A DNA stretch of 41,974 nucleotides from Spirochaetota bacterium. GTDB lineage: Bacteria; Spirochaetota; B62-G9; DRHN01. Shown here piece after piece: positions 1 through 41,974 of the stretch (its first letter is position 1; each line of letters starts with the position of its first letter). The stretch is taken from positions 73,172-115,145 of the forward strand of contig JAFGTF010000022.1 of NCBI GenBank assembly GCA_016934265.1, given 5' to 3'. A program made the position numbers and the translations under genes. The notes below the pieces were generated by a model, which worked only from the letters and a program-made list of their open reading frames with translations, searched no databases and was not told the origin of the DNA.

Positions 1-501
1 AAACCCCGAAAGTCTCTTTCTCACTTCGCGCGCAGTCCTGCCGTACCCGACCAGCCCGAACGTTTTTCCCGCAGTTCGGAATACCGGGTATCTCGGGCCG
101 AGGTCCCACTCTCCGCGTCTCACCAGCCTGTCCCTCAGAGGAACCCGCCGGATGAGAGAAAGAAGCAGTGCAATCGCATGGTCCGCAACCTCGCCGGTGC
201 AGTAGTCCGGAACTGAGGTAACCACGACTCCGTACTTCGTCGCCTGGCTGATGTCCACGTTGTCGCATCCCGCGCCGTATCGGCATACCGCCATAAGACC
301 CGGAAGAGACCTGAACGCATGCTCGCCCATCGGCGTCTGGCGCAGCAGCACGGCGTTCGCACCGGCGCACTGTTCGACGATGTCCCGTTCGCTTTCACAG
401 TGCGCGAAATAGAGAGCTCCCCCGTTTGCTTCCACGATCCGCATCTCCTCTTCGTAGTCCGGATAGCTTTGTTCCGCCACGAAAACCTTGAAAGACGCCA
501 T
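1..501 (-). CDS. D-2-hydroxyacid dehydrogenase (3' part cut by window edge)
   Basis: The reading frame starts at ATG 501 (complement), six bases after a good AAGGAG, and is still open at base 1, so only the N-terminal 167 residues are present. It begins MASFKVFVAEQSYPDYEEEM. Further on it has VCRYGAGCDNVD, TSVPDYCTGEVADHAIAL and, near the window edge, the nucleotide-binding start GLVGYGRTA. This is the order seen in D-isomer-specific 2-hydroxyacid dehydrogenases (phosphoglycerate dehydrogenase, hydroxypyruvate or lactate dehydrogenases), which reduce 2-oxoacids with NAD(P)H in the cytoplasm. The catalytic Arg, Glu and His lie in the missing part, so substrate cannot be assigned. It is transcribed divergently from the nuclease gene at 559. 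Confidence 0.85.
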   Translation of the reverse strand, partial: MASFKVFVAEQSYPDYEEEMRIVEANGGALYFAHCESERDIVEQCAGANAVLLRQTPMGEHAFRSLPGLMAVCRYGAGCDNVDISQATKYGVVVTSVPDYCTGEVADHAIALLLSLIRRVPLRDRLVRRGEWDLGPRYPVFRTAGKTFGLVGYGRTAREVRKRLSGF

Positions 502-520
502 TTTCTTCTCCTTATCTCCC

Positions 521-549
521 TTGCAGCGGGAATATCGCGCTGCTATACT
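521..549 (+). promoter_or_regulatory. Promoter of the nuclease gene (near-leaderless)
   Basis: TTGCAG (521-526), a 17-bp spacer and TATACT (544-549) form a good sigma-70-type promoter. The expected start of transcription, about 556, is within a few bases of the ATG at 559 and no Shine-Dalgarno sequence can be seen, so the mRNA is probably leaderless or almost so. Confidence 0.6.
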
Positions 550-558
550 ATTTATCGG

Positions 559-1119
559 ATGAACTCCAAAAGCCCCAAAATGAAAAGAGTTATACGCGTA
601 CGAACAATCCGGCTTATCGTTCTGCCGCTGATACTGCTGTTTGTGCTTGCTGCAGGGAGGAGGCGGGAAACTCAGACCGGTGAGATAAGAATCCGCCGCC
701 TCTTTTTGGAAGTGCTGGACGGCGATACGGTCCGCTATCGCGGGACCCCAATGAGGTTTTTGGGGGTGGATACGCCGGAGCTCAAGAACCCCGCCCACGG
801 CTTCTATAAAGATCAGCCGTATGGGAGGGAGGCCGCGAACTTCACCCGCATGGAGATAAAAAAGGCAAAGGTCGTCACCTGCCGCACCGACGGCCGTGAT
901 GTGTACGACAGGCTCCTCGTGCACCTGTTCGTGGACGGGTACCCGCTCTCGCTTCTTATAGTGGAAGCGGGGATGGGCTACGAGACGGTATCGGCGTTCG
1001 GAGACGGCGGGTTTCCGGAGATCTCGGAACGGATACTCGAAGCGTCCCGGAGCGCGGGATGCCTTCCGTTCGAAAATCCGTATCTCTGGCGGAGGAAGAA
1101 CCGGCTCGGTCCTCAGTAG
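559..1119 (+). CDS. Thermonuclease-like (SNase fold) nuclease, secreted or membrane-anchored
   Basis: A 186-residue protein. Residues about 9-35 are a basic stretch followed by a hydrophobic segment (LIVLPLILLFVLAA), which acts as a signal peptide or N-terminal anchor. The rest is a staphylococcal-nuclease domain: VLDGDTVRY, then RFLGVDTPE with the catalytic Arg, the Ca-binding Asp-Thr and the catalytic Glu, and later YDRLLVHLFVDG with the second catalytic Arg. The family cleaves DNA or RNA using calcium. The start at 559 was chosen because a promoter lies right before it; a second ATG at 580 (MKRV) is possible. The frame stays open upstream to 319, but that part is antisense to the dehydrogenase gene. 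The last 7 bases overlap the end of the convergent kinase gene. Confidence 0.85.
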   Translation: MNSKSPKMKRVIRVRTIRLIVLPLILLFVLAAGRRRETQTGEIRIRRLFLEVLDGDTVRYRGTPMRFLGVDTPELKNPAHGFYKDQPYGREAANFTRMEIKKAKVVTCRTDGRDVYDRLLVHLFVDGYPLSLLIVEAGMGYETVSAFGDGGFPEISERILEASRSAGCLPFENPYLWRRKNRLGPQ

Positions 1120-2774
1120 CTGAATCCGCTCTCTCCGATGAATTCGCGCAGGATGGAGGTTCTCGGTACCTTCTCGGATGTGATATAGAGAAAGTTGTCG
1201 AGGAAGTGGAGAAGGCGCTTTGCAACGGAGTACAGCTCGTCGTCCTCGTCGATATCCTTCAAAAGCGGCTGCGCGTACCCCTTGAGCACCGACATCTCGT
1301 ACACGAGGGAGGAGTTGAACATGATGTCCGCCTCTTCTCCGAACGGAAAGATGTTCCGGTCCTCCGCCCGCCTGACCTCGGGCCACAGGCCGATCGTTTC
1401 CCTCGCGCTGTATCCGCGGAACTGGCTGTCCCGCACGATCCTGCGCAGAAGACGTACGGTGGAGGTCGGGATCCTGTTGATGACGTCGATGTTGAGCTGG
1501 GTGAGAACGCTCACGTAGATCTTGTACTTTTGTTCCCTGTTTATATACGGTGTCAGCTTCTCGTTGAGGGCGTGGATCCCCTCAATGATAACGACCTGGT
1601 TTTCCAAGAGCCTGACGTTTCTTCCCTCCTGCTGCCGCGATCCGGTTTTGAACTCGTATTTCGGCACGGTGACGGCTTTTCCGTCGAGCAGCGCGTTCAG
1701 ATGCGCATTGATGAGGTCGATATCGAGGGAGTTCAGGCTTTCGAGGTCGGTTGTTCCCGCTTCTGTTTTCGGCATCCGTTCTCTCGGGAGGTAGTAGTTG
1801 TCTAAGGAGATGACCTCGGGCGCAATGCCGTTCGCGAGAAGCTGTACGGTGAGCCGCTTCGCGAATGTGGTCTTCCCGCTCGATGTCGGCCCTGCGAGAA
1901 GGATTATTCTCCTCTTCGAGGCGTTTTTCGTGATGATGTCGGCGATCTGGGCGATCTTCTTCTCGTGGAGCCCTTCGGTTACCCATACGAGGTTGTCGAT
2001 CTTTCTCTCTATGATGAGGCGGTTGAGCTTACCCGCAGAGTCGACGTCGAGTATCCTGCTCCACTCGCGCTGCTCAGAGTAGATCTGGAAAAGTTTTTTC
2101 TGCTCCGCGGCTTCCGGGAGCCTGGTGGGGTCCGTCGTTTCCGGAAACAGAAGCACGAGACCCGGGGGGTAGTAGCGGAGGCCGAAGACCTTCAGGTATC
2201 CGGCGCTCGGAACCACCGGGCCCTGGGCGAGGTTGACGCACTCGCCGAGCCTGTATACGGTCGTCTTCGACCTGTCGGAGTATTTGAGCAGGTAGTAGCG
2301 GTCCCATGCGCCTATCTCCTCAAGAAGGTCAAGCGCATCCTCGACCTCGTACTCGTACTTTTCGAACGGGAGGTTTTTCTCCACAATCTCCCGCATTCTT
2401 TCTTCGAGACGGCGTACCGTTTCACAGGCGAGCGGTTTCCCGTCGATATAGGAGAAAAAGAAACCCTTGTTGAGAGAGTGCTCCACCTTCAGGAGTGCGT
2501 TTTTCGGACCGCGGTCTATAAAGGCCGCGTGGAGGAGGATCGACAGGCTCTTGCTGTAGATGTTGAGACCCTCTTCGTGGCGGGTCGAGAGAAACCGCAC
2601 GGAGCAGTTTCGCGTGAGAGGATACTCGAGACCCATGAGACGGTTGTTATACAGCGCACCGACCACCGGCACGAGAGGCTCTTCAAAAACCCCCACAAGC
2701 GTTTTCAGCTCGAGCAGGGTCGTTTTTTCGGCCACCTCGATCCTGCCGTGACGGTCGATGTCGACGCTGATCAT
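1113..2774 (-). CDS. Nucleoside (uridine-type) kinase with TGS/ThrRS-like N-terminal part
   Basis: A 553-residue protein. Residues about 1-65 resemble a TGS domain and about 65-220 resemble the second additional domain of threonyl-tRNA synthetase. After a linker comes a P-loop kinase of the uridine kinase/phosphoribulokinase group: GPTSSGKTT at about 295-303, ISLDNYYLPR after it, and VVIIEGIHALN as a Walker-B-like strand. This fused architecture is known in Treponema, Thermotoga and clostridia, where the protein is annotated as a nucleoside or uridine kinase for pyrimidine salvage; its true substrate is not certain. The ATG at 2774 is preceded by a strong GGGGGAGGAGAGG. It is divergent from the membrane protein gene at 2898 and overlaps the nuclease gene tail by 7 bases. 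Confidence 0.85.
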   Translation of the reverse strand: MISVDIDRHGRIEVAEKTTLLELKTLVGVFEEPLVPVVGALYNNRLMGLEYPLTRNCSVRFLSTRHEEGLNIYSKSLSILLHAAFIDRGPKNALLKVEHSLNKGFFFSYIDGKPLACETVRRLEERMREIVEKNLPFEKYEYEVEDALDLLEEIGAWDRYYLLKYSDRSKTTVYRLGECVNLAQGPVVPSAGYLKVFGLRYYPPGLVLLFPETTDPTRLPEAAEQKKLFQIYSEQREWSRILDVDSAGKLNRLIIERKIDNLVWVTEGLHEKKIAQIADIITKNASKRRIILLAGPTSSGKTTFAKRLTVQLLANGIAPEVISLDNYYLPRERMPKTEAGTTDLESLNSLDIDLINAHLNALLDGKAVTVPKYEFKTGSRQQEGRNVRLLENQVVIIEGIHALNEKLTPYINREQKYKIYVSVLTQLNIDVINRIPTSTVRLLRRIVRDSQFRGYSARETIGLWPEVRRAEDRNIFPFGEEADIMFNSSLVYEMSVLKGYAQPLLKDIDEDDELYSVAKRLLHFLDNFLYITSEKVPRTSILREFIGESGFSY

Positions 2775-2897
2775 GGCCTCTCCTCCCCCTGTTCTTGGAA
2801 ATATATAATATAACCACCCTCACAACCCTAAAAAAGGATTATCCTCGCGCTGTTGTTTTGCTCTATATTACTACTATCACTTTCGAAAAGCCGTGTT

Positions 2898-3989
2898 ATG
2901 ACGAGATCCACACGAATCAAGTTCCGTCTTCTCGCGCTGAGCAATGTGAGAAGTCTCGTTATGCTCAACGTGCTGTTTTTTATCCCCACCCTTCTTTTCT
3001 GTTACTCGCTCGTACGGATCGTTCCCGTAATGCTCTCCTATATCAATACGCTGAACGTCTCGGTGCTGAGCGCCGCCGCGGAGTATGACAAACTCGTCGT
3101 CGCGGTGATATCGCCCGCGGCCCGGCGGGAGGCGGCGGGCGGCCGTTCGGCACGGAGCGTCCTGCAGTCGGCGGGCACCGAAGAAAAATACGAGGACGGC
3201 AGGGAGCACGTGTACGTGTTCGCACGCAAGGATTTCAGAGGCGTCCGTTCGCATGTCTTCCGAAACGACGGCGAAGCGCTGCGAAGACGCGCGATCGGGA
3301 CGGCGGAAGTTCCGCTTTCGAACGAGCCGGCGGTCGTGAGGGACAAGGAGGGAAGAACGGTAGCGACGGTGAGGGTCGAGAGCATGAAACAGGGATCGGT
3401 CGAGGTGCTCTTTTACCGGGCCAAACCGCTTTTACCGACGGCACGGCCCCTGCTACATCTTTTATTACTCCTTACAGGCTGGACGGCCGTCTCCGGCGCG
3501 CTCGGCGGGATCAACGATTATACCCAGCGGGTCGTCTTTCACGAGCCGAAGGGTTTCAGGTACCTTCTTCACGCGGTTCGAAAGCATTTCGGCCGGTCGC
3601 TTTTAGTGTCCCTCTTCTTCAGCGTGACCATCGGCGCGGTCTGTGCCAATATCTACTTCTACATCTTCCTCGTTGCGAGCGACGTTTCCGTGTTCATCGC
3701 AGCCATAAACGTCTGGATGCTGCTCTTCTTCCTGCTCGTATTGTTCTGGGTATATCCGCTGCTCGTGCTGGACTCAGACGAGTCTGTCTGGCGGATCATG
3801 AAAAAGTCGCTCTTCGTGAGTTTCGACAACTTCACCTTTACCCTGCGGGGTATCGGTATACTGATCCTCATCCTGATTATTTCCTGCTTCACCCTCCTGC
3901 TGTTTCCGGGGATATCCTTCTTTTTCGGGTTCGTCAATACCGCGCTGAAAGAGGTGTCCTCCCGCTACTCCCGTCTCGACGTCGCGTGA
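2898..3989 (+). CDS. Polytopic membrane protein of unknown function
   Basis: A 363-residue protein that I do not assign to a family. It begins MTRSTRIKFRLLALSNVRSL and has a hydrophobic segment at about residues 21-45, then a polar extracytoplasmic-looking region of about 120 residues rich in Arg and Ala (res. 60-180). Next come a short hydrophobic stretch (LLHLLLLLTG) and three strong membrane segments towards the C-terminus, of the types SLLVSLFFSVTIGAV, WMLLFFLLVLFWVYP and ILILILIISCFTLLLF. The C-terminal half loosely recalls DUF624-like four-helix membrane proteins, but this is a guess. Upstream frame to 2853 is open, but no ribosome site supports it. It stands alone between the kinase gene (divergent) and the aromatic operon leader. 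Confidence 0.7.
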   Translation: MTRSTRIKFRLLALSNVRSLVMLNVLFFIPTLLFCYSLVRIVPVMLSYINTLNVSVLSAAAEYDKLVVAVISPAARREAAGGRSARSVLQSAGTEEKYEDGREHVYVFARKDFRGVRSHVFRNDGEALRRRAIGTAEVPLSNEPAVVRDKEGRTVATVRVESMKQGSVEVLFYRAKPLLPTARPLLHLLLLLTGWTAVSGALGGINDYTQRVVFHEPKGFRYLLHAVRKHFGRSLLVSLFFSVTIGAVCANIYFYIFLVASDVSVFIAAINVWMLLFFLLVLFWVYPLLVLDSDESVWRIMKKSLFVSFDNFTFTLRGIGILILILIISCFTLLLFPGISFFFGFVNTALKEVSSRYSRLDVA

Positions 3990-4142
3990 GACGACGGATT
4001 TCCACTATATCGACCGCGATCCCCTGTCGCCGGGGTAACGGTAAAGACGGCCTCCAATGATACGAATATCGGGGCCCGTGCAGGACGATACCTCGGGTGG
4101 TACCTATGTGTGTACCCGTTTATTGCGGTTTGTTATTTGGTC

Positions 4143-4171
4143 TTGACACCGCACAAAAGGGATGGTAAGTT
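4143..4171 (+). promoter_or_regulatory. Promoter of the aroF-tyrA leader (attenuator) transcript
   Basis: A consensus TTGACA (4143-4148), a 17-bp spacer and TAAGTT (4166-4171) preceded by TG-N, which is an extended -10. Transcription should begin near 4178, giving a leader of about 27 bases before the leader-peptide ATG at 4206 and about 145 bases to the terminator. Confidence 0.65.
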
Positions 4172-4205
4172 GACGGTATATATAAAAGAGAAGGGAAAAC
4201 AGTAT

Positions 4206-4271
4206 ATGTTCTGCAATAGGTCGATTTCGGAATGGACGGGTGTGTATTATTATCCGAAACTGTTACGATAG
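4206..4271 (+). CDS. Leader peptide with Trp and three consecutive Tyr codons (attenuation)
   Basis: A 21-codon open frame begins with ATG 4206 and ends with TAG 4269-4271. It reads Met-Phe-Cys-Asn at the start, has Trp at codon 10 and three consecutive TAT (Tyr) codons at 14-16, followed by Pro-Lys-Leu-Leu-Arg. An AAGGG-containing purine tract lies about 10 bases before the ATG. The stop codon is about 25 bases upstream of an intrinsic terminator (4294-4322), and the first structural genes are DAHP synthase and prephenate dehydrogenase, so tyrosine is an end product of the operon. This arrangement matches classical ribosome-mediated attenuation as in trp, his and pheA leaders. A ribosome stalled at the Tyr codons would leave 4272-4276 (TGCAG) free to pair with CTGCA in the terminator's left arm; a ribosome at the stop codon would cover it. 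The five-base antiterminator pairing is short and is an inference. Confidence 0.7.
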   Translation: MFCNRSISEWTGVYYYPKLLR

Positions 4272-4293
4272 TGCAGGACTCTTGCGCGATACA

Positions 4294-4322
4294 GGGCTGC
4301 AGGGTGCTGCAGCCCTTTTTTT
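4294..4322 (+). terminator. Intrinsic terminator acting as attenuator before aroF
   Basis: A perfect 9-bp stem, GGGCTGCAG (4294-4302) with CTGCAGCCC (4307-4315), closes a GGTG tetraloop and is followed directly by a run of seven T. It follows the Tyr-rich leader peptide and precedes aroF by about 190 bases with no other gene between, so it most likely controls read-through into aroF-tyrA. It is too far from the previous gene's stop (3989) to be simply that gene's terminator. Confidence 0.85.
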
Positions 4323-4488
4323 ATAGATAACAGGAAGTACGTGAAAGGGGAAACGGCAAGCCGGCAGCGGAATCAAAATCGTAAATCCGGTTATTACTGA
4401 TTCGAATCGGTTTCGGTTGTGTGCGCTGAGAAAAACGGAACTGTCGGCGTGAATCTGTATCGTTACGGCACACGGTATGGAAATACTG

Positions 4489-4494
4489 TATAAT
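4489..4494 (+). promoter_or_regulatory. Possible second, attenuator-independent -10 box for aroF
   Basis: A perfect TATAAT lies 20 bases before the aroF ATG, just ahead of the AAGGAG ribosome site (4503-4508). No good -35 is seen at 16-18 bp, so this is only a candidate. If real, it would supply a basal level of aroF-tyrA mRNA that bypasses the attenuator. Confidence 0.25.
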
Positions 4495-4514
4495 CGAAAA
4501 AGAAGGAGCACACC

Positions 4515-5564
4515 ATGGTAGTCGTTATGGAGCCCGGATCGGGCGAAGACAGGATACAGAACGTGATAACGCATCTCAAGGAGATGGGGTTCGACGTGCA
4601 CCGCTCCGACGGGGTGAACCACACGGTACTCGGCGCGGTCGGAGACAAGACCGACGTCGACATCCGCCAGCTCGAGGTCTTGGACGGGGTGCACGAGGTA
4701 GTACGGATCTCGGAGCCGTACAAGCTCGCCTCCCGTATGTTCCGGCACGAGGACACGGTGATCAGGATAGGGGACGTCACAATCGGCGGGGAGGAGGTGA
4801 TCGTGGCAGCCGGGCCGTGCGCGGTGGAGTCGAGAGAGCAGATCATGCGCATCGCGGCCTGTGTGAGGGAATCGGGCGCGAAGCTCCTTCGCGGGGGCGC
4901 GTTCAAGCCCCGCTCATCCCCCTACTCCTTCCAGGGGCTCGGAGAGCAGGGGCTTCGCTACCTCAGGGAGGCGGCGGACGAAAACGGACTGCTCGTGATC
5001 ACGGAGGTGACGGAGATCGGACAGATAGACCTCGTAACTGAGTATGCGGACATCCTCCAGGTGGGGGCGAGGAACATGCAGAACTTCATGCTCTTAAAGC
5101 AGCTCGGGACGAAGAAGAAACCGGTGTTCCTGAAGCGGGGGATGTCATCCACGATACGGGAGTGGCTCATGGCGTCCGAGTACATACTCTCGGGCGGCAA
5201 CAGGGAGGTGATACTCTGCGAGCGGGGGATCAGGACCTTCGAGAACTACACGAGGAATACGCTCGACATATCCGCGGTCCCGGTGATAAAGAAGCTCAGC
5301 CATCTCCCCGTCTTCACCGATCCCTCGCACGGCACGGGGATACGGAACAAGGTGATCCCAATGGCGCTGGCCAGCGTGGCGGCGGGTGCGGACGGTGTCA
5401 TCGTGGAGGTGCACCACGACCCGGATCACGCCAAGTCCGACGGAGCGCAGTCGCTCTACCCGGGGCAGTTCGCCGAGATGATGATGCAGCTTCGGGCGAT
5501 CGCCCGCGCGGTGCAGCGGAGGGTCGTCGATATCGCCGATAACGGGGAGGAAAAGCGGCCGTGA
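4515..5564 (+). CDS. aroF: 3-deoxy-7-phosphoheptulonate (DAHP) synthase, type I-beta with N-terminal regulatory domain
   Basis: A 349-residue enzyme that condenses phosphoenolpyruvate with erythrose 4-phosphate, the first step of the shikimate pathway. Residues about 1-70 form the ferredoxin-like (ACT-like) regulatory domain typical of the Thermotoga-type enzyme, in which it mediates tyrosine feedback inhibition. The barrel follows: AAGPCAVES (Cys102 is the metal ligand), KLLRGGAFKPRSSPYSFQG, LQVGARNMQNF, LPVFTDPSHGTG (His metal ligand) and VEVHHDP (Glu ligand). The start has an AAGGAG seven bases upstream. The stop codon overlaps the GTG of the next gene by four bases (GTGA), so the two are translationally coupled. 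A Tyr-codon leader and terminator lie upstream, so control is likely both enzymatic and transcriptional. Confidence 0.95.
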   Translation: MVVVMEPGSGEDRIQNVITHLKEMGFDVHRSDGVNHTVLGAVGDKTDVDIRQLEVLDGVHEVVRISEPYKLASRMFRHEDTVIRIGDVTIGGEEVIVAAGPCAVESREQIMRIAACVRESGAKLLRGGAFKPRSSPYSFQGLGEQGLRYLREAADENGLLVITEVTEIGQIDLVTEYADILQVGARNMQNFMLLKQLGTKKKPVFLKRGMSSTIREWLMASEYILSGGNREVILCERGIRTFENYTRNTLDISAVPVIKKLSHLPVFTDPSHGTGIRNKVIPMALASVAAGADGVIVEVHHDPDHAKSDGAQSLYPGQFAEMMMQLRAIARAVQRRVVDIADNGEEKRP

Positions 5565-6697
5565 AACGGAATACGGATGCAACGAACGTGAAGAATCCGC
5601 CGGATGCGAAGAATCCGCCGGATTCGGTCACCGTGGTCGGGCTCGGGCTGATGGGAGGCTCGGTCTCCCTCGCGTTGCGAAAAGAGGGAATACGGGTGGT
5701 GGGGGTGAGCGGCCCGCGGTCGCTGGAAAAAGCGAAGGCGCGAGGTGCGATAGACGAGGCCTTCGGCTATGACGAGCTGGAAACTGCGGTACGAAAGAGC
5801 GCCGTGGTGTTTCTCTGCACCCCGCTTCTTCTGATGGAGACGATGCTTCCACGGGCGCTCGACTGCGCTTCAGGTGAAACGATCGTTACCGACGTGGGGA
5901 GCACGAAATCGGGCATATGCGATATTGCCGAACGGCGGCACGACGGCAAAGCGGTTTTCATAGGAGGACACCCAATGGCGGGAAGCGAGAAGCGGGGCGT
6001 CGAGAACGCGGATCCGAATCTGTTCTACGACGCGGTATGGGTCCTCACTCCGACGCGGAGGACGCCGAAACATGCGACGAACGCGCTGTCGGCCCTCATC
6101 CTGAGCGTCGGCGCGAAGGTGATGCTCCTCGATCCGGTTTTACACGACCGGATCGCCGCACGGGTAAGCCACCTCCCGCAGCTTGTCGCGGTCCTTCTCG
6201 TAAACAGTCTCGCGCGGGAGGATTCCGACCTGTTCCGGAACCTGGCGGCCGGAGGATTTCGGGACATGACGAGAATCGCCTCGTCGAGCTACGATGTCTG
6301 GAGGGACATCCTTTCGACGAATTCGGCCCGGATAAGAGAGGAGCTTCGGGCGTTCGGCGCAGAGGTCTCGACGCTTTTGGGGAACATCGACGACGAAGAG
6401 TACCTAGAAGGCGTTTTTTCACGTGCGAATGAAGAGCGCATGCGCCTGCCGAGCTACTCCAAGGGGTTCGTCGCCCCGCTGTGCGACATCCGAGTCACGG
6501 TGCCGGACAGGCCCGGCGAGCTCGCCCGTATAACCGGCGTCATCTCCGCCTGCGGCATCAACATCAAGGACATCGAGATCGTAACGGTGCGTGAGGGGGA
6601 GGGAGGCGTGCTCAGGCTCGGATTCGAAACGAAAAAAGATGCCGAGCGATCCGTCGAACTCCTTCGCGGCGCAGGCTATGAAGTCAGGGTCCTGTAA
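5561..6697 (+). CDS. tyrA: Prephenate dehydrogenase with C-terminal ACT domain
   Basis: A 378-residue protein starting at GTG 5561 inside the aroF stop. It oxidatively decarboxylates prephenate to 4-hydroxyphenylpyruvate, the tyrosine branch. The NAD-binding loop GLGLMGGSVSLAL is at about residues 27-39, and the family signatures VTDVGSTKSGI and FIGGHPMAGSEKRG follow. SRVSHLPQLVAV-type residues (ARVSHLPQ) and GGFRDMTRIA are the helical-domain motifs. Residues about 305-378 are an ACT domain (DIRVTVPDRPGELARITGVI), which typically binds tyrosine for feedback. The first 22 residues are an unusual extension containing two copies of KNPPD encoded by an 18-bp tandem duplication; the true start could lie slightly downstream, but the overlap with aroF favours GTG 5561. 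Confidence 0.93.
   Translation: MKRNTDATNVKNPPDAKNPPDSVTVVGLGLMGGSVSLALRKEGIRVVGVSGPRSLEKAKARGAIDEAFGYDELETAVRKSAVVFLCTPLLLMETMLPRALDCASGETIVTDVGSTKSGICDIAERRHDGKAVFIGGHPMAGSEKRGVENADPNLFYDAVWVLTPTRRTPKHATNALSALILSVGAKVMLLDPVLHDRIAARVSHLPQLVAVLLVNSLAREDSDLFRNLAAGGFRDMTRIASSSYDVWRDILSTNSARIREELRAFGAEVSTLLGNIDDEEYLEGVFSRANEERMRLPSYSKGFVAPLCDIRVTVPDRPGELARITGVISACGINIKDIEIVTVREGEGGVLRLGFETKKDAERSVELLRGAGYEVRVL
5591..5626 (+). repeat. 18-bp tandem duplication in the tyrA 5' end
   Basis: Two copies of an 18-bp unit (AAGAATCCGCCGGATGCG at 5591-5608 and the same with one change at 5609-5626) lie within codons 11-22 of tyrA. They add the repeated peptide KNPPD ahead of the NAD-binding domain and keep the frame. 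Confidence 0.85.
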
Positions 6698-6782
6698 CGC
6701 GCTCGCCAAGTCACGCAGAAGCCCTCGGAACGACCGTAACTGTTGCTTTGTATTTGCCCCTTTTTGTTCTATATTCATCTGT

Positions 6783-7445
6783 ATGCAACCTGTCAGGAAG
6801 ATCCTGACCCTTATTTCCGTTTTCGTGCCGCTTTTTTTAGCAAGCGCGTGCGCGACCCTGACCAGGCCGCCTGCGGCCGGGGAGCCGGGTGCGAAGGGGC
6901 TCGGGTCGTTCGAAACAAAGGAGCGGTCCCGAATAGCGGAGTATGCGGAAAGCCTCGTCGGGCAAATGCAGCTCGAGACGCTCGGGCGGTGGTTTAGAAG
7001 CGACTGCTCCGGGTACATCGTCGGGGTCTTCCGATCGCTTGGGTACAGGGTCGTGATAGAGCCCTCGCCGTTCGACAGCTCGGTATCGCAGGCGATTTTC
7101 GACACCCTGCAGCGCCGCAGGCTCGTTTACACGGGCCGAAGGCCCCTCATAGGAGACCTCGCCTTCTTCAAGGGCACCACGGAAAAAAGGCGGTATTTGA
7201 TATCACACATCGGTATCGTCACCGGAGTGGAGGAGGACGGGACCGTGGAGATCGTTCACTACACGAGCTCACGCGGCGTACAGACGCTCAGGATGAACCT
7301 GAGAACACCGGGTGTATATAAAGACCGCAGGGGCCGGGTGATAAACGACTTTTTGAAAAAAGGCCCCGGGGACACGCTCAGCGGCCAGCTGTTCTACGCG
7401 TACGGGAATCTGTTTCGGCACGTCGCGGACCGTCGCCGTCTGTAG
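6783..7445 (+). CDS. NlpC/P60-family lipoprotein (probable peptidoglycan peptidase)
   Basis: A 220-residue protein with an N-terminal hydrophobic signal (residues 7-22) ending LASACAT, a relaxed spirochaete-type lipobox with Cys23. The papain-like NlpC/P60 core is visible: catalytic Cys75 in RSDCSGYI, His142 in LISHIGIV and a third polar residue His159 in VEIVHYTS, in the right order and spacing. GDLAFF before the His is also typical. Such enzymes cleave peptide stems of peptidoglycan (gamma-D-Glu-diamino acid bonds). No Shine-Dalgarno is seen; a TATATT at 6770-6775 lies just seven bases before the ATG, so the mRNA may be leaderless. The J-domain gene begins 11 bases after the stop and is probably co-transcribed. 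Confidence 0.85.
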   Translation: MQPVRKILTLISVFVPLFLASACATLTRPPAAGEPGAKGLGSFETKERSRIAEYAESLVGQMQLETLGRWFRSDCSGYIVGVFRSLGYRVVIEPSPFDSSVSQAIFDTLQRRRLVYTGRRPLIGDLAFFKGTTEKRRYLISHIGIVTGVEEDGTVEIVHYTSSRGVQTLRMNLRTPGVYKDRRGRVINDFLKKGPGDTLSGQLFYAYGNLFRHVADRRRL

Positions 7446-7456
7446 GGGTTATCGAA

Positions 7457-8359
7457 TTGGACAAGCTCAGAGAGGCATATAAAACCCTCGGCGTACCTGC
7501 CGATTCGCCGCTTCCCGTCATCCGCGACGCGTACAGAAAGCTTGCAAAGCAGTACCATCCTGATTCCAATCCGCATGACCAGCGTCTCTCCACCTCGATG
7601 ATGATGAAAATCAACGAAGCCTATGAAACGGTAAAGTGGTATATGGAGCGGGGCATACGGGTCGAGGAGCGCTCGTCGTACGAGCGTGCGAAGAACCCGT
7701 ACGAGGAGATGATCAGAAGGTGGGACAGAGAAAAAAAAGCCGAACAGAAGGAGCGGAAAATAAGAGAGCAGCAAAGGCTGAGGCGTGAGGAGGCGTATCA
7801 GCGTTTCTTCGAGCAGGTCGCGCGGGAGCGGCAATACGAGCTTCGGGACAAGAGAAGCTTCGATACCATAAAACAGTACGCCGGAGCGCTCGTCACCGTC
7901 TACTATCGCAACAATCTCCACAACCGGCAGTACCGGGAGCGCCCCGCGGGGGAACAGTTGTTTACCGAGTATCTTTCCCGGTTCGATATCCTGCTTGAAA
8001 AGAGCGTAAAGTCGGCATCGCTATGCAGATCGAAGACGTATAAGAGAAAGTGTAAGACCGCAATCGATTTCCTCCGGGTCTTCATCGAGGATGCGGAGCT
8101 GGTCCTGCCGATAGGCGCGGAACGCAGGGCGCAGGCGGTCAGCATCTTCGGCAGAGCCTCCGACGGCGCGGACAGGTTCATGAGCGGCTGCTTTACGAAG
8201 GAGGGCTTCGACCTGAAAGAGGCGAAGGTGCTTTTGAAGCGGGCGCTCGACGATTTCGAGTACTTCCTCGCGTCCTATCCGCAGAGCCCGCTCATCGAGT
8301 ACGCCCAGCGAAAGCTCGCCGTGCTCGAGGGTGCATACCGGTCGTTCATGACGAAATAG
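7457..8359 (+). CDS. J-domain (DnaJ-like) protein, class III
   Basis: A 300-residue protein read from TTG 7457, which has AGGGG at a suitable distance, partly inside the stop of the previous gene. Residues about 1-65 are a J-domain with the HPD motif at 34-36 (QYHPDSNPH) and the flanking helices (AYKTLGV, INEAYETVKWY). This part would stimulate the ATPase of a DnaK partner. A highly charged helix of Arg, Glu and Lys follows (residues 85-135). The remaining 165 residues are helical with no Gly/Phe region or zinc motif, so it is a specialised co-chaperone rather than DnaJ itself; its client is unknown. It follows an NlpC/P60 lipoprotein gene and converges with the HAD gene, five bases apart. 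Confidence 0.8.
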   Translation: MDKLREAYKTLGVPADSPLPVIRDAYRKLAKQYHPDSNPHDQRLSTSMMMKINEAYETVKWYMERGIRVEERSSYERAKNPYEEMIRRWDREKKAEQKERKIREQQRLRREEAYQRFFEQVARERQYELRDKRSFDTIKQYAGALVTVYYRNNLHNRQYRERPAGEQLFTEYLSRFDILLEKSVKSASLCRSKTYKRKCKTAIDFLRVFIEDAELVLPIGAERRAQAVSIFGRASDGADRFMSGCFTKEGFDLKEAKVLLKRALDDFEYFLASYPQSPLIEYAQRKLAVLEGAYRSFMTK

Positions 8360-8363
8360 CGCT

Positions 8364-9185
8364 TTATCCCAGCACGAACTTTTCCAGTGCCTCCGCCACT
8401 CCGTCTTCGTTGTTGTCCCGGCTCGTCACGTAGTCTGCGATCCGTACCGCCTCCTCCATCCCGTTCTTCATGCAGACGCCGAGTCCAGCCCACCGCAGCA
8501 TGTCTATATCGTTGTTGTTGTCCCCGCAGGCGATAACTTCCTCCCGTTTGATATCGAGCCTGTCGCACAAAAACTCGAGCGCGCCCGACTTGGAGCTTTC
8601 TTTGTCCAGCACCTCGAAGATGGAGATCCCGGCTTCTTTGAAGAATGTGTCGACTGCGGTGACCGAGCTCCCGAATCTGTGCTTTATCTCCCTGTGGAGG
8701 AGCGACATGTCGTATTCGTTGCCGATTACGGAGACGCGGATTACATCCTCCCATATACGGCCTTTGAGATCGTCCACCTGGACGAGCGAGCCGTCGAAGC
8801 CGCTCGAGAAGCGGAGGTACTCCTCCTGATAGCGTCCGAAGCTTTCGTAGTATTTCTTGTTGTCCGTGGGATAGACGATGGGAGGGTAGTCGAGCTCGTT
8901 GAAAAGCCGTATGATATCGACGACGATATCCCTGCTGAGTGTCCTGGCCCGTATGATGCGGTCTTCCTGATAGACGACGGCTCCGGTGAAGACGATCGCG
9001 GGGTCCTTTCCCCCGGTCTCCGTGATATACTGCTTCGCCTTTGTGTAGCTCCTTCCGGTTGTGATCACCACAGAGACGCCCCGGTTTTTTGCCTGTCGTA
9101 TGCGCTCGAGGTTCGCCTCGCTTATCCGTTTTTCGTCGTCGAGCAGCGTGCCGTCGAGATCGCACGCAAAGAGCCTGTATTTCAT
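8364..9185 (-). CDS. Cof-type HAD hydrolase (sugar phosphate or nucleotide phosphatase)
   Basis: A 273-residue protein of the haloacid dehalogenase superfamily, Cof/YidA (IIB) type. Motif I is DLDGTLLDD with nucleophile Asp9. Motif II is VITTGRSY, a Lys lies in the DKESSKSGAL region, and motif IV is ACGDNNNDIDML. The cap domain between the motifs is the alpha/beta IIB cap. Members dephosphorylate small phosphorylated metabolites such as sugar phosphates, FMN or PLP; which one cannot be told here. The ATG at 9185 is preceded by AAGGGATGAG. It is divergent from the TPR gene and convergent with the J-domain gene. Confidence 0.92.
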   Translation of the reverse strand: MKYRLFACDLDGTLLDDEKRISEANLERIRQAKNRGVSVVITTGRSYTKAKQYITETGGKDPAIVFTGAVVYQEDRIIRARTLSRDIVVDIIRLFNELDYPPIVYPTDNKKYYESFGRYQEEYLRFSSGFDGSLVQVDDLKGRIWEDVIRVSVIGNEYDMSLLHREIKHRFGSSVTAVDTFFKEAGISIFEVLDKESSKSGALEFLCDRLDIKREEVIACGDNNNDIDMLRWAGLGVCMKNGMEEAVRIADYVTSRDNNEDGVAEALEKFVLG

Positions 9186-9230
9186 ACACTCATCCCTTCC
9201 GGCCGGGTCGAACCGCTCTGCGTAATAGAA

Positions 9231-9260
9231 TTGACTTTGTTCGTATGCATAAGATACTAT
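9231..9260 (+). promoter_or_regulatory. Promoter of the TPR/phosphatase operon
   Basis: TTGACT (9231-9236), an 18-bp spacer and TACTAT (9255-9260), with an overlapping TATATT at 9258-9263. It sits 35 bases before the TPR gene ATG and reads into the TPR-phosphatase operon. Confidence 0.6.
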
Positions 9261-9294
9261 ATTCTAACAGACCGTTGTAGCCTTTTTCGAAACC

Positions 9295-11472
9295 ATGAAC
9301 CCTATTGGGAAGATTCTCATATCCTGCGCCCTCTTTTTGATGGCGGTAACCGCCGCTTGGGTGGGGCACCCCGGCTCCACCGACAGGGAGGCGCTGAAAC
9401 AGCTCGAGGAGTACGTTTCAGAGGGCAACAGATTGTACAAGGCGGGCGACTACTCCGGTGCGCTCGACGCGTTCACAAAGGCCCATGCCATCGATCCCTG
9501 GAATGAGGAAATCGACAGGCTGATAAAGCGATCGCTCGAAAAACTGAAAAAGATCGATGCGATACTGTATGAAGGGTTTCGACTCATAGAGGAATCCAAG
9601 CCCGGCGAGGCCTATGAGCTCTTCTTGTCTTTAAAAAACAGCACCCCGACGGAGGACGAGGAGCTTTCGGCGCTCATCGACGAGGGCCTGCAAGAGGCCG
9701 ATAGAATGCTGCATGAAGAGTACCGTGCGGAGTACGAGGAACGTGCGCATGAGGGTGGAAAAGAGTATATCGACCCGCTGCGGACAAAGCGTATCGCGGC
9801 GCTGAAGGAGAGGATAGTAAAAGAGGAGAGAAGAAAGATGGCGGCCGAGGTGCGGGAACGCGCAAAAATGCTTTTCGAAAGCGACGACCTCGACCGTTCT
9901 AAAGAGGAATGGATGCTCCTCTTAGAGCTTGTGCCCGGCGACGATGAGGCCTACGCCTACCTCTCGATGATAGACGAAGAAGAACATAGGCGGCGGGAAG
10001 CCCTTGAGGTGGCAAAGGCGGCGTTCGAAAGCGGAGTCCGTTTGTACCGGCTCGGGAAGTACGAGGAGGCGGAAGGGTGGTTCGAGAAGGCCGTCGCGAT
10101 GAACTACCGGACCGACGAGGCGAGAGACTATATAGAACTGATAGAAGGGCTGATCGCGAGGCGGTTGAAAGAAGAGCGGGAGAGAGAAGAGCTTCTTAAG
10201 GATTTAAGGGCGGAAGCGAAAAAACTCTTTAATGAGGGGGAGTACGAACGGTCGAGGTCGACCTGGGAGCGCCTTCTTCTGCTCTTGCCTGCAGACAGGG
10301 AGGCTTTTTTGTACCTCTCGAAGATCGATTTCAAGGTTGCGGAGAACGAGCGCCTGAAGAAACTCGCCGAGAGCTATTTTACAAGCGGAACGAGGCTTTA
10401 TTCAGACAAACGATACAGGGAGGCGGCCGACCGGTTTGAAGATGCGATCGCCATGTCCTACAGGGTCGAGGAATCCCGCGGCTACATAGAAAAGATTGAG
10501 CGCATACTCGCGGAGCGTGAGAAAGAGGAGCAGAGAAAAAGAGAGGCGCGTGTCGCCGAGCTTCTTCGCGAGGGGATAAAATACTACAACCTGAGCGACT
10601 TCAAGCGCTCTCTCGCGGTGCTGAACGAGGGGATCGAGCTCGACAGGGAGAACTCTCAGATAAAGGAGTACATCCTCCGGGATATCGTCGCGCTCAAGCG
10701 GGAGGAGGAAACCCGGGTGAGCGACACGTCCCCCTTCTTTCCGCTCGTCGAGAATCTCAACCGGTTGGGCACGGAGTCCTTGGACAGCGGTGCGTACCAG
10801 GATGCGGTGAAGCACTTCGAGCAGATACTGCTCATCTTTCCCTTCAACGAGCGGGCCAGGCTGAACCTCGCGAAGGCGTTGTCCAAGACGGACCCGTCGC
10901 TGGTGCGGGATATCCTCGGGGGCATGTATTCTGAAGCCGTTTCCCTTGCGGAGAGAGGGTCGAAACGCGAGGCGGAGGCGGGGTTTTCGCTCCTGCTCAA
11001 GGTGGATCCGGACTACAGGGATGCGCGGCGCAGGCTCGAAGAGCTGACCGTGAAAGAAGAAGAAACGGTAAAAGTCGTGACGGAAGCGGACGTCCGGCAG
11101 GCGCGGGAGCTGCATATATACGCGCTCGGACTCTACAAAAGCGAACGGATCGAGGAAGCGGTCAAGATATGGCGGCAGGCCTTGACGATTGACCCCGAGT
11201 TCGTCGACGTACGGGTATCCCTCGCGCGTGCGGAGACCAAGCTTCATAATCTCGAGAAGGCTGCTTCCGGCGGTTTCGGAACCGATCTCCGAATAGATAT
11301 CAAACGCCACTACCTGGACGGTATTCACCTCTTCATGGAGGGCCTGTACGCGGAGGCCATTACGGAGTGGGAGGAAGTATTGAGGATAGATCCGGCGCAC
11401 GAGAACGCGAAACGCAACATCGCCCGTGCGAAACAGCGCCTGGGGTTCGAGAGCGAAAGAGAAGCGATATGA
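9295..11472 (+). CDS. Large secreted TPR-repeat protein
   Basis: A 725-residue protein. A signal peptide (residues about 6-23, ISCALFLMAVTAAWVG) is followed by at least eight tetratricopeptide-like units, for example YKAGDYSGALDAFTKAHAID, YRLGKYEEAEGWFEKAVAMN, DSGAYQDAVKHFEQILLIFP and FMEGLYAEAITEWEEVLRID. They are separated by long charged helices rich in Glu, Arg and Lys. TPR arrays bind other proteins, so this one probably acts as a periplasmic or membrane-attached scaffold. No Shine-Dalgarno precedes the ATG. The stop overlaps the start of the sensor phosphatase gene (ATGA), so the two are translationally coupled and the TPR protein may bind or present ligand to the phosphatase's extracytoplasmic part (inference). 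Confidence 0.85.
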   Translation: MNPIGKILISCALFLMAVTAAWVGHPGSTDREALKQLEEYVSEGNRLYKAGDYSGALDAFTKAHAIDPWNEEIDRLIKRSLEKLKKIDAILYEGFRLIEESKPGEAYELFLSLKNSTPTEDEELSALIDEGLQEADRMLHEEYRAEYEERAHEGGKEYIDPLRTKRIAALKERIVKEERRKMAAEVRERAKMLFESDDLDRSKEEWMLLLELVPGDDEAYAYLSMIDEEEHRRREALEVAKAAFESGVRLYRLGKYEEAEGWFEKAVAMNYRTDEARDYIELIEGLIARRLKEEREREELLKDLRAEAKKLFNEGEYERSRSTWERLLLLLPADREAFLYLSKIDFKVAENERLKKLAESYFTSGTRLYSDKRYREAADRFEDAIAMSYRVEESRGYIEKIERILAEREKEEQRKREARVAELLREGIKYYNLSDFKRSLAVLNEGIELDRENSQIKEYILRDIVALKREEETRVSDTSPFFPLVENLNRLGTESLDSGAYQDAVKHFEQILLIFPFNERARLNLAKALSKTDPSLVRDILGGMYSEAVSLAERGSKREAEAGFSLLLKVDPDYRDARRRLEELTVKEEETVKVVTEADVRQARELHIYALGLYKSERIEEAVKIWRQALTIDPEFVDVRVSLARAETKLHNLEKAASGGFGTDLRIDIKRHYLDGIHLFMEGLYAEAITEWEEVLRIDPAHENAKRNIARAKQRLGFESEREAI

Positions 11473-14400
11473 AACGATTTCTTGCAGGCGTGATACTCCT
11501 GTTCGCCGCACTGTTCCCGTACTGGGCCTTTGGATTTTGGGACTATCCGAAGCCGGTGGCGGAAAATAAGGAAGGGGTTCGTTTTTCGCAGGTGAAATGC
11601 GTCGAGGCCGGAGACGAAACGGTGGTGTTCGCCGTAGCCCTGCATGACGCTTTTGCGGATATCGTCGCCTTCAGGACGAAGGACTGGCGCGATTTCGAGG
11701 GGCCCTCCGCCTGTGTATCCGGCATCGAGATCGAGGAGGGCTTCGTTCCGCACTACGACGTGGGTGCAGTCGAAGGATCGATCGCTCTCGTATGGAACAC
11801 GCTGTCCGGAGACATAGGGTTTCAAAGAAGCAAAGACAAAGCGAGAACGTGGGAAGAGGGCGGGACGATCTCGATCGAGGAGACGTTCAGCTTCGATCCC
11901 ACGCTCGAGCTTGCGGGCGGACGGGTCTTTTTGTTCTACCATACCGAGAGCGAAGGGCGCCGGATAGACTTCTTCTATGTGACGGCATCCTCCGTGAAAG
12001 GCGACGGCGGCTGGACGATGACAGCGCCGAAGAAAATTGCACACGGTTTCGCCGGGAGTTACTTTCCGATGGTTCGGGCGCGTGACGGGTCTTTCTACGT
12101 GGTATGGCAGTCGCGGCCGTTTTCCGGGGGAGGAGTACCGGTGTTCGATATCTACCTCTGTGTTTCCAAAGACGGCGGGGCGAGCTGGTCTGAGCCGAAA
12201 AACCTCACCGAAGACCTGCTCGCAGAGAACGTCCGTCCCCATATACTGACGAACGACGGCGGATTCACCCTTTTTTGGGAGAGCGACCGCGACGGCGCAT
12301 GGGGGGTATATGAGAGGGACTACGACCCGGGCGGTGTACCGCGCTCGGCACCCGTCAAGGTCAACGGCTCCCTGTTCAATGCGATCGATGCCGTACCGCT
12401 TCAAGACGACGGGGAGGTCTGGGTCTTCTTTGTCGACGAGAGAGACGGGCGGTATAAGGTATACCTGTCGACGAGGGAAGACGACCGCGTGAGAGAGGAA
12501 GGGCCGATCTCGGGCCCGGTGAGTGGATACTTGCCGGTCCGCATAAAGGATGAGCTGTACGTGCTGACCGAGAGCGAGGACGGTATCGGCTATATCGGTC
12601 CGGACCGGGAGGTGGACACGGTCAGGGTCGCGTCTTACAAAACGCGGTATATCGGAAAAGAGGGCACGCTCGTCAGTTGGGAGGCGCCGGACGACTCTTC
12701 GGGAATAGAGGGGTTCTCCTATCTATTCGACACGCAGAGCGGGGTGGTCCCTGAAATAATAAACCTCGACGCGGAACAAAGGAGCCTGCACATTTCGCCC
12801 GAAGAGGAGGGGGAGTACTACCTGCACCTGCGTGCGGCGGACAGGGCGGGAAACCTTTCGGAGACCGTTACGATTCCGGTAATCTGCGACTTCACGCCGC
12901 CCGAGGCGCCGAAGCTCGCTTCTCTTGATCTCGATGACGAGGGTTTCTACGAGGGTAACTCTCCTGTATTCAGCTGGGAGGCGGAAAGAGAGGATGTCGC
13001 GGGGTTCAATTATACGCTCTCCCGGAAAAAAGCGGATATCAAAGAGTCCGTGATACGCACCACCAAAAAAAGGGTGAAGTTCGGCAACGTCGACGGCGGG
13101 AGATGGTGGTTCAACATCTCGGCGGTGGACCGGGCGGGAAACACGAGCGAAACCGCACGGGTTGAGATCAATCTCAGGCCGCTTCCGAAAGAGCCCGCTG
13201 TTGAACCACAGAAGGAATATCCAGTTTGGGTTTTGAGCAGGTACTCGTTCAGCGCACATCCGTTTCTTAACATCACGCTTATCGTGCTGCTTTGCGGCCT
13301 GCTCTGTACAAGCGGCGTAATTTTTTTCGACATGTTTGTGCGGTATCTTTCATTACGAGAGGAAAAAGCGATGGGCGGTATAAGAGAACAGGATCGTGGA
13401 GGACGGAGGTTCGGCCTCAGGTTCAAGTTCAGCGTCCTCATAGGGGCTCTCGTGCTCCTCGTAACGGTCGGGATCAGCACGATCCTGAGCGTCGTCGGGA
13501 TCGAGCAGGAGAAGAGGGCGCTCGCCGGCCAGATGTTCGACAAGGCGGTTTTATCGCTCGAAAACCTTACGAATGTCGCGCGTGAGGGCATGCTGAACAA
13601 CGATGAGCTCCTTTTACTCTCCGTGGTGTCGAAGACCATGGAGAACAGGGACATCAGGCACAGCATCATCTTAGACCAGCAACGCAGGGTGGTGGCCCAC
13701 TCCGATTTCGAGCAGGTGGGAACCCTGCTTTCCGACGACTTTACGCTACAGGCCGTCGCATCGGAGTCGATGCTTGTCGAGCCCGCCTTCAGCGAGGACG
13801 ACCTGCACGAGGTGTACGAGCTCTCGTCGCCTGTCGTTTTCTCGAACAGGAGGATCGGCACAGTACGGATCGGATACTCCACCGACAGCATATTCGCCGC
13901 AATCGACGAGTTCCGAATGAAAAGCATACTCAATACCATCATCATCACCATCGTTACCATTGTGGTGGGAATCGTCGGCGCAATCCTGCTTGCCACCGTT
14001 ACCATCAAGCCGATCAAGGCTCTTGCCAGGGGGGTGGATATCATCGGGAGCGGCGATCTGGAGCACAAGATACAGGTGAAGACCCGCGATGAGATCGGCA
14101 TGCTCGCCGTCGAGTTCAACCGCATGACCGGCCGCCTTCTTCAGTACCAGCGGCAGATCGAGAACCAGGCGAAGCTCGAGGAGCAGCTCGAGATCGCGCG
14201 GCGCATCCAGCAGGACCTTATCCCGTCCGTGGGGATCGATACGGACCGGATCAGCATAGACGGCTTCTACAAGGCGGCGAGCGGCGTCGGCGGGGACTAT
14301 TACGACTTCATAGAGGTCGACGGCGGCAGGTACGGCCTTATCATGAGCGATGTGGCGGGCAAGGGAGTTCCCGCCTCGCTCATGATGATCATGATCCGGT

Positions 14401-14912
14401 CCATCTTCAAATCACTTATCGGATCGGGAGTAAGCGATCCGGCGCGTGTGGCCACGCTGATGAACAGGACACTCGCCGCGGATATATCGAGCGACCGGTT
14501 CGCGACACTGTTGTTCTGCCTTTTCGATATCAAGAAACGGACCTTGCGCTATACGAATGCGGGGTACGGGCCTCTCATGGTATTCAGCAAGAAGAAGAAG
14601 CGATGCAGCCTGATACACGCCCCGGAGGGCTCATTCCCGATCGGCGTGCTTTCTGAGGCGGAGTACGAGGAGGAGAAACCGGTTCGGCTCGCTGCCGGGG
14701 ATGCGGTCATACTCTGTACGGACGGGATACACGAGGCGAGAAACGGTAAGGACAGCGAGTACGGAATCGACAGGCTCATGGATATCGTCCCCACGGTAGC
14801 AGACAGGGGGGCGAAGGAGATGGCCGGCCTCATCGTCGACGATGTGCTGGGATTCGTAAAAGGCGCCGAGCAGTACGACGATATGACCCTTATGATCCTG
14901 AAGGTGAAGTAA
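11469..14912 (+). CDS. Sensor phosphatase: propeller - Ig-like - TM - HAMP - SpoIIE/RsbU PP2C
   Basis: A 1147-residue multi-domain membrane protein. It has a signal peptide (1-22) and a sialidase/BNR-like propeller of about 380 residues with Asp boxes (CVSKDGGASWSEP, and a weaker RSKDKARTWEE). Two beta-sandwich (Ig/FN3-like) repeats follow, each with DRAGNxSET. Next are a membrane segment near 600-622, a second at about 652-676, a periplasmic sensor region of about 140 residues, a third membrane helix at about 818-840 and a HAMP domain. The C-terminal PP2C domain (about 905-1147) begins IARRIQQDLIPS and has GVGGDYYDF, MSDVAGKGVPASL and YDDMTLMIL, the metal-binding set of RsbU/SpoIIE. Such phosphatases dephosphorylate STAS proteins. 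A STAS gene and an RsbW-like gene lie downstream. The start ATG 11469 overlaps the TPR stop. Confidence 0.9.
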   Translation: MKRFLAGVILLFAALFPYWAFGFWDYPKPVAENKEGVRFSQVKCVEAGDETVVFAVALHDAFADIVAFRTKDWRDFEGPSACVSGIEIEEGFVPHYDVGAVEGSIALVWNTLSGDIGFQRSKDKARTWEEGGTISIEETFSFDPTLELAGGRVFLFYHTESEGRRIDFFYVTASSVKGDGGWTMTAPKKIAHGFAGSYFPMVRARDGSFYVVWQSRPFSGGGVPVFDIYLCVSKDGGASWSEPKNLTEDLLAENVRPHILTNDGGFTLFWESDRDGAWGVYERDYDPGGVPRSAPVKVNGSLFNAIDAVPLQDDGEVWVFFVDERDGRYKVYLSTREDDRVREEGPISGPVSGYLPVRIKDELYVLTESEDGIGYIGPDREVDTVRVASYKTRYIGKEGTLVSWEAPDDSSGIEGFSYLFDTQSGVVPEIINLDAEQRSLHISPEEEGEYYLHLRAADRAGNLSETVTIPVICDFTPPEAPKLASLDLDDEGFYEGNSPVFSWEAEREDVAGFNYTLSRKKADIKESVIRTTKKRVKFGNVDGGRWWFNISAVDRAGNTSETARVEINLRPLPKEPAVEPQKEYPVWVLSRYSFSAHPFLNITLIVLLCGLLCTSGVIFFDMFVRYLSLREEKAMGGIREQDRGGRRFGLRFKFSVLIGALVLLVTVGISTILSVVGIEQEKRALAGQMFDKAVLSLENLTNVAREGMLNNDELLLLSVVSKTMENRDIRHSIILDQQRRVVAHSDFEQVGTLLSDDFTLQAVASESMLVEPAFSEDDLHEVYELSSPVVFSNRRIGTVRIGYSTDSIFAAIDEFRMKSILNTIIITIVTIVVGIVGAILLATVTIKPIKALARGVDIIGSGDLEHKIQVKTRDEIGMLAVEFNRMTGRLLQYQRQIENQAKLEEQLEIARRIQQDLIPSVGIDTDRISIDGFYKAASGVGGDYYDFIEVDGGRYGLIMSDVAGKGVPASLMMIMIRSIFKSLIGSGVSDPARVATLMNRTLAADISSDRFATLLFCLFDIKKRTLRYTNAGYGPLMVFSKKKKRCSLIHAPEGSFPIGVLSEAEYEEEKPVRLAAGDAVILCTDGIHEARNGKDSEYGIDRLMDIVPTVADRGAKEMAGLIVDDVLGFVKGAEQYDDMTLMILKVK

Positions 14913-14934
14913 ATGGAGGTAGACATTTTTTTAC

Positions 14935-15250
14935 AATTAACCGTCCGCATTTAGATGCGGGAGTCGATCCTTTTGGTTATGATTCACCACATCTAAATGG
15001 AGATATATTCTCTTTAAGAAATTAACCGTCCGCATTTAGATGCGGGAGTCTATCTTTTTGGTTATGATTCACCACGTCTAAATGGAGATAGATTATCTTT
15101 AAGAAATTAACCGTCCGCATTTAGATGCGGGAGTCGATCCTTTTGGTTATGATTCACCACATCTAAATGGAGATGGATTATCTTTGAAAATTAACCGTCC
15201 GCATTTAGATGCGGGAGTCGATCCTTTTGGTTATGATTCACCACATCTAA
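14935..15250 (+). repeat. Array of four 84-85 bp hairpin repeats
   Basis: Four near-identical direct repeats fill the space between the phosphatase and STAS genes. The landmark CCGTCCGC occurs at 14941, 15026, 15111 and 15195, giving periods of 85, 85 and 84; the fourth copy stops after ATCTAAA at 15250. Each unit has an invariant short hairpin, CCGCAT-TTAG-ATGCGG. It also has a longer 10-bp inverted repeat, CATTTAGATG with CATCTAAATG, separated by 32 bases, inside which GAGTC can pair with GATTC. The short and long pairings use the same bases and exclude each other. The second copy has CGTCTAAATG, which keeps pairing as G-U in RNA. There are no variable spacers, and the period is not a multiple of three, so it is neither a CRISPR array nor coding. 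Confidence 0.95.
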
Positions 15251-15305
15251 AGGGGGCCGCGCGCCTATTTCAGGCATCGGGAAGCGGGCACGGACGATAT
15301 TGGGC

Positions 15306-15335
15306 TTGAAAAAACCGGAAAAACCGGTGTATATT
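15306..15335 (+). promoter_or_regulatory. Promoter of the STAS gene
   Basis: TTGAAA (15306-15311), an 18-bp spacer and TATATT (15330-15335) lie 32 bases before the STAS ATG. The spacer contains a short direct repeat, AAACCGG twice. This lets the STAS/kinase pair be transcribed independently of the phosphatase gene. Confidence 0.6.
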
Positions 15336-15367
15336 AGTTAAAACAAATCTGTCGCGAGGGGTTATAG

Positions 15368-15775
15368 ATGGAGGAGATTACGATCAAGGATTCTCTGAAG
15401 GTCACCCCCATGCAGGTCGGCGGTGACAAGGAGACGGTTCAACTCGTGCTCAACGGCTATCTCGATACGTATAACTCTCCGGAGTTCCAGTCCCATATCA
15501 ATGAGCTCATCAATGCAGGTGTACGGCACATAATTTTCAATCTGAGCGGGCTGAGTTACATAAGCTCGACCGGTATCGGTGCGTTCACCTCCTTCATGAA
15601 GAGCCTCCGCCAGAAGAAAGGAAATATGGTACTCTTCGGTCTGCAGGAGAAGGTGCTGGAGGTCTTCAGCCTTTTAGGATTCACCAAGTTCTTCAAGATC
15701 GGGTCGGATCTCGATGAGGCGCTGCTGTTTCTGAAAAAAGAAGGCGGCGCCGCAGCGGGTGGTGGAAAGGGGTAA
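15368..15775 (+). CDS. STAS-domain anti-anti-sigma factor-like protein
   Basis: A 135-residue single STAS domain of the SpoIIAA/RsbV type. The phosphorylation loop reads LSYISSTGIGAF; the Ser before Thr-Gly (Ser67) aligns with the regulatory serine of SpoIIAA. In the family, the unphosphorylated protein binds an RsbW-type kinase and frees that kinase's partner (a sigma factor or another output protein). The kinase phosphorylates the STAS protein and a SpoIIE/RsbU phosphatase reverses this. All three proteins are encoded here within 5 kb. The C-terminus is a Gly/Ala-rich tail (GGAAAGGGKG). The start has GAGGGG about eight bases upstream and its own promoter. No sigma factor gene is nearby. Confidence 0.9.
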   Translation: MEEITIKDSLKVTPMQVGGDKETVQLVLNGYLDTYNSPEFQSHINELINAGVRHIIFNLSGLSYISSTGIGAFTSFMKSLRQKKGNMVLFGLQEKVLEVFSLLGFTKFFKIGSDLDEALLFLKKEGGAAAGGGKG

Positions 15776-15786
15776 CAGCGGCAGGC

Positions 15787-15816
15787 GGTCGTCTGAGGTC
15801 GTCTGAGGTCGTCTAT
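15787..15816 (+). repeat. Three 10-bp tandem repeats
   Basis: GGTCGTCTGA occurs twice in a row at 15787-15806 and a third copy with two changes follows to 15816, just after the STAS stop codon. It looks like simple slippage; no function is apparent. Confidence 0.8.
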
Positions 15817-15875
15817 CCACGGATGGCCGGGAAAGACCGAAGAGCGGTGACGCGTGACCGGGAAGAGAGGGGGCC

Positions 15876-16301
15876 ATGAAACACCGAAGGATAACACTCG
15901 ATTCCGATCTCAAAAACCTTTCCAAGGTGAGGGAGTTTATCGCGGCGGCCGCATCTGACGCGGGCGCCTCTCCGTCGGAGATAACGAAGATAGAGATCTC
16001 CTGCGACGAATGGAGCGCCAATATCATAGAGCACTCCCTCGAGGGAAAGGAGAAAAAAACCTTCAGCGTGGAGTGCAGCGCGGCGGAGGGAAGGTTCATC
16101 GTGATGTACGAGCACGAGGGGGAGCGCTTCAATCCGATCGAGCAGGAGGTCATCGACGTCGACGACCACTTTTCCGAGTCGAAGGAGCGCGGCCTCGGCA
16201 TCTATATCATGAGGGAGATGATGGACGAGATACACTACGAGTACATAGAGGGCCGGATAAACAGGCTCACCATCGTAAAGTACCTGGAAGAGAACGGGTA
16301 G
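15876..16301 (+). CDS. RsbW-like serine kinase / anti-sigma factor (HATPase_c)
   Basis: A 141-residue protein of the GHKL ATPase fold in its small anti-sigma form. The N-box helix is seen as EISCDEWSANIIEHS (Glu and Asn for Mg-ATP), and the G-box as ERGLGIYIMREMMDEIHYE. Family members phosphorylate the partner STAS protein on serine and sequester a target when the STAS protein is phosphorylated. It lies 100 bases after the STAS gene, has an AGGGGG ribosome site, and probably shares its transcript. With the STAS protein and the phosphatase upstream it makes a full partner-switching module. The output target is not encoded in the window. Confidence 0.88.
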   Translation: MKHRRITLDSDLKNLSKVREFIAAAASDAGASPSEITKIEISCDEWSANIIEHSLEGKEKKTFSVECSAAEGRFIVMYEHEGERFNPIEQEVIDVDDHFSESKERGLGIYIMREMMDEIHYEYIEGRINRLTIVKYLEENG

Positions 16302-16419
16302 ACCCCACGCACGTTACTTCGCACCGTATCCATTCAGTAATTGTCTTGATGTTGAACCCAAAAAGTAGTATTCTTGTTAAGGTTTTATTTATTCGGCCCA
16401 ATGGGGATAGTTAATTTTT

Positions 16420-16713
16420 GGTTCATCTCCAAATTAGTTGCAATAAATATGGCCGTATTGATCATACTGTGTCATTACGAGGAAGGAGCCGAAGGCGACT
16501 GACGAAGTAATCTAATAATACCGTTATTTGCAGTCCTTTTTTTAGATTGCTTTTAAAAACTCCGTAGGAGTTTTCACTCGCAAATGACACTCATAACGTT
16601 TGTTTGATACTGTATGAGATATCATACAAGAAGAGATCAATATAACTCATGGTAATGCTTATAGGTAGCAAGTAATTTTCATTGAATTATTGCACCTAAA
16701 TCGGAGATGAACC
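16420..16713. mobile_element. MITE-like element with 27-bp terminal inverted repeats
   Basis: GGTTCATCTCC...GCAATAA at 16420-16446 and its reverse complement at 16687-16713 match at 24 of 27 positions. The 294-bp segment between them is AT-rich, has no gene, and contains a separate 122-bp palindromic repeat (16469-16590). This is the form of a non-autonomous miniature inverted-repeat element. T- and A-rich flanks (TTAATTTTT and TTATTTTTT) prevent a certain call of a target duplication. The right end lies 69 bases before the PFOR start codon, so it sits where a promoter would be expected. I do not recognise the terminal repeat as belonging to a named IS family. Confidence 0.7.
16469..16590. 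repeat. Dispersed palindromic repeat of the 'TGTCATT(G)CGAG' kind
   Basis: GTGTCATTACGAG at 16469-16481 and CTCGCAAATGACAC at 16577-16590 are inverted copies. Inside, AAGTAATCT and AGATTGCTT are also inverted. The whole resembles widespread bacterial repeats with TGTCATTGCGAG ends and GACGAAGCAATCT inside. A fragment with ACGAAGTAATCC occurs again at 40485-40501. It appears to be nested in the larger inverted-repeat element. Confidence 0.65.
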
Positions 16714-16782
16714 TTATTTTTTAATAGATAATATTTCTTCATTTACCGGTATATTTTCAGTAAAAAGCAAAGAGGGGATAAA

Positions 16783-19700
16783 ATGAAACGGGAAATGGTA
16801 CCAATGGACGGCAATACCGCCGCCGCATGGGTTGCGCATGCAACGAACGAGGTCATCGCGATCTATCCGATAACTCCCTCCTCGTCGATGGGAGAGCTCT
16901 CCGACGCGTGGAGTGCGAAGGGGAGGAAGAATATTTGGGGCACGGTCCCGCTCGTTTCCGAGCTGCAGTCCGAGGGAGGGGCGTCGGGAGCGATACACGG
17001 TGCGCTGACGACGGGCGCGCTCACCACGACCTTCACCGCATCGCAGGGCCTTCTCTTGATGCTGCCCAACATGTACAAGATCGCAGGCGAGCTCTGTCCC
17101 ACGGTCTTTCACGTGACCGCCCGCTCCTTGGCGTGCCAGGCGCTTTCCATCTTCGGAGACCACTCCGACGTCATGGCGGCGCGGGCCACCGGCTTCGGGC
17201 TTATACCTTCCGCCTCGATACAGGAGATCATGGATTTCGCGCTCATTGCGCAGGCCGCATCGCTGAAGGCGAGGGTGCCGTTCGTTCATTTCTTCGACGG
17301 TTTCCGCCTCTCGCACGAAATACAGAAGATCGAGCAGCTTTCATATGACGACATGCAAGCGATGATAGACGACGAGTACGTAATCGCTCACCGCCTGAGG
17401 GGGCTCAACCCCGAGAACCCGAGCATCCGGGGAACGTCTCAGAACCCGGATGTGTTCTTTGCTGCGCGTGAGACGGTAAATCCGTACTACCTGAAGACAC
17501 CGGCCATCGTACAGGAATATATGGACCGTTTCGCGGGTCTCACGGGGCGGGCCTACCATCTCTTCGACTATGTCGGACCGGATGACGCGGACCGTGTCGT
17601 GATCCTCATGGGTTCCGGCGCGGAGGCCATGGAGGAGGTCGTCCACTACCTTGCGGACAAGGGGGAGAAGGTCGGCGTACTGAAGGTCCGCCTGTTCAGG
17701 CCGTTCAGCACGAAGGACTTCATTGCCGCGCTCCCGAAAACGGTGAAGTCGATCGCCGTGCTCGACAGGACGAAGGAGCCGGGCTCCATCGGCGAGCCGC
17801 TGTACGAGGATATCAGGACCGCGATAGGCGAGGCGATGAGCGGGGGATTCGCGCCTTTTTCCGACTACCCCGTAATCGTGGGAGGAAGGTACGGACTGGG
17901 CTCCGCGGAGTTCAATGCGGGAATGGCGAAGTCGGTGCTAGACAATTTGAAGGAGAAGTCGCCGAAGAACCATTTCACCGTCGGTATACACGACGATGTA
18001 TCGGGGACATCGCTCCCGTGGGACGAGGATTTCTCTTCCGAGCCGGCGGGCGTTCACAAGGCGCTCTTCTACGGGCTCGGTGCGGACGGGACGGTGAGCG
18101 CCAACAAGAACTCCATCAAGATCATCGGCGGAGCGACGGACAACTACGCCCAGGGATACTTCGTATACGACTCCAAGAAGGCGGGCGCGATGACGGTCTC
18201 CCACCTCCGGTTCGGAAAAGAGCGGATACGGAGCACCTACCTCGTATCGAAGGCGAGCTTTCTGGCCTGTCACAAGTTCTCGTTTCTCGAACGGTACGAA
18301 ATGCTCTCCGCGCTCGAGGAAGGGGGCGTCTTCCTTCTCAACGCGCCCTACCCTGCATCTGAAGTATGGGACAAGATGCCGCGCGAGGTACAGGTGCCGA
18401 TCATCAAAAAGAAGATCAAGGTTTATACCATCAACGCGGTGAAGATCGCGCAGGATCTAGGGCTCGGCGCGAGGATTAATACGATAATGCAGACGGCGTT
18501 CTTCATGATCTCGGGAGTGCTTCCGAAGGACGAGGCGATCTCGCTCGTGAAGGACTACATAGTCAAGACCTACGGCAAGAAGGGCCAGAACATCATAGAC
18601 ATGAATATGAAGGCGGTCGATGCGGCGATCGACAGCATCGAAGAGGTATCCTACCCCGACAAGGCGACGAGCACGATCGAAATGCTGCCTCCGGTACCCG
18701 GGGATGCGCCCGAGTTCGTACGAAAGGTGACGGGGGAGATCATCGCGAAGCGGGGGGAGAAGATACCGGTCTCCCTTCTCCCGGACGACGGCACCTATCC
18801 TCTCGGAACGACGCAGTTCGAGAAACGCAATATCGCGGACAGGATACCGGTCTGGAACCCCGAGCTTTGTATCCAGTGCGGCCAGTGCTCCCTCGTATGC
18901 CCGCATGCGGCCGTCAGGGTGAAGTTCTACGATCCAGAACTGCTGGAAAATGCGCCCGAGCGGTTCAAGAGCGTCGACGCGCGCGCGAAAAAACTGTCGG
19001 GAAAGAAGTTCACCGTTCAGATCGCGCCGGAAGACTGCACGGGCTGCACTGTCTGCGCCAACGCCTGCCCCGGCGCGAAGCGGGTGGACGGGCAGAAGAC
19101 GGACGAGAAGGCGCTTATGATGGCAGACCAGATCCCGCTCCGCATGCAGGAAAAGGAGAATTGGGAGTTCTTCTTAGACCTGCCGGACACGGACCCGACG
19201 CTCATGCCGAGGTCGACGATCTTGGGATCGCAGCTTCTGCCGCCGATGTTCGAATTCTCCGGTGCGTGTGCGGGATGCGGGGAAACGCCGTACGTCAAGC
19301 TCGTCAGCCAGCTGTTCGGCGACAGGGCGGTGATCGGCAACGCCACCGGCTGCTCCTCGATATACGGAGGGAACCTTCCCACCACTCCATACACGACGAG
19401 AAAGGACGGGAGAGGGCCAGTGTGGTCCAATTCCCTGTTTGAGGACGCGGCCGAGTTCGGATTCGGTATGAGACTGACGTCGGACAAGCTGCAGGAGCAC
19501 GCGAGAGAGCTCATCGAAGACGTTCTGAAGGACAAAAAAGACGGCATCGACAGGGGTCTTCTTAAAGCGATACTGGAGGCTGACCAGTCGACCGCCGAGG
19601 GCGTCGAGGAGCAGAGGACGCGGGTGGTCCTGCTGAAACAGGCGATCGAAGGAAGGAAAGACGGGATATTACCGCTTTTGGGCAGTGTCGCGGATTATCT

Positions 19701-20355
19701 CATCAAACGATCCGTCTGGTTCTTCGGCGGCGACGGCTGGGCGTACGATATCGGGTACGGCGGCCTCGACCATGTGCTTGCATCCGGGAAGAACGTCAAT
19801 GCGCTCGTTTTGGATACGGAGGTGTACTCCAATACCGGCGGTCAGATGTCGAAATCGACGCCGATGGGCGCGATCGCGAAGTTCGCGGAGGCCGGAAAGC
19901 CGCTCGGTAAAAAGGACCTCGGGATGATGGCGATGACCTACGGCAGCGTGTACGTCGCACGGGTCGCGCTCGGCGCGAACATGAACCAGTGCGTCAAAGC
20001 CTTCAACGAAGCCGATGCCTACGACGGCCCGTCTCTCATAATCGCCTACTCGCACTGTATCGCGCACGGCATCGATATGGCCCACGGCCTGGATGAGCAG
20101 AAACGGGCGATAGATTCCGGTGCGTGGGTCCTGTTCAGGTACAACCCGGACCTCGCGAAAGAGGGAAAGAACCCTCTCATCCTCGATTCGAAAGAACCCT
20201 CCATCGACCTGGAGGAGTATATGTACAACGAGATCAGGTTCAAGGCCTTGACGAGCACGAATCCAGAGAGAGCCGAGGCCTTTCTGAAACAGGCGAAGAA
20301 GGACGCCGTAAGCCGTTACAAGATGTACAAGCACCTCGCAGAGATGCCGGTATAA
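16783..20355 (+). CDS. nifJ: Pyruvate:ferredoxin (flavodoxin) oxidoreductase, single chain
   Basis: A 1190-residue enzyme that oxidatively decarboxylates pyruvate to acetyl-CoA and CO2, passing electrons to ferredoxin; it is central to anaerobic metabolism. Domains in order are the pyruvate-binding domain (YPITPSSSMGEL, FTASQGLLLMLPNMYKIAGE), the transketolase C-like domain, the gamma domain, and a two-cluster ferredoxin domain (CIQCGQCSLVCPH at about 697 and CTGCTVCANACPG at about 752). The TPP-binding domain has the CAGCGETPY cysteines for the proximal cluster and GDGWAYDIGYGG / EVYSNTGGQMSKSTP for TPP and Mg. A further Cys lies towards the C-terminus (SHCIAHG). Length is normal for the family. 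GAGGGG precedes the ATG. The upstream region is occupied by a MITE-like element. Confidence 0.97.
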   Translation: MKREMVPMDGNTAAAWVAHATNEVIAIYPITPSSSMGELSDAWSAKGRKNIWGTVPLVSELQSEGGASGAIHGALTTGALTTTFTASQGLLLMLPNMYKIAGELCPTVFHVTARSLACQALSIFGDHSDVMAARATGFGLIPSASIQEIMDFALIAQAASLKARVPFVHFFDGFRLSHEIQKIEQLSYDDMQAMIDDEYVIAHRLRGLNPENPSIRGTSQNPDVFFAARETVNPYYLKTPAIVQEYMDRFAGLTGRAYHLFDYVGPDDADRVVILMGSGAEAMEEVVHYLADKGEKVGVLKVRLFRPFSTKDFIAALPKTVKSIAVLDRTKEPGSIGEPLYEDIRTAIGEAMSGGFAPFSDYPVIVGGRYGLGSAEFNAGMAKSVLDNLKEKSPKNHFTVGIHDDVSGTSLPWDEDFSSEPAGVHKALFYGLGADGTVSANKNSIKIIGGATDNYAQGYFVYDSKKAGAMTVSHLRFGKERIRSTYLVSKASFLACHKFSFLERYEMLSALEEGGVFLLNAPYPASEVWDKMPREVQVPIIKKKIKVYTINAVKIAQDLGLGARINTIMQTAFFMISGVLPKDEAISLVKDYIVKTYGKKGQNIIDMNMKAVDAAIDSIEEVSYPDKATSTIEMLPPVPGDAPEFVRKVTGEIIAKRGEKIPVSLLPDDGTYPLGTTQFEKRNIADRIPVWNPELCIQCGQCSLVCPHAAVRVKFYDPELLENAPERFKSVDARAKKLSGKKFTVQIAPEDCTGCTVCANACPGAKRVDGQKTDEKALMMADQIPLRMQEKENWEFFLDLPDTDPTLMPRSTILGSQLLPPMFEFSGACAGCGETPYVKLVSQLFGDRAVIGNATGCSSIYGGNLPTTPYTTRKDGRGPVWSNSLFEDAAEFGFGMRLTSDKLQEHARELIEDVLKDKKDGIDRGLLKAILEADQSTAEGVEEQRTRVVLLKQAIEGRKDGILPLLGSVADYLIKRSVWFFGGDGWAYDIGYGGLDHVLASGKNVNALVLDTEVYSNTGGQMSKSTPMGAIAKFAEAGKPLGKKDLGMMAMTYGSVYVARVALGANMNQCVKAFNEADAYDGPSLIIAYSHCIAHGIDMAHGLDEQKRAIDSGAWVLFRYNPDLAKEGKNPLILDSKEPSIDLEEYMYNEIRFKALTSTNPERAEAFLKQAKKDAVSRYKMYKHLAEMPV

Positions 20356-20576
20356 ATAACGCCGGTATCGAAGCAGTCGCCGGCCGCGGCCGGTAGGTCC
20401 GGGGCCGGCGGGGGCCAAGGCGCCTCATTCCGTTGCCGCATCCCGGGCCGATCCGGAGAATCGGCCTATCCGGCGAGTGGAAGGAACACGGCGAGCCTAC
20501 ATGCGGCTGAAACCGGTGCCCGCGGGACCTGTGTTTTCTTTAATAATCCCTGTAATCCGCGCATTCCAAAAACAGT

Positions 20577-20605
20577 TTGACATTTGTAAACCGCTACGAT
20601 AGAGT
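20577..20605 (+). promoter_or_regulatory. Promoter of the coiled-coil protein gene
   Basis: A consensus TTGACA (20577-20582), a 17-bp spacer and TAGAGT (20600-20605) lie 27 bases before the ATG at 20633, which also has GGGAGGGG as ribosome site. The 220 bases between the PFOR stop and this promoter are GC-rich with the palindrome CCGGCCGCGGCCGG but no T-tract, so no intrinsic terminator is called. Confidence 0.65.
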
Positions 20606-20632
20606 AATTACAATAGTTACCGGGAGGGGATC

Positions 20633-23600
20633 ATGAGCTACTGGCCGTTCATCACCGTCTTTATATCCCTCGTCCTTATCCTCCTGTTCAGAAGATTAGA
20701 CAAACGGCTCATCAACTTTAACAAGTTCAAACGCTACTCGCAAAAGCTCATGGCCGATTTCGAGCAGTATCTGAAGACGAAGAGCACGGCGCTCGGAGAA
20801 AAACTGCAGGAACTCGATACCGCGGTACAGCGTGCCTCGCTGCTCTTGGAAAAAATAGAGGATACGGGGAGCATGCTGAAGGACCGCTCTACCGGCCTCG
20901 AGCAGGAACGGGGCAGGCTGCAGGCGTTAAAAGCCGAGCTCGATCGTCTCGGATCGATGAAGGCCGAGCTCTGTGAAGAAGTAAACGACCTGAAAGGCTC
21001 GCTTCCCTCGCTGAAGAAGCTGAAAGACAGGATCCAGCGGATAGGATTGGATGCAGCACAGCATGAGAAGGTCCTGCGCAACGTGTCCTCGCTCATTCCC
21101 TCCTTCGAAGCGAGGGTGGACGACAGGACGCAGAAGGCGATTGAGGACGTCAAGGAAGCAGTGGTAGAGGAGGCGAAGAGTCTCTTTTCGCCCCTTATAG
21201 AGGATTACAGATCGAGCCTCGAGGCGGTCAAAAAGAGCAACAGGGACGAGATCGATCATTTCAAGCTCGCTTCGGCGGATATCGTACGGGAGGCGGGAGG
21301 AAGGGTGGACGAGCTGATCCGGCTCATCGAAGACCTCGGGCAACGTATGGATCGGTTCGAAAAGGGGAGGGTCGTACCGATCGAGGAGCGTATGGGGGCT
21401 CTCACCGAATCCCTCGATGCGGTAAGGCAGAGTATCGGGATGATCGAAGAGGAGACTACACGCAAATTCCTGGCAAGGGCCGAAGAGGAATACGACAAGT
21501 ACGCCGGTACGCTCGAAGAGTTCGGTGCCGGATTGACGAAGAACCTGCACTCGGCGGTGGAGGAGCGGTCCAAGGACCTGTCGGTGTATATCACACGTCT
21601 CGAAGGAAGGGTGGAGGGGCTCCTTGCCGATATCAGGAAGGAAACGGAAAAATACGGGGAGGTGCTCGAGCTCAAAGCGAAGGCCCATGAGAGCGAGTCG
21701 GACGTTCTGAAGAGCAAGATACTCGCCGAGATCAACGAGGAGGCGAACAAAAATCTCCTTCTCATCAAACCGGTCGTGTCCGAGATGAACGAGAAGCTCG
21801 TCATCTACAAGAGGGAATTTTCATCCATACTCGAAGAGGTGAAAAGGGAGCTCGATGGCAAAAAGAAGACGATCGACGGTGTGATCGCGGCGTTCAAGGA
21901 GGAGATGGCGACACACGAAAAGACGATTTTCGGAACGCTCGACACGCGGATGGGAGAGCTGGACTCGAAGCTCCGTTCGCTCGCCGAGCAGCTCAACCGG
22001 AGTATCGATGCGGCCACCAAGGATGCGAGCGGAGAGTTCTCCCGCCGGCTTTCCGAATACGAGCAGCGAGTGGTCGCGCTCGAGGGAAGCATAGGAAACC
22101 TGCACGACATCGCAAAGACCGGACAGCGGATGATCGAGGAGCGCATCGAAAAGGTCTTTTCGGATTACCGGCCCGAGATAGAGATGAAGATCAAGAGCCT
22201 GAAAGACACGACGGAAGGGATCATAGAATCGCAGAAGGAGCTCGTCGTCGAGAGGATAGAGGAGATCGTTCGCAAGGCCGACGATGAGCTCTCATCTCGG
22301 GAGAGTGAGATCGAGTCGCTTTTCCAACGGGTGAACGAGCGTGTGACGGACTCCGAACGGAGCCTCGAGGAGCAGGGGGCGGCCCTCATGGAGAATGTGG
22401 GCGAGTTGAGGCTCGAAGCGCGGGAGGAGCTCGTACGGGAGCTTCAGAATCTGAAAAACCTCTTCAGGGAGGAGGGATCTCGGCAGCTCGAACGATATCG
22501 AAGCGACCTCGGAAAGCTCGGAGAAGAGATCGGCAGCCTGTCGGTCAGGACGGAGGAGATACACGGCGCGATAGACAGGAAGATCGAGGAATCCCTGAAG
22601 GGTGTCGAGGACAGCGTCAGTGAGATAGAGAAGAGCTATCTGAAGACGGGTGAGGAGATAGAACGGCAGGCGAAGAGAGGGCTCGTCGATGTGACCGGCG
22701 AGATCGAGGAGATCCGGCAGACGGTGCGGGGCCTCAAAGACGGCTTGATGGAAGAGGTAAACGGTTCTCTCGCCGGTTTCAGGGCGGAGGTTGAGAAACG
22801 GTTCGCCGAGCACCGCAGGACGGTTGGCGATCGTGAGTCAGAGATCCTCCGCAGCATGGAGGAGATAGCCGACCAGACGAAAGCAAGCATGGACCGGTCC
22901 CACCGGGAGGCGGAGGAGTCGATACTCGGCTTCGAACGTGAGGCGAAAGAGGTCCAGGACCGTGTAGAACGCCGGACGCAGGAGCTGGAGAAACGCATCG
23001 CGGTGTTCGAAAAGGAGTCCTCCTCCATCAAGCGCGCGGTACGCTACAGGGAAAAAGTGGAGGAGGACGTTGAGAAGCTCATCGACCTCGCGTCCCAGGT
23101 CAAGGAGGACAAGAAGGAGATCATGTCCCTGAAGAAGGTGATTCAGGCTTTGAAGCGGGACGAGGGCGATATATCCGCTCGGGTGCGCCAGCTGAAGAGC
23201 GAGAAGAAGGCCGTGTCCGATATCGCGAGGAACGCGGAGCAGGCCATCGGAATGATAACGGTGGTGGAGGAGAAGCTCGCGCTCATCTCGTCTCAGAAGG
23301 ATATCCTCGAGAAGGTGGAAGAAGGGATGACGCAGATCGTCGGCCGGTTCGAGTCCCTCGAAAAAAAGGCGGACGCGCTCGGCAAGAAAGAGGGCGATCT
23401 CGCCGTCTCCATAGAGACGGTAACCAAGATGAAGGAAATGATCGGCGGACTCGAGCAGCGAACGGACCTGCTGAAGGAAAGCTTCAAGGAGATCAAGGAT
23501 ATCGAGGAGGACATAAAAAAGAGAGTAGAGTCCATGAACGAGAAAACACGGAGCCTCGTGGGGAACGAGAAAAGGGTGGACGAGGTGCTCTCCCGGTTCA

Positions 23601-23938
23601 GGGAGATGGATTCGCTCGTGGCCGATATCGAAGCGCGGACCAACCAGCTCCAGACGACCAGGCAATGGCTCGCACGGACCGAGTCGAGGCTCACGAACCT
23701 CGCGGAGAACGCCGAGCGGCTCGCGGGAGAGCTCTCGCACGCCGTGCCGGAAGCGGGCGAAAGGCCTTCAAAGGGAGCGAAAGGGGCGGCAGGCGGCATA
23801 CTCTCCAAGGAGGCCCAGAACAAGGTGAAAACGGTTCTCACCCTCTTCGAGCAGAAATGGACGATACCCGAGATCTGCAAGGTGACGAAGATGTCGCGCG
23901 GGGAGGTGGAGCTCATCTTGGAGCTCAACAACAGGTAG
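20633..23938 (+). CDS. SpiroCoCo-family membrane-anchored coiled-coil protein
   Basis: An 1101-residue protein. One N-terminal membrane helix (residues 3-20, YWPFITVFISLVLILLF) is followed by about 1000 residues of almost unbroken heptad-type coiled coil rich in Glu, Lys, Arg and Leu. The last 45 residues are different: KVKTVLTLFEQKWTIPEICK followed by VTKMSRGEVELILELNNR reads like a helix-turn-helix of the kind used to bind DNA. Proteins of this shape are found across spirochaetes (SpiroCoCo family). They are thought to be structural, but no activity is established to my knowledge. It has its own promoter and no clear operon partner. A link from envelope to DNA is an inference from the C-terminal domain. 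Confidence 0.88.
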   Translation: MSYWPFITVFISLVLILLFRRLDKRLINFNKFKRYSQKLMADFEQYLKTKSTALGEKLQELDTAVQRASLLLEKIEDTGSMLKDRSTGLEQERGRLQALKAELDRLGSMKAELCEEVNDLKGSLPSLKKLKDRIQRIGLDAAQHEKVLRNVSSLIPSFEARVDDRTQKAIEDVKEAVVEEAKSLFSPLIEDYRSSLEAVKKSNRDEIDHFKLASADIVREAGGRVDELIRLIEDLGQRMDRFEKGRVVPIEERMGALTESLDAVRQSIGMIEEETTRKFLARAEEEYDKYAGTLEEFGAGLTKNLHSAVEERSKDLSVYITRLEGRVEGLLADIRKETEKYGEVLELKAKAHESESDVLKSKILAEINEEANKNLLLIKPVVSEMNEKLVIYKREFSSILEEVKRELDGKKKTIDGVIAAFKEEMATHEKTIFGTLDTRMGELDSKLRSLAEQLNRSIDAATKDASGEFSRRLSEYEQRVVALEGSIGNLHDIAKTGQRMIEERIEKVFSDYRPEIEMKIKSLKDTTEGIIESQKELVVERIEEIVRKADDELSSRESEIESLFQRVNERVTDSERSLEEQGAALMENVGELRLEAREELVRELQNLKNLFREEGSRQLERYRSDLGKLGEEIGSLSVRTEEIHGAIDRKIEESLKGVEDSVSEIEKSYLKTGEEIERQAKRGLVDVTGEIEEIRQTVRGLKDGLMEEVNGSLAGFRAEVEKRFAEHRRTVGDRESEILRSMEEIADQTKASMDRSHREAEESILGFEREAKEVQDRVERRTQELEKRIAVFEKESSSIKRAVRYREKVEEDVEKLIDLASQVKEDKKEIMSLKKVIQALKRDEGDISARVRQLKSEKKAVSDIARNAEQAIGMITVVEEKLALISSQKDILEKVEEGMTQIVGRFESLEKKADALGKKEGDLAVSIETVTKMKEMIGGLEQRTDLLKESFKEIKDIEEDIKKRVESMNEKTRSLVGNEKRVDEVLSRFREMDSLVADIEARTNQLQTTRQWLARTESRLTNLAENAERLAGELSHAVPEAGERPSKGAKGAAGGILSKEAQNKVKTVLTLFEQKWTIPEICKVTKMSRGEVELILELNNR

Positions 23939-24115
23939 GCTGCGCTCAATCGCCGAACACAGGGTCAAAAGCCGGGTTCAAGGGCCGCGCGGATCGATGT
24001 TTATCATATCCGTACCGTTTTTCCCCCATACGCTGCATGATACCCGCCGGACGGCATGTAGCAATCATCACAGAGCGGTCGAGTGCCGCGGAAATGACGA
24101 ATCCGAAAGAAGGCG

Positions 24116-24331
24116 ATGACAGCGGATATGTGCGCCCGGCCGTTAAAAGACGAGCCGCTCTCTTTGTTCTCCATCCCGAGGTTCATCGAGTATACGCTCG
24201 GGCGAAGAAAAGTCACTGCAGATGATGCGGGCGGCGAGTTTCATCCTCATTGGGAGGAACGACGAAGCGACGCGCTCATAGACGGCTTTGCAGAAAAAAA
24301 AGCAGGACCACGTTCGAATGCGTGCGATTAA
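24116..24331 (+). CDS. Possible small hypothetical protein
   Basis: A 71-codon frame, MTADMCARPLKDEPLSLFS..., lies in the 408-base gap between the coiled-coil gene and trxB, converging with trxB. An AAGAAGG lies close upstream of the ATG, and codon use in the first half resembles that of neighbours. I recognise no family, and the frame could be chance in GC-rich DNA. A 70-codon antisense frame (24004-24216) overlaps it and is equally unsupported. Apart from these, the gap shows nothing I can name. Confidence 0.25.
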   Translation: MTADMCARPLKDEPLSLFSIPRFIEYTLGRRKVTADDAGGEFHPHWEERRSDALIDGFAEKKAGPRSNACD

Positions 24332-24346
24332 GTGCGAGTGAACCGC

Positions 24347-25270
24347 TCAGGTGTGGCTGCTCTTGAAGCGCTCGACGTACTCGCCCGCGTTGAACGCGGC
24401 CAGCGCACCGTCGCCGACGCAGGTTGCTATCTGTCGGAGGCAGGTGACGCGGCAGTCCCCGGCCGCGAAGATGCCCTTTGCGGAGGTATGCACACAGTCG
24501 TCCGTTATGATGAGGCCGCCTGATGTTTTCTTCACGATATCGATGAACTTCGTGTTCGGTATGTGGCCGATATAGACGAAGACGCCTGCGACATCGAGCT
24601 TTTGTTTCTTCGTCGGATCGTTCGCGTCTTTTATCGTGATGCCCTCGAACTTGTCTTCTCCGTCGACGTGATCGACGACGTGGTTCCAGATAAATGATAT
24701 CTTCGGATTCTTGAAGGCCTGGTCCTGCAGGATTTTTTCCGCCCTGAGCTTGTCCCGTCTGTGGATAACGATGATCTTTTTCACGATCTGGGTGAGGTAG
24801 ATCGCCTCCTTTATCGCGGCGTCGCCGCCGCCGATGACGGCGACCTCCCGGTCCTTGAAAAACGGCCCGTCGCACACCGCACAGTAGGAGACCCCCCTGC
24901 CGATGAGTTTTTGTTCTCCGTCGACATGGAGCTTTTTCGGCTGCGAGCCCGTCGCTATCACTACGGCGATGGTATCGTATTCCCCCTCGTCGGTGACGAT
25001 GCGGTAGTGGGTATCCTGCCGTTTGACTTCCCCCACCTCCTCGTACCGGATCTCGACCCCGAACTTCTTCGCATGCGCTTCGAACCGCTCCATGAGCTCG
25101 GGGCCGCTTATGGCCGGGAACCCCGGGTAGTTCTCGACGTCCTGAGTGAGCAGGATCTGCCCCCCCACGCCCATCTTTTCGAAGACAACCACGTTCATGC
25201 CCGCTCTCTCGCCGTAAATCGCGGCGGTGAGGCCGGCCGCGCCCGCACCGATGACTACGATGTCGTACAT
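24347..25270 (-). CDS. trxB: Thioredoxin reductase
   Basis: A 307-residue flavoprotein that reduces thioredoxin with NADPH. FAD-binding GAGAAGLTAAIYG is at about residues 8-20, followed by ATGSQP. The redox-active pair is Cys130 and Cys133 in SYCAVCDG. The NADPH-binding loop is GGGDAAIKEA, with HRRDKLRA giving NADPH preference. The C-terminal FAD motif is GIFAAGDCR. Length and order are standard. The ATG at 25270 has AAGGGG upstream and a strong promoter with 15-bp repeats beyond it. No thioredoxin or peroxiredoxin gene is adjacent. Confidence 0.96.
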   Translation of the reverse strand: MYDIVVIGAGAAGLTAAIYGERAGMNVVVFEKMGVGGQILLTQDVENYPGFPAISGPELMERFEAHAKKFGVEIRYEEVGEVKRQDTHYRIVTDEGEYDTIAVVIATGSQPKKLHVDGEQKLIGRGVSYCAVCDGPFFKDREVAVIGGGDAAIKEAIYLTQIVKKIIVIHRRDKLRAEKILQDQAFKNPKISFIWNHVVDHVDGEDKFEGITIKDANDPTKKQKLDVAGVFVYIGHIPNTKFIDIVKKTSGGLIITDDCVHTSAKGIFAAGDCRVTCLRQIATCVGDGALAAFNAGEYVERFKSSHT

Positions 25271-25300
25271 AACACCGCCCCTTGGAAGGAAATATAGAAA

Positions 25301-25329
25301 AATATAACAAGAACAAAACGCCCTGTCAA
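25301..25329 (-). promoter_or_regulatory. Strong trxB promoter
   Basis: On the complement, TTGACA (25329-25324), a 17-bp spacer and TATATT (25306-25301) form an almost ideal sigma-70 promoter with a leader of about 25 bases to the trxB ATG. A set of three 15-bp repeats begins five bases upstream of the -35. Confidence 0.75.
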
Positions 25330-25333
25330 AGCG

Positions 25334-25378
25334 GTTTGTACGCCGTACGTTTGTACGCCGTACGTTTGTACGCCGTAT
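25334..25378. repeat. Three 15-bp direct repeats upstream of the trxB -35
   Basis: GTTTGTACGCCGTAC at 25334-25348 and 25349-25363, then a third copy to 25378 with one change. Each unit contains GTAC-N3-GTAC. The last copy merges into a perfect 14-bp palindrome CGCCGTATACGGCG (25371-25384) that touches the stop codon of the DUF2064-like gene. The array may be binding sites for a regulator of trxB or a hairpin behind the upstream gene, or simply slippage; the sequence alone cannot decide. Confidence 0.85.
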
Positions 25379-25384
25379 ACGGCG

Positions 25385-26056
25385 CTATCCGCAGGAGGTC
25401 TGCCTCGTCCATCTGGCGTCGGGGGTAGAGTCCCCCTTGCAGTCGGAATAGAGCCTCTTTAAGTCTTGGGGGGTTTTCACCTGGTACCATTCGGGGAGCA
25501 GATAGGGCGGGGAGATCTCTTTTCCGATTTTCTCCGTTGTTTCCTTTCGTTTTTCCGGATCGCAGATACAGAGAAGGGAAAGAAGGCCCAAACGGTATAA
25601 CGAGTCGAACGCCTCGCGCACCATGCCGATGAGGTAGAATCCGCCGTTGGTGAGCGGCCCCAAGACGATTCCTCCCCGCTCTCTCAACCGGCCAAGCGCC
25701 TGCTCTATATGTACCGCGGGCAGGCTCGGAACGCTGTGCTGCAGCACCAGCACGGAAACGTATCCCCTCTCGAAAGATGATAAAAAGCCTTCACGTATCA
25801 TATCGCACTCGTCGGATGAGTGAGGCTCGACCAGCAGGAACCCCGCCCGCCGGTACGGTTCGTACGGTTTTGTTCCCTCACCGCCGGTAATGTAGAGCCC
25901 GACGTCGACCGTCTTTCTCGCGCCGTGCACCCTCGAGATGATAAGGGGAAGATCGCGGTTGAAGTTGCAGCAGAGCTCTTTTTTAATTCTGCCGTCGAAC
26001 TGCGTGCGCTTGTCGTTGTAGTCGTTTAAAAAGCATAGGATGATCTCTCTGTTCAT
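25385..26056 (-). CDS. Degenerate GT-A fold protein, DUF2064/TIGR04282-like
   Basis: A 223-residue protein recognisable as a DUF2064 (CofC/TIGR04282-like nucleotidyl/glycosyl transferase) relative by GIVLGPLTNGGFYLIGM, EAFDSLYRLGL and WYQVKTPQDLKRL. These match the family's GPxxDGGYYLIGL and its C-terminal DxDTPEDL-like motif. Key residues are changed: the DGG is NGG, the metal-site segment usually reading GxDCPxL is LQHSVPSL, and the N-terminal KxPxxGxxKTRL is missing. It may therefore be inactive or have another activity. ATG 26056 is preferred over TTG 26095, although neither has a clear ribosome site. It is divergent from the phosphatase gene. Confidence 0.65.
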   Translation of the reverse strand: MNREIILCFLNDYNDKRTQFDGRIKKELCCNFNRDLPLIISRVHGARKTVDVGLYITGGEGTKPYEPYRRAGFLLVEPHSSDECDMIREGFLSSFERGYVSVLVLQHSVPSLPAVHIEQALGRLRERGGIVLGPLTNGGFYLIGMVREAFDSLYRLGLLSLLCICDPEKRKETTEKIGKEISPPYLLPEWYQVKTPQDLKRLYSDCKGDSTPDARWTRQTSCG

Positions 26057-26206
26057 GCCTTTGTTGTTCTTTATGGTAAAGATACGCAAAATCAAGATAA
26101 ACTACTATAAATAGTATCGGCGGAGTAGTAAAAAGTGATAATCTTGCAGGAAAACGACAGTATATTAACGGTAGGCTACGCCGACTTTCGGAATCGGGCG
26201 GGATCG

Positions 26207-26941
26207 ATGAACGGATCGGAAACGATCGACGAAGGCGCCTACAAAAGGATCATCGCAATCGGCGACCTTCACGGATACTGCGAGCCGTTTTTCAGGCTCT
26301 TGGACGAAATCGCGCCGACGGACGACGACCTTCTGGTCTGTATCGGCGATTATGTGGACAGAGGCCCCGATTCGCGGGAAGTTGTACAAACCCTCATAGA
26401 TTTTTCGGCGGCCCGTCCGGGATGCAGGTTTCTCAAGGGAAATCACGAGGATATGTTGCTGGGCGCGTTCGGGTTCGATGCGTGCGTGAGAGATATCAAT
26501 ACCTGGCTGTATAACGGCGGGGGCGCTACATTGAGAAGCTACGGGATTCGCTTCGAGGACATCGAGGGAGGGTACGGCTCGCCTGCCGCATCAGGCCTGC
26601 CGATGACGCTTCGGGACGGAATACCACCCTCGCATCTGGATTTTTTCTCCCGGCTGCCGCTCTACATCGAGTCCGAGAACTTCTTCTTCTGTCACGCCGG
26701 CGTTGCGCCTCATTTGACGGTTTCAGACGGGAAGCGGAACGAATTCGACCTGCTCTGGATAAGGGACCATATCCATGCGGAAGAGCTCGCCTATGAGAAG
26801 ACGGTGGTGTGCGGACACACCCCGCTTGCCGAGGTCATGCTCAGAAAGAGGCTTGTGTGCGTCGACACCGGGCTGTTCTATTACGGAACTCTATCCGCGG
26901 TGGACGTTCTGAGCCGCACCATATATGCGGTTTCACGATAG
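26207..26941 (+). CDS. PPP-family serine/threonine or tetraphosphatase-type metallophosphatase
   Basis: A 244-residue calcineurin-like phosphatase with the full PPP motif set: AIGDLHGYC, CIGDYVDRGPDSR, LKGNHEDM, FCHAGVAP and VVCGHTPL, which hold the two catalytic metals and bind phosphate. Bacterial members remove phosphate from Ser/Thr or His residues or hydrolyse Ap4A; the substrate here is open. ATG 26207 was chosen, preceded by GGGCGGGA. An earlier GTG at 26135 with GGAG nine bases ahead is also plausible and would add 24 residues. A TATAAA/TAGTAT stretch at 26106-26117 is a likely -10 region in the divergent gap. The 234 bases after the gene, to 27175, show no gene. Confidence 0.88.
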   Translation: MNGSETIDEGAYKRIIAIGDLHGYCEPFFRLLDEIAPTDDDLLVCIGDYVDRGPDSREVVQTLIDFSAARPGCRFLKGNHEDMLLGAFGFDACVRDINTWLYNGGGATLRSYGIRFEDIEGGYGSPAASGLPMTLRDGIPPSHLDFFSRLPLYIESENFFFCHAGVAPHLTVSDGKRNEFDLLWIRDHIHAEELAYEKTVVCGHTPLAEVMLRKRLVCVDTGLFYYGTLSAVDVLSRTIYAVSR

Positions 26942-27175
26942 GCGAGAGGCACCGTCGGCCGTTAGCTCCCGTGCGCGGCTTGGCGGAGTGACCCGCAGGC
27001 GACAAGGTTCAGCAGGCTTCCAGCGATCTTTCCGGCCGGCAATCATTCTAAGGACGGTACGTTGCCGGATTAAAAACGCTCCGGCGGTACTGAAGTCGTG
27101 AATTGGCAGGTCTCTTCAGTTCCTATTCCTTGCGTCATGCGTTGTGGATTTACTACGGTGGTGTTTTTATCCGCC

Positions 27176-28477
27176 CTACGGGCTGATCCGCGAGCGGTCC
27201 CGGGGAAATATCGACGCCTCCCGAACGTTGTTCAGTCCGAGTATCTGGCACGTAATCCTTTCAAGACCGATTGCGAGGCCGCCGTGCGGCGGCATACCGT
27301 AGGCGAACGTATCTATATAGTAGTCGAAATCGCCGGGATCGAGCGACCGTTTTTTGAAGGCTTCGATCAGCATGTCGTACTCGTGGATCCGCTGGCCGCC
27401 GGTGGTGATTTCGAGACCCCGGAACAGGAGATCGAAGCTGCGGGTGAGATCCGGGTCGTCTTTCTTCGGCATCGTATACACCGGCCGCTTGGAACGGGGA
27501 TAATCGGTCAAAAAGACGAAATCGCTGCCGTTTTGTTTCTTCGACCACTCGCAGATGAGCTTCTCACCCACAGGGTCGAGGTCGTACGTTTTCATCTTTT
27601 TCTTGTAGTCTCGTTCGAGGATGGCGCACGCTTCTTTTACGGTTATCCGCGGGATCCGGTCGGGCACGTCCAGAGTCGTTTTGTACTCTTCGAGGATTCG
27701 GGCCGCGTGGGTGTTGATGCGGCCTACGAGATATCGGATGAAATCCTCCTCGGTGTCCATCACGTCATGCTCGTCTTCGATAAAGCCCATCTCGATATCG
27801 AGGCTCACGTACTCGTTGAGATGGCGGGAGGTGTTATGGATTTCCGCGCGGTAGACGTGTCCGATCTCGAAAACCCTCTCGTATCCGGCACCGACGAGCA
27901 TCTGCTTGTAGAACTGCGGCGATTGAGCGAGATAGGCGAGCTTGTCGAAGTAATCGACGCTGAAGAGCTGCGTTCCGCCCTCGGTTCCCGAGGCGATGAT
28001 CTTCGGTGTGGTTATCTCGGTGAAACCGTGCTTTCTGAAGTAGGTGCCGAAGCAGTCGAGTATCTCGCTCTGGAGCGAGAAGATGAGGTGCCGTTTCGGG
28101 TTCCGTAGAGAGAGCACACGGTTGTTCAGAACCGTTTCTAGCTCGAGTTTCTGGAAGGACGCTTTTTTGTTGACCAGTATGGGAAGCTTTTTTACGGGAC
28201 GGGAGATCACCGTCATCTTGGAGAGCCGTATCTCGACACCCGTCTTCGCCCGCGTATCCTCTATGACCTCGCCCGTAACCTCCACGACCGCTTCGTTTCG
28301 CACGTCCTGTTTATTGATGTCGTGACCGGAGGCGATGACCTGCGCGATGCCGGTGCGGTCGCGAACGAGCATGAACGAGACCGAGCCCTGCTTTCTCGTT
28401 GAGTGGACCCACCCTGCGATGACGACCTCTTTTCCGATATATTCCGCAAGGTCCTGTACCAGGATTCTTTTTTTCAT
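27176..28477 (-). CDS. aspS: Aspartyl-tRNA synthetase, archaeal/eukaryal type (probably non-discriminating)
   Basis: A 433-residue class II synthetase: an OB-fold anticodon-binding domain (about 1-105) and the catalytic core. Class motifs are EITTPKIIA, FEIGHVYRAEIHNTSRHLNE (motif 2) and GGLAIGLERI (motif 3). The length is far shorter than the roughly 590 residues of the bacterial enzyme and there is no GAD insertion, which marks the archaeal-type AspRS2. The anticodon region has GWVH, with His25 where non-discriminating archaeal enzymes carry His; such enzymes charge both tRNA-Asp and tRNA-Asn and need GatCAB. This specificity is inferred. No clear ribosome site precedes ATG 28477. It is divergent from the kinase gene at 28553. 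Confidence 0.93.
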   Translation of the reverse strand: MKKRILVQDLAEYIGKEVVIAGWVHSTRKQGSVSFMLVRDRTGIAQVIASGHDINKQDVRNEAVVEVTGEVIEDTRAKTGVEIRLSKMTVISRPVKKLPILVNKKASFQKLELETVLNNRVLSLRNPKRHLIFSLQSEILDCFGTYFRKHGFTEITTPKIIASGTEGGTQLFSVDYFDKLAYLAQSPQFYKQMLVGAGYERVFEIGHVYRAEIHNTSRHLNEYVSLDIEMGFIEDEHDVMDTEEDFIRYLVGRINTHAARILEEYKTTLDVPDRIPRITVKEACAILERDYKKKMKTYDLDPVGEKLICEWSKKQNGSDFVFLTDYPRSKRPVYTMPKKDDPDLTRSFDLLFRGLEITTGGQRIHEYDMLIEAFKKRSLDPGDFDYYIDTFAYGMPPHGGLAIGLERITCQILGLNNVREASIFPRDRSRISP

Positions 28478-28552
28478 GGCAATTCTAAGCAATCTAAGGA
28501 GATAAACATGGAACGTCAAGTGCTTACAGCGATGTGACGATAATAATATTGT

Positions 28553-29041
28553 ATGTTCGAACAGATAATAAACTACGGTATCGTTCTCGTTTTGGGGAAC
28601 TACGGCGCAGGCAAGTCTTCGCTTGCCGCGGAGGCCTTTCCTGAACGGATGAGAATCAACCGGCATGAGATACGGCACGGTCTCAAGGAGATGACGGAAT
28701 ACGGCGCGCGCTGGACGCCGGAGGACTGGAACGAGGATCATGAAGGGCTCGTGAAGCATATCGAGTACGATATTATCTGCCACTACCTCGAGCGGGACAA
28801 AAAGATCCTCGTCGACAACACGAGCGTCACGAAGAAAAGCAGGAAACGGTATATAGACCTCGCGAAAAAGTACCGCAAGAAGATCGCCTGCATCTTTCTC
28901 AACCCGGACATCTCGGTGCTAATAAAGCAGAACCGGATGAGACAGTACCCGGTACCAGACCGCATCATCGTCGATCTGTACTCGAAAACCGAGGTTCCGG
29001 ACAAAAGCGAGGGGTTCGATACTCTCCTGTTCGTGAACTGA
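28553..29041 (+). CDS. P-loop kinase of the T4 polynucleotide kinase-like (AAA_33) group
   Basis: A 162-residue protein with Walker A GNYGAGKSS at 15-23, RINRHEIRHGL after it, a Walker-B-like KKILVDNTSVTKKSR and, near the end, NRMRQYPVPDRIIVDLYSKT followed by EVPDKSEGFD. The last motif set is typical of the kinase domain of T4 Pnk and the related Zeta-like small kinases, which phosphorylate nucleic acid 5' ends or small molecules. No phosphatase or ligase domain is attached and no antitoxin is adjacent, so neither an RNA-repair operon nor a toxin system is indicated. ATG 28553 lies three bases after an AT-rich -10-like TAATAT (28544-28549) and has no ribosome site, so it may be leaderless. 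Confidence 0.8.
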   Translation: MFEQIINYGIVLVLGNYGAGKSSLAAEAFPERMRINRHEIRHGLKEMTEYGARWTPEDWNEDHEGLVKHIEYDIICHYLERDKKILVDNTSVTKKSRKRYIDLAKKYRKKIACIFLNPDISVLIKQNRMRQYPVPDRIIVDLYSKTEVPDKSEGFDTLLFVN

Positions 29042-29085
29042 GCCCAAAAAAGAAGGGCCTACTCGGGCGAGGGCGATACGCAGGG

Positions 29086-30936
29086 TCAGCGTTTCTTCGT
29101 CCTGTACAGGTACGGGACCAATGCGAGCGAATTGTAGGAGGAAGCCCTCGGAACGACGTTCCCGAACCCGTTTCTGATTCCGAATATCTCGGCGGGGACG
29201 ACGATCGGTATGACCGGTTTTTCCTTTTCTATAATATCCTGATACTCGAAGTAGAACGGTTTCGCCGACTCGGCCTCCCACGTCGTCCTGCCGAGCGCAA
29301 AAAGCTCGTCGATCCTTCGTTCCCACTCGGTACGGGGGCTTTCCTGATAGGGGGCCCATAGATGCAGCGGGCCTTTCGATTCCCATACCCACGAGGCATC
29401 GTTCGGATCGACCGTTCCCTCCAGGCCGATAAGGACCGCCTCCCACTCAAAGGTATCCAGAAGCTTCGTCACGACGAGATCGTAGTCGATCGGCTCGAAG
29501 TCGACTGCGATGCCCGCTTTTTCGATCTGCCGTGTGATGATCCCGGCCATTTTCATCCTGAGCGGGTTGTCCCCGTTCGTATAGAGGGAGAAGAAGAAGG
29601 GCTTGCCCGAAAGCTCCCGCGTCCCGTCGCCGTCTTTGTCCGTGAGCCCGAGCTCGTCGAGGATCGCCGCCGCTTTCAGGGGATCGTAGACTAACGCGGG
29701 TGACTGCTTGTAGAACCAGGAGGCGTCTCTCTCAGGCGACCCGCTTGCGAATGCGTATCCTCCGTATACATCCCTGATGATTTGTTCCCGGTCTATGAGG
29801 AGAGAAATCGCCTCCCTAAACCGCCTGTCGGAGAACAGCCTGAAACGCTCTTCGGACAGAACGCTGTCGTTCAGATTGAAGGTGAGAAAATGATTGCTCT
29901 GCAAAGTCTGCCCCGCGTAGTACAGTGCGTAGCCACCTTCCTCTCTGTTCTGCACGAGAGAATCCATGTCGCCGCTTAGTATGTCGCCGGGAGCGACGTC
30001 GTAGAAGTCGATCTCGCCGATCTGGAATTTCAGCCGTTTCGTCTCTTCGTCTATCCCGATGAGCTGCAAAACCTCCTCGATATAGGGCATTCCCTCGAGG
30101 TAGGCAGACCCTGCTCTTGACGAGAAATGCGGATTCGGAGTCAGCCTGATAAGCTCGCCCGGTATATACTCCTCGATGACGTAGGGGCCGGTACCGATAA
30201 CATCGTCGGTTCCGTCGCTAAAGGCGTTATTCGTGTCGTCCCCGTTCTGAGGTCTGGGGTTCCCCCATTTTCTGTTGAATGCCTCGACCCCCCCCTCCCG
30301 TATGAGGGGAGAGAGTATGTGGGACGGGAGGATCTCCAGTTTCGTGAGAGAATAGAGGAAGGGACGGTATGGAACCGGCAAGTCTATCCGGACGGTGAAA
30401 TCGTCTATCTTGTGAACCAAGACAAGCCTGTCCCGTATTTTCAGAAGATCGGTCTTCTTGGAGTCCACGTCGGGGTTCATGTATATTTCTTCGATGCTGA
30501 AGCGCACGTCTTCTGCGGTACAGAGGCGGCCGTCGGAGAAACGGACGTTTTCATTTAGTTCGAGAACCAGCGAGAATCCGTCGTTCGTGATTCGATAGCC
30601 CGAGGCTATGCACCCCTGAATCTCCCCGGTAACGGGATGGAGGGAAAGAAGAGGCTCGAATACGAGCTTCATCGTTTCATAAACCGGTTTCGATCTCGTG
30701 ATTACGATATTGAAGGTGTCGATTTCGGGAATGTCCGCCCTGATGATCGTCCCCCCCCTTTTACCGGTCCGAAGCCGCTCGTTCGACGTATCGATAACGC
30801 CTTTGAAAACCTCCTTCTGCTCGGGGACGACGAGAGTCTTTCTCGCCTTGCAGCCTGAGAGAAAAAACATCGGTGCGATCGAGAGAATCGCAGCGACGAA
30901 CGTGAAAACGGTAAGGGCCGGGAAGCGTTTCAGCAT
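29086..30936 (-). CDS. ABC transporter substrate-binding lipoprotein (SBP family 5, OppA-like)
   Basis: A 616-residue lipoprotein: signal peptide with lipobox LSGC (Cys29), then an extracellular solute-binding protein of family 5, which delivers oligopeptides (or nickel, heme or sugars) to an ABC importer. Family landmarks include VFEPLLSLHPVTGEIQGCIA, ENVRFSDGRLCTAEDVRFSI, GTGPYVIEEYIPGELIRLTPNPHF and FREAISLLIDREQII. ATG 30936 has AAAGGAC upstream; an earlier ATG at 30957 would add seven residues before the signal. No permease or ATPase gene is nearby, so it is an orphan subunit that probably works with a transporter encoded elsewhere. Confidence 0.92.
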   Translation of the reverse strand: MLKRFPALTVFTFVAAILSIAPMFFLSGCKARKTLVVPEQKEVFKGVIDTSNERLRTGKRGGTIIRADIPEIDTFNIVITRSKPVYETMKLVFEPLLSLHPVTGEIQGCIASGYRITNDGFSLVLELNENVRFSDGRLCTAEDVRFSIEEIYMNPDVDSKKTDLLKIRDRLVLVHKIDDFTVRIDLPVPYRPFLYSLTKLEILPSHILSPLIREGGVEAFNRKWGNPRPQNGDDTNNAFSDGTDDVIGTGPYVIEEYIPGELIRLTPNPHFSSRAGSAYLEGMPYIEEVLQLIGIDEETKRLKFQIGEIDFYDVAPGDILSGDMDSLVQNREEGGYALYYAGQTLQSNHFLTFNLNDSVLSEERFRLFSDRRFREAISLLIDREQIIRDVYGGYAFASGSPERDASWFYKQSPALVYDPLKAAAILDELGLTDKDGDGTRELSGKPFFFSLYTNGDNPLRMKMAGIITRQIEKAGIAVDFEPIDYDLVVTKLLDTFEWEAVLIGLEGTVDPNDASWVWESKGPLHLWAPYQESPRTEWERRIDELFALGRTTWEAESAKPFYFEYQDIIEKEKPVIPIVVPAEIFGIRNGFGNVVPRASSYNSLALVPYLYRTKKR

Positions 30937-30960
30937 AAAAAGTCCTTTAAAAGTCAAAAA

Positions 30961-30989
30961 AAGATATTAAATTTACCTACAACTTTCAA
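30961..30989 (-). promoter_or_regulatory. Promoter of the OppA-like gene
   Basis: On the complement, TTGAAA (30989-30984), a 17-bp spacer and TATCTT (30966-30961), with the start of the gene 25 bases further. Confidence 0.55.
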
Positions 30990-31045
30990 GCCCTTAGTAA
31001 GATTTGTCCGGGCGTACTAATTCGACATTCCGGTATGCAAAGCGA

Positions 31046-32614
31046 ATGAAACGGAAAGCGTTTGTTCTATCGTTCGTTATCTGCCTGCTTTTCACAGGCA
31101 CTCTCCACGCGGCGGAGGTTTCCAAGAGACAGGACATCGCAATTTTCGGCCTTACGACATACTCTCATACGATACCGGAAAAGATAGTCGGATTCACCGA
31201 TTCCTCGATCAACAACGTTTTCGTCAACCTGAAACGGTTCAGCGTGCTCGGGTACGGGGAGTACAGGCTCGAAGAGAGCGATATAGACAGTTTTATAGAG
31301 CGGATCAAAGAGTTGCGTTCCGAGAAGGCGAAGGAGGCGGGAGAATACGACGAGAAGTTCGGAACCGTCGTGATCCGCGGGGAGGACTTCGACCGGATCG
31401 TCAGCTCGTTTCTTGTTGTTCTGCCCACGCTCTCGAGGTACGACGTCCGGGCCGTCTACCAGGAGGTGAAACGGGGATTTTTTATCTACAGGGTGAAGAG
31501 CTACGAGGTGACGGCGGTAATCGACGTCACGTTCGTCAACGTCAAGGAGGGAACCAGAGAGGAATCCGTGCGCATTACGGGGACCGGAGCCGCTCCTTCG
31601 GAGGACACGGCGGGGTCCAACGCGGTCCAGAACGCAGTAGCGATGCTGTCACAGCGCATACGAAGCCTCGATACCTTTAAGATCAAGTCCGGGGTGATAC
31701 AGCGGCAGGGGGCAACCGTGTTCTTCGAGCTCGGTTCCGACATCGGCGTAAAGCCGGGGGACGAGTACGAGGTGATGACGAGACGGGAGATCGGAAAGAC
31801 CGGGCGGGTTACGTACCTGCCGACCGGTCTGGTGCGGGTAAAAAAGGCCTATCCGGACGTATCGGAAGCGCAGATCGTCATCGAGGATCAACGCATCACG
31901 GAAGGCGACCAGCTCTTCGAGATCGCGAAGCTCGGGATAGAGGGGTCGCTCACCCTCGGACTCATGAAGGTGAGCATTCCCGACATGTACTACGATATAA
32001 CGGTGAAAGAGGACTTCGGATCCGACAGTTTCTCGATGAGCCTGAACCAGCAGGCCGTCGAGTACGCGGCCGATGCCGGGATACGGGTGACGAAGAGCCT
32101 CGGGTACAACTTCAAGGGGGTGCTGGATGCAACGGCGATAATCAACCTCCCCCTCATCGGCCTCCTCGGTGAAATCGGTGCCGCCGGAGCGCTCCACACG
32201 GGACGGTTCAGCTTCGAGCTTCTTGCGGGCGGAGGGTTGCTCTACATGACGACGTTCCAGCGAAGCCTGTACAAGTGGACGACCTTCGACCCGCTTATCA
32301 TCAATGGGACATGGATAAACTACAACAACAACCCCGTGATGTCGATATACGGGCTCGCCGTAGGGTTGAAGGGAGGGGTCGGCGTGACCTTTCTCATCAG
32401 CCGGGATATCTCCCTGCGCGCCGGCTTCAACTACCGTCTCTATACCCCGATCAGAAACTGGAGTATCCTGATCGAGGAGACGGCGGGAAGCATGCAGTCG
32501 GTGACGATCGACAGCGAGAGCGACAATATCGTGGAGTCTTTAGAGAGCGGGGGGATGAAACAGGTGGACATCTCGGGATACGAGATCAGCCTTTCATTCA
32601 ACGTCAGGTTCTAG
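31046..32614 (+). CDS. Probable outer-membrane protein with periplasmic domain
   Basis: A 522-residue secreted protein I cannot assign to a named family. A signal peptide (MKRKAFVLSFVICLLFTG, cleavage likely after LHAA) is followed by a soluble region of about 260 residues. This carries an odd 'regulator-like' start (RQDIAIFGLTTYSHTIPEKI) and a short beta-domain (FELGSDIGVKPGDEYEVMTR) like that of FlgA/FlgT-type SH3 folds. The last 220 residues alternate polar and apolar residues with many aromatic and Gly residues and end in ...FNVRF, a terminal Phe as in beta-barrels inserted by BamA. Outer-membrane location is inferred. ATG 31046 was chosen for the signal peptide; a TTG 31004 is unlikely. 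The gene's end overlaps the antisense small gene by 21 bases. Confidence 0.7.
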   Translation: MKRKAFVLSFVICLLFTGTLHAAEVSKRQDIAIFGLTTYSHTIPEKIVGFTDSSINNVFVNLKRFSVLGYGEYRLEESDIDSFIERIKELRSEKAKEAGEYDEKFGTVVIRGEDFDRIVSSFLVVLPTLSRYDVRAVYQEVKRGFFIYRVKSYEVTAVIDVTFVNVKEGTREESVRITGTGAAPSEDTAGSNAVQNAVAMLSQRIRSLDTFKIKSGVIQRQGATVFFELGSDIGVKPGDEYEVMTRREIGKTGRVTYLPTGLVRVKKAYPDVSEAQIVIEDQRITEGDQLFEIAKLGIEGSLTLGLMKVSIPDMYYDITVKEDFGSDSFSMSLNQQAVEYAADAGIRVTKSLGYNFKGVLDATAIINLPLIGLLGEIGAAGALHTGRFSFELLAGGGLLYMTTFQRSLYKWTTFDPLIINGTWINYNNNPVMSIYGLAVGLKGGVGVTFLISRDISLRAGFNYRLYTPIRNWSILIEETAGSMQSVTIDSESDNIVESLESGGMKQVDISGYEISLSFNVRF

Positions 32615-32902
32615 CTCGTTCTTCAGAAAGAGGATTATTCCTCCAAGCAGCCTCGAGTCCGCGTATTTCAGCGAATTTATCACGAGCCATGAGTAGGGAT
32701 TCTGGTCGTACCATCGCCGTTTCGTGGTGAGGGGAAACTCGAGCACCCACCTGTCCATCAGGCCCTGATCGTACTCCATGATGATCTCCTTCATTTCCGA
32801 GACGATCCGCTCCTTGTCGGCGGGGTCTTGGCTTTTCAGAACCCCCAAAAGATTGGCGAGCGTCTTATTCTTGTCGTACCACCGTTTGTCAGCTGTTTTC
32901 AT
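32594..32902 (-). CDS. Small conserved-looking hypothetical protein with two WYD-x-N motifs
   Basis: A 102-residue soluble protein starting at ATG 32902 with AAAGGTG five bases upstream. The motif WYDKN at residues 8-12 is repeated as WYDQN at about 64-68, and the C-terminal half reads like a short helical bundle (SWLVINSLKYADSRLLGGIILFLKNEL). I do not recognise the family. It lies antisense to and overlaps the end of the outer-membrane protein gene and has an AT-rich upstream region with several -10-like sequences. Confidence 0.7.
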   Translation of the reverse strand: MKTADKRWYDKNKTLANLLGVLKSQDPADKERIVSEMKEIIMEYDQGLMDRWVLEFPLTTKRRWYDQNPYSWLVINSLKYADSRLLGGIILFLKNELEPDVE

Positions 32903-33043
32903 ACTGCACCTTTTTTTAGGCGAGTTGATGACTATATAAAAAATAATACAACAATAATTATTATCGTAAAGATAAAACTTGCATTTACCTGTATGCGGTA
33001 GAATAATAGTAGAGGTTTTGCATATGAACGGAGGGAGCGGGCG

Positions 33044-35368
33044 ATGTTTCTGAAAAGGATGCTGGGCCAGATCCTCAAAGAGCTCGGTTTCATAACGGAT
33101 AATGAGCTGGATGATGCGGTGCGGAAGCAGAGGCAGCTTTTAGAGCGGCAATCGCTTCCGGAAAGGCTGCAGCGGGACAGGCTGATTTCCGAGGCGAGGC
33201 TTGCGACCTACGCAGATGCGATCCCCATGATCGGACAGATACTTGTCGACATGCAGTATATCACGGAATTGCAGCTTCAGACGGCGCTTGCGGAACAGGG
33301 AAGGATCGAGCACCTATACGGATCCCTCGATGCGGAGAAACTCGGTGCCGCCATAGAAATCGGCTATCTCGTCAACTCGACGCTCAACCTCGCGGAGGTG
33401 CTCGGGTTCATAATGCGGTACGTCAACCGCGTGACAGGTTCGGTCGCTTCGACGCTCATGCTGCTGGACAGAGGCACCGGCGAGCTCGTATTCAGCGTTC
33501 CCACGGGCCCGAAGGCCGAAAAGCTCGTCGATATCCGTATCCCGCCGGGAAAGGGAATCGCCGGCTGGGTGGCCGAACACGGACAGTACGTCCTCGTTCC
33601 CGACGTGACGCGCGACCCGCGGTTCTACGGCGAGATAGACAAGATAAGCGGTTTCGAGACGAAGTCCGTACTCTGCGTACCGCTCAAAGCGAGGCTGCGC
33701 CTCATAGGAGTGCTCGAGGTGATCAACAAGAAGGACGATACCGCCTTCAGCGAGGAGGATGCGATACTTCTCGGCATATTCGCGCACCAGGCGGCGCTTG
33801 CCATCGAGAACGCGCGGATGTACAACGAGCTGAGAGACCAGATGAACGAGATACTGGAGGGGGTGGCTCAAAGACGGAAGGCCGAAGAGGAGCTCTTGAA
33901 GAGCGAGCGGCGGTTCAAGGACCTATTCGATAATTCGCCGGATGCCATTTTCGTCGAGGATTTCGAGGGAAAGGTGCTCGACGTGAATCCGGCGGCGTGC
34001 AGGCTGCACGGCGCGACGCGCGAGGAGCTTATCGGGAAGGACGTGTACGAGCTCATTCCTCCGGAGAGAAGAAAGAGAGCCGAGGCGGAATTCCCGAAGC
34101 TCGTGAACGGCGAGTGCGATATCCTGCAGAGCTACAGCTTGACGAAGGACGTACGCGCCGTTCCGGTCGAGATACGGGCCAGTCGTATCGAGTATACTGG
34201 AAAGCCGGCGCTTTTGCTCATGGTGCGGGACGTCACGGAACGGAAAAAGGTCGAGGAGGAGCTCTTGCGGGCGAGCAAGCTGGAATCGGTCGGCATTCTC
34301 GCGGGAGGGATCGCACACGATTTCAACAATCTTCTTACCGCGATTCTTGGAAACGTATCGCTTCTCATGCTGCAGCTTTCAAAAGATCAGGAGGGATACG
34401 GTCATCTTATGGAGGTGGAAAAGGCCGCCCTCCGCGCACGGGACCTCACCCAGCAGCTTTTGACCTTCTCGAAGGGAGGCTCGCCCGTCAAGCGTCCGGG
34501 CTCGATCGTCGGTTTGGTACAGGAGTCCGCGGGTTTCGCGCTCAGCGGCTCGAATGTAAGCCCCTCGTTCTCGATGGGTAATAAAGTCTGGGCGGTAGAA
34601 ATGGACGGGGGACAGATAAGCCAAATGATAAACAACATCGTCATAAATGCGGACCACGCCATGCCCGACGGCGGTACGGTGGAGATATCGTGCGGGAACG
34701 TCAAGCTCGGCGAGAACGAGGTTTGCCCTCTCAGGACGGGACGGTACGTCAAAGTCACCGTAAAAGACCGCGGCATCGGAATCAGGGAGGAACATCTGTC
34801 GAAGATTTTCGATCCCTATTTTACCACCAAGTCCAAGGGATTCGGGCTCGGCCTCGCGACCGCCTATTCCATAGTCAAGAATCACGGCGGTCTCATTACG
34901 GTGGAGTCTGAGATCGGGAAAGGGACGAGCTTCCATGTCTACCTGCCCGCGCTCGATCTCCCGCCGTCGGAGGACAGTGATCAGCCGCCCCGAGTCGTTC
35001 ATGGAGACGGCACAGTGCTCGTTATGGACGACGAGGAGTCGGTGCGTATGGTCTGCGGGGATATGCTGAAGAGCATCGGGTTCGAGGTCGATTATGCCTC
35101 GAACGGTGAGGAGGCCTTGAATCTGTACAAGAAGAACGACTACGCCGTCGTGATAATGGACCTCACGATTCAGGGGGGCATGGGAGGGAAACAGGCGATG
35201 AGCCTTCTTATGGAACATGATCCCGGTGCCAAGGTGATCGTTTCGAGCGGGTATTCTAACGATCCCGTCATGTCGGAGTACCAAAAATACGGTTTCAAGG
35301 GCGTCATCGTAAAGCCGTACTGCATCGAAGACCTCATCGACACCATCGGTGAAGTATTGAACGGATAA
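33044..35368 (+). CDS. Hybrid histidine kinase: MshEN-like repeats - GAF - PAS - HisKA - HATPase - REC
   Basis: A 774-residue soluble signalling protein with no membrane segment. Residues 6-33 and 62-86 contain two copies of the LGQIL...L..A...Q pattern seen in the N-terminal domain of type II secretion ATPases (MshEN/GSPII_E_N), which in some proteins binds cyclic di-GMP. A GAF domain (about 105-265) and a PAS domain (about 283-405) follow, then the histidine box GGIAHDFNNLLTAILGN with His424. The ATPase domain has NNIVINADHAM, DRGIGI and GFGLGLA. The receiver domain at about 655-774 has Asp in VVIMDLTIQGGMGG. It would phosphorylate its own receiver; no phosphotransfer or output protein is adjacent. 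GGAGGGAG precedes the ATG. Confidence 0.93.
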   Translation: MFLKRMLGQILKELGFITDNELDDAVRKQRQLLERQSLPERLQRDRLISEARLATYADAIPMIGQILVDMQYITELQLQTALAEQGRIEHLYGSLDAEKLGAAIEIGYLVNSTLNLAEVLGFIMRYVNRVTGSVASTLMLLDRGTGELVFSVPTGPKAEKLVDIRIPPGKGIAGWVAEHGQYVLVPDVTRDPRFYGEIDKISGFETKSVLCVPLKARLRLIGVLEVINKKDDTAFSEEDAILLGIFAHQAALAIENARMYNELRDQMNEILEGVAQRRKAEEELLKSERRFKDLFDNSPDAIFVEDFEGKVLDVNPAACRLHGATREELIGKDVYELIPPERRKRAEAEFPKLVNGECDILQSYSLTKDVRAVPVEIRASRIEYTGKPALLLMVRDVTERKKVEEELLRASKLESVGILAGGIAHDFNNLLTAILGNVSLLMLQLSKDQEGYGHLMEVEKAALRARDLTQQLLTFSKGGSPVKRPGSIVGLVQESAGFALSGSNVSPSFSMGNKVWAVEMDGGQISQMINNIVINADHAMPDGGTVEISCGNVKLGENEVCPLRTGRYVKVTVKDRGIGIREEHLSKIFDPYFTTKSKGFGLGLATAYSIVKNHGGLITVESEIGKGTSFHVYLPALDLPPSEDSDQPPRVVHGDGTVLVMDDEESVRMVCGDMLKSIGFEVDYASNGEEALNLYKKNDYAVVIMDLTIQGGMGGKQAMSLLMEHDPGAKVIVSSGYSNDPVMSEYQKYGFKGVIVKPYCIEDLIDTIGEVLNG

Positions 35369-35458
35369 AAGGCTGCGGCAAAAAAAGGACAGGAGTCGGA
35401 CGGAACATCGCCTTTCTCCATTCTTCCGGTTACGATTTTTCCACCCGTCAAAGAAGCG

Positions 35459-35486
35459 TTGATTTTAAAACAAAATGTGCTATTGT
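35459..35486 (+). promoter_or_regulatory. Promoter of the lipoprotein pair
   Basis: TTGATT (35459-35464), a 16-bp spacer and TATTGT (35481-35486). Transcription should begin near 35493, giving an 85-base leader with a strong hairpin before the ATG at 35580. Confidence 0.5.
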
Positions 35487-35506
35487 AACCCTACAGGGAG
35501 GGTCTC

Positions 35507-35547
35507 CGCCCGCAAATGGGAGACGGGGTGCACGTTTTTTGCGGGCG
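35507..35547 (+). promoter_or_regulatory. 10-bp hairpin in the 5' leader of the FlgT-like gene
   Basis: CGCCCGCAAA (35507-35516) pairs perfectly with TTTGCGGGCG (35538-35547) around a 21-base loop. The right arm ends 32 bases before the start codon and leaves the GAGGAGGA ribosome site free. It may stabilise the mRNA or form part of a regulatory leader; no known riboswitch is recognised. Confidence 0.5.
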
Positions 35548-35579
35548 TACGCTCCACTGCGGACAATGAGGAGGATGCC

Positions 35580-36803
35580 ATGACGAGACGTATCGTTTAT
35601 CTCCCGCTCATCATGATGATGACGGCGGCGATTCTTTTTTTCGGATGTGCGACCGCGCGGCCCAAGGTGGAACAGAGGGAGGCCCTCTCGGAGATCGTGG
35701 AGAACGGGGTCGGCAAGGCGAAGCTTTTCGATGATGCGCTGGCGCTGGCGTTCAGGGACGCGCTGCGCAAGGTCGTGCTCGAGGCGATAGGGCCGGAGCC
35801 CGAACGGCAGAATTCGGAACGGATCAAGACATACGTCTACGATATTGCGGAGACATTCATCGTTCGTTACGAGGTCACGGACAAGGTAAAATCGGGTAAG
35901 GATACGATCGTGTACGCCAGGGTTGCGTTCGACGGGGACAAGGTAAAGGAGAGTATTCGCACCATAGGCGTCGAAGTACCCGAGCCGAGGGAGAAGAAAG
36001 ATTACTCGGAATCTCCCTACGAGCCGCTCATACTCGAGGCGCTCGATAATCTCACCTATCTCGTCTACTTCGAGCCTGAAAAGAGGCGAATAGAGGATGA
36101 GTACGCGAGGCTGTGCGTAAACAGGGTGAACAACTACCTTGCGGGAAAAGAGTACGAGTATGTGGACCTCGAGCGGATAAACGAGATCAAGGAAGAGTAT
36201 TTCACCCTTTATGAGGAGACGCAGGGTGCGGTGAGCGTGGTACAGCTCATCGCGCAGGCGCTGAACGCGGACGTGTACATCGTCGTCGACGGCATAGTCG
36301 AGGGCGAGGGGAAAAGCGGAGACATTCACTTCGCCTCCGCGTCGATCGATCTGAAGGCCTTCGAGAGCGCGACGGGGCGCGGGCTCGGTACGGAAACGGG
36401 CTATTCGGGGAGGCTCGGCCTCGCGAGCGGAATGGATGCGGCCAAACGCAAGGGGGTTGAGGTGGCGGTGGAGAATGCGGTAAGACCGACGATAGACCTC
36501 GTTCGAAACTACATGTACAAATCCTTCGAGGAGGGAATACGTTACGAGGTAGTCGTGCAGGGTCTCGGAGACTATTCCATGGCCACCACCTTCAGGGACG
36601 CGCTGAGCGCCGCCGGCAACTTCAGGAGCCTGAAAGAGGTTTCCGTGTCCGCGGGGCAGGCGAAGTACTATGTCTATTATATGGGAAGAAAACCCCAGCT
36701 CATCGACGAGGTGCTCGCCAACCTCCAGAACGAGGAGGGCTTCGAGAACCTGACGGTCCTGGTGTCGAGGGGTAATGCGGTGATATTCGGGATCGAGGAA
36801 TAG
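35580..36803 (+). CDS. Lipoprotein with FlgT-N-like domain
   Basis: A 407-residue protein with signal peptide and relaxed lipobox LFFGC. Residues about 30-125 (AKLFDDALALAFRDALRKVV, then YVYDIAETFIVRYEVTDK) follow the pattern of the N-terminal domain of the flagellar protein FlgT and related envelope lipoproteins. The middle part contains a TolB-N-like strand-helix (AQALNADVYIVVDGIVEG), and the C-terminal 150 residues form another alpha/beta unit seen twice (YEVVVQGLGDYSMATTFRDAL and YYVYYMGRKPQLIDEVLANL). Location is the periplasm or the outer-membrane inner face; function is unknown. GAGGAGG gives a strong ribosome site at ATG 35580. The next lipoprotein gene starts nine bases after the stop, so the two form an operon. 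Confidence 0.75.
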   Translation: MTRRIVYLPLIMMMTAAILFFGCATARPKVEQREALSEIVENGVGKAKLFDDALALAFRDALRKVVLEAIGPEPERQNSERIKTYVYDIAETFIVRYEVTDKVKSGKDTIVYARVAFDGDKVKESIRTIGVEVPEPREKKDYSESPYEPLILEALDNLTYLVYFEPEKRRIEDEYARLCVNRVNNYLAGKEYEYVDLERINEIKEEYFTLYEETQGAVSVVQLIAQALNADVYIVVDGIVEGEGKSGDIHFASASIDLKAFESATGRGLGTETGYSGRLGLASGMDAAKRKGVEVAVENAVRPTIDLVRNYMYKSFEEGIRYEVVVQGLGDYSMATTFRDALSAAGNFRSLKEVSVSAGQAKYYVYYMGRKPQLIDEVLANLQNEEGFENLTVLVSRGNAVIFGIEE

Positions 36804-36812
36804 GGGCGTCGC

Positions 36813-38330
36813 ATGCGCCGGTTCACGAGGGCCCTTTTTGTTCTTGTCCTATGTTGCTGCCTCTTTGCCGCAGGCTGTGCGACGACCGTAAAGAGGGAGC
36901 ACAAACTCGTCAAACGCTCACATGAAACGCAACCCTCATGGATATCGATCATTCCGAGTGAGCCCGGGTACCTTTTTTTCGTCGGCACGAGCGGCGACAG
37001 TTCGAGTTACGACGAGGGCAAAAAGGACGCGGTGTCGGACGCCCTTTCCTTCGTCGTGGCCGCGATAGGGATATCCGTCAGCTCCTCTCTCACCTACGAG
37101 GAGCGCTTCTTCGCCGAGGAATATACCGCGATCGTTTCGAGGGAACTGCTCTCGTCGGGACGGGCGAACCTGCAGGACGCCGAGATCGTCGAAGCGTATC
37201 ACGAAGAGTACGAAAGAGCCGACGGCTCCGTTTTCTTCAGGGTATGGGTTCTTTTAAAGTACAGCAGGGCCGAGATCAGGGGTGAGCAGGAGCGGATCGA
37301 GGATATTCTCCGGTTGAAATACGGGGAGATCAGCCGGCTCGAGCGGGAGGCGAAAGAATACGGGGAGAAAGGGGAGCTGATACAGGCCGTCGCAAGCCGT
37401 CTCAACGCTGCGTTTTTTTCGCTGAAGGTCGACGATGAGGGCGTCTTCTTCGATAGAAACATACAGAAAGCGCAGGAGCTCATCGCGGCTATCGAGTTGG
37501 AAAAGTCGGGCGACCGTCAGGTCGGATTGGTGGGAGAGGGTCTTACAAAACCGCTTGTCCTCCACGTATACACACGGTCCGATGCAAAAAAGATCCCGCT
37601 TTCGAACGCACCCGTCAAATTCACCTACCGGGTTCCCAAGTCACGGGGATCGGGATACAAGCTCCGGGTGGAACGCACGACCACGGACGCGGACGGGAAA
37701 GCCTCCCTCTACCTTACGCGGATATACGAGGTGCGGGAGGCAAACGAAGTGGAGGCGGAAATAGACCTTGCACCGTTCTTCTCGGCGCGGCTCGATGCGG
37801 TTCCCGCACGGTATTCGGACCGGGTCGAGGCGCTGCAACAGCTTTTAGGCACCAAGCGTGTGACATTTACGTTCCGCTCGGATTCCCCGGCGAAGTCCTA
37901 CCAGACCGCGATATTTTTCCTGCAGACGGATGAGGGACGGGTGGTGAGAAAGCCTTCTGTGGCGGCCGCACTCGTCGAAGATCTCCGACGGAGGGGTTTT
38001 TCCGTGTTCGAGATACCGACGGACCCAGAGCTTTTCCTCTACAGGGACGAATACGAACGGATCCAGTATCTCAAAGAAAAGGCGAGTCAAGCCACACAGA
38101 GGATTATGATCGGGGAGGTCCGGATCGTGAAGTACGACAGGATAGCCGGATTCTACACGGCCTCGGCCGAGTCGGTCGTACGGCTGTACGACGCCAAGCA
38201 GGGCTTTGTTCTCGGTACCTGGCAGCATCCGGCAAGCGGCACGGGCAGCTCGAAAGAGGCCGCGAGAAACAACGCGTTCCTCGAAGCGGGCAGGAGGCTC
38301 GGCGATCTTCTGTCTGGGTCTTTACCCTGA
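36813..38330 (+). CDS. LPP20-like envelope lipoprotein
   Basis: A 505-residue lipoprotein with the lipobox FAAGC (Cys22). Residues about 40-160 match the LPP20 pattern: WISIIPSEPGYLFFVGTSGD, an Ala-rich helix of the kind KKDAVSDALSFVVAAIG, a tail with 'SS', and YFRVWVLLKYSR-like strands (VFFRVWVLLKYSRAEI). Then comes a long helical region, an Ig-like part (PLVLHVYTRSDAKKIPLSN) and a C-terminal alpha/beta domain (KSYQTAIFFLQTDEG, ATQRIMIGEVRIVKYDRIAG). The family is associated with envelope and flagellar assembly in other bacteria; here the function is not known. It is the second gene of a two-gene operon with the FlgT-like lipoprotein. Confidence 0.75.
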   Translation: MRRFTRALFVLVLCCCLFAAGCATTVKREHKLVKRSHETQPSWISIIPSEPGYLFFVGTSGDSSSYDEGKKDAVSDALSFVVAAIGISVSSSLTYEERFFAEEYTAIVSRELLSSGRANLQDAEIVEAYHEEYERADGSVFFRVWVLLKYSRAEIRGEQERIEDILRLKYGEISRLEREAKEYGEKGELIQAVASRLNAAFFSLKVDDEGVFFDRNIQKAQELIAAIELEKSGDRQVGLVGEGLTKPLVLHVYTRSDAKKIPLSNAPVKFTYRVPKSRGSGYKLRVERTTTDADGKASLYLTRIYEVREANEVEAEIDLAPFFSARLDAVPARYSDRVEALQQLLGTKRVTFTFRSDSPAKSYQTAIFFLQTDEGRVVRKPSVAAALVEDLRRRGFSVFEIPTDPELFLYRDEYERIQYLKEKASQATQRIMIGEVRIVKYDRIAGFYTASAESVVRLYDAKQGFVLGTWQHPASGTGSSKEAARNNAFLEAGRRLGDLLSGSLP

Positions 38331-38350
38331 CTCCATCATGCGCTCCGGCC

Positions 38351-38914
38351 CTATCCTGTATCGATTCCGACTATCGAGATCTCCTTCTCCAGCCTGTCCA
38401 GCGCCTCCTCCATAAAGCCGAGCCGTTCTTCGGCGATCTTTCTGCTCTTTTCCAGTATGAGGTGCCGCTCGGCCCTCTCCTTGTACTCCCGTACCAGGCG
38501 GAGGACTTCGTAGAGGGTCTTCGCGCCCTTCCAGAAGAACGCGCCGATGGCGAGGCGCGTGAAACCCGTCATGCCGAGCGAGTCGAGCATGTCAGCGTCG
38601 TGGAGCATCTTTCCCTCGAGGAGCGTGGGGGTTCCTTCCGGGATATGGTTGAGTATCGCATCCTTCACAAGCGCGATCTTCTCGGGTTTGAATCCTACCT
38701 CATGGAGCACCGCCTCGGCGCGCTCCGCCGACTGGAGCTGGTGCGGCTCGATGAGGATGATATCGTGAAGAAATGAGGCGGCATAGAGGACCTCGTCGTC
38801 GTAGCGGTCTTCGAGCTGCTTCGCGAGATGGTAGACGCGGTTGCAGTGGTCGTAGCCGCGCGCGAGCCTGCCGGCCGTCATATCCTTCGCATACTGCAGT
38901 ATTATCTGCCTCAC
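38351..38914 (-). CDS. HD-domain phosphohydrolase
   Basis: A 187-residue protein with the metal-binding HD set: His in GYDHCNRVYHLAKQL, the HD pair in ASFLHDIILIEPHQ, a later His in AILNHIPEG and Asp in LHDADMLDSLG. Proteins of this small-size group hydrolyse nucleotides or cyclic nucleotides; the substrate cannot be told. The gene is convergent with the LPP20-like gene (20 bases apart) and starts at ATG 38914. Confidence 0.85.
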   Translation of the reverse strand: MRQIILQYAKDMTAGRLARGYDHCNRVYHLAKQLEDRYDDEVLYAASFLHDIILIEPHQLQSAERAEAVLHEVGFKPEKIALVKDAILNHIPEGTPTLLEGKMLHDADMLDSLGMTGFTRLAIGAFFWKGAKTLYEVLRLVREYKERAERHLILEKSRKIAEERLGFMEEALDRLEKEISIVGIDTG

Positions 38915-39029
38915 TTGTCAATACCTCTTTATCCTTTACGAGTAGGCTAAAGGTACTGTAAATTAACAGAAATTCCTATTTCTTTATTTTCCGCCGGCGT
39001 GATGCAAAACAATTCTTTGGGGGCCCGCC

Positions 39030-40415
39030 TTGATTAGGATATACGATACTATGAAGAAAAAAAAAGTGGACCTCGAAACGGTGGAGAAAAAAAAGGTCGG
39101 TATCTACCTGTGCGGCCCCACCGTGTACGACTACGGCCACCTCGGGCACGGCAGGTCGGCAGTTTGTTTCGATCTGCTCCGGCGCTACCTTTCCTACAGG
39201 GGATACGAGGTCACGTTCGTACGAAACTGGACCGACATAGACGACAAGACCATCGAGAGGGCGAAGGCCGAGCACACCACGGTTCAGGAGCTTACCGAGC
39301 GGTTCATACGGATCTACGAGGAGGATTTCGAAAAGCTCGGGATTTTGGAACCGGACGAGGCGCCGAAACCGACGGAGCATATCCCCGGCATCGTTTCGTT
39401 CATAGAGCGTCTATTCGAGAGGGAGCACGCATACCTCCTCGAAGACGGTGTATACTACGACATCTCGACGTTCGACGACTACGGGAAGCTCTCCGGACAG
39501 CGGCTCGAGGACCTGAAGCAGGGCGTGCGGGTGGATGTGGCTGAGGGTAAGAGAAACCCCGGCGATTTTGCGCTCTGGAAGTTCGAAAAGCCGGGCGAGC
39601 CCTCGTGGCCGAGCCCGTGGGGGAACGGCAGGCCCGGCTGGCATATAGAATGTTCCGTCATGAGCGGAAGGTATCTAAAGGAGGAGTTCGATATCCACTG
39701 CGGAGGCCAGGACCTCATATTTCCCCATCACGAGGACGAGATCGCCCAGTCTCGGGGTGCGGGGTACCGGTTCGCCCGCTACTGGATGCACAACGGGTTT
39801 CTCAATATCGACAACGAGAAGATGAGCAAATCGCTCGGCAATTTCTTCACCCTCAGGCAGGCGTTCGAACTATTCTCGCCGAAAGCGGTGAGGTTCTTTC
39901 TGATCTCGTCGCACTACCGGGCGCCTCTGAACTTTTCGGAGGAGACGCTTCGACAGGCGGAGGCGGCGCTTCAGCGGTTCAACGATTTCATAGGCAGGGT
40001 GGCCGAAGCGAAGCAGGGCGAAAGAGGCGGTACCGCCGAAACGATAGACGCCGGCATACGACGGGCGCGTGAGGGGTTCACGGAGGGGCTCGACGACGAC
40101 CTCAACGTGTCGAAGGCGCTCGCCGCGCTCTCCGATTTCGTGCGGGACGTCAACGTACTGATGGAAAAGGGGGAGCTCGGAAGCGAGAGCGCCGGCCTCG
40201 TGATCGAGTTCATGAAGGAGATCGATAAAGTGCTCGGCGTATTCAGCTTCGAGAAAAAGAAGCTGGACGGCGAGATAGAGAAGCTCATAGAAGAGAGGAT
40301 TTTCGCGAGAAGAAAGAAAGAGTTCGCCAGGGCGGACGCCATACGGGACCGTCTTTTGAAGATGGGGATTGTTTTGGAGGACACGAAGGACGGCACGAGG
40401 TGGAAGAGGGCGTAG
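39030..40415 (+). CDS. cysS: Cysteinyl-tRNA synthetase
   Basis: A 461-residue class I synthetase charging tRNA-Cys. The start is TTG 39030 because MIRIYDTMKKKKVDLETV matches the family's usual N-terminus; an ATG at 39051 would remove the first seven residues. The zinc-binding Cys and the HIGH-type motif are CGPTVYDYGHLGHGR, with GWHIECSVM and FPHHEDEIAQS following. The KMSKS loop is EKMSKSLGN. The C-terminal DALR and anticodon-binding parts end with ARRKKEFARADAIRDRLLKMGIV. A GGGGG tract before the TTG is the only ribosome-site candidate. Confidence 0.97.
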   Translation: MIRIYDTMKKKKVDLETVEKKKVGIYLCGPTVYDYGHLGHGRSAVCFDLLRRYLSYRGYEVTFVRNWTDIDDKTIERAKAEHTTVQELTERFIRIYEEDFEKLGILEPDEAPKPTEHIPGIVSFIERLFEREHAYLLEDGVYYDISTFDDYGKLSGQRLEDLKQGVRVDVAEGKRNPGDFALWKFEKPGEPSWPSPWGNGRPGWHIECSVMSGRYLKEEFDIHCGGQDLIFPHHEDEIAQSRGAGYRFARYWMHNGFLNIDNEKMSKSLGNFFTLRQAFELFSPKAVRFFLISSHYRAPLNFSEETLRQAEAALQRFNDFIGRVAEAKQGERGGTAETIDAGIRRAREGFTEGLDDDLNVSKALAALSDFVRDVNVLMEKGELGSESAGLVIEFMKEIDKVLGVFSFEKKKLDGEIEKLIEERIFARRKKEFARADAIRDRLLKMGIVLEDTKDGTRWKRA

Positions 40416-40466
40416 AAGCCGTTGGCTTATAGCTGTGGGCCATCGGCCTTTAATGATGGGCGAGGG

Positions 40467-40501
40467 AAGACTCCTTCGGAGTCTTATTACGAAGTAATCC
40501 G
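40467..40501. repeat. Fragment of the dispersed palindromic repeat
   Basis: An 8-bp perfect stem, AAGACTCC (40467-40474) with GGAGTCTT (40478-40485), is followed by ATTACGAAGTAATCC. The same ACGAAGTAATC core occurs in the repeat at 16469-16590. It marks the border between cysS and the AT-rich toxin-antitoxin segment. There is no T-run, so it is not called a terminator. Confidence 0.45.
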
Positions 40502-40516
40502 CTTATCTGATTTACA

Positions 40517-40545
40517 TTGTCATTGTAGGCAATATTGAGTACAAT
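40517..40545 (+). promoter_or_regulatory. Promoter of the HEPN/MNT pair
   Basis: TTGTCA (40517-40522), a 17-bp spacer and TACAAT (40540-40545). The -10 lies inside a palindromic operator, and the AAGGAG ribosome site (40555-40560) follows the expected start by only a few bases. Confidence 0.6.
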
Positions 40546-40554
40546 TGTACTCAA
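40535..40554. promoter_or_regulatory. 20-bp palindromic operator
   Basis: TTGAGTACAATTGTACTCAA is a perfect palindrome covering the -10 box and probable start of transcription. A further half-site GAGTACAA lies at 40559-40566 over the ribosome site. This is the usual position for autorepression by the HTH-bearing protein encoded just downstream. Confidence 0.65.
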
Positions 40555-40569
40555 AAAGGAGTACAAATT

Positions 40570-41145
40570 TTGTATGAGATCCTCTACCTTACCAAATCAA
40601 AAGTCCGGCAGGCTTTATTGACACTTTTTTTTACAAACCCTTTCAAAAGGTACTATCTAAGAGAGCTCGAGCGGATTCTGGGATACTCCGCTGGGAGTAT
40701 TCGAAGGGAGCTTTTGAAATTCACAAGAGACGATTTATTCCATACTCGTAAGGTCGGCAGCCTTCTTTACTACTACCTGAATAACGAGCATCCGCTTTAT
40801 GAGGAGATAAAAAGCATCGTCTTTAAGACTGTTGGCGTTGAGGGTCGATTGAGAGAGATGCTGTCAAAAATTACAGAAATAAATTCTGCTTTTATCTACG
40901 GTTCATTTGCCTCGGGAAACGAAAAAGGCACGAGCGATATCGATCTTATGATTATCGGCGATCCCGATATATCCTATTTAAATGAAAAAATTGCGGAATT
41001 GGAAAAAATCCTCCAGAGGGAAATCAACTTTTCCGTTTATTCCTCAGCGGAATACAAACGCAGAAAAAGAGAAAACAACGGCTTTGTCAAGGCTGTATTG
41101 GAAAATCCAAAGATTGTGCTGATAGGTAAAGAGGATGGTTTATAG
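40570..41145 (+). CDS. MNT-type nucleotidyltransferase antitoxin with N-terminal winged helix
   Basis: A 191-residue protein. TTG 40570 is used as start, nine bases after AAGGAG. Residues about 1-75 read as a winged helix (VRQALLTLFFTNPFKRYYLRE, then LGYSAGSIRRELLKF), and about 105-150 as a minimal nucleotidyltransferase with AFIYGSFASGNEKGTSDIDLMIIG; the GSFA...SDIDL motif holds the metal-binding aspartates. In HEPN/MNT systems the MNT protein inactivates the HEPN toxin, in some cases by AMP transfer to it. Here it is fused to a likely DNA-binding domain and a palindrome lies over the promoter. Base composition is more AT-rich than neighbours, which suggests transfer. It overlaps the HEPN gene by 11 bases. 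Confidence 0.85.
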   Translation: MYEILYLTKSKVRQALLTLFFTNPFKRYYLRELERILGYSAGSIRRELLKFTRDDLFHTRKVGSLLYYYLNNEHPLYEEIKSIVFKTVGVEGRLREMLSKITEINSAFIYGSFASGNEKGTSDIDLMIIGDPDISYLNEKIAELEKILQREINFSVYSSAEYKRRKRENNGFVKAVLENPKIVLIGKEDGL

Positions 41146-41581
41146 GGAGACAAAAGAGGAACTTGTAAGACAAGGTTTAATAAAACCATGTCCTCTTGAC
41201 CATAACGAAATTAACAATCTGATGGAACGGGCCCGCATTGACTTGAAGACAGCCCAAAGAAACATAAATGAGGATTCAGAGTGTTCGTATAATTATGCAT
41301 ATAACGCTATGCTGCGCGCAGGGCTCGCGCTGATGTTCAGCGGAGGGTATAGACCTGACGTAAGAGGCAAACATCTGACGGTTGTTAAATTCGTAAGTAT
41401 TGGTTTGGGTCAAGAGCATAATACATTGGTCAACAGTTATGATTATATGAGAAGAAAGAGGCACCACCTCATTTATGAACCTGGGTTGCCGTGTTCAAAA
41501 AAAGAGGCGAAGGATGCTATTGATACCGCTACACGGTTAGTGGATATTATCGATAGGCTCATTATGGAGAAGAATCCATAG
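41135..41581 (+). CDS. HEPN-domain protein (probable toxin)
   Basis: A 148-residue all-helical HEPN protein. The characteristic R-x4-H is RRKRHH in YDYMRRKRHHLIYE, the active site of HEPN ribonucleases. Other helices include NEINNLMERARIDLKTAQRN and YNYAYNAMLRAGLALM. The start ATG 41135 lies within the end of the MNT gene, so expression is coupled, and the frame ends with TAG followed at once by TAA. It belongs to the HEPN/MNT toxin-antitoxin group, with RNA cleavage as the expected activity (by family). Confidence 0.82.
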   Translation: MVYRETKEELVRQGLIKPCPLDHNEINNLMERARIDLKTAQRNINEDSECSYNYAYNAMLRAGLALMFSGGYRPDVRGKHLTVVKFVSIGLGQEHNTLVNSYDYMRRKRHHLIYEPGLPCSKKEAKDAIDTATRLVDIIDRLIMEKNP

Positions 41582-41974
41582 TAAAGGTTTTATTTGCAAT
41601 CAGTATATGGCTTCCCGAAAGATGTCGATCGTATCAACATATCGGGATAATATATCGATGAAACCGGTTTTTGTCGACATATTGAAGACGGGAAAGCGGG
41701 TTTTTTCACGAGCGGTTTCCAGCCTGCTCCCGGTATGGCAAGGCGATGGCGGCGTTCGAACTCGTCATGGCCGCGGGTTCTGATACCAGTACGGGTTTCT
41801 TAATTTCCGAAGCAATCCGCTTTTTCCTGAAACAAGACAACTTGGAAATATTTACCTTTCTTATCAATAATCCCGGATAGTTGATAGTTATTCTAAAATT
41901 TATTTTCTCCGTGGTATTATCGTGGCTTCGTAGAGTATAAAAAATCAACTTGACGTTTTTATGTATATTATATA
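41582..41974. other. Gene-poor AT-rich tail of the window
   Basis: No gene can be supported. A frame ending at 41880 (TAG) encodes the plausible-looking segment TGFLISEAIRFFLKQDNLEI and on to a stop, but it has no convincing start, so it could be the remnant of a lost gene. An 80-codon frame on the complement (41706-41948) also lacks support. A CGAAGCAATCCGC at 41809 resembles the core of the dispersed repeat seen elsewhere. Confidence 0.4.

Follow-up and report, generated by a model that had tools for sequence, protein, structure and literature searches.

A putative tyrosine-codon transcription attenuator precedes aroF-tyrA in an order of Spirochaetota

The aroF-tyrA operon of a Spirochaetota bacterium is preceded by an element that is very probably a ribosome-mediated transcription attenuator, one that would sense charged tRNA-Tyr and thereby control the operon. 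The element lies in a stretch of 41,974 nucleotides of contig JAFGTF010000022.1, referred to here as the window. The hallmarks of an attenuator are present, namely a promoter, a short and putatively translated open reading frame, codons for the product of the pathway, a terminator, an antiterminator, and a spacing between them. These parts, their conservation and spacing, and the capacity of the RNA to pair in relatives are described below, together with the mechanism that they suggest, the alternatives to it, and comparable leaders at other operons and in other lineages.

Architecture of the leader and the downstream operon

Positions 4143 to 4322 of the window hold, in this order, a promoter-like site, a 21-codon open reading frame, the motif TGCAG, and a terminator. 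The features of the region, all on the plus strand, are as follows.

4143 to 4171, plus strand: leader promoter, with TTGACA, a 17-nt spacer, and the extended -10 TG-g-TAAGTT.
4191 to 4195, plus strand: AAGGG, possibly the ribosome-binding site for the leader frame, weak, 10 nt 5' of the ATG and read from the sequence.
4206 to 4271, plus strand: leader peptide reading frame, MFCNRSISEWTGVYYYPKLLR, stop codon TAG included; YYY leaders also occur in five relatives.
4208 to 4215, plus strand: strand 1 (GUUCUGCA), which would pair over 8 bp with 4272 to 4279 if the ribosome is absent.
4245 to 4253, plus strand: candidate regulatory codons TAT TAT TAT (Tyr 14 to 16), kept in all six leaders.
4272 to 4276, plus strand: strand 2, TGCAG, which adjoins the leader stop codon; CTGCAG in four of five relatives.
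4293 to 4322, plus strand: intrinsic terminator, comprising strand 3 (AGGGCTGCAG), a loop, strand 4 (CTGCAGCCCT), and seven T.
4489 to 4494, plus strand: TATAAT, perhaps a weak second promoter from which transcription would escape the attenuator, with no good -35.
4515 to 5564, plus strand: aroF, 3-deoxy-7-phosphoheptulonate (DAHP) synthase of the Bacillus subtilis type (PRK08673 subfamily), 500.7 bits (cut-off 335).
5561 to 6697, plus strand: tyrA, prephenate dehydrogenase, best match PRK06545.1-5 (E 1.1e-82), under the curated cut-off of that model.

The first-pass annotation of this DNA had described an extended -10 promoter and a 21-codon leader with Trp at codon 10, Tyr at codons 14 to 16, and a stop codon, and each of these is present. 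The -35 hexamer TTGACA (4143 to 4148) is separated by a 17-nt spacer from the extended -10 (TGG-TAAGTT, 4163 to 4171), and the leader runs from an ATG at 4206 to a TAG at 4269 to 4271. A scan with a simple consensus missed this promoter owing to its poor -10, TAAGTT; what supports it is the TG extension, a spacer of 17 nt, and the similar promoters of relatives, and TTGA[CT][AT] followed by 17 nt and a -10 is the top promoter-like match 5' of the leader in all six leader-bearing genomes. The window copy has a weak ribosome-binding site for its leader, and that of one relative (L002) is not clear-cut. As for the terminator, the annotation had proposed a 9-bp GC-rich stem and seven T; the T run is there (4316 to 4322), and the stem is one pair longer than claimed, with 10 pairs (4293 to 4302 with 4307 to 4316), 7 of them G-C, closing a loop of 4.

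The genes downstream, which had been said to make tyrosine, are indeed a DAHP synthase of the B. subtilis type and a prephenate dehydrogenase. The start of tyrA overlaps the stop of aroF, and the two enzymes together commit carbon to tyrosine. About 190 nt separate the terminator from aroF in the window, versus about 20 to 45 nt in relatives. Upstream of the leader, positions 2853 to 3986 encode a putative membrane protein with no NCBIfam match, and the order's other genomes have a similar gene directly 5' of aroF.

Conservation within the order

Relatives were collected with the AroF protein as query against 60 related genomes, and the order is represented by eight genomes, the window's own included. 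The first-pass annotation had tied its reading to the recurrence of the Tyr run and terminator in related genomes, and a YYY leader followed by a terminator is found 5' of aroF in six of these eight. The two genomes of the order in which the element is absent belong to one genus (g5), and in one of them the upstream gene ends directly 5' of aroF.

The YYY leaders of the five relatives read MIILRSSGIYYVYYYLKFPD, MIKSCGQIAGLTGYGYSYYYFKFII, MNFIGYYYYLKFIT, MRNEMVGAQSMLKGYYYVWGLQH, and MDQIVNIHYAYYYHCKLIL. Across the six genomes the peptides range from 14 to 25 residues and have little in common outside YYY; as judged from sequence, what is conserved is the Tyr codons, strand 2 next to the stop, and the terminator, not the amino-acid sequence of the leader. 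The spacing is likewise kept in all six genomes: the stop codon ends 18 to 21 nt past the last Tyr codon, and strand 2 begins at the stop codon or within 1 to 2 nt after it. A CTGCAG-like motif occurs three times, once as strand 2 after the leader stop and twice in the terminator arms as strands 3 and 4, so that the terminator of the relatives has the form CTGCAG-loop-CTGCAG, and compensatory changes lie outside this core. Strand 1 has no clear conservation among relatives, and its protector pairing with strand 2 (8 bp in the window) is clear in L003 and not evident in every genome.

Folding and statistical support

The folding z-score of 4178 to 4340 is -3.2. When a stall at the Tyr codons is simulated with strand 4 absent, the freed RNA folds into the helix between strands 2 and 3 (the 2:3 helix) in all five relatives, over 7 to 8 bp in four of them and with one mismatch in L002. 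The TGCAG:CTGCA pairing proposed at first pass is thus conserved and longer in relatives, whereas in the window it spans 5 bp only and is not the minimum-energy fold, the predicted free fold before strand 4 being another hairpin. The finished terminator is more stable than the 2:3 helix in every genome, and antitermination would therefore have to be kinetic, with the choice made during transcription. Known attenuators likewise choose their fold during transcription.

Chance is a poor source of such leaders. In dinucleotide shuffles a YYY short reading frame appeared in 5 of 3000 for the window and in 7 to 65 of 3000 for each relative (0.2 to 2% per region), and the real regions carry it in six of six; the product of the shuffle frequencies, 1.5e-14, is not a true joint probability because the six genomes are related. 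For the terminator, 97% of cells are paired, three pairs have compensatory changes, and the covariation score is reached by none of 500 shuffles. For the 2:3 antiterminator, 93% of cells are paired versus 17 to 52% when the strands are slid, and one compensatory pair outside the palindromic core changes from C-G to U-A in L007. The shuffle control (a) for this helix was not significant (100 to 112 of 500) because the palindromic core never varies. Statistical support for the 2:3 helix is accordingly limited, and its support comes mainly from the third CTGCAG, which is kept at a fixed place and is not needed by the terminator.

A covariance model (R1) was built from the six regions, and its matches to them, one site in each genome at E 1.6e-8 to 5.9e-13, arise by construction and carry E-values that are rough owing to a short calibration. 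What the search contributes is the uniqueness of these sites: they score 65 to 86 bits, the other matches score 33 to 39 bits and lie by unrelated genes, and no further convincing site was found over 393 sampled Spirochaetota genomes. Weak matches in ten genomes outside the order were, on inspection, plain terminators or unrelated stretches.

Proposed mechanism

The layout is that of the classical trp, phe, and his attenuation scheme, and from it we infer stalling, a kinetic choice of the antiterminator, and a response to tyrosine. RNA polymerase would start near 4178, and a ribosome would begin the leader. With ample Tyr-tRNA, this ribosome would reach the stop codon (4269 to 4271) and cover strand 2 (TGCAG); strands 3 and 4 would then form the terminator, and transcription would end near 4322. 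If tyrosine runs short, the ribosome would instead stall at Tyr codons 14 to 16, and strand 2, at least 18 nt past the last Tyr codon, would stay free to pair with strand 3 while strand 4 has yet to be transcribed. With strands 2 and 3 paired, the terminator would not form, and polymerase would run on into aroF-tyrA. The conserved spacing appears well suited to both states, as a stalled ribosome would free strand 2 and one that has reached the stop codon would mask it.

Alternative explanations

One alternative sees in the hairpin an ordinary terminator that serves the upstream membrane-protein gene and in the YYY frame a coincidence. Relatives do have the same gene upstream of aroF with a hairpin behind it, but YYY stands at a conserved distance 5' of the hairpin in six genomes, a promoter lies between the upstream gene and the leader, and the conserved strand 2 would be superfluous for a plain terminator; we regard this explanation as very improbable. 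An equally slim chance attaches to the terminator being governed by a riboswitch or a T-box, that is, by a ligand-binding or tRNA-binding RNA. Although T-boxes control tyrosine genes in other bacteria (PMC1262725), no Rfam family matches here at its gathering score, the T-box model and the amino-acid leader families (Trp, Phe, His, and others) included, and relaxed searches gave only chance-level hits (E 1.8 to 4.7). The first-pass statement that this is neither a T-box nor a known riboswitch agrees with that result. Furthermore, only YYY, strand 2, and the terminator are conserved in the leader sequence, and no aptamer-like conserved structure was seen upstream of the leader in the six genomes.

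A third possibility concerns the window copy alone, in which ancestral Tyr attenuation may be decaying or partly bypassed, with aroF here driven mainly from a promoter in the gap that follows the terminator and the leader contributing little. This copy has the lowest R1 score of the six (64.7 bits versus 76 to 86), its strand 2 is shortened to TGCAG, the long gap between terminator and aroF contains the TATAAT at 4489, and the absence of the element in genus g5 indicates that loss happens. Yet this copy retains intact its promoter, YYY, the core of strand 2, and a strong terminator of 10 bp that shows compensatory changes, and the second promoter has no good -35, so we consider this scenario unlikely, if less so than the other two. 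We therefore retain the tyrosine attenuator as the preferred reading, while the 5-pair 2:3 helix, the other free fold, and the spacer of about 190 nt with its TATAAT mean that the attenuator of the window may be less tight than that of its relatives or partly bypassed.

Codon identity at other operons of the order

A short reading frame with YWWWF or FWWWF was found upstream of trpE in all six trpE regions of the order (L156 to L161, where L160 is the window's own genome, G000:C19). The leader of the own genome contains ATGYGYWWWFRR. A terminator lies between leader and trpE in four of the six, the own genome included; of the other two, one has its sole hairpin at the predicted gene start, and none was detected in the other. 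These are apparent Trp attenuators. They share with the aroF-tyrA leader the lineage, the design, and the match of codons to product, and differ from it in their Trp codons and in a terminator of unrelated sequence.

No leaders were detected at hisG, tyrS, or ilvB in the order. The second DAHP synthase of these genomes, which belongs to the Phe branch and whose N-terminal fusion partner looks from its sequence like prephenate dehydratase, has no aromatic leader with a terminator. The presence of WWW at trpE and the absence of such leaders at the second DAHP synthase, hisG, tyrS, and ilvB suggest that codon identity follows the pathway: the leader codons appear to match the operon product, Tyr for aroF-tyrA and Trp for trpE. 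Both the trpE leaders and the leaderless second DAHP synthase favour the attenuator reading of the aroF-tyrA leader.

Aromatic leaders beyond the order

The scan was also extended to 110 regions upstream of aroF, 30 of them from spirochaetes and 80 from other genomes. An aromatic-rich short frame followed by a terminator occurs in 13 of these regions versus none of 550 mononucleotide-shuffled regions, a count that is too low, as the threshold missed the window's own leader. This distribution suggests that leader-peptide attenuation of DAHP synthase arose repeatedly. In two further spirochaete families (L024 and L030), Phe/Tyr-rich aroF leaders (RYFFYFYYFSFR; RYFYFWYFYFYKSRS) are followed by terminators, and aromatic-rich leaders with terminators likewise stand 5' of aroF in Clostridia (L074, L094, L097, and L098) and Calditrichota (L081).

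The low-G+C family f10 (L017, L018, L025, L026, L245, L246, L248, and L250) carries aroF leaders with aromatic runs and GV at their end, YAYYFFYYGV being one example. A small hairpin, for example GGCGTTTAAGACGCC (read in L017, L018, L025, and L026), holds their stop codon in its loop, and no strong terminator was found behind that hairpin in the f10 aroF leaders; this design differs from the classical attenuator. Finally, in other spirochaete families (L198, L220, and L225), a WW short frame and then a terminator precede trpE as candidate Trp attenuators.

Relation to known attenuators and significance

The E. coli pheL-pheA, trpL-trpEDCBA, and his attenuators share the layout of regulatory codons, strands 1 to 4, and terminator with the window leader, but they serve other amino acids and have no sequence relation to it (no Rfam match). 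The E. coli aroF-tyrA operon is known for repression by TyrR. Its attenuation was only hypothesised (Camakaris 1980, cited in PMC8632094). In Corynebacterium glutamicum, an actinobacterium, the aroR-aroF attenuator has a Phe-Tyr-Phe leader and responds to Phe rather than Tyr (Neshat et al. 2014, as summarised in PMC11802643). This system also combines an aromatic-codon leader, a DAHP synthase operon, and ribosome-mediated attenuation, whereas the window leader has Tyr codons and belongs to Spirochaetota. The uORFC-13-1 motif of Acholeplasma, an aroF attenuator with Phe codon(s) proposed from comparative analysis (PMC8632094), resembles the window in its promoter, leader frame, and terminator directly 5' of aroF, but it differs in sequence and phylum, and no Tyr run is reported for it. 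Leader peptides outside Proteobacteria and Actinobacteria have already been noted (Naville and Gautheret 2010, PMC2965389).

Reports of attenuation at aroF thus already exist for other phyla. Neither a tyrosine attenuator nor a spirochaete attenuator was found in the open-access literature searched, and both the Tyr specificity and the presence in Spirochaetota appear to be undescribed there. We give an even chance to a broader proposal, in which no leader-peptide attenuator dedicated to tyrosine has been described before this one; it would be ancestral to its order of Spirochaetota, which has a Trp attenuator on trpE and a Phe-branch DAHP synthase without one.

If this proposal is true, the DAHP synthase isoenzymes would be split by codon-specific attenuation instead of by repressors. 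Independently of that proposal, the element read as an attenuator places classical attenuation firmly in Spirochaetota, for which the literature searched holds no earlier report, and one genome offers a clean natural pair for the study of codon-specific control, with Tyr codons at aroF-tyrA and Trp codons at trpE. For the bacterium itself, the layout would let the cell make its tyrosine enzymes only under tyrosine shortage.
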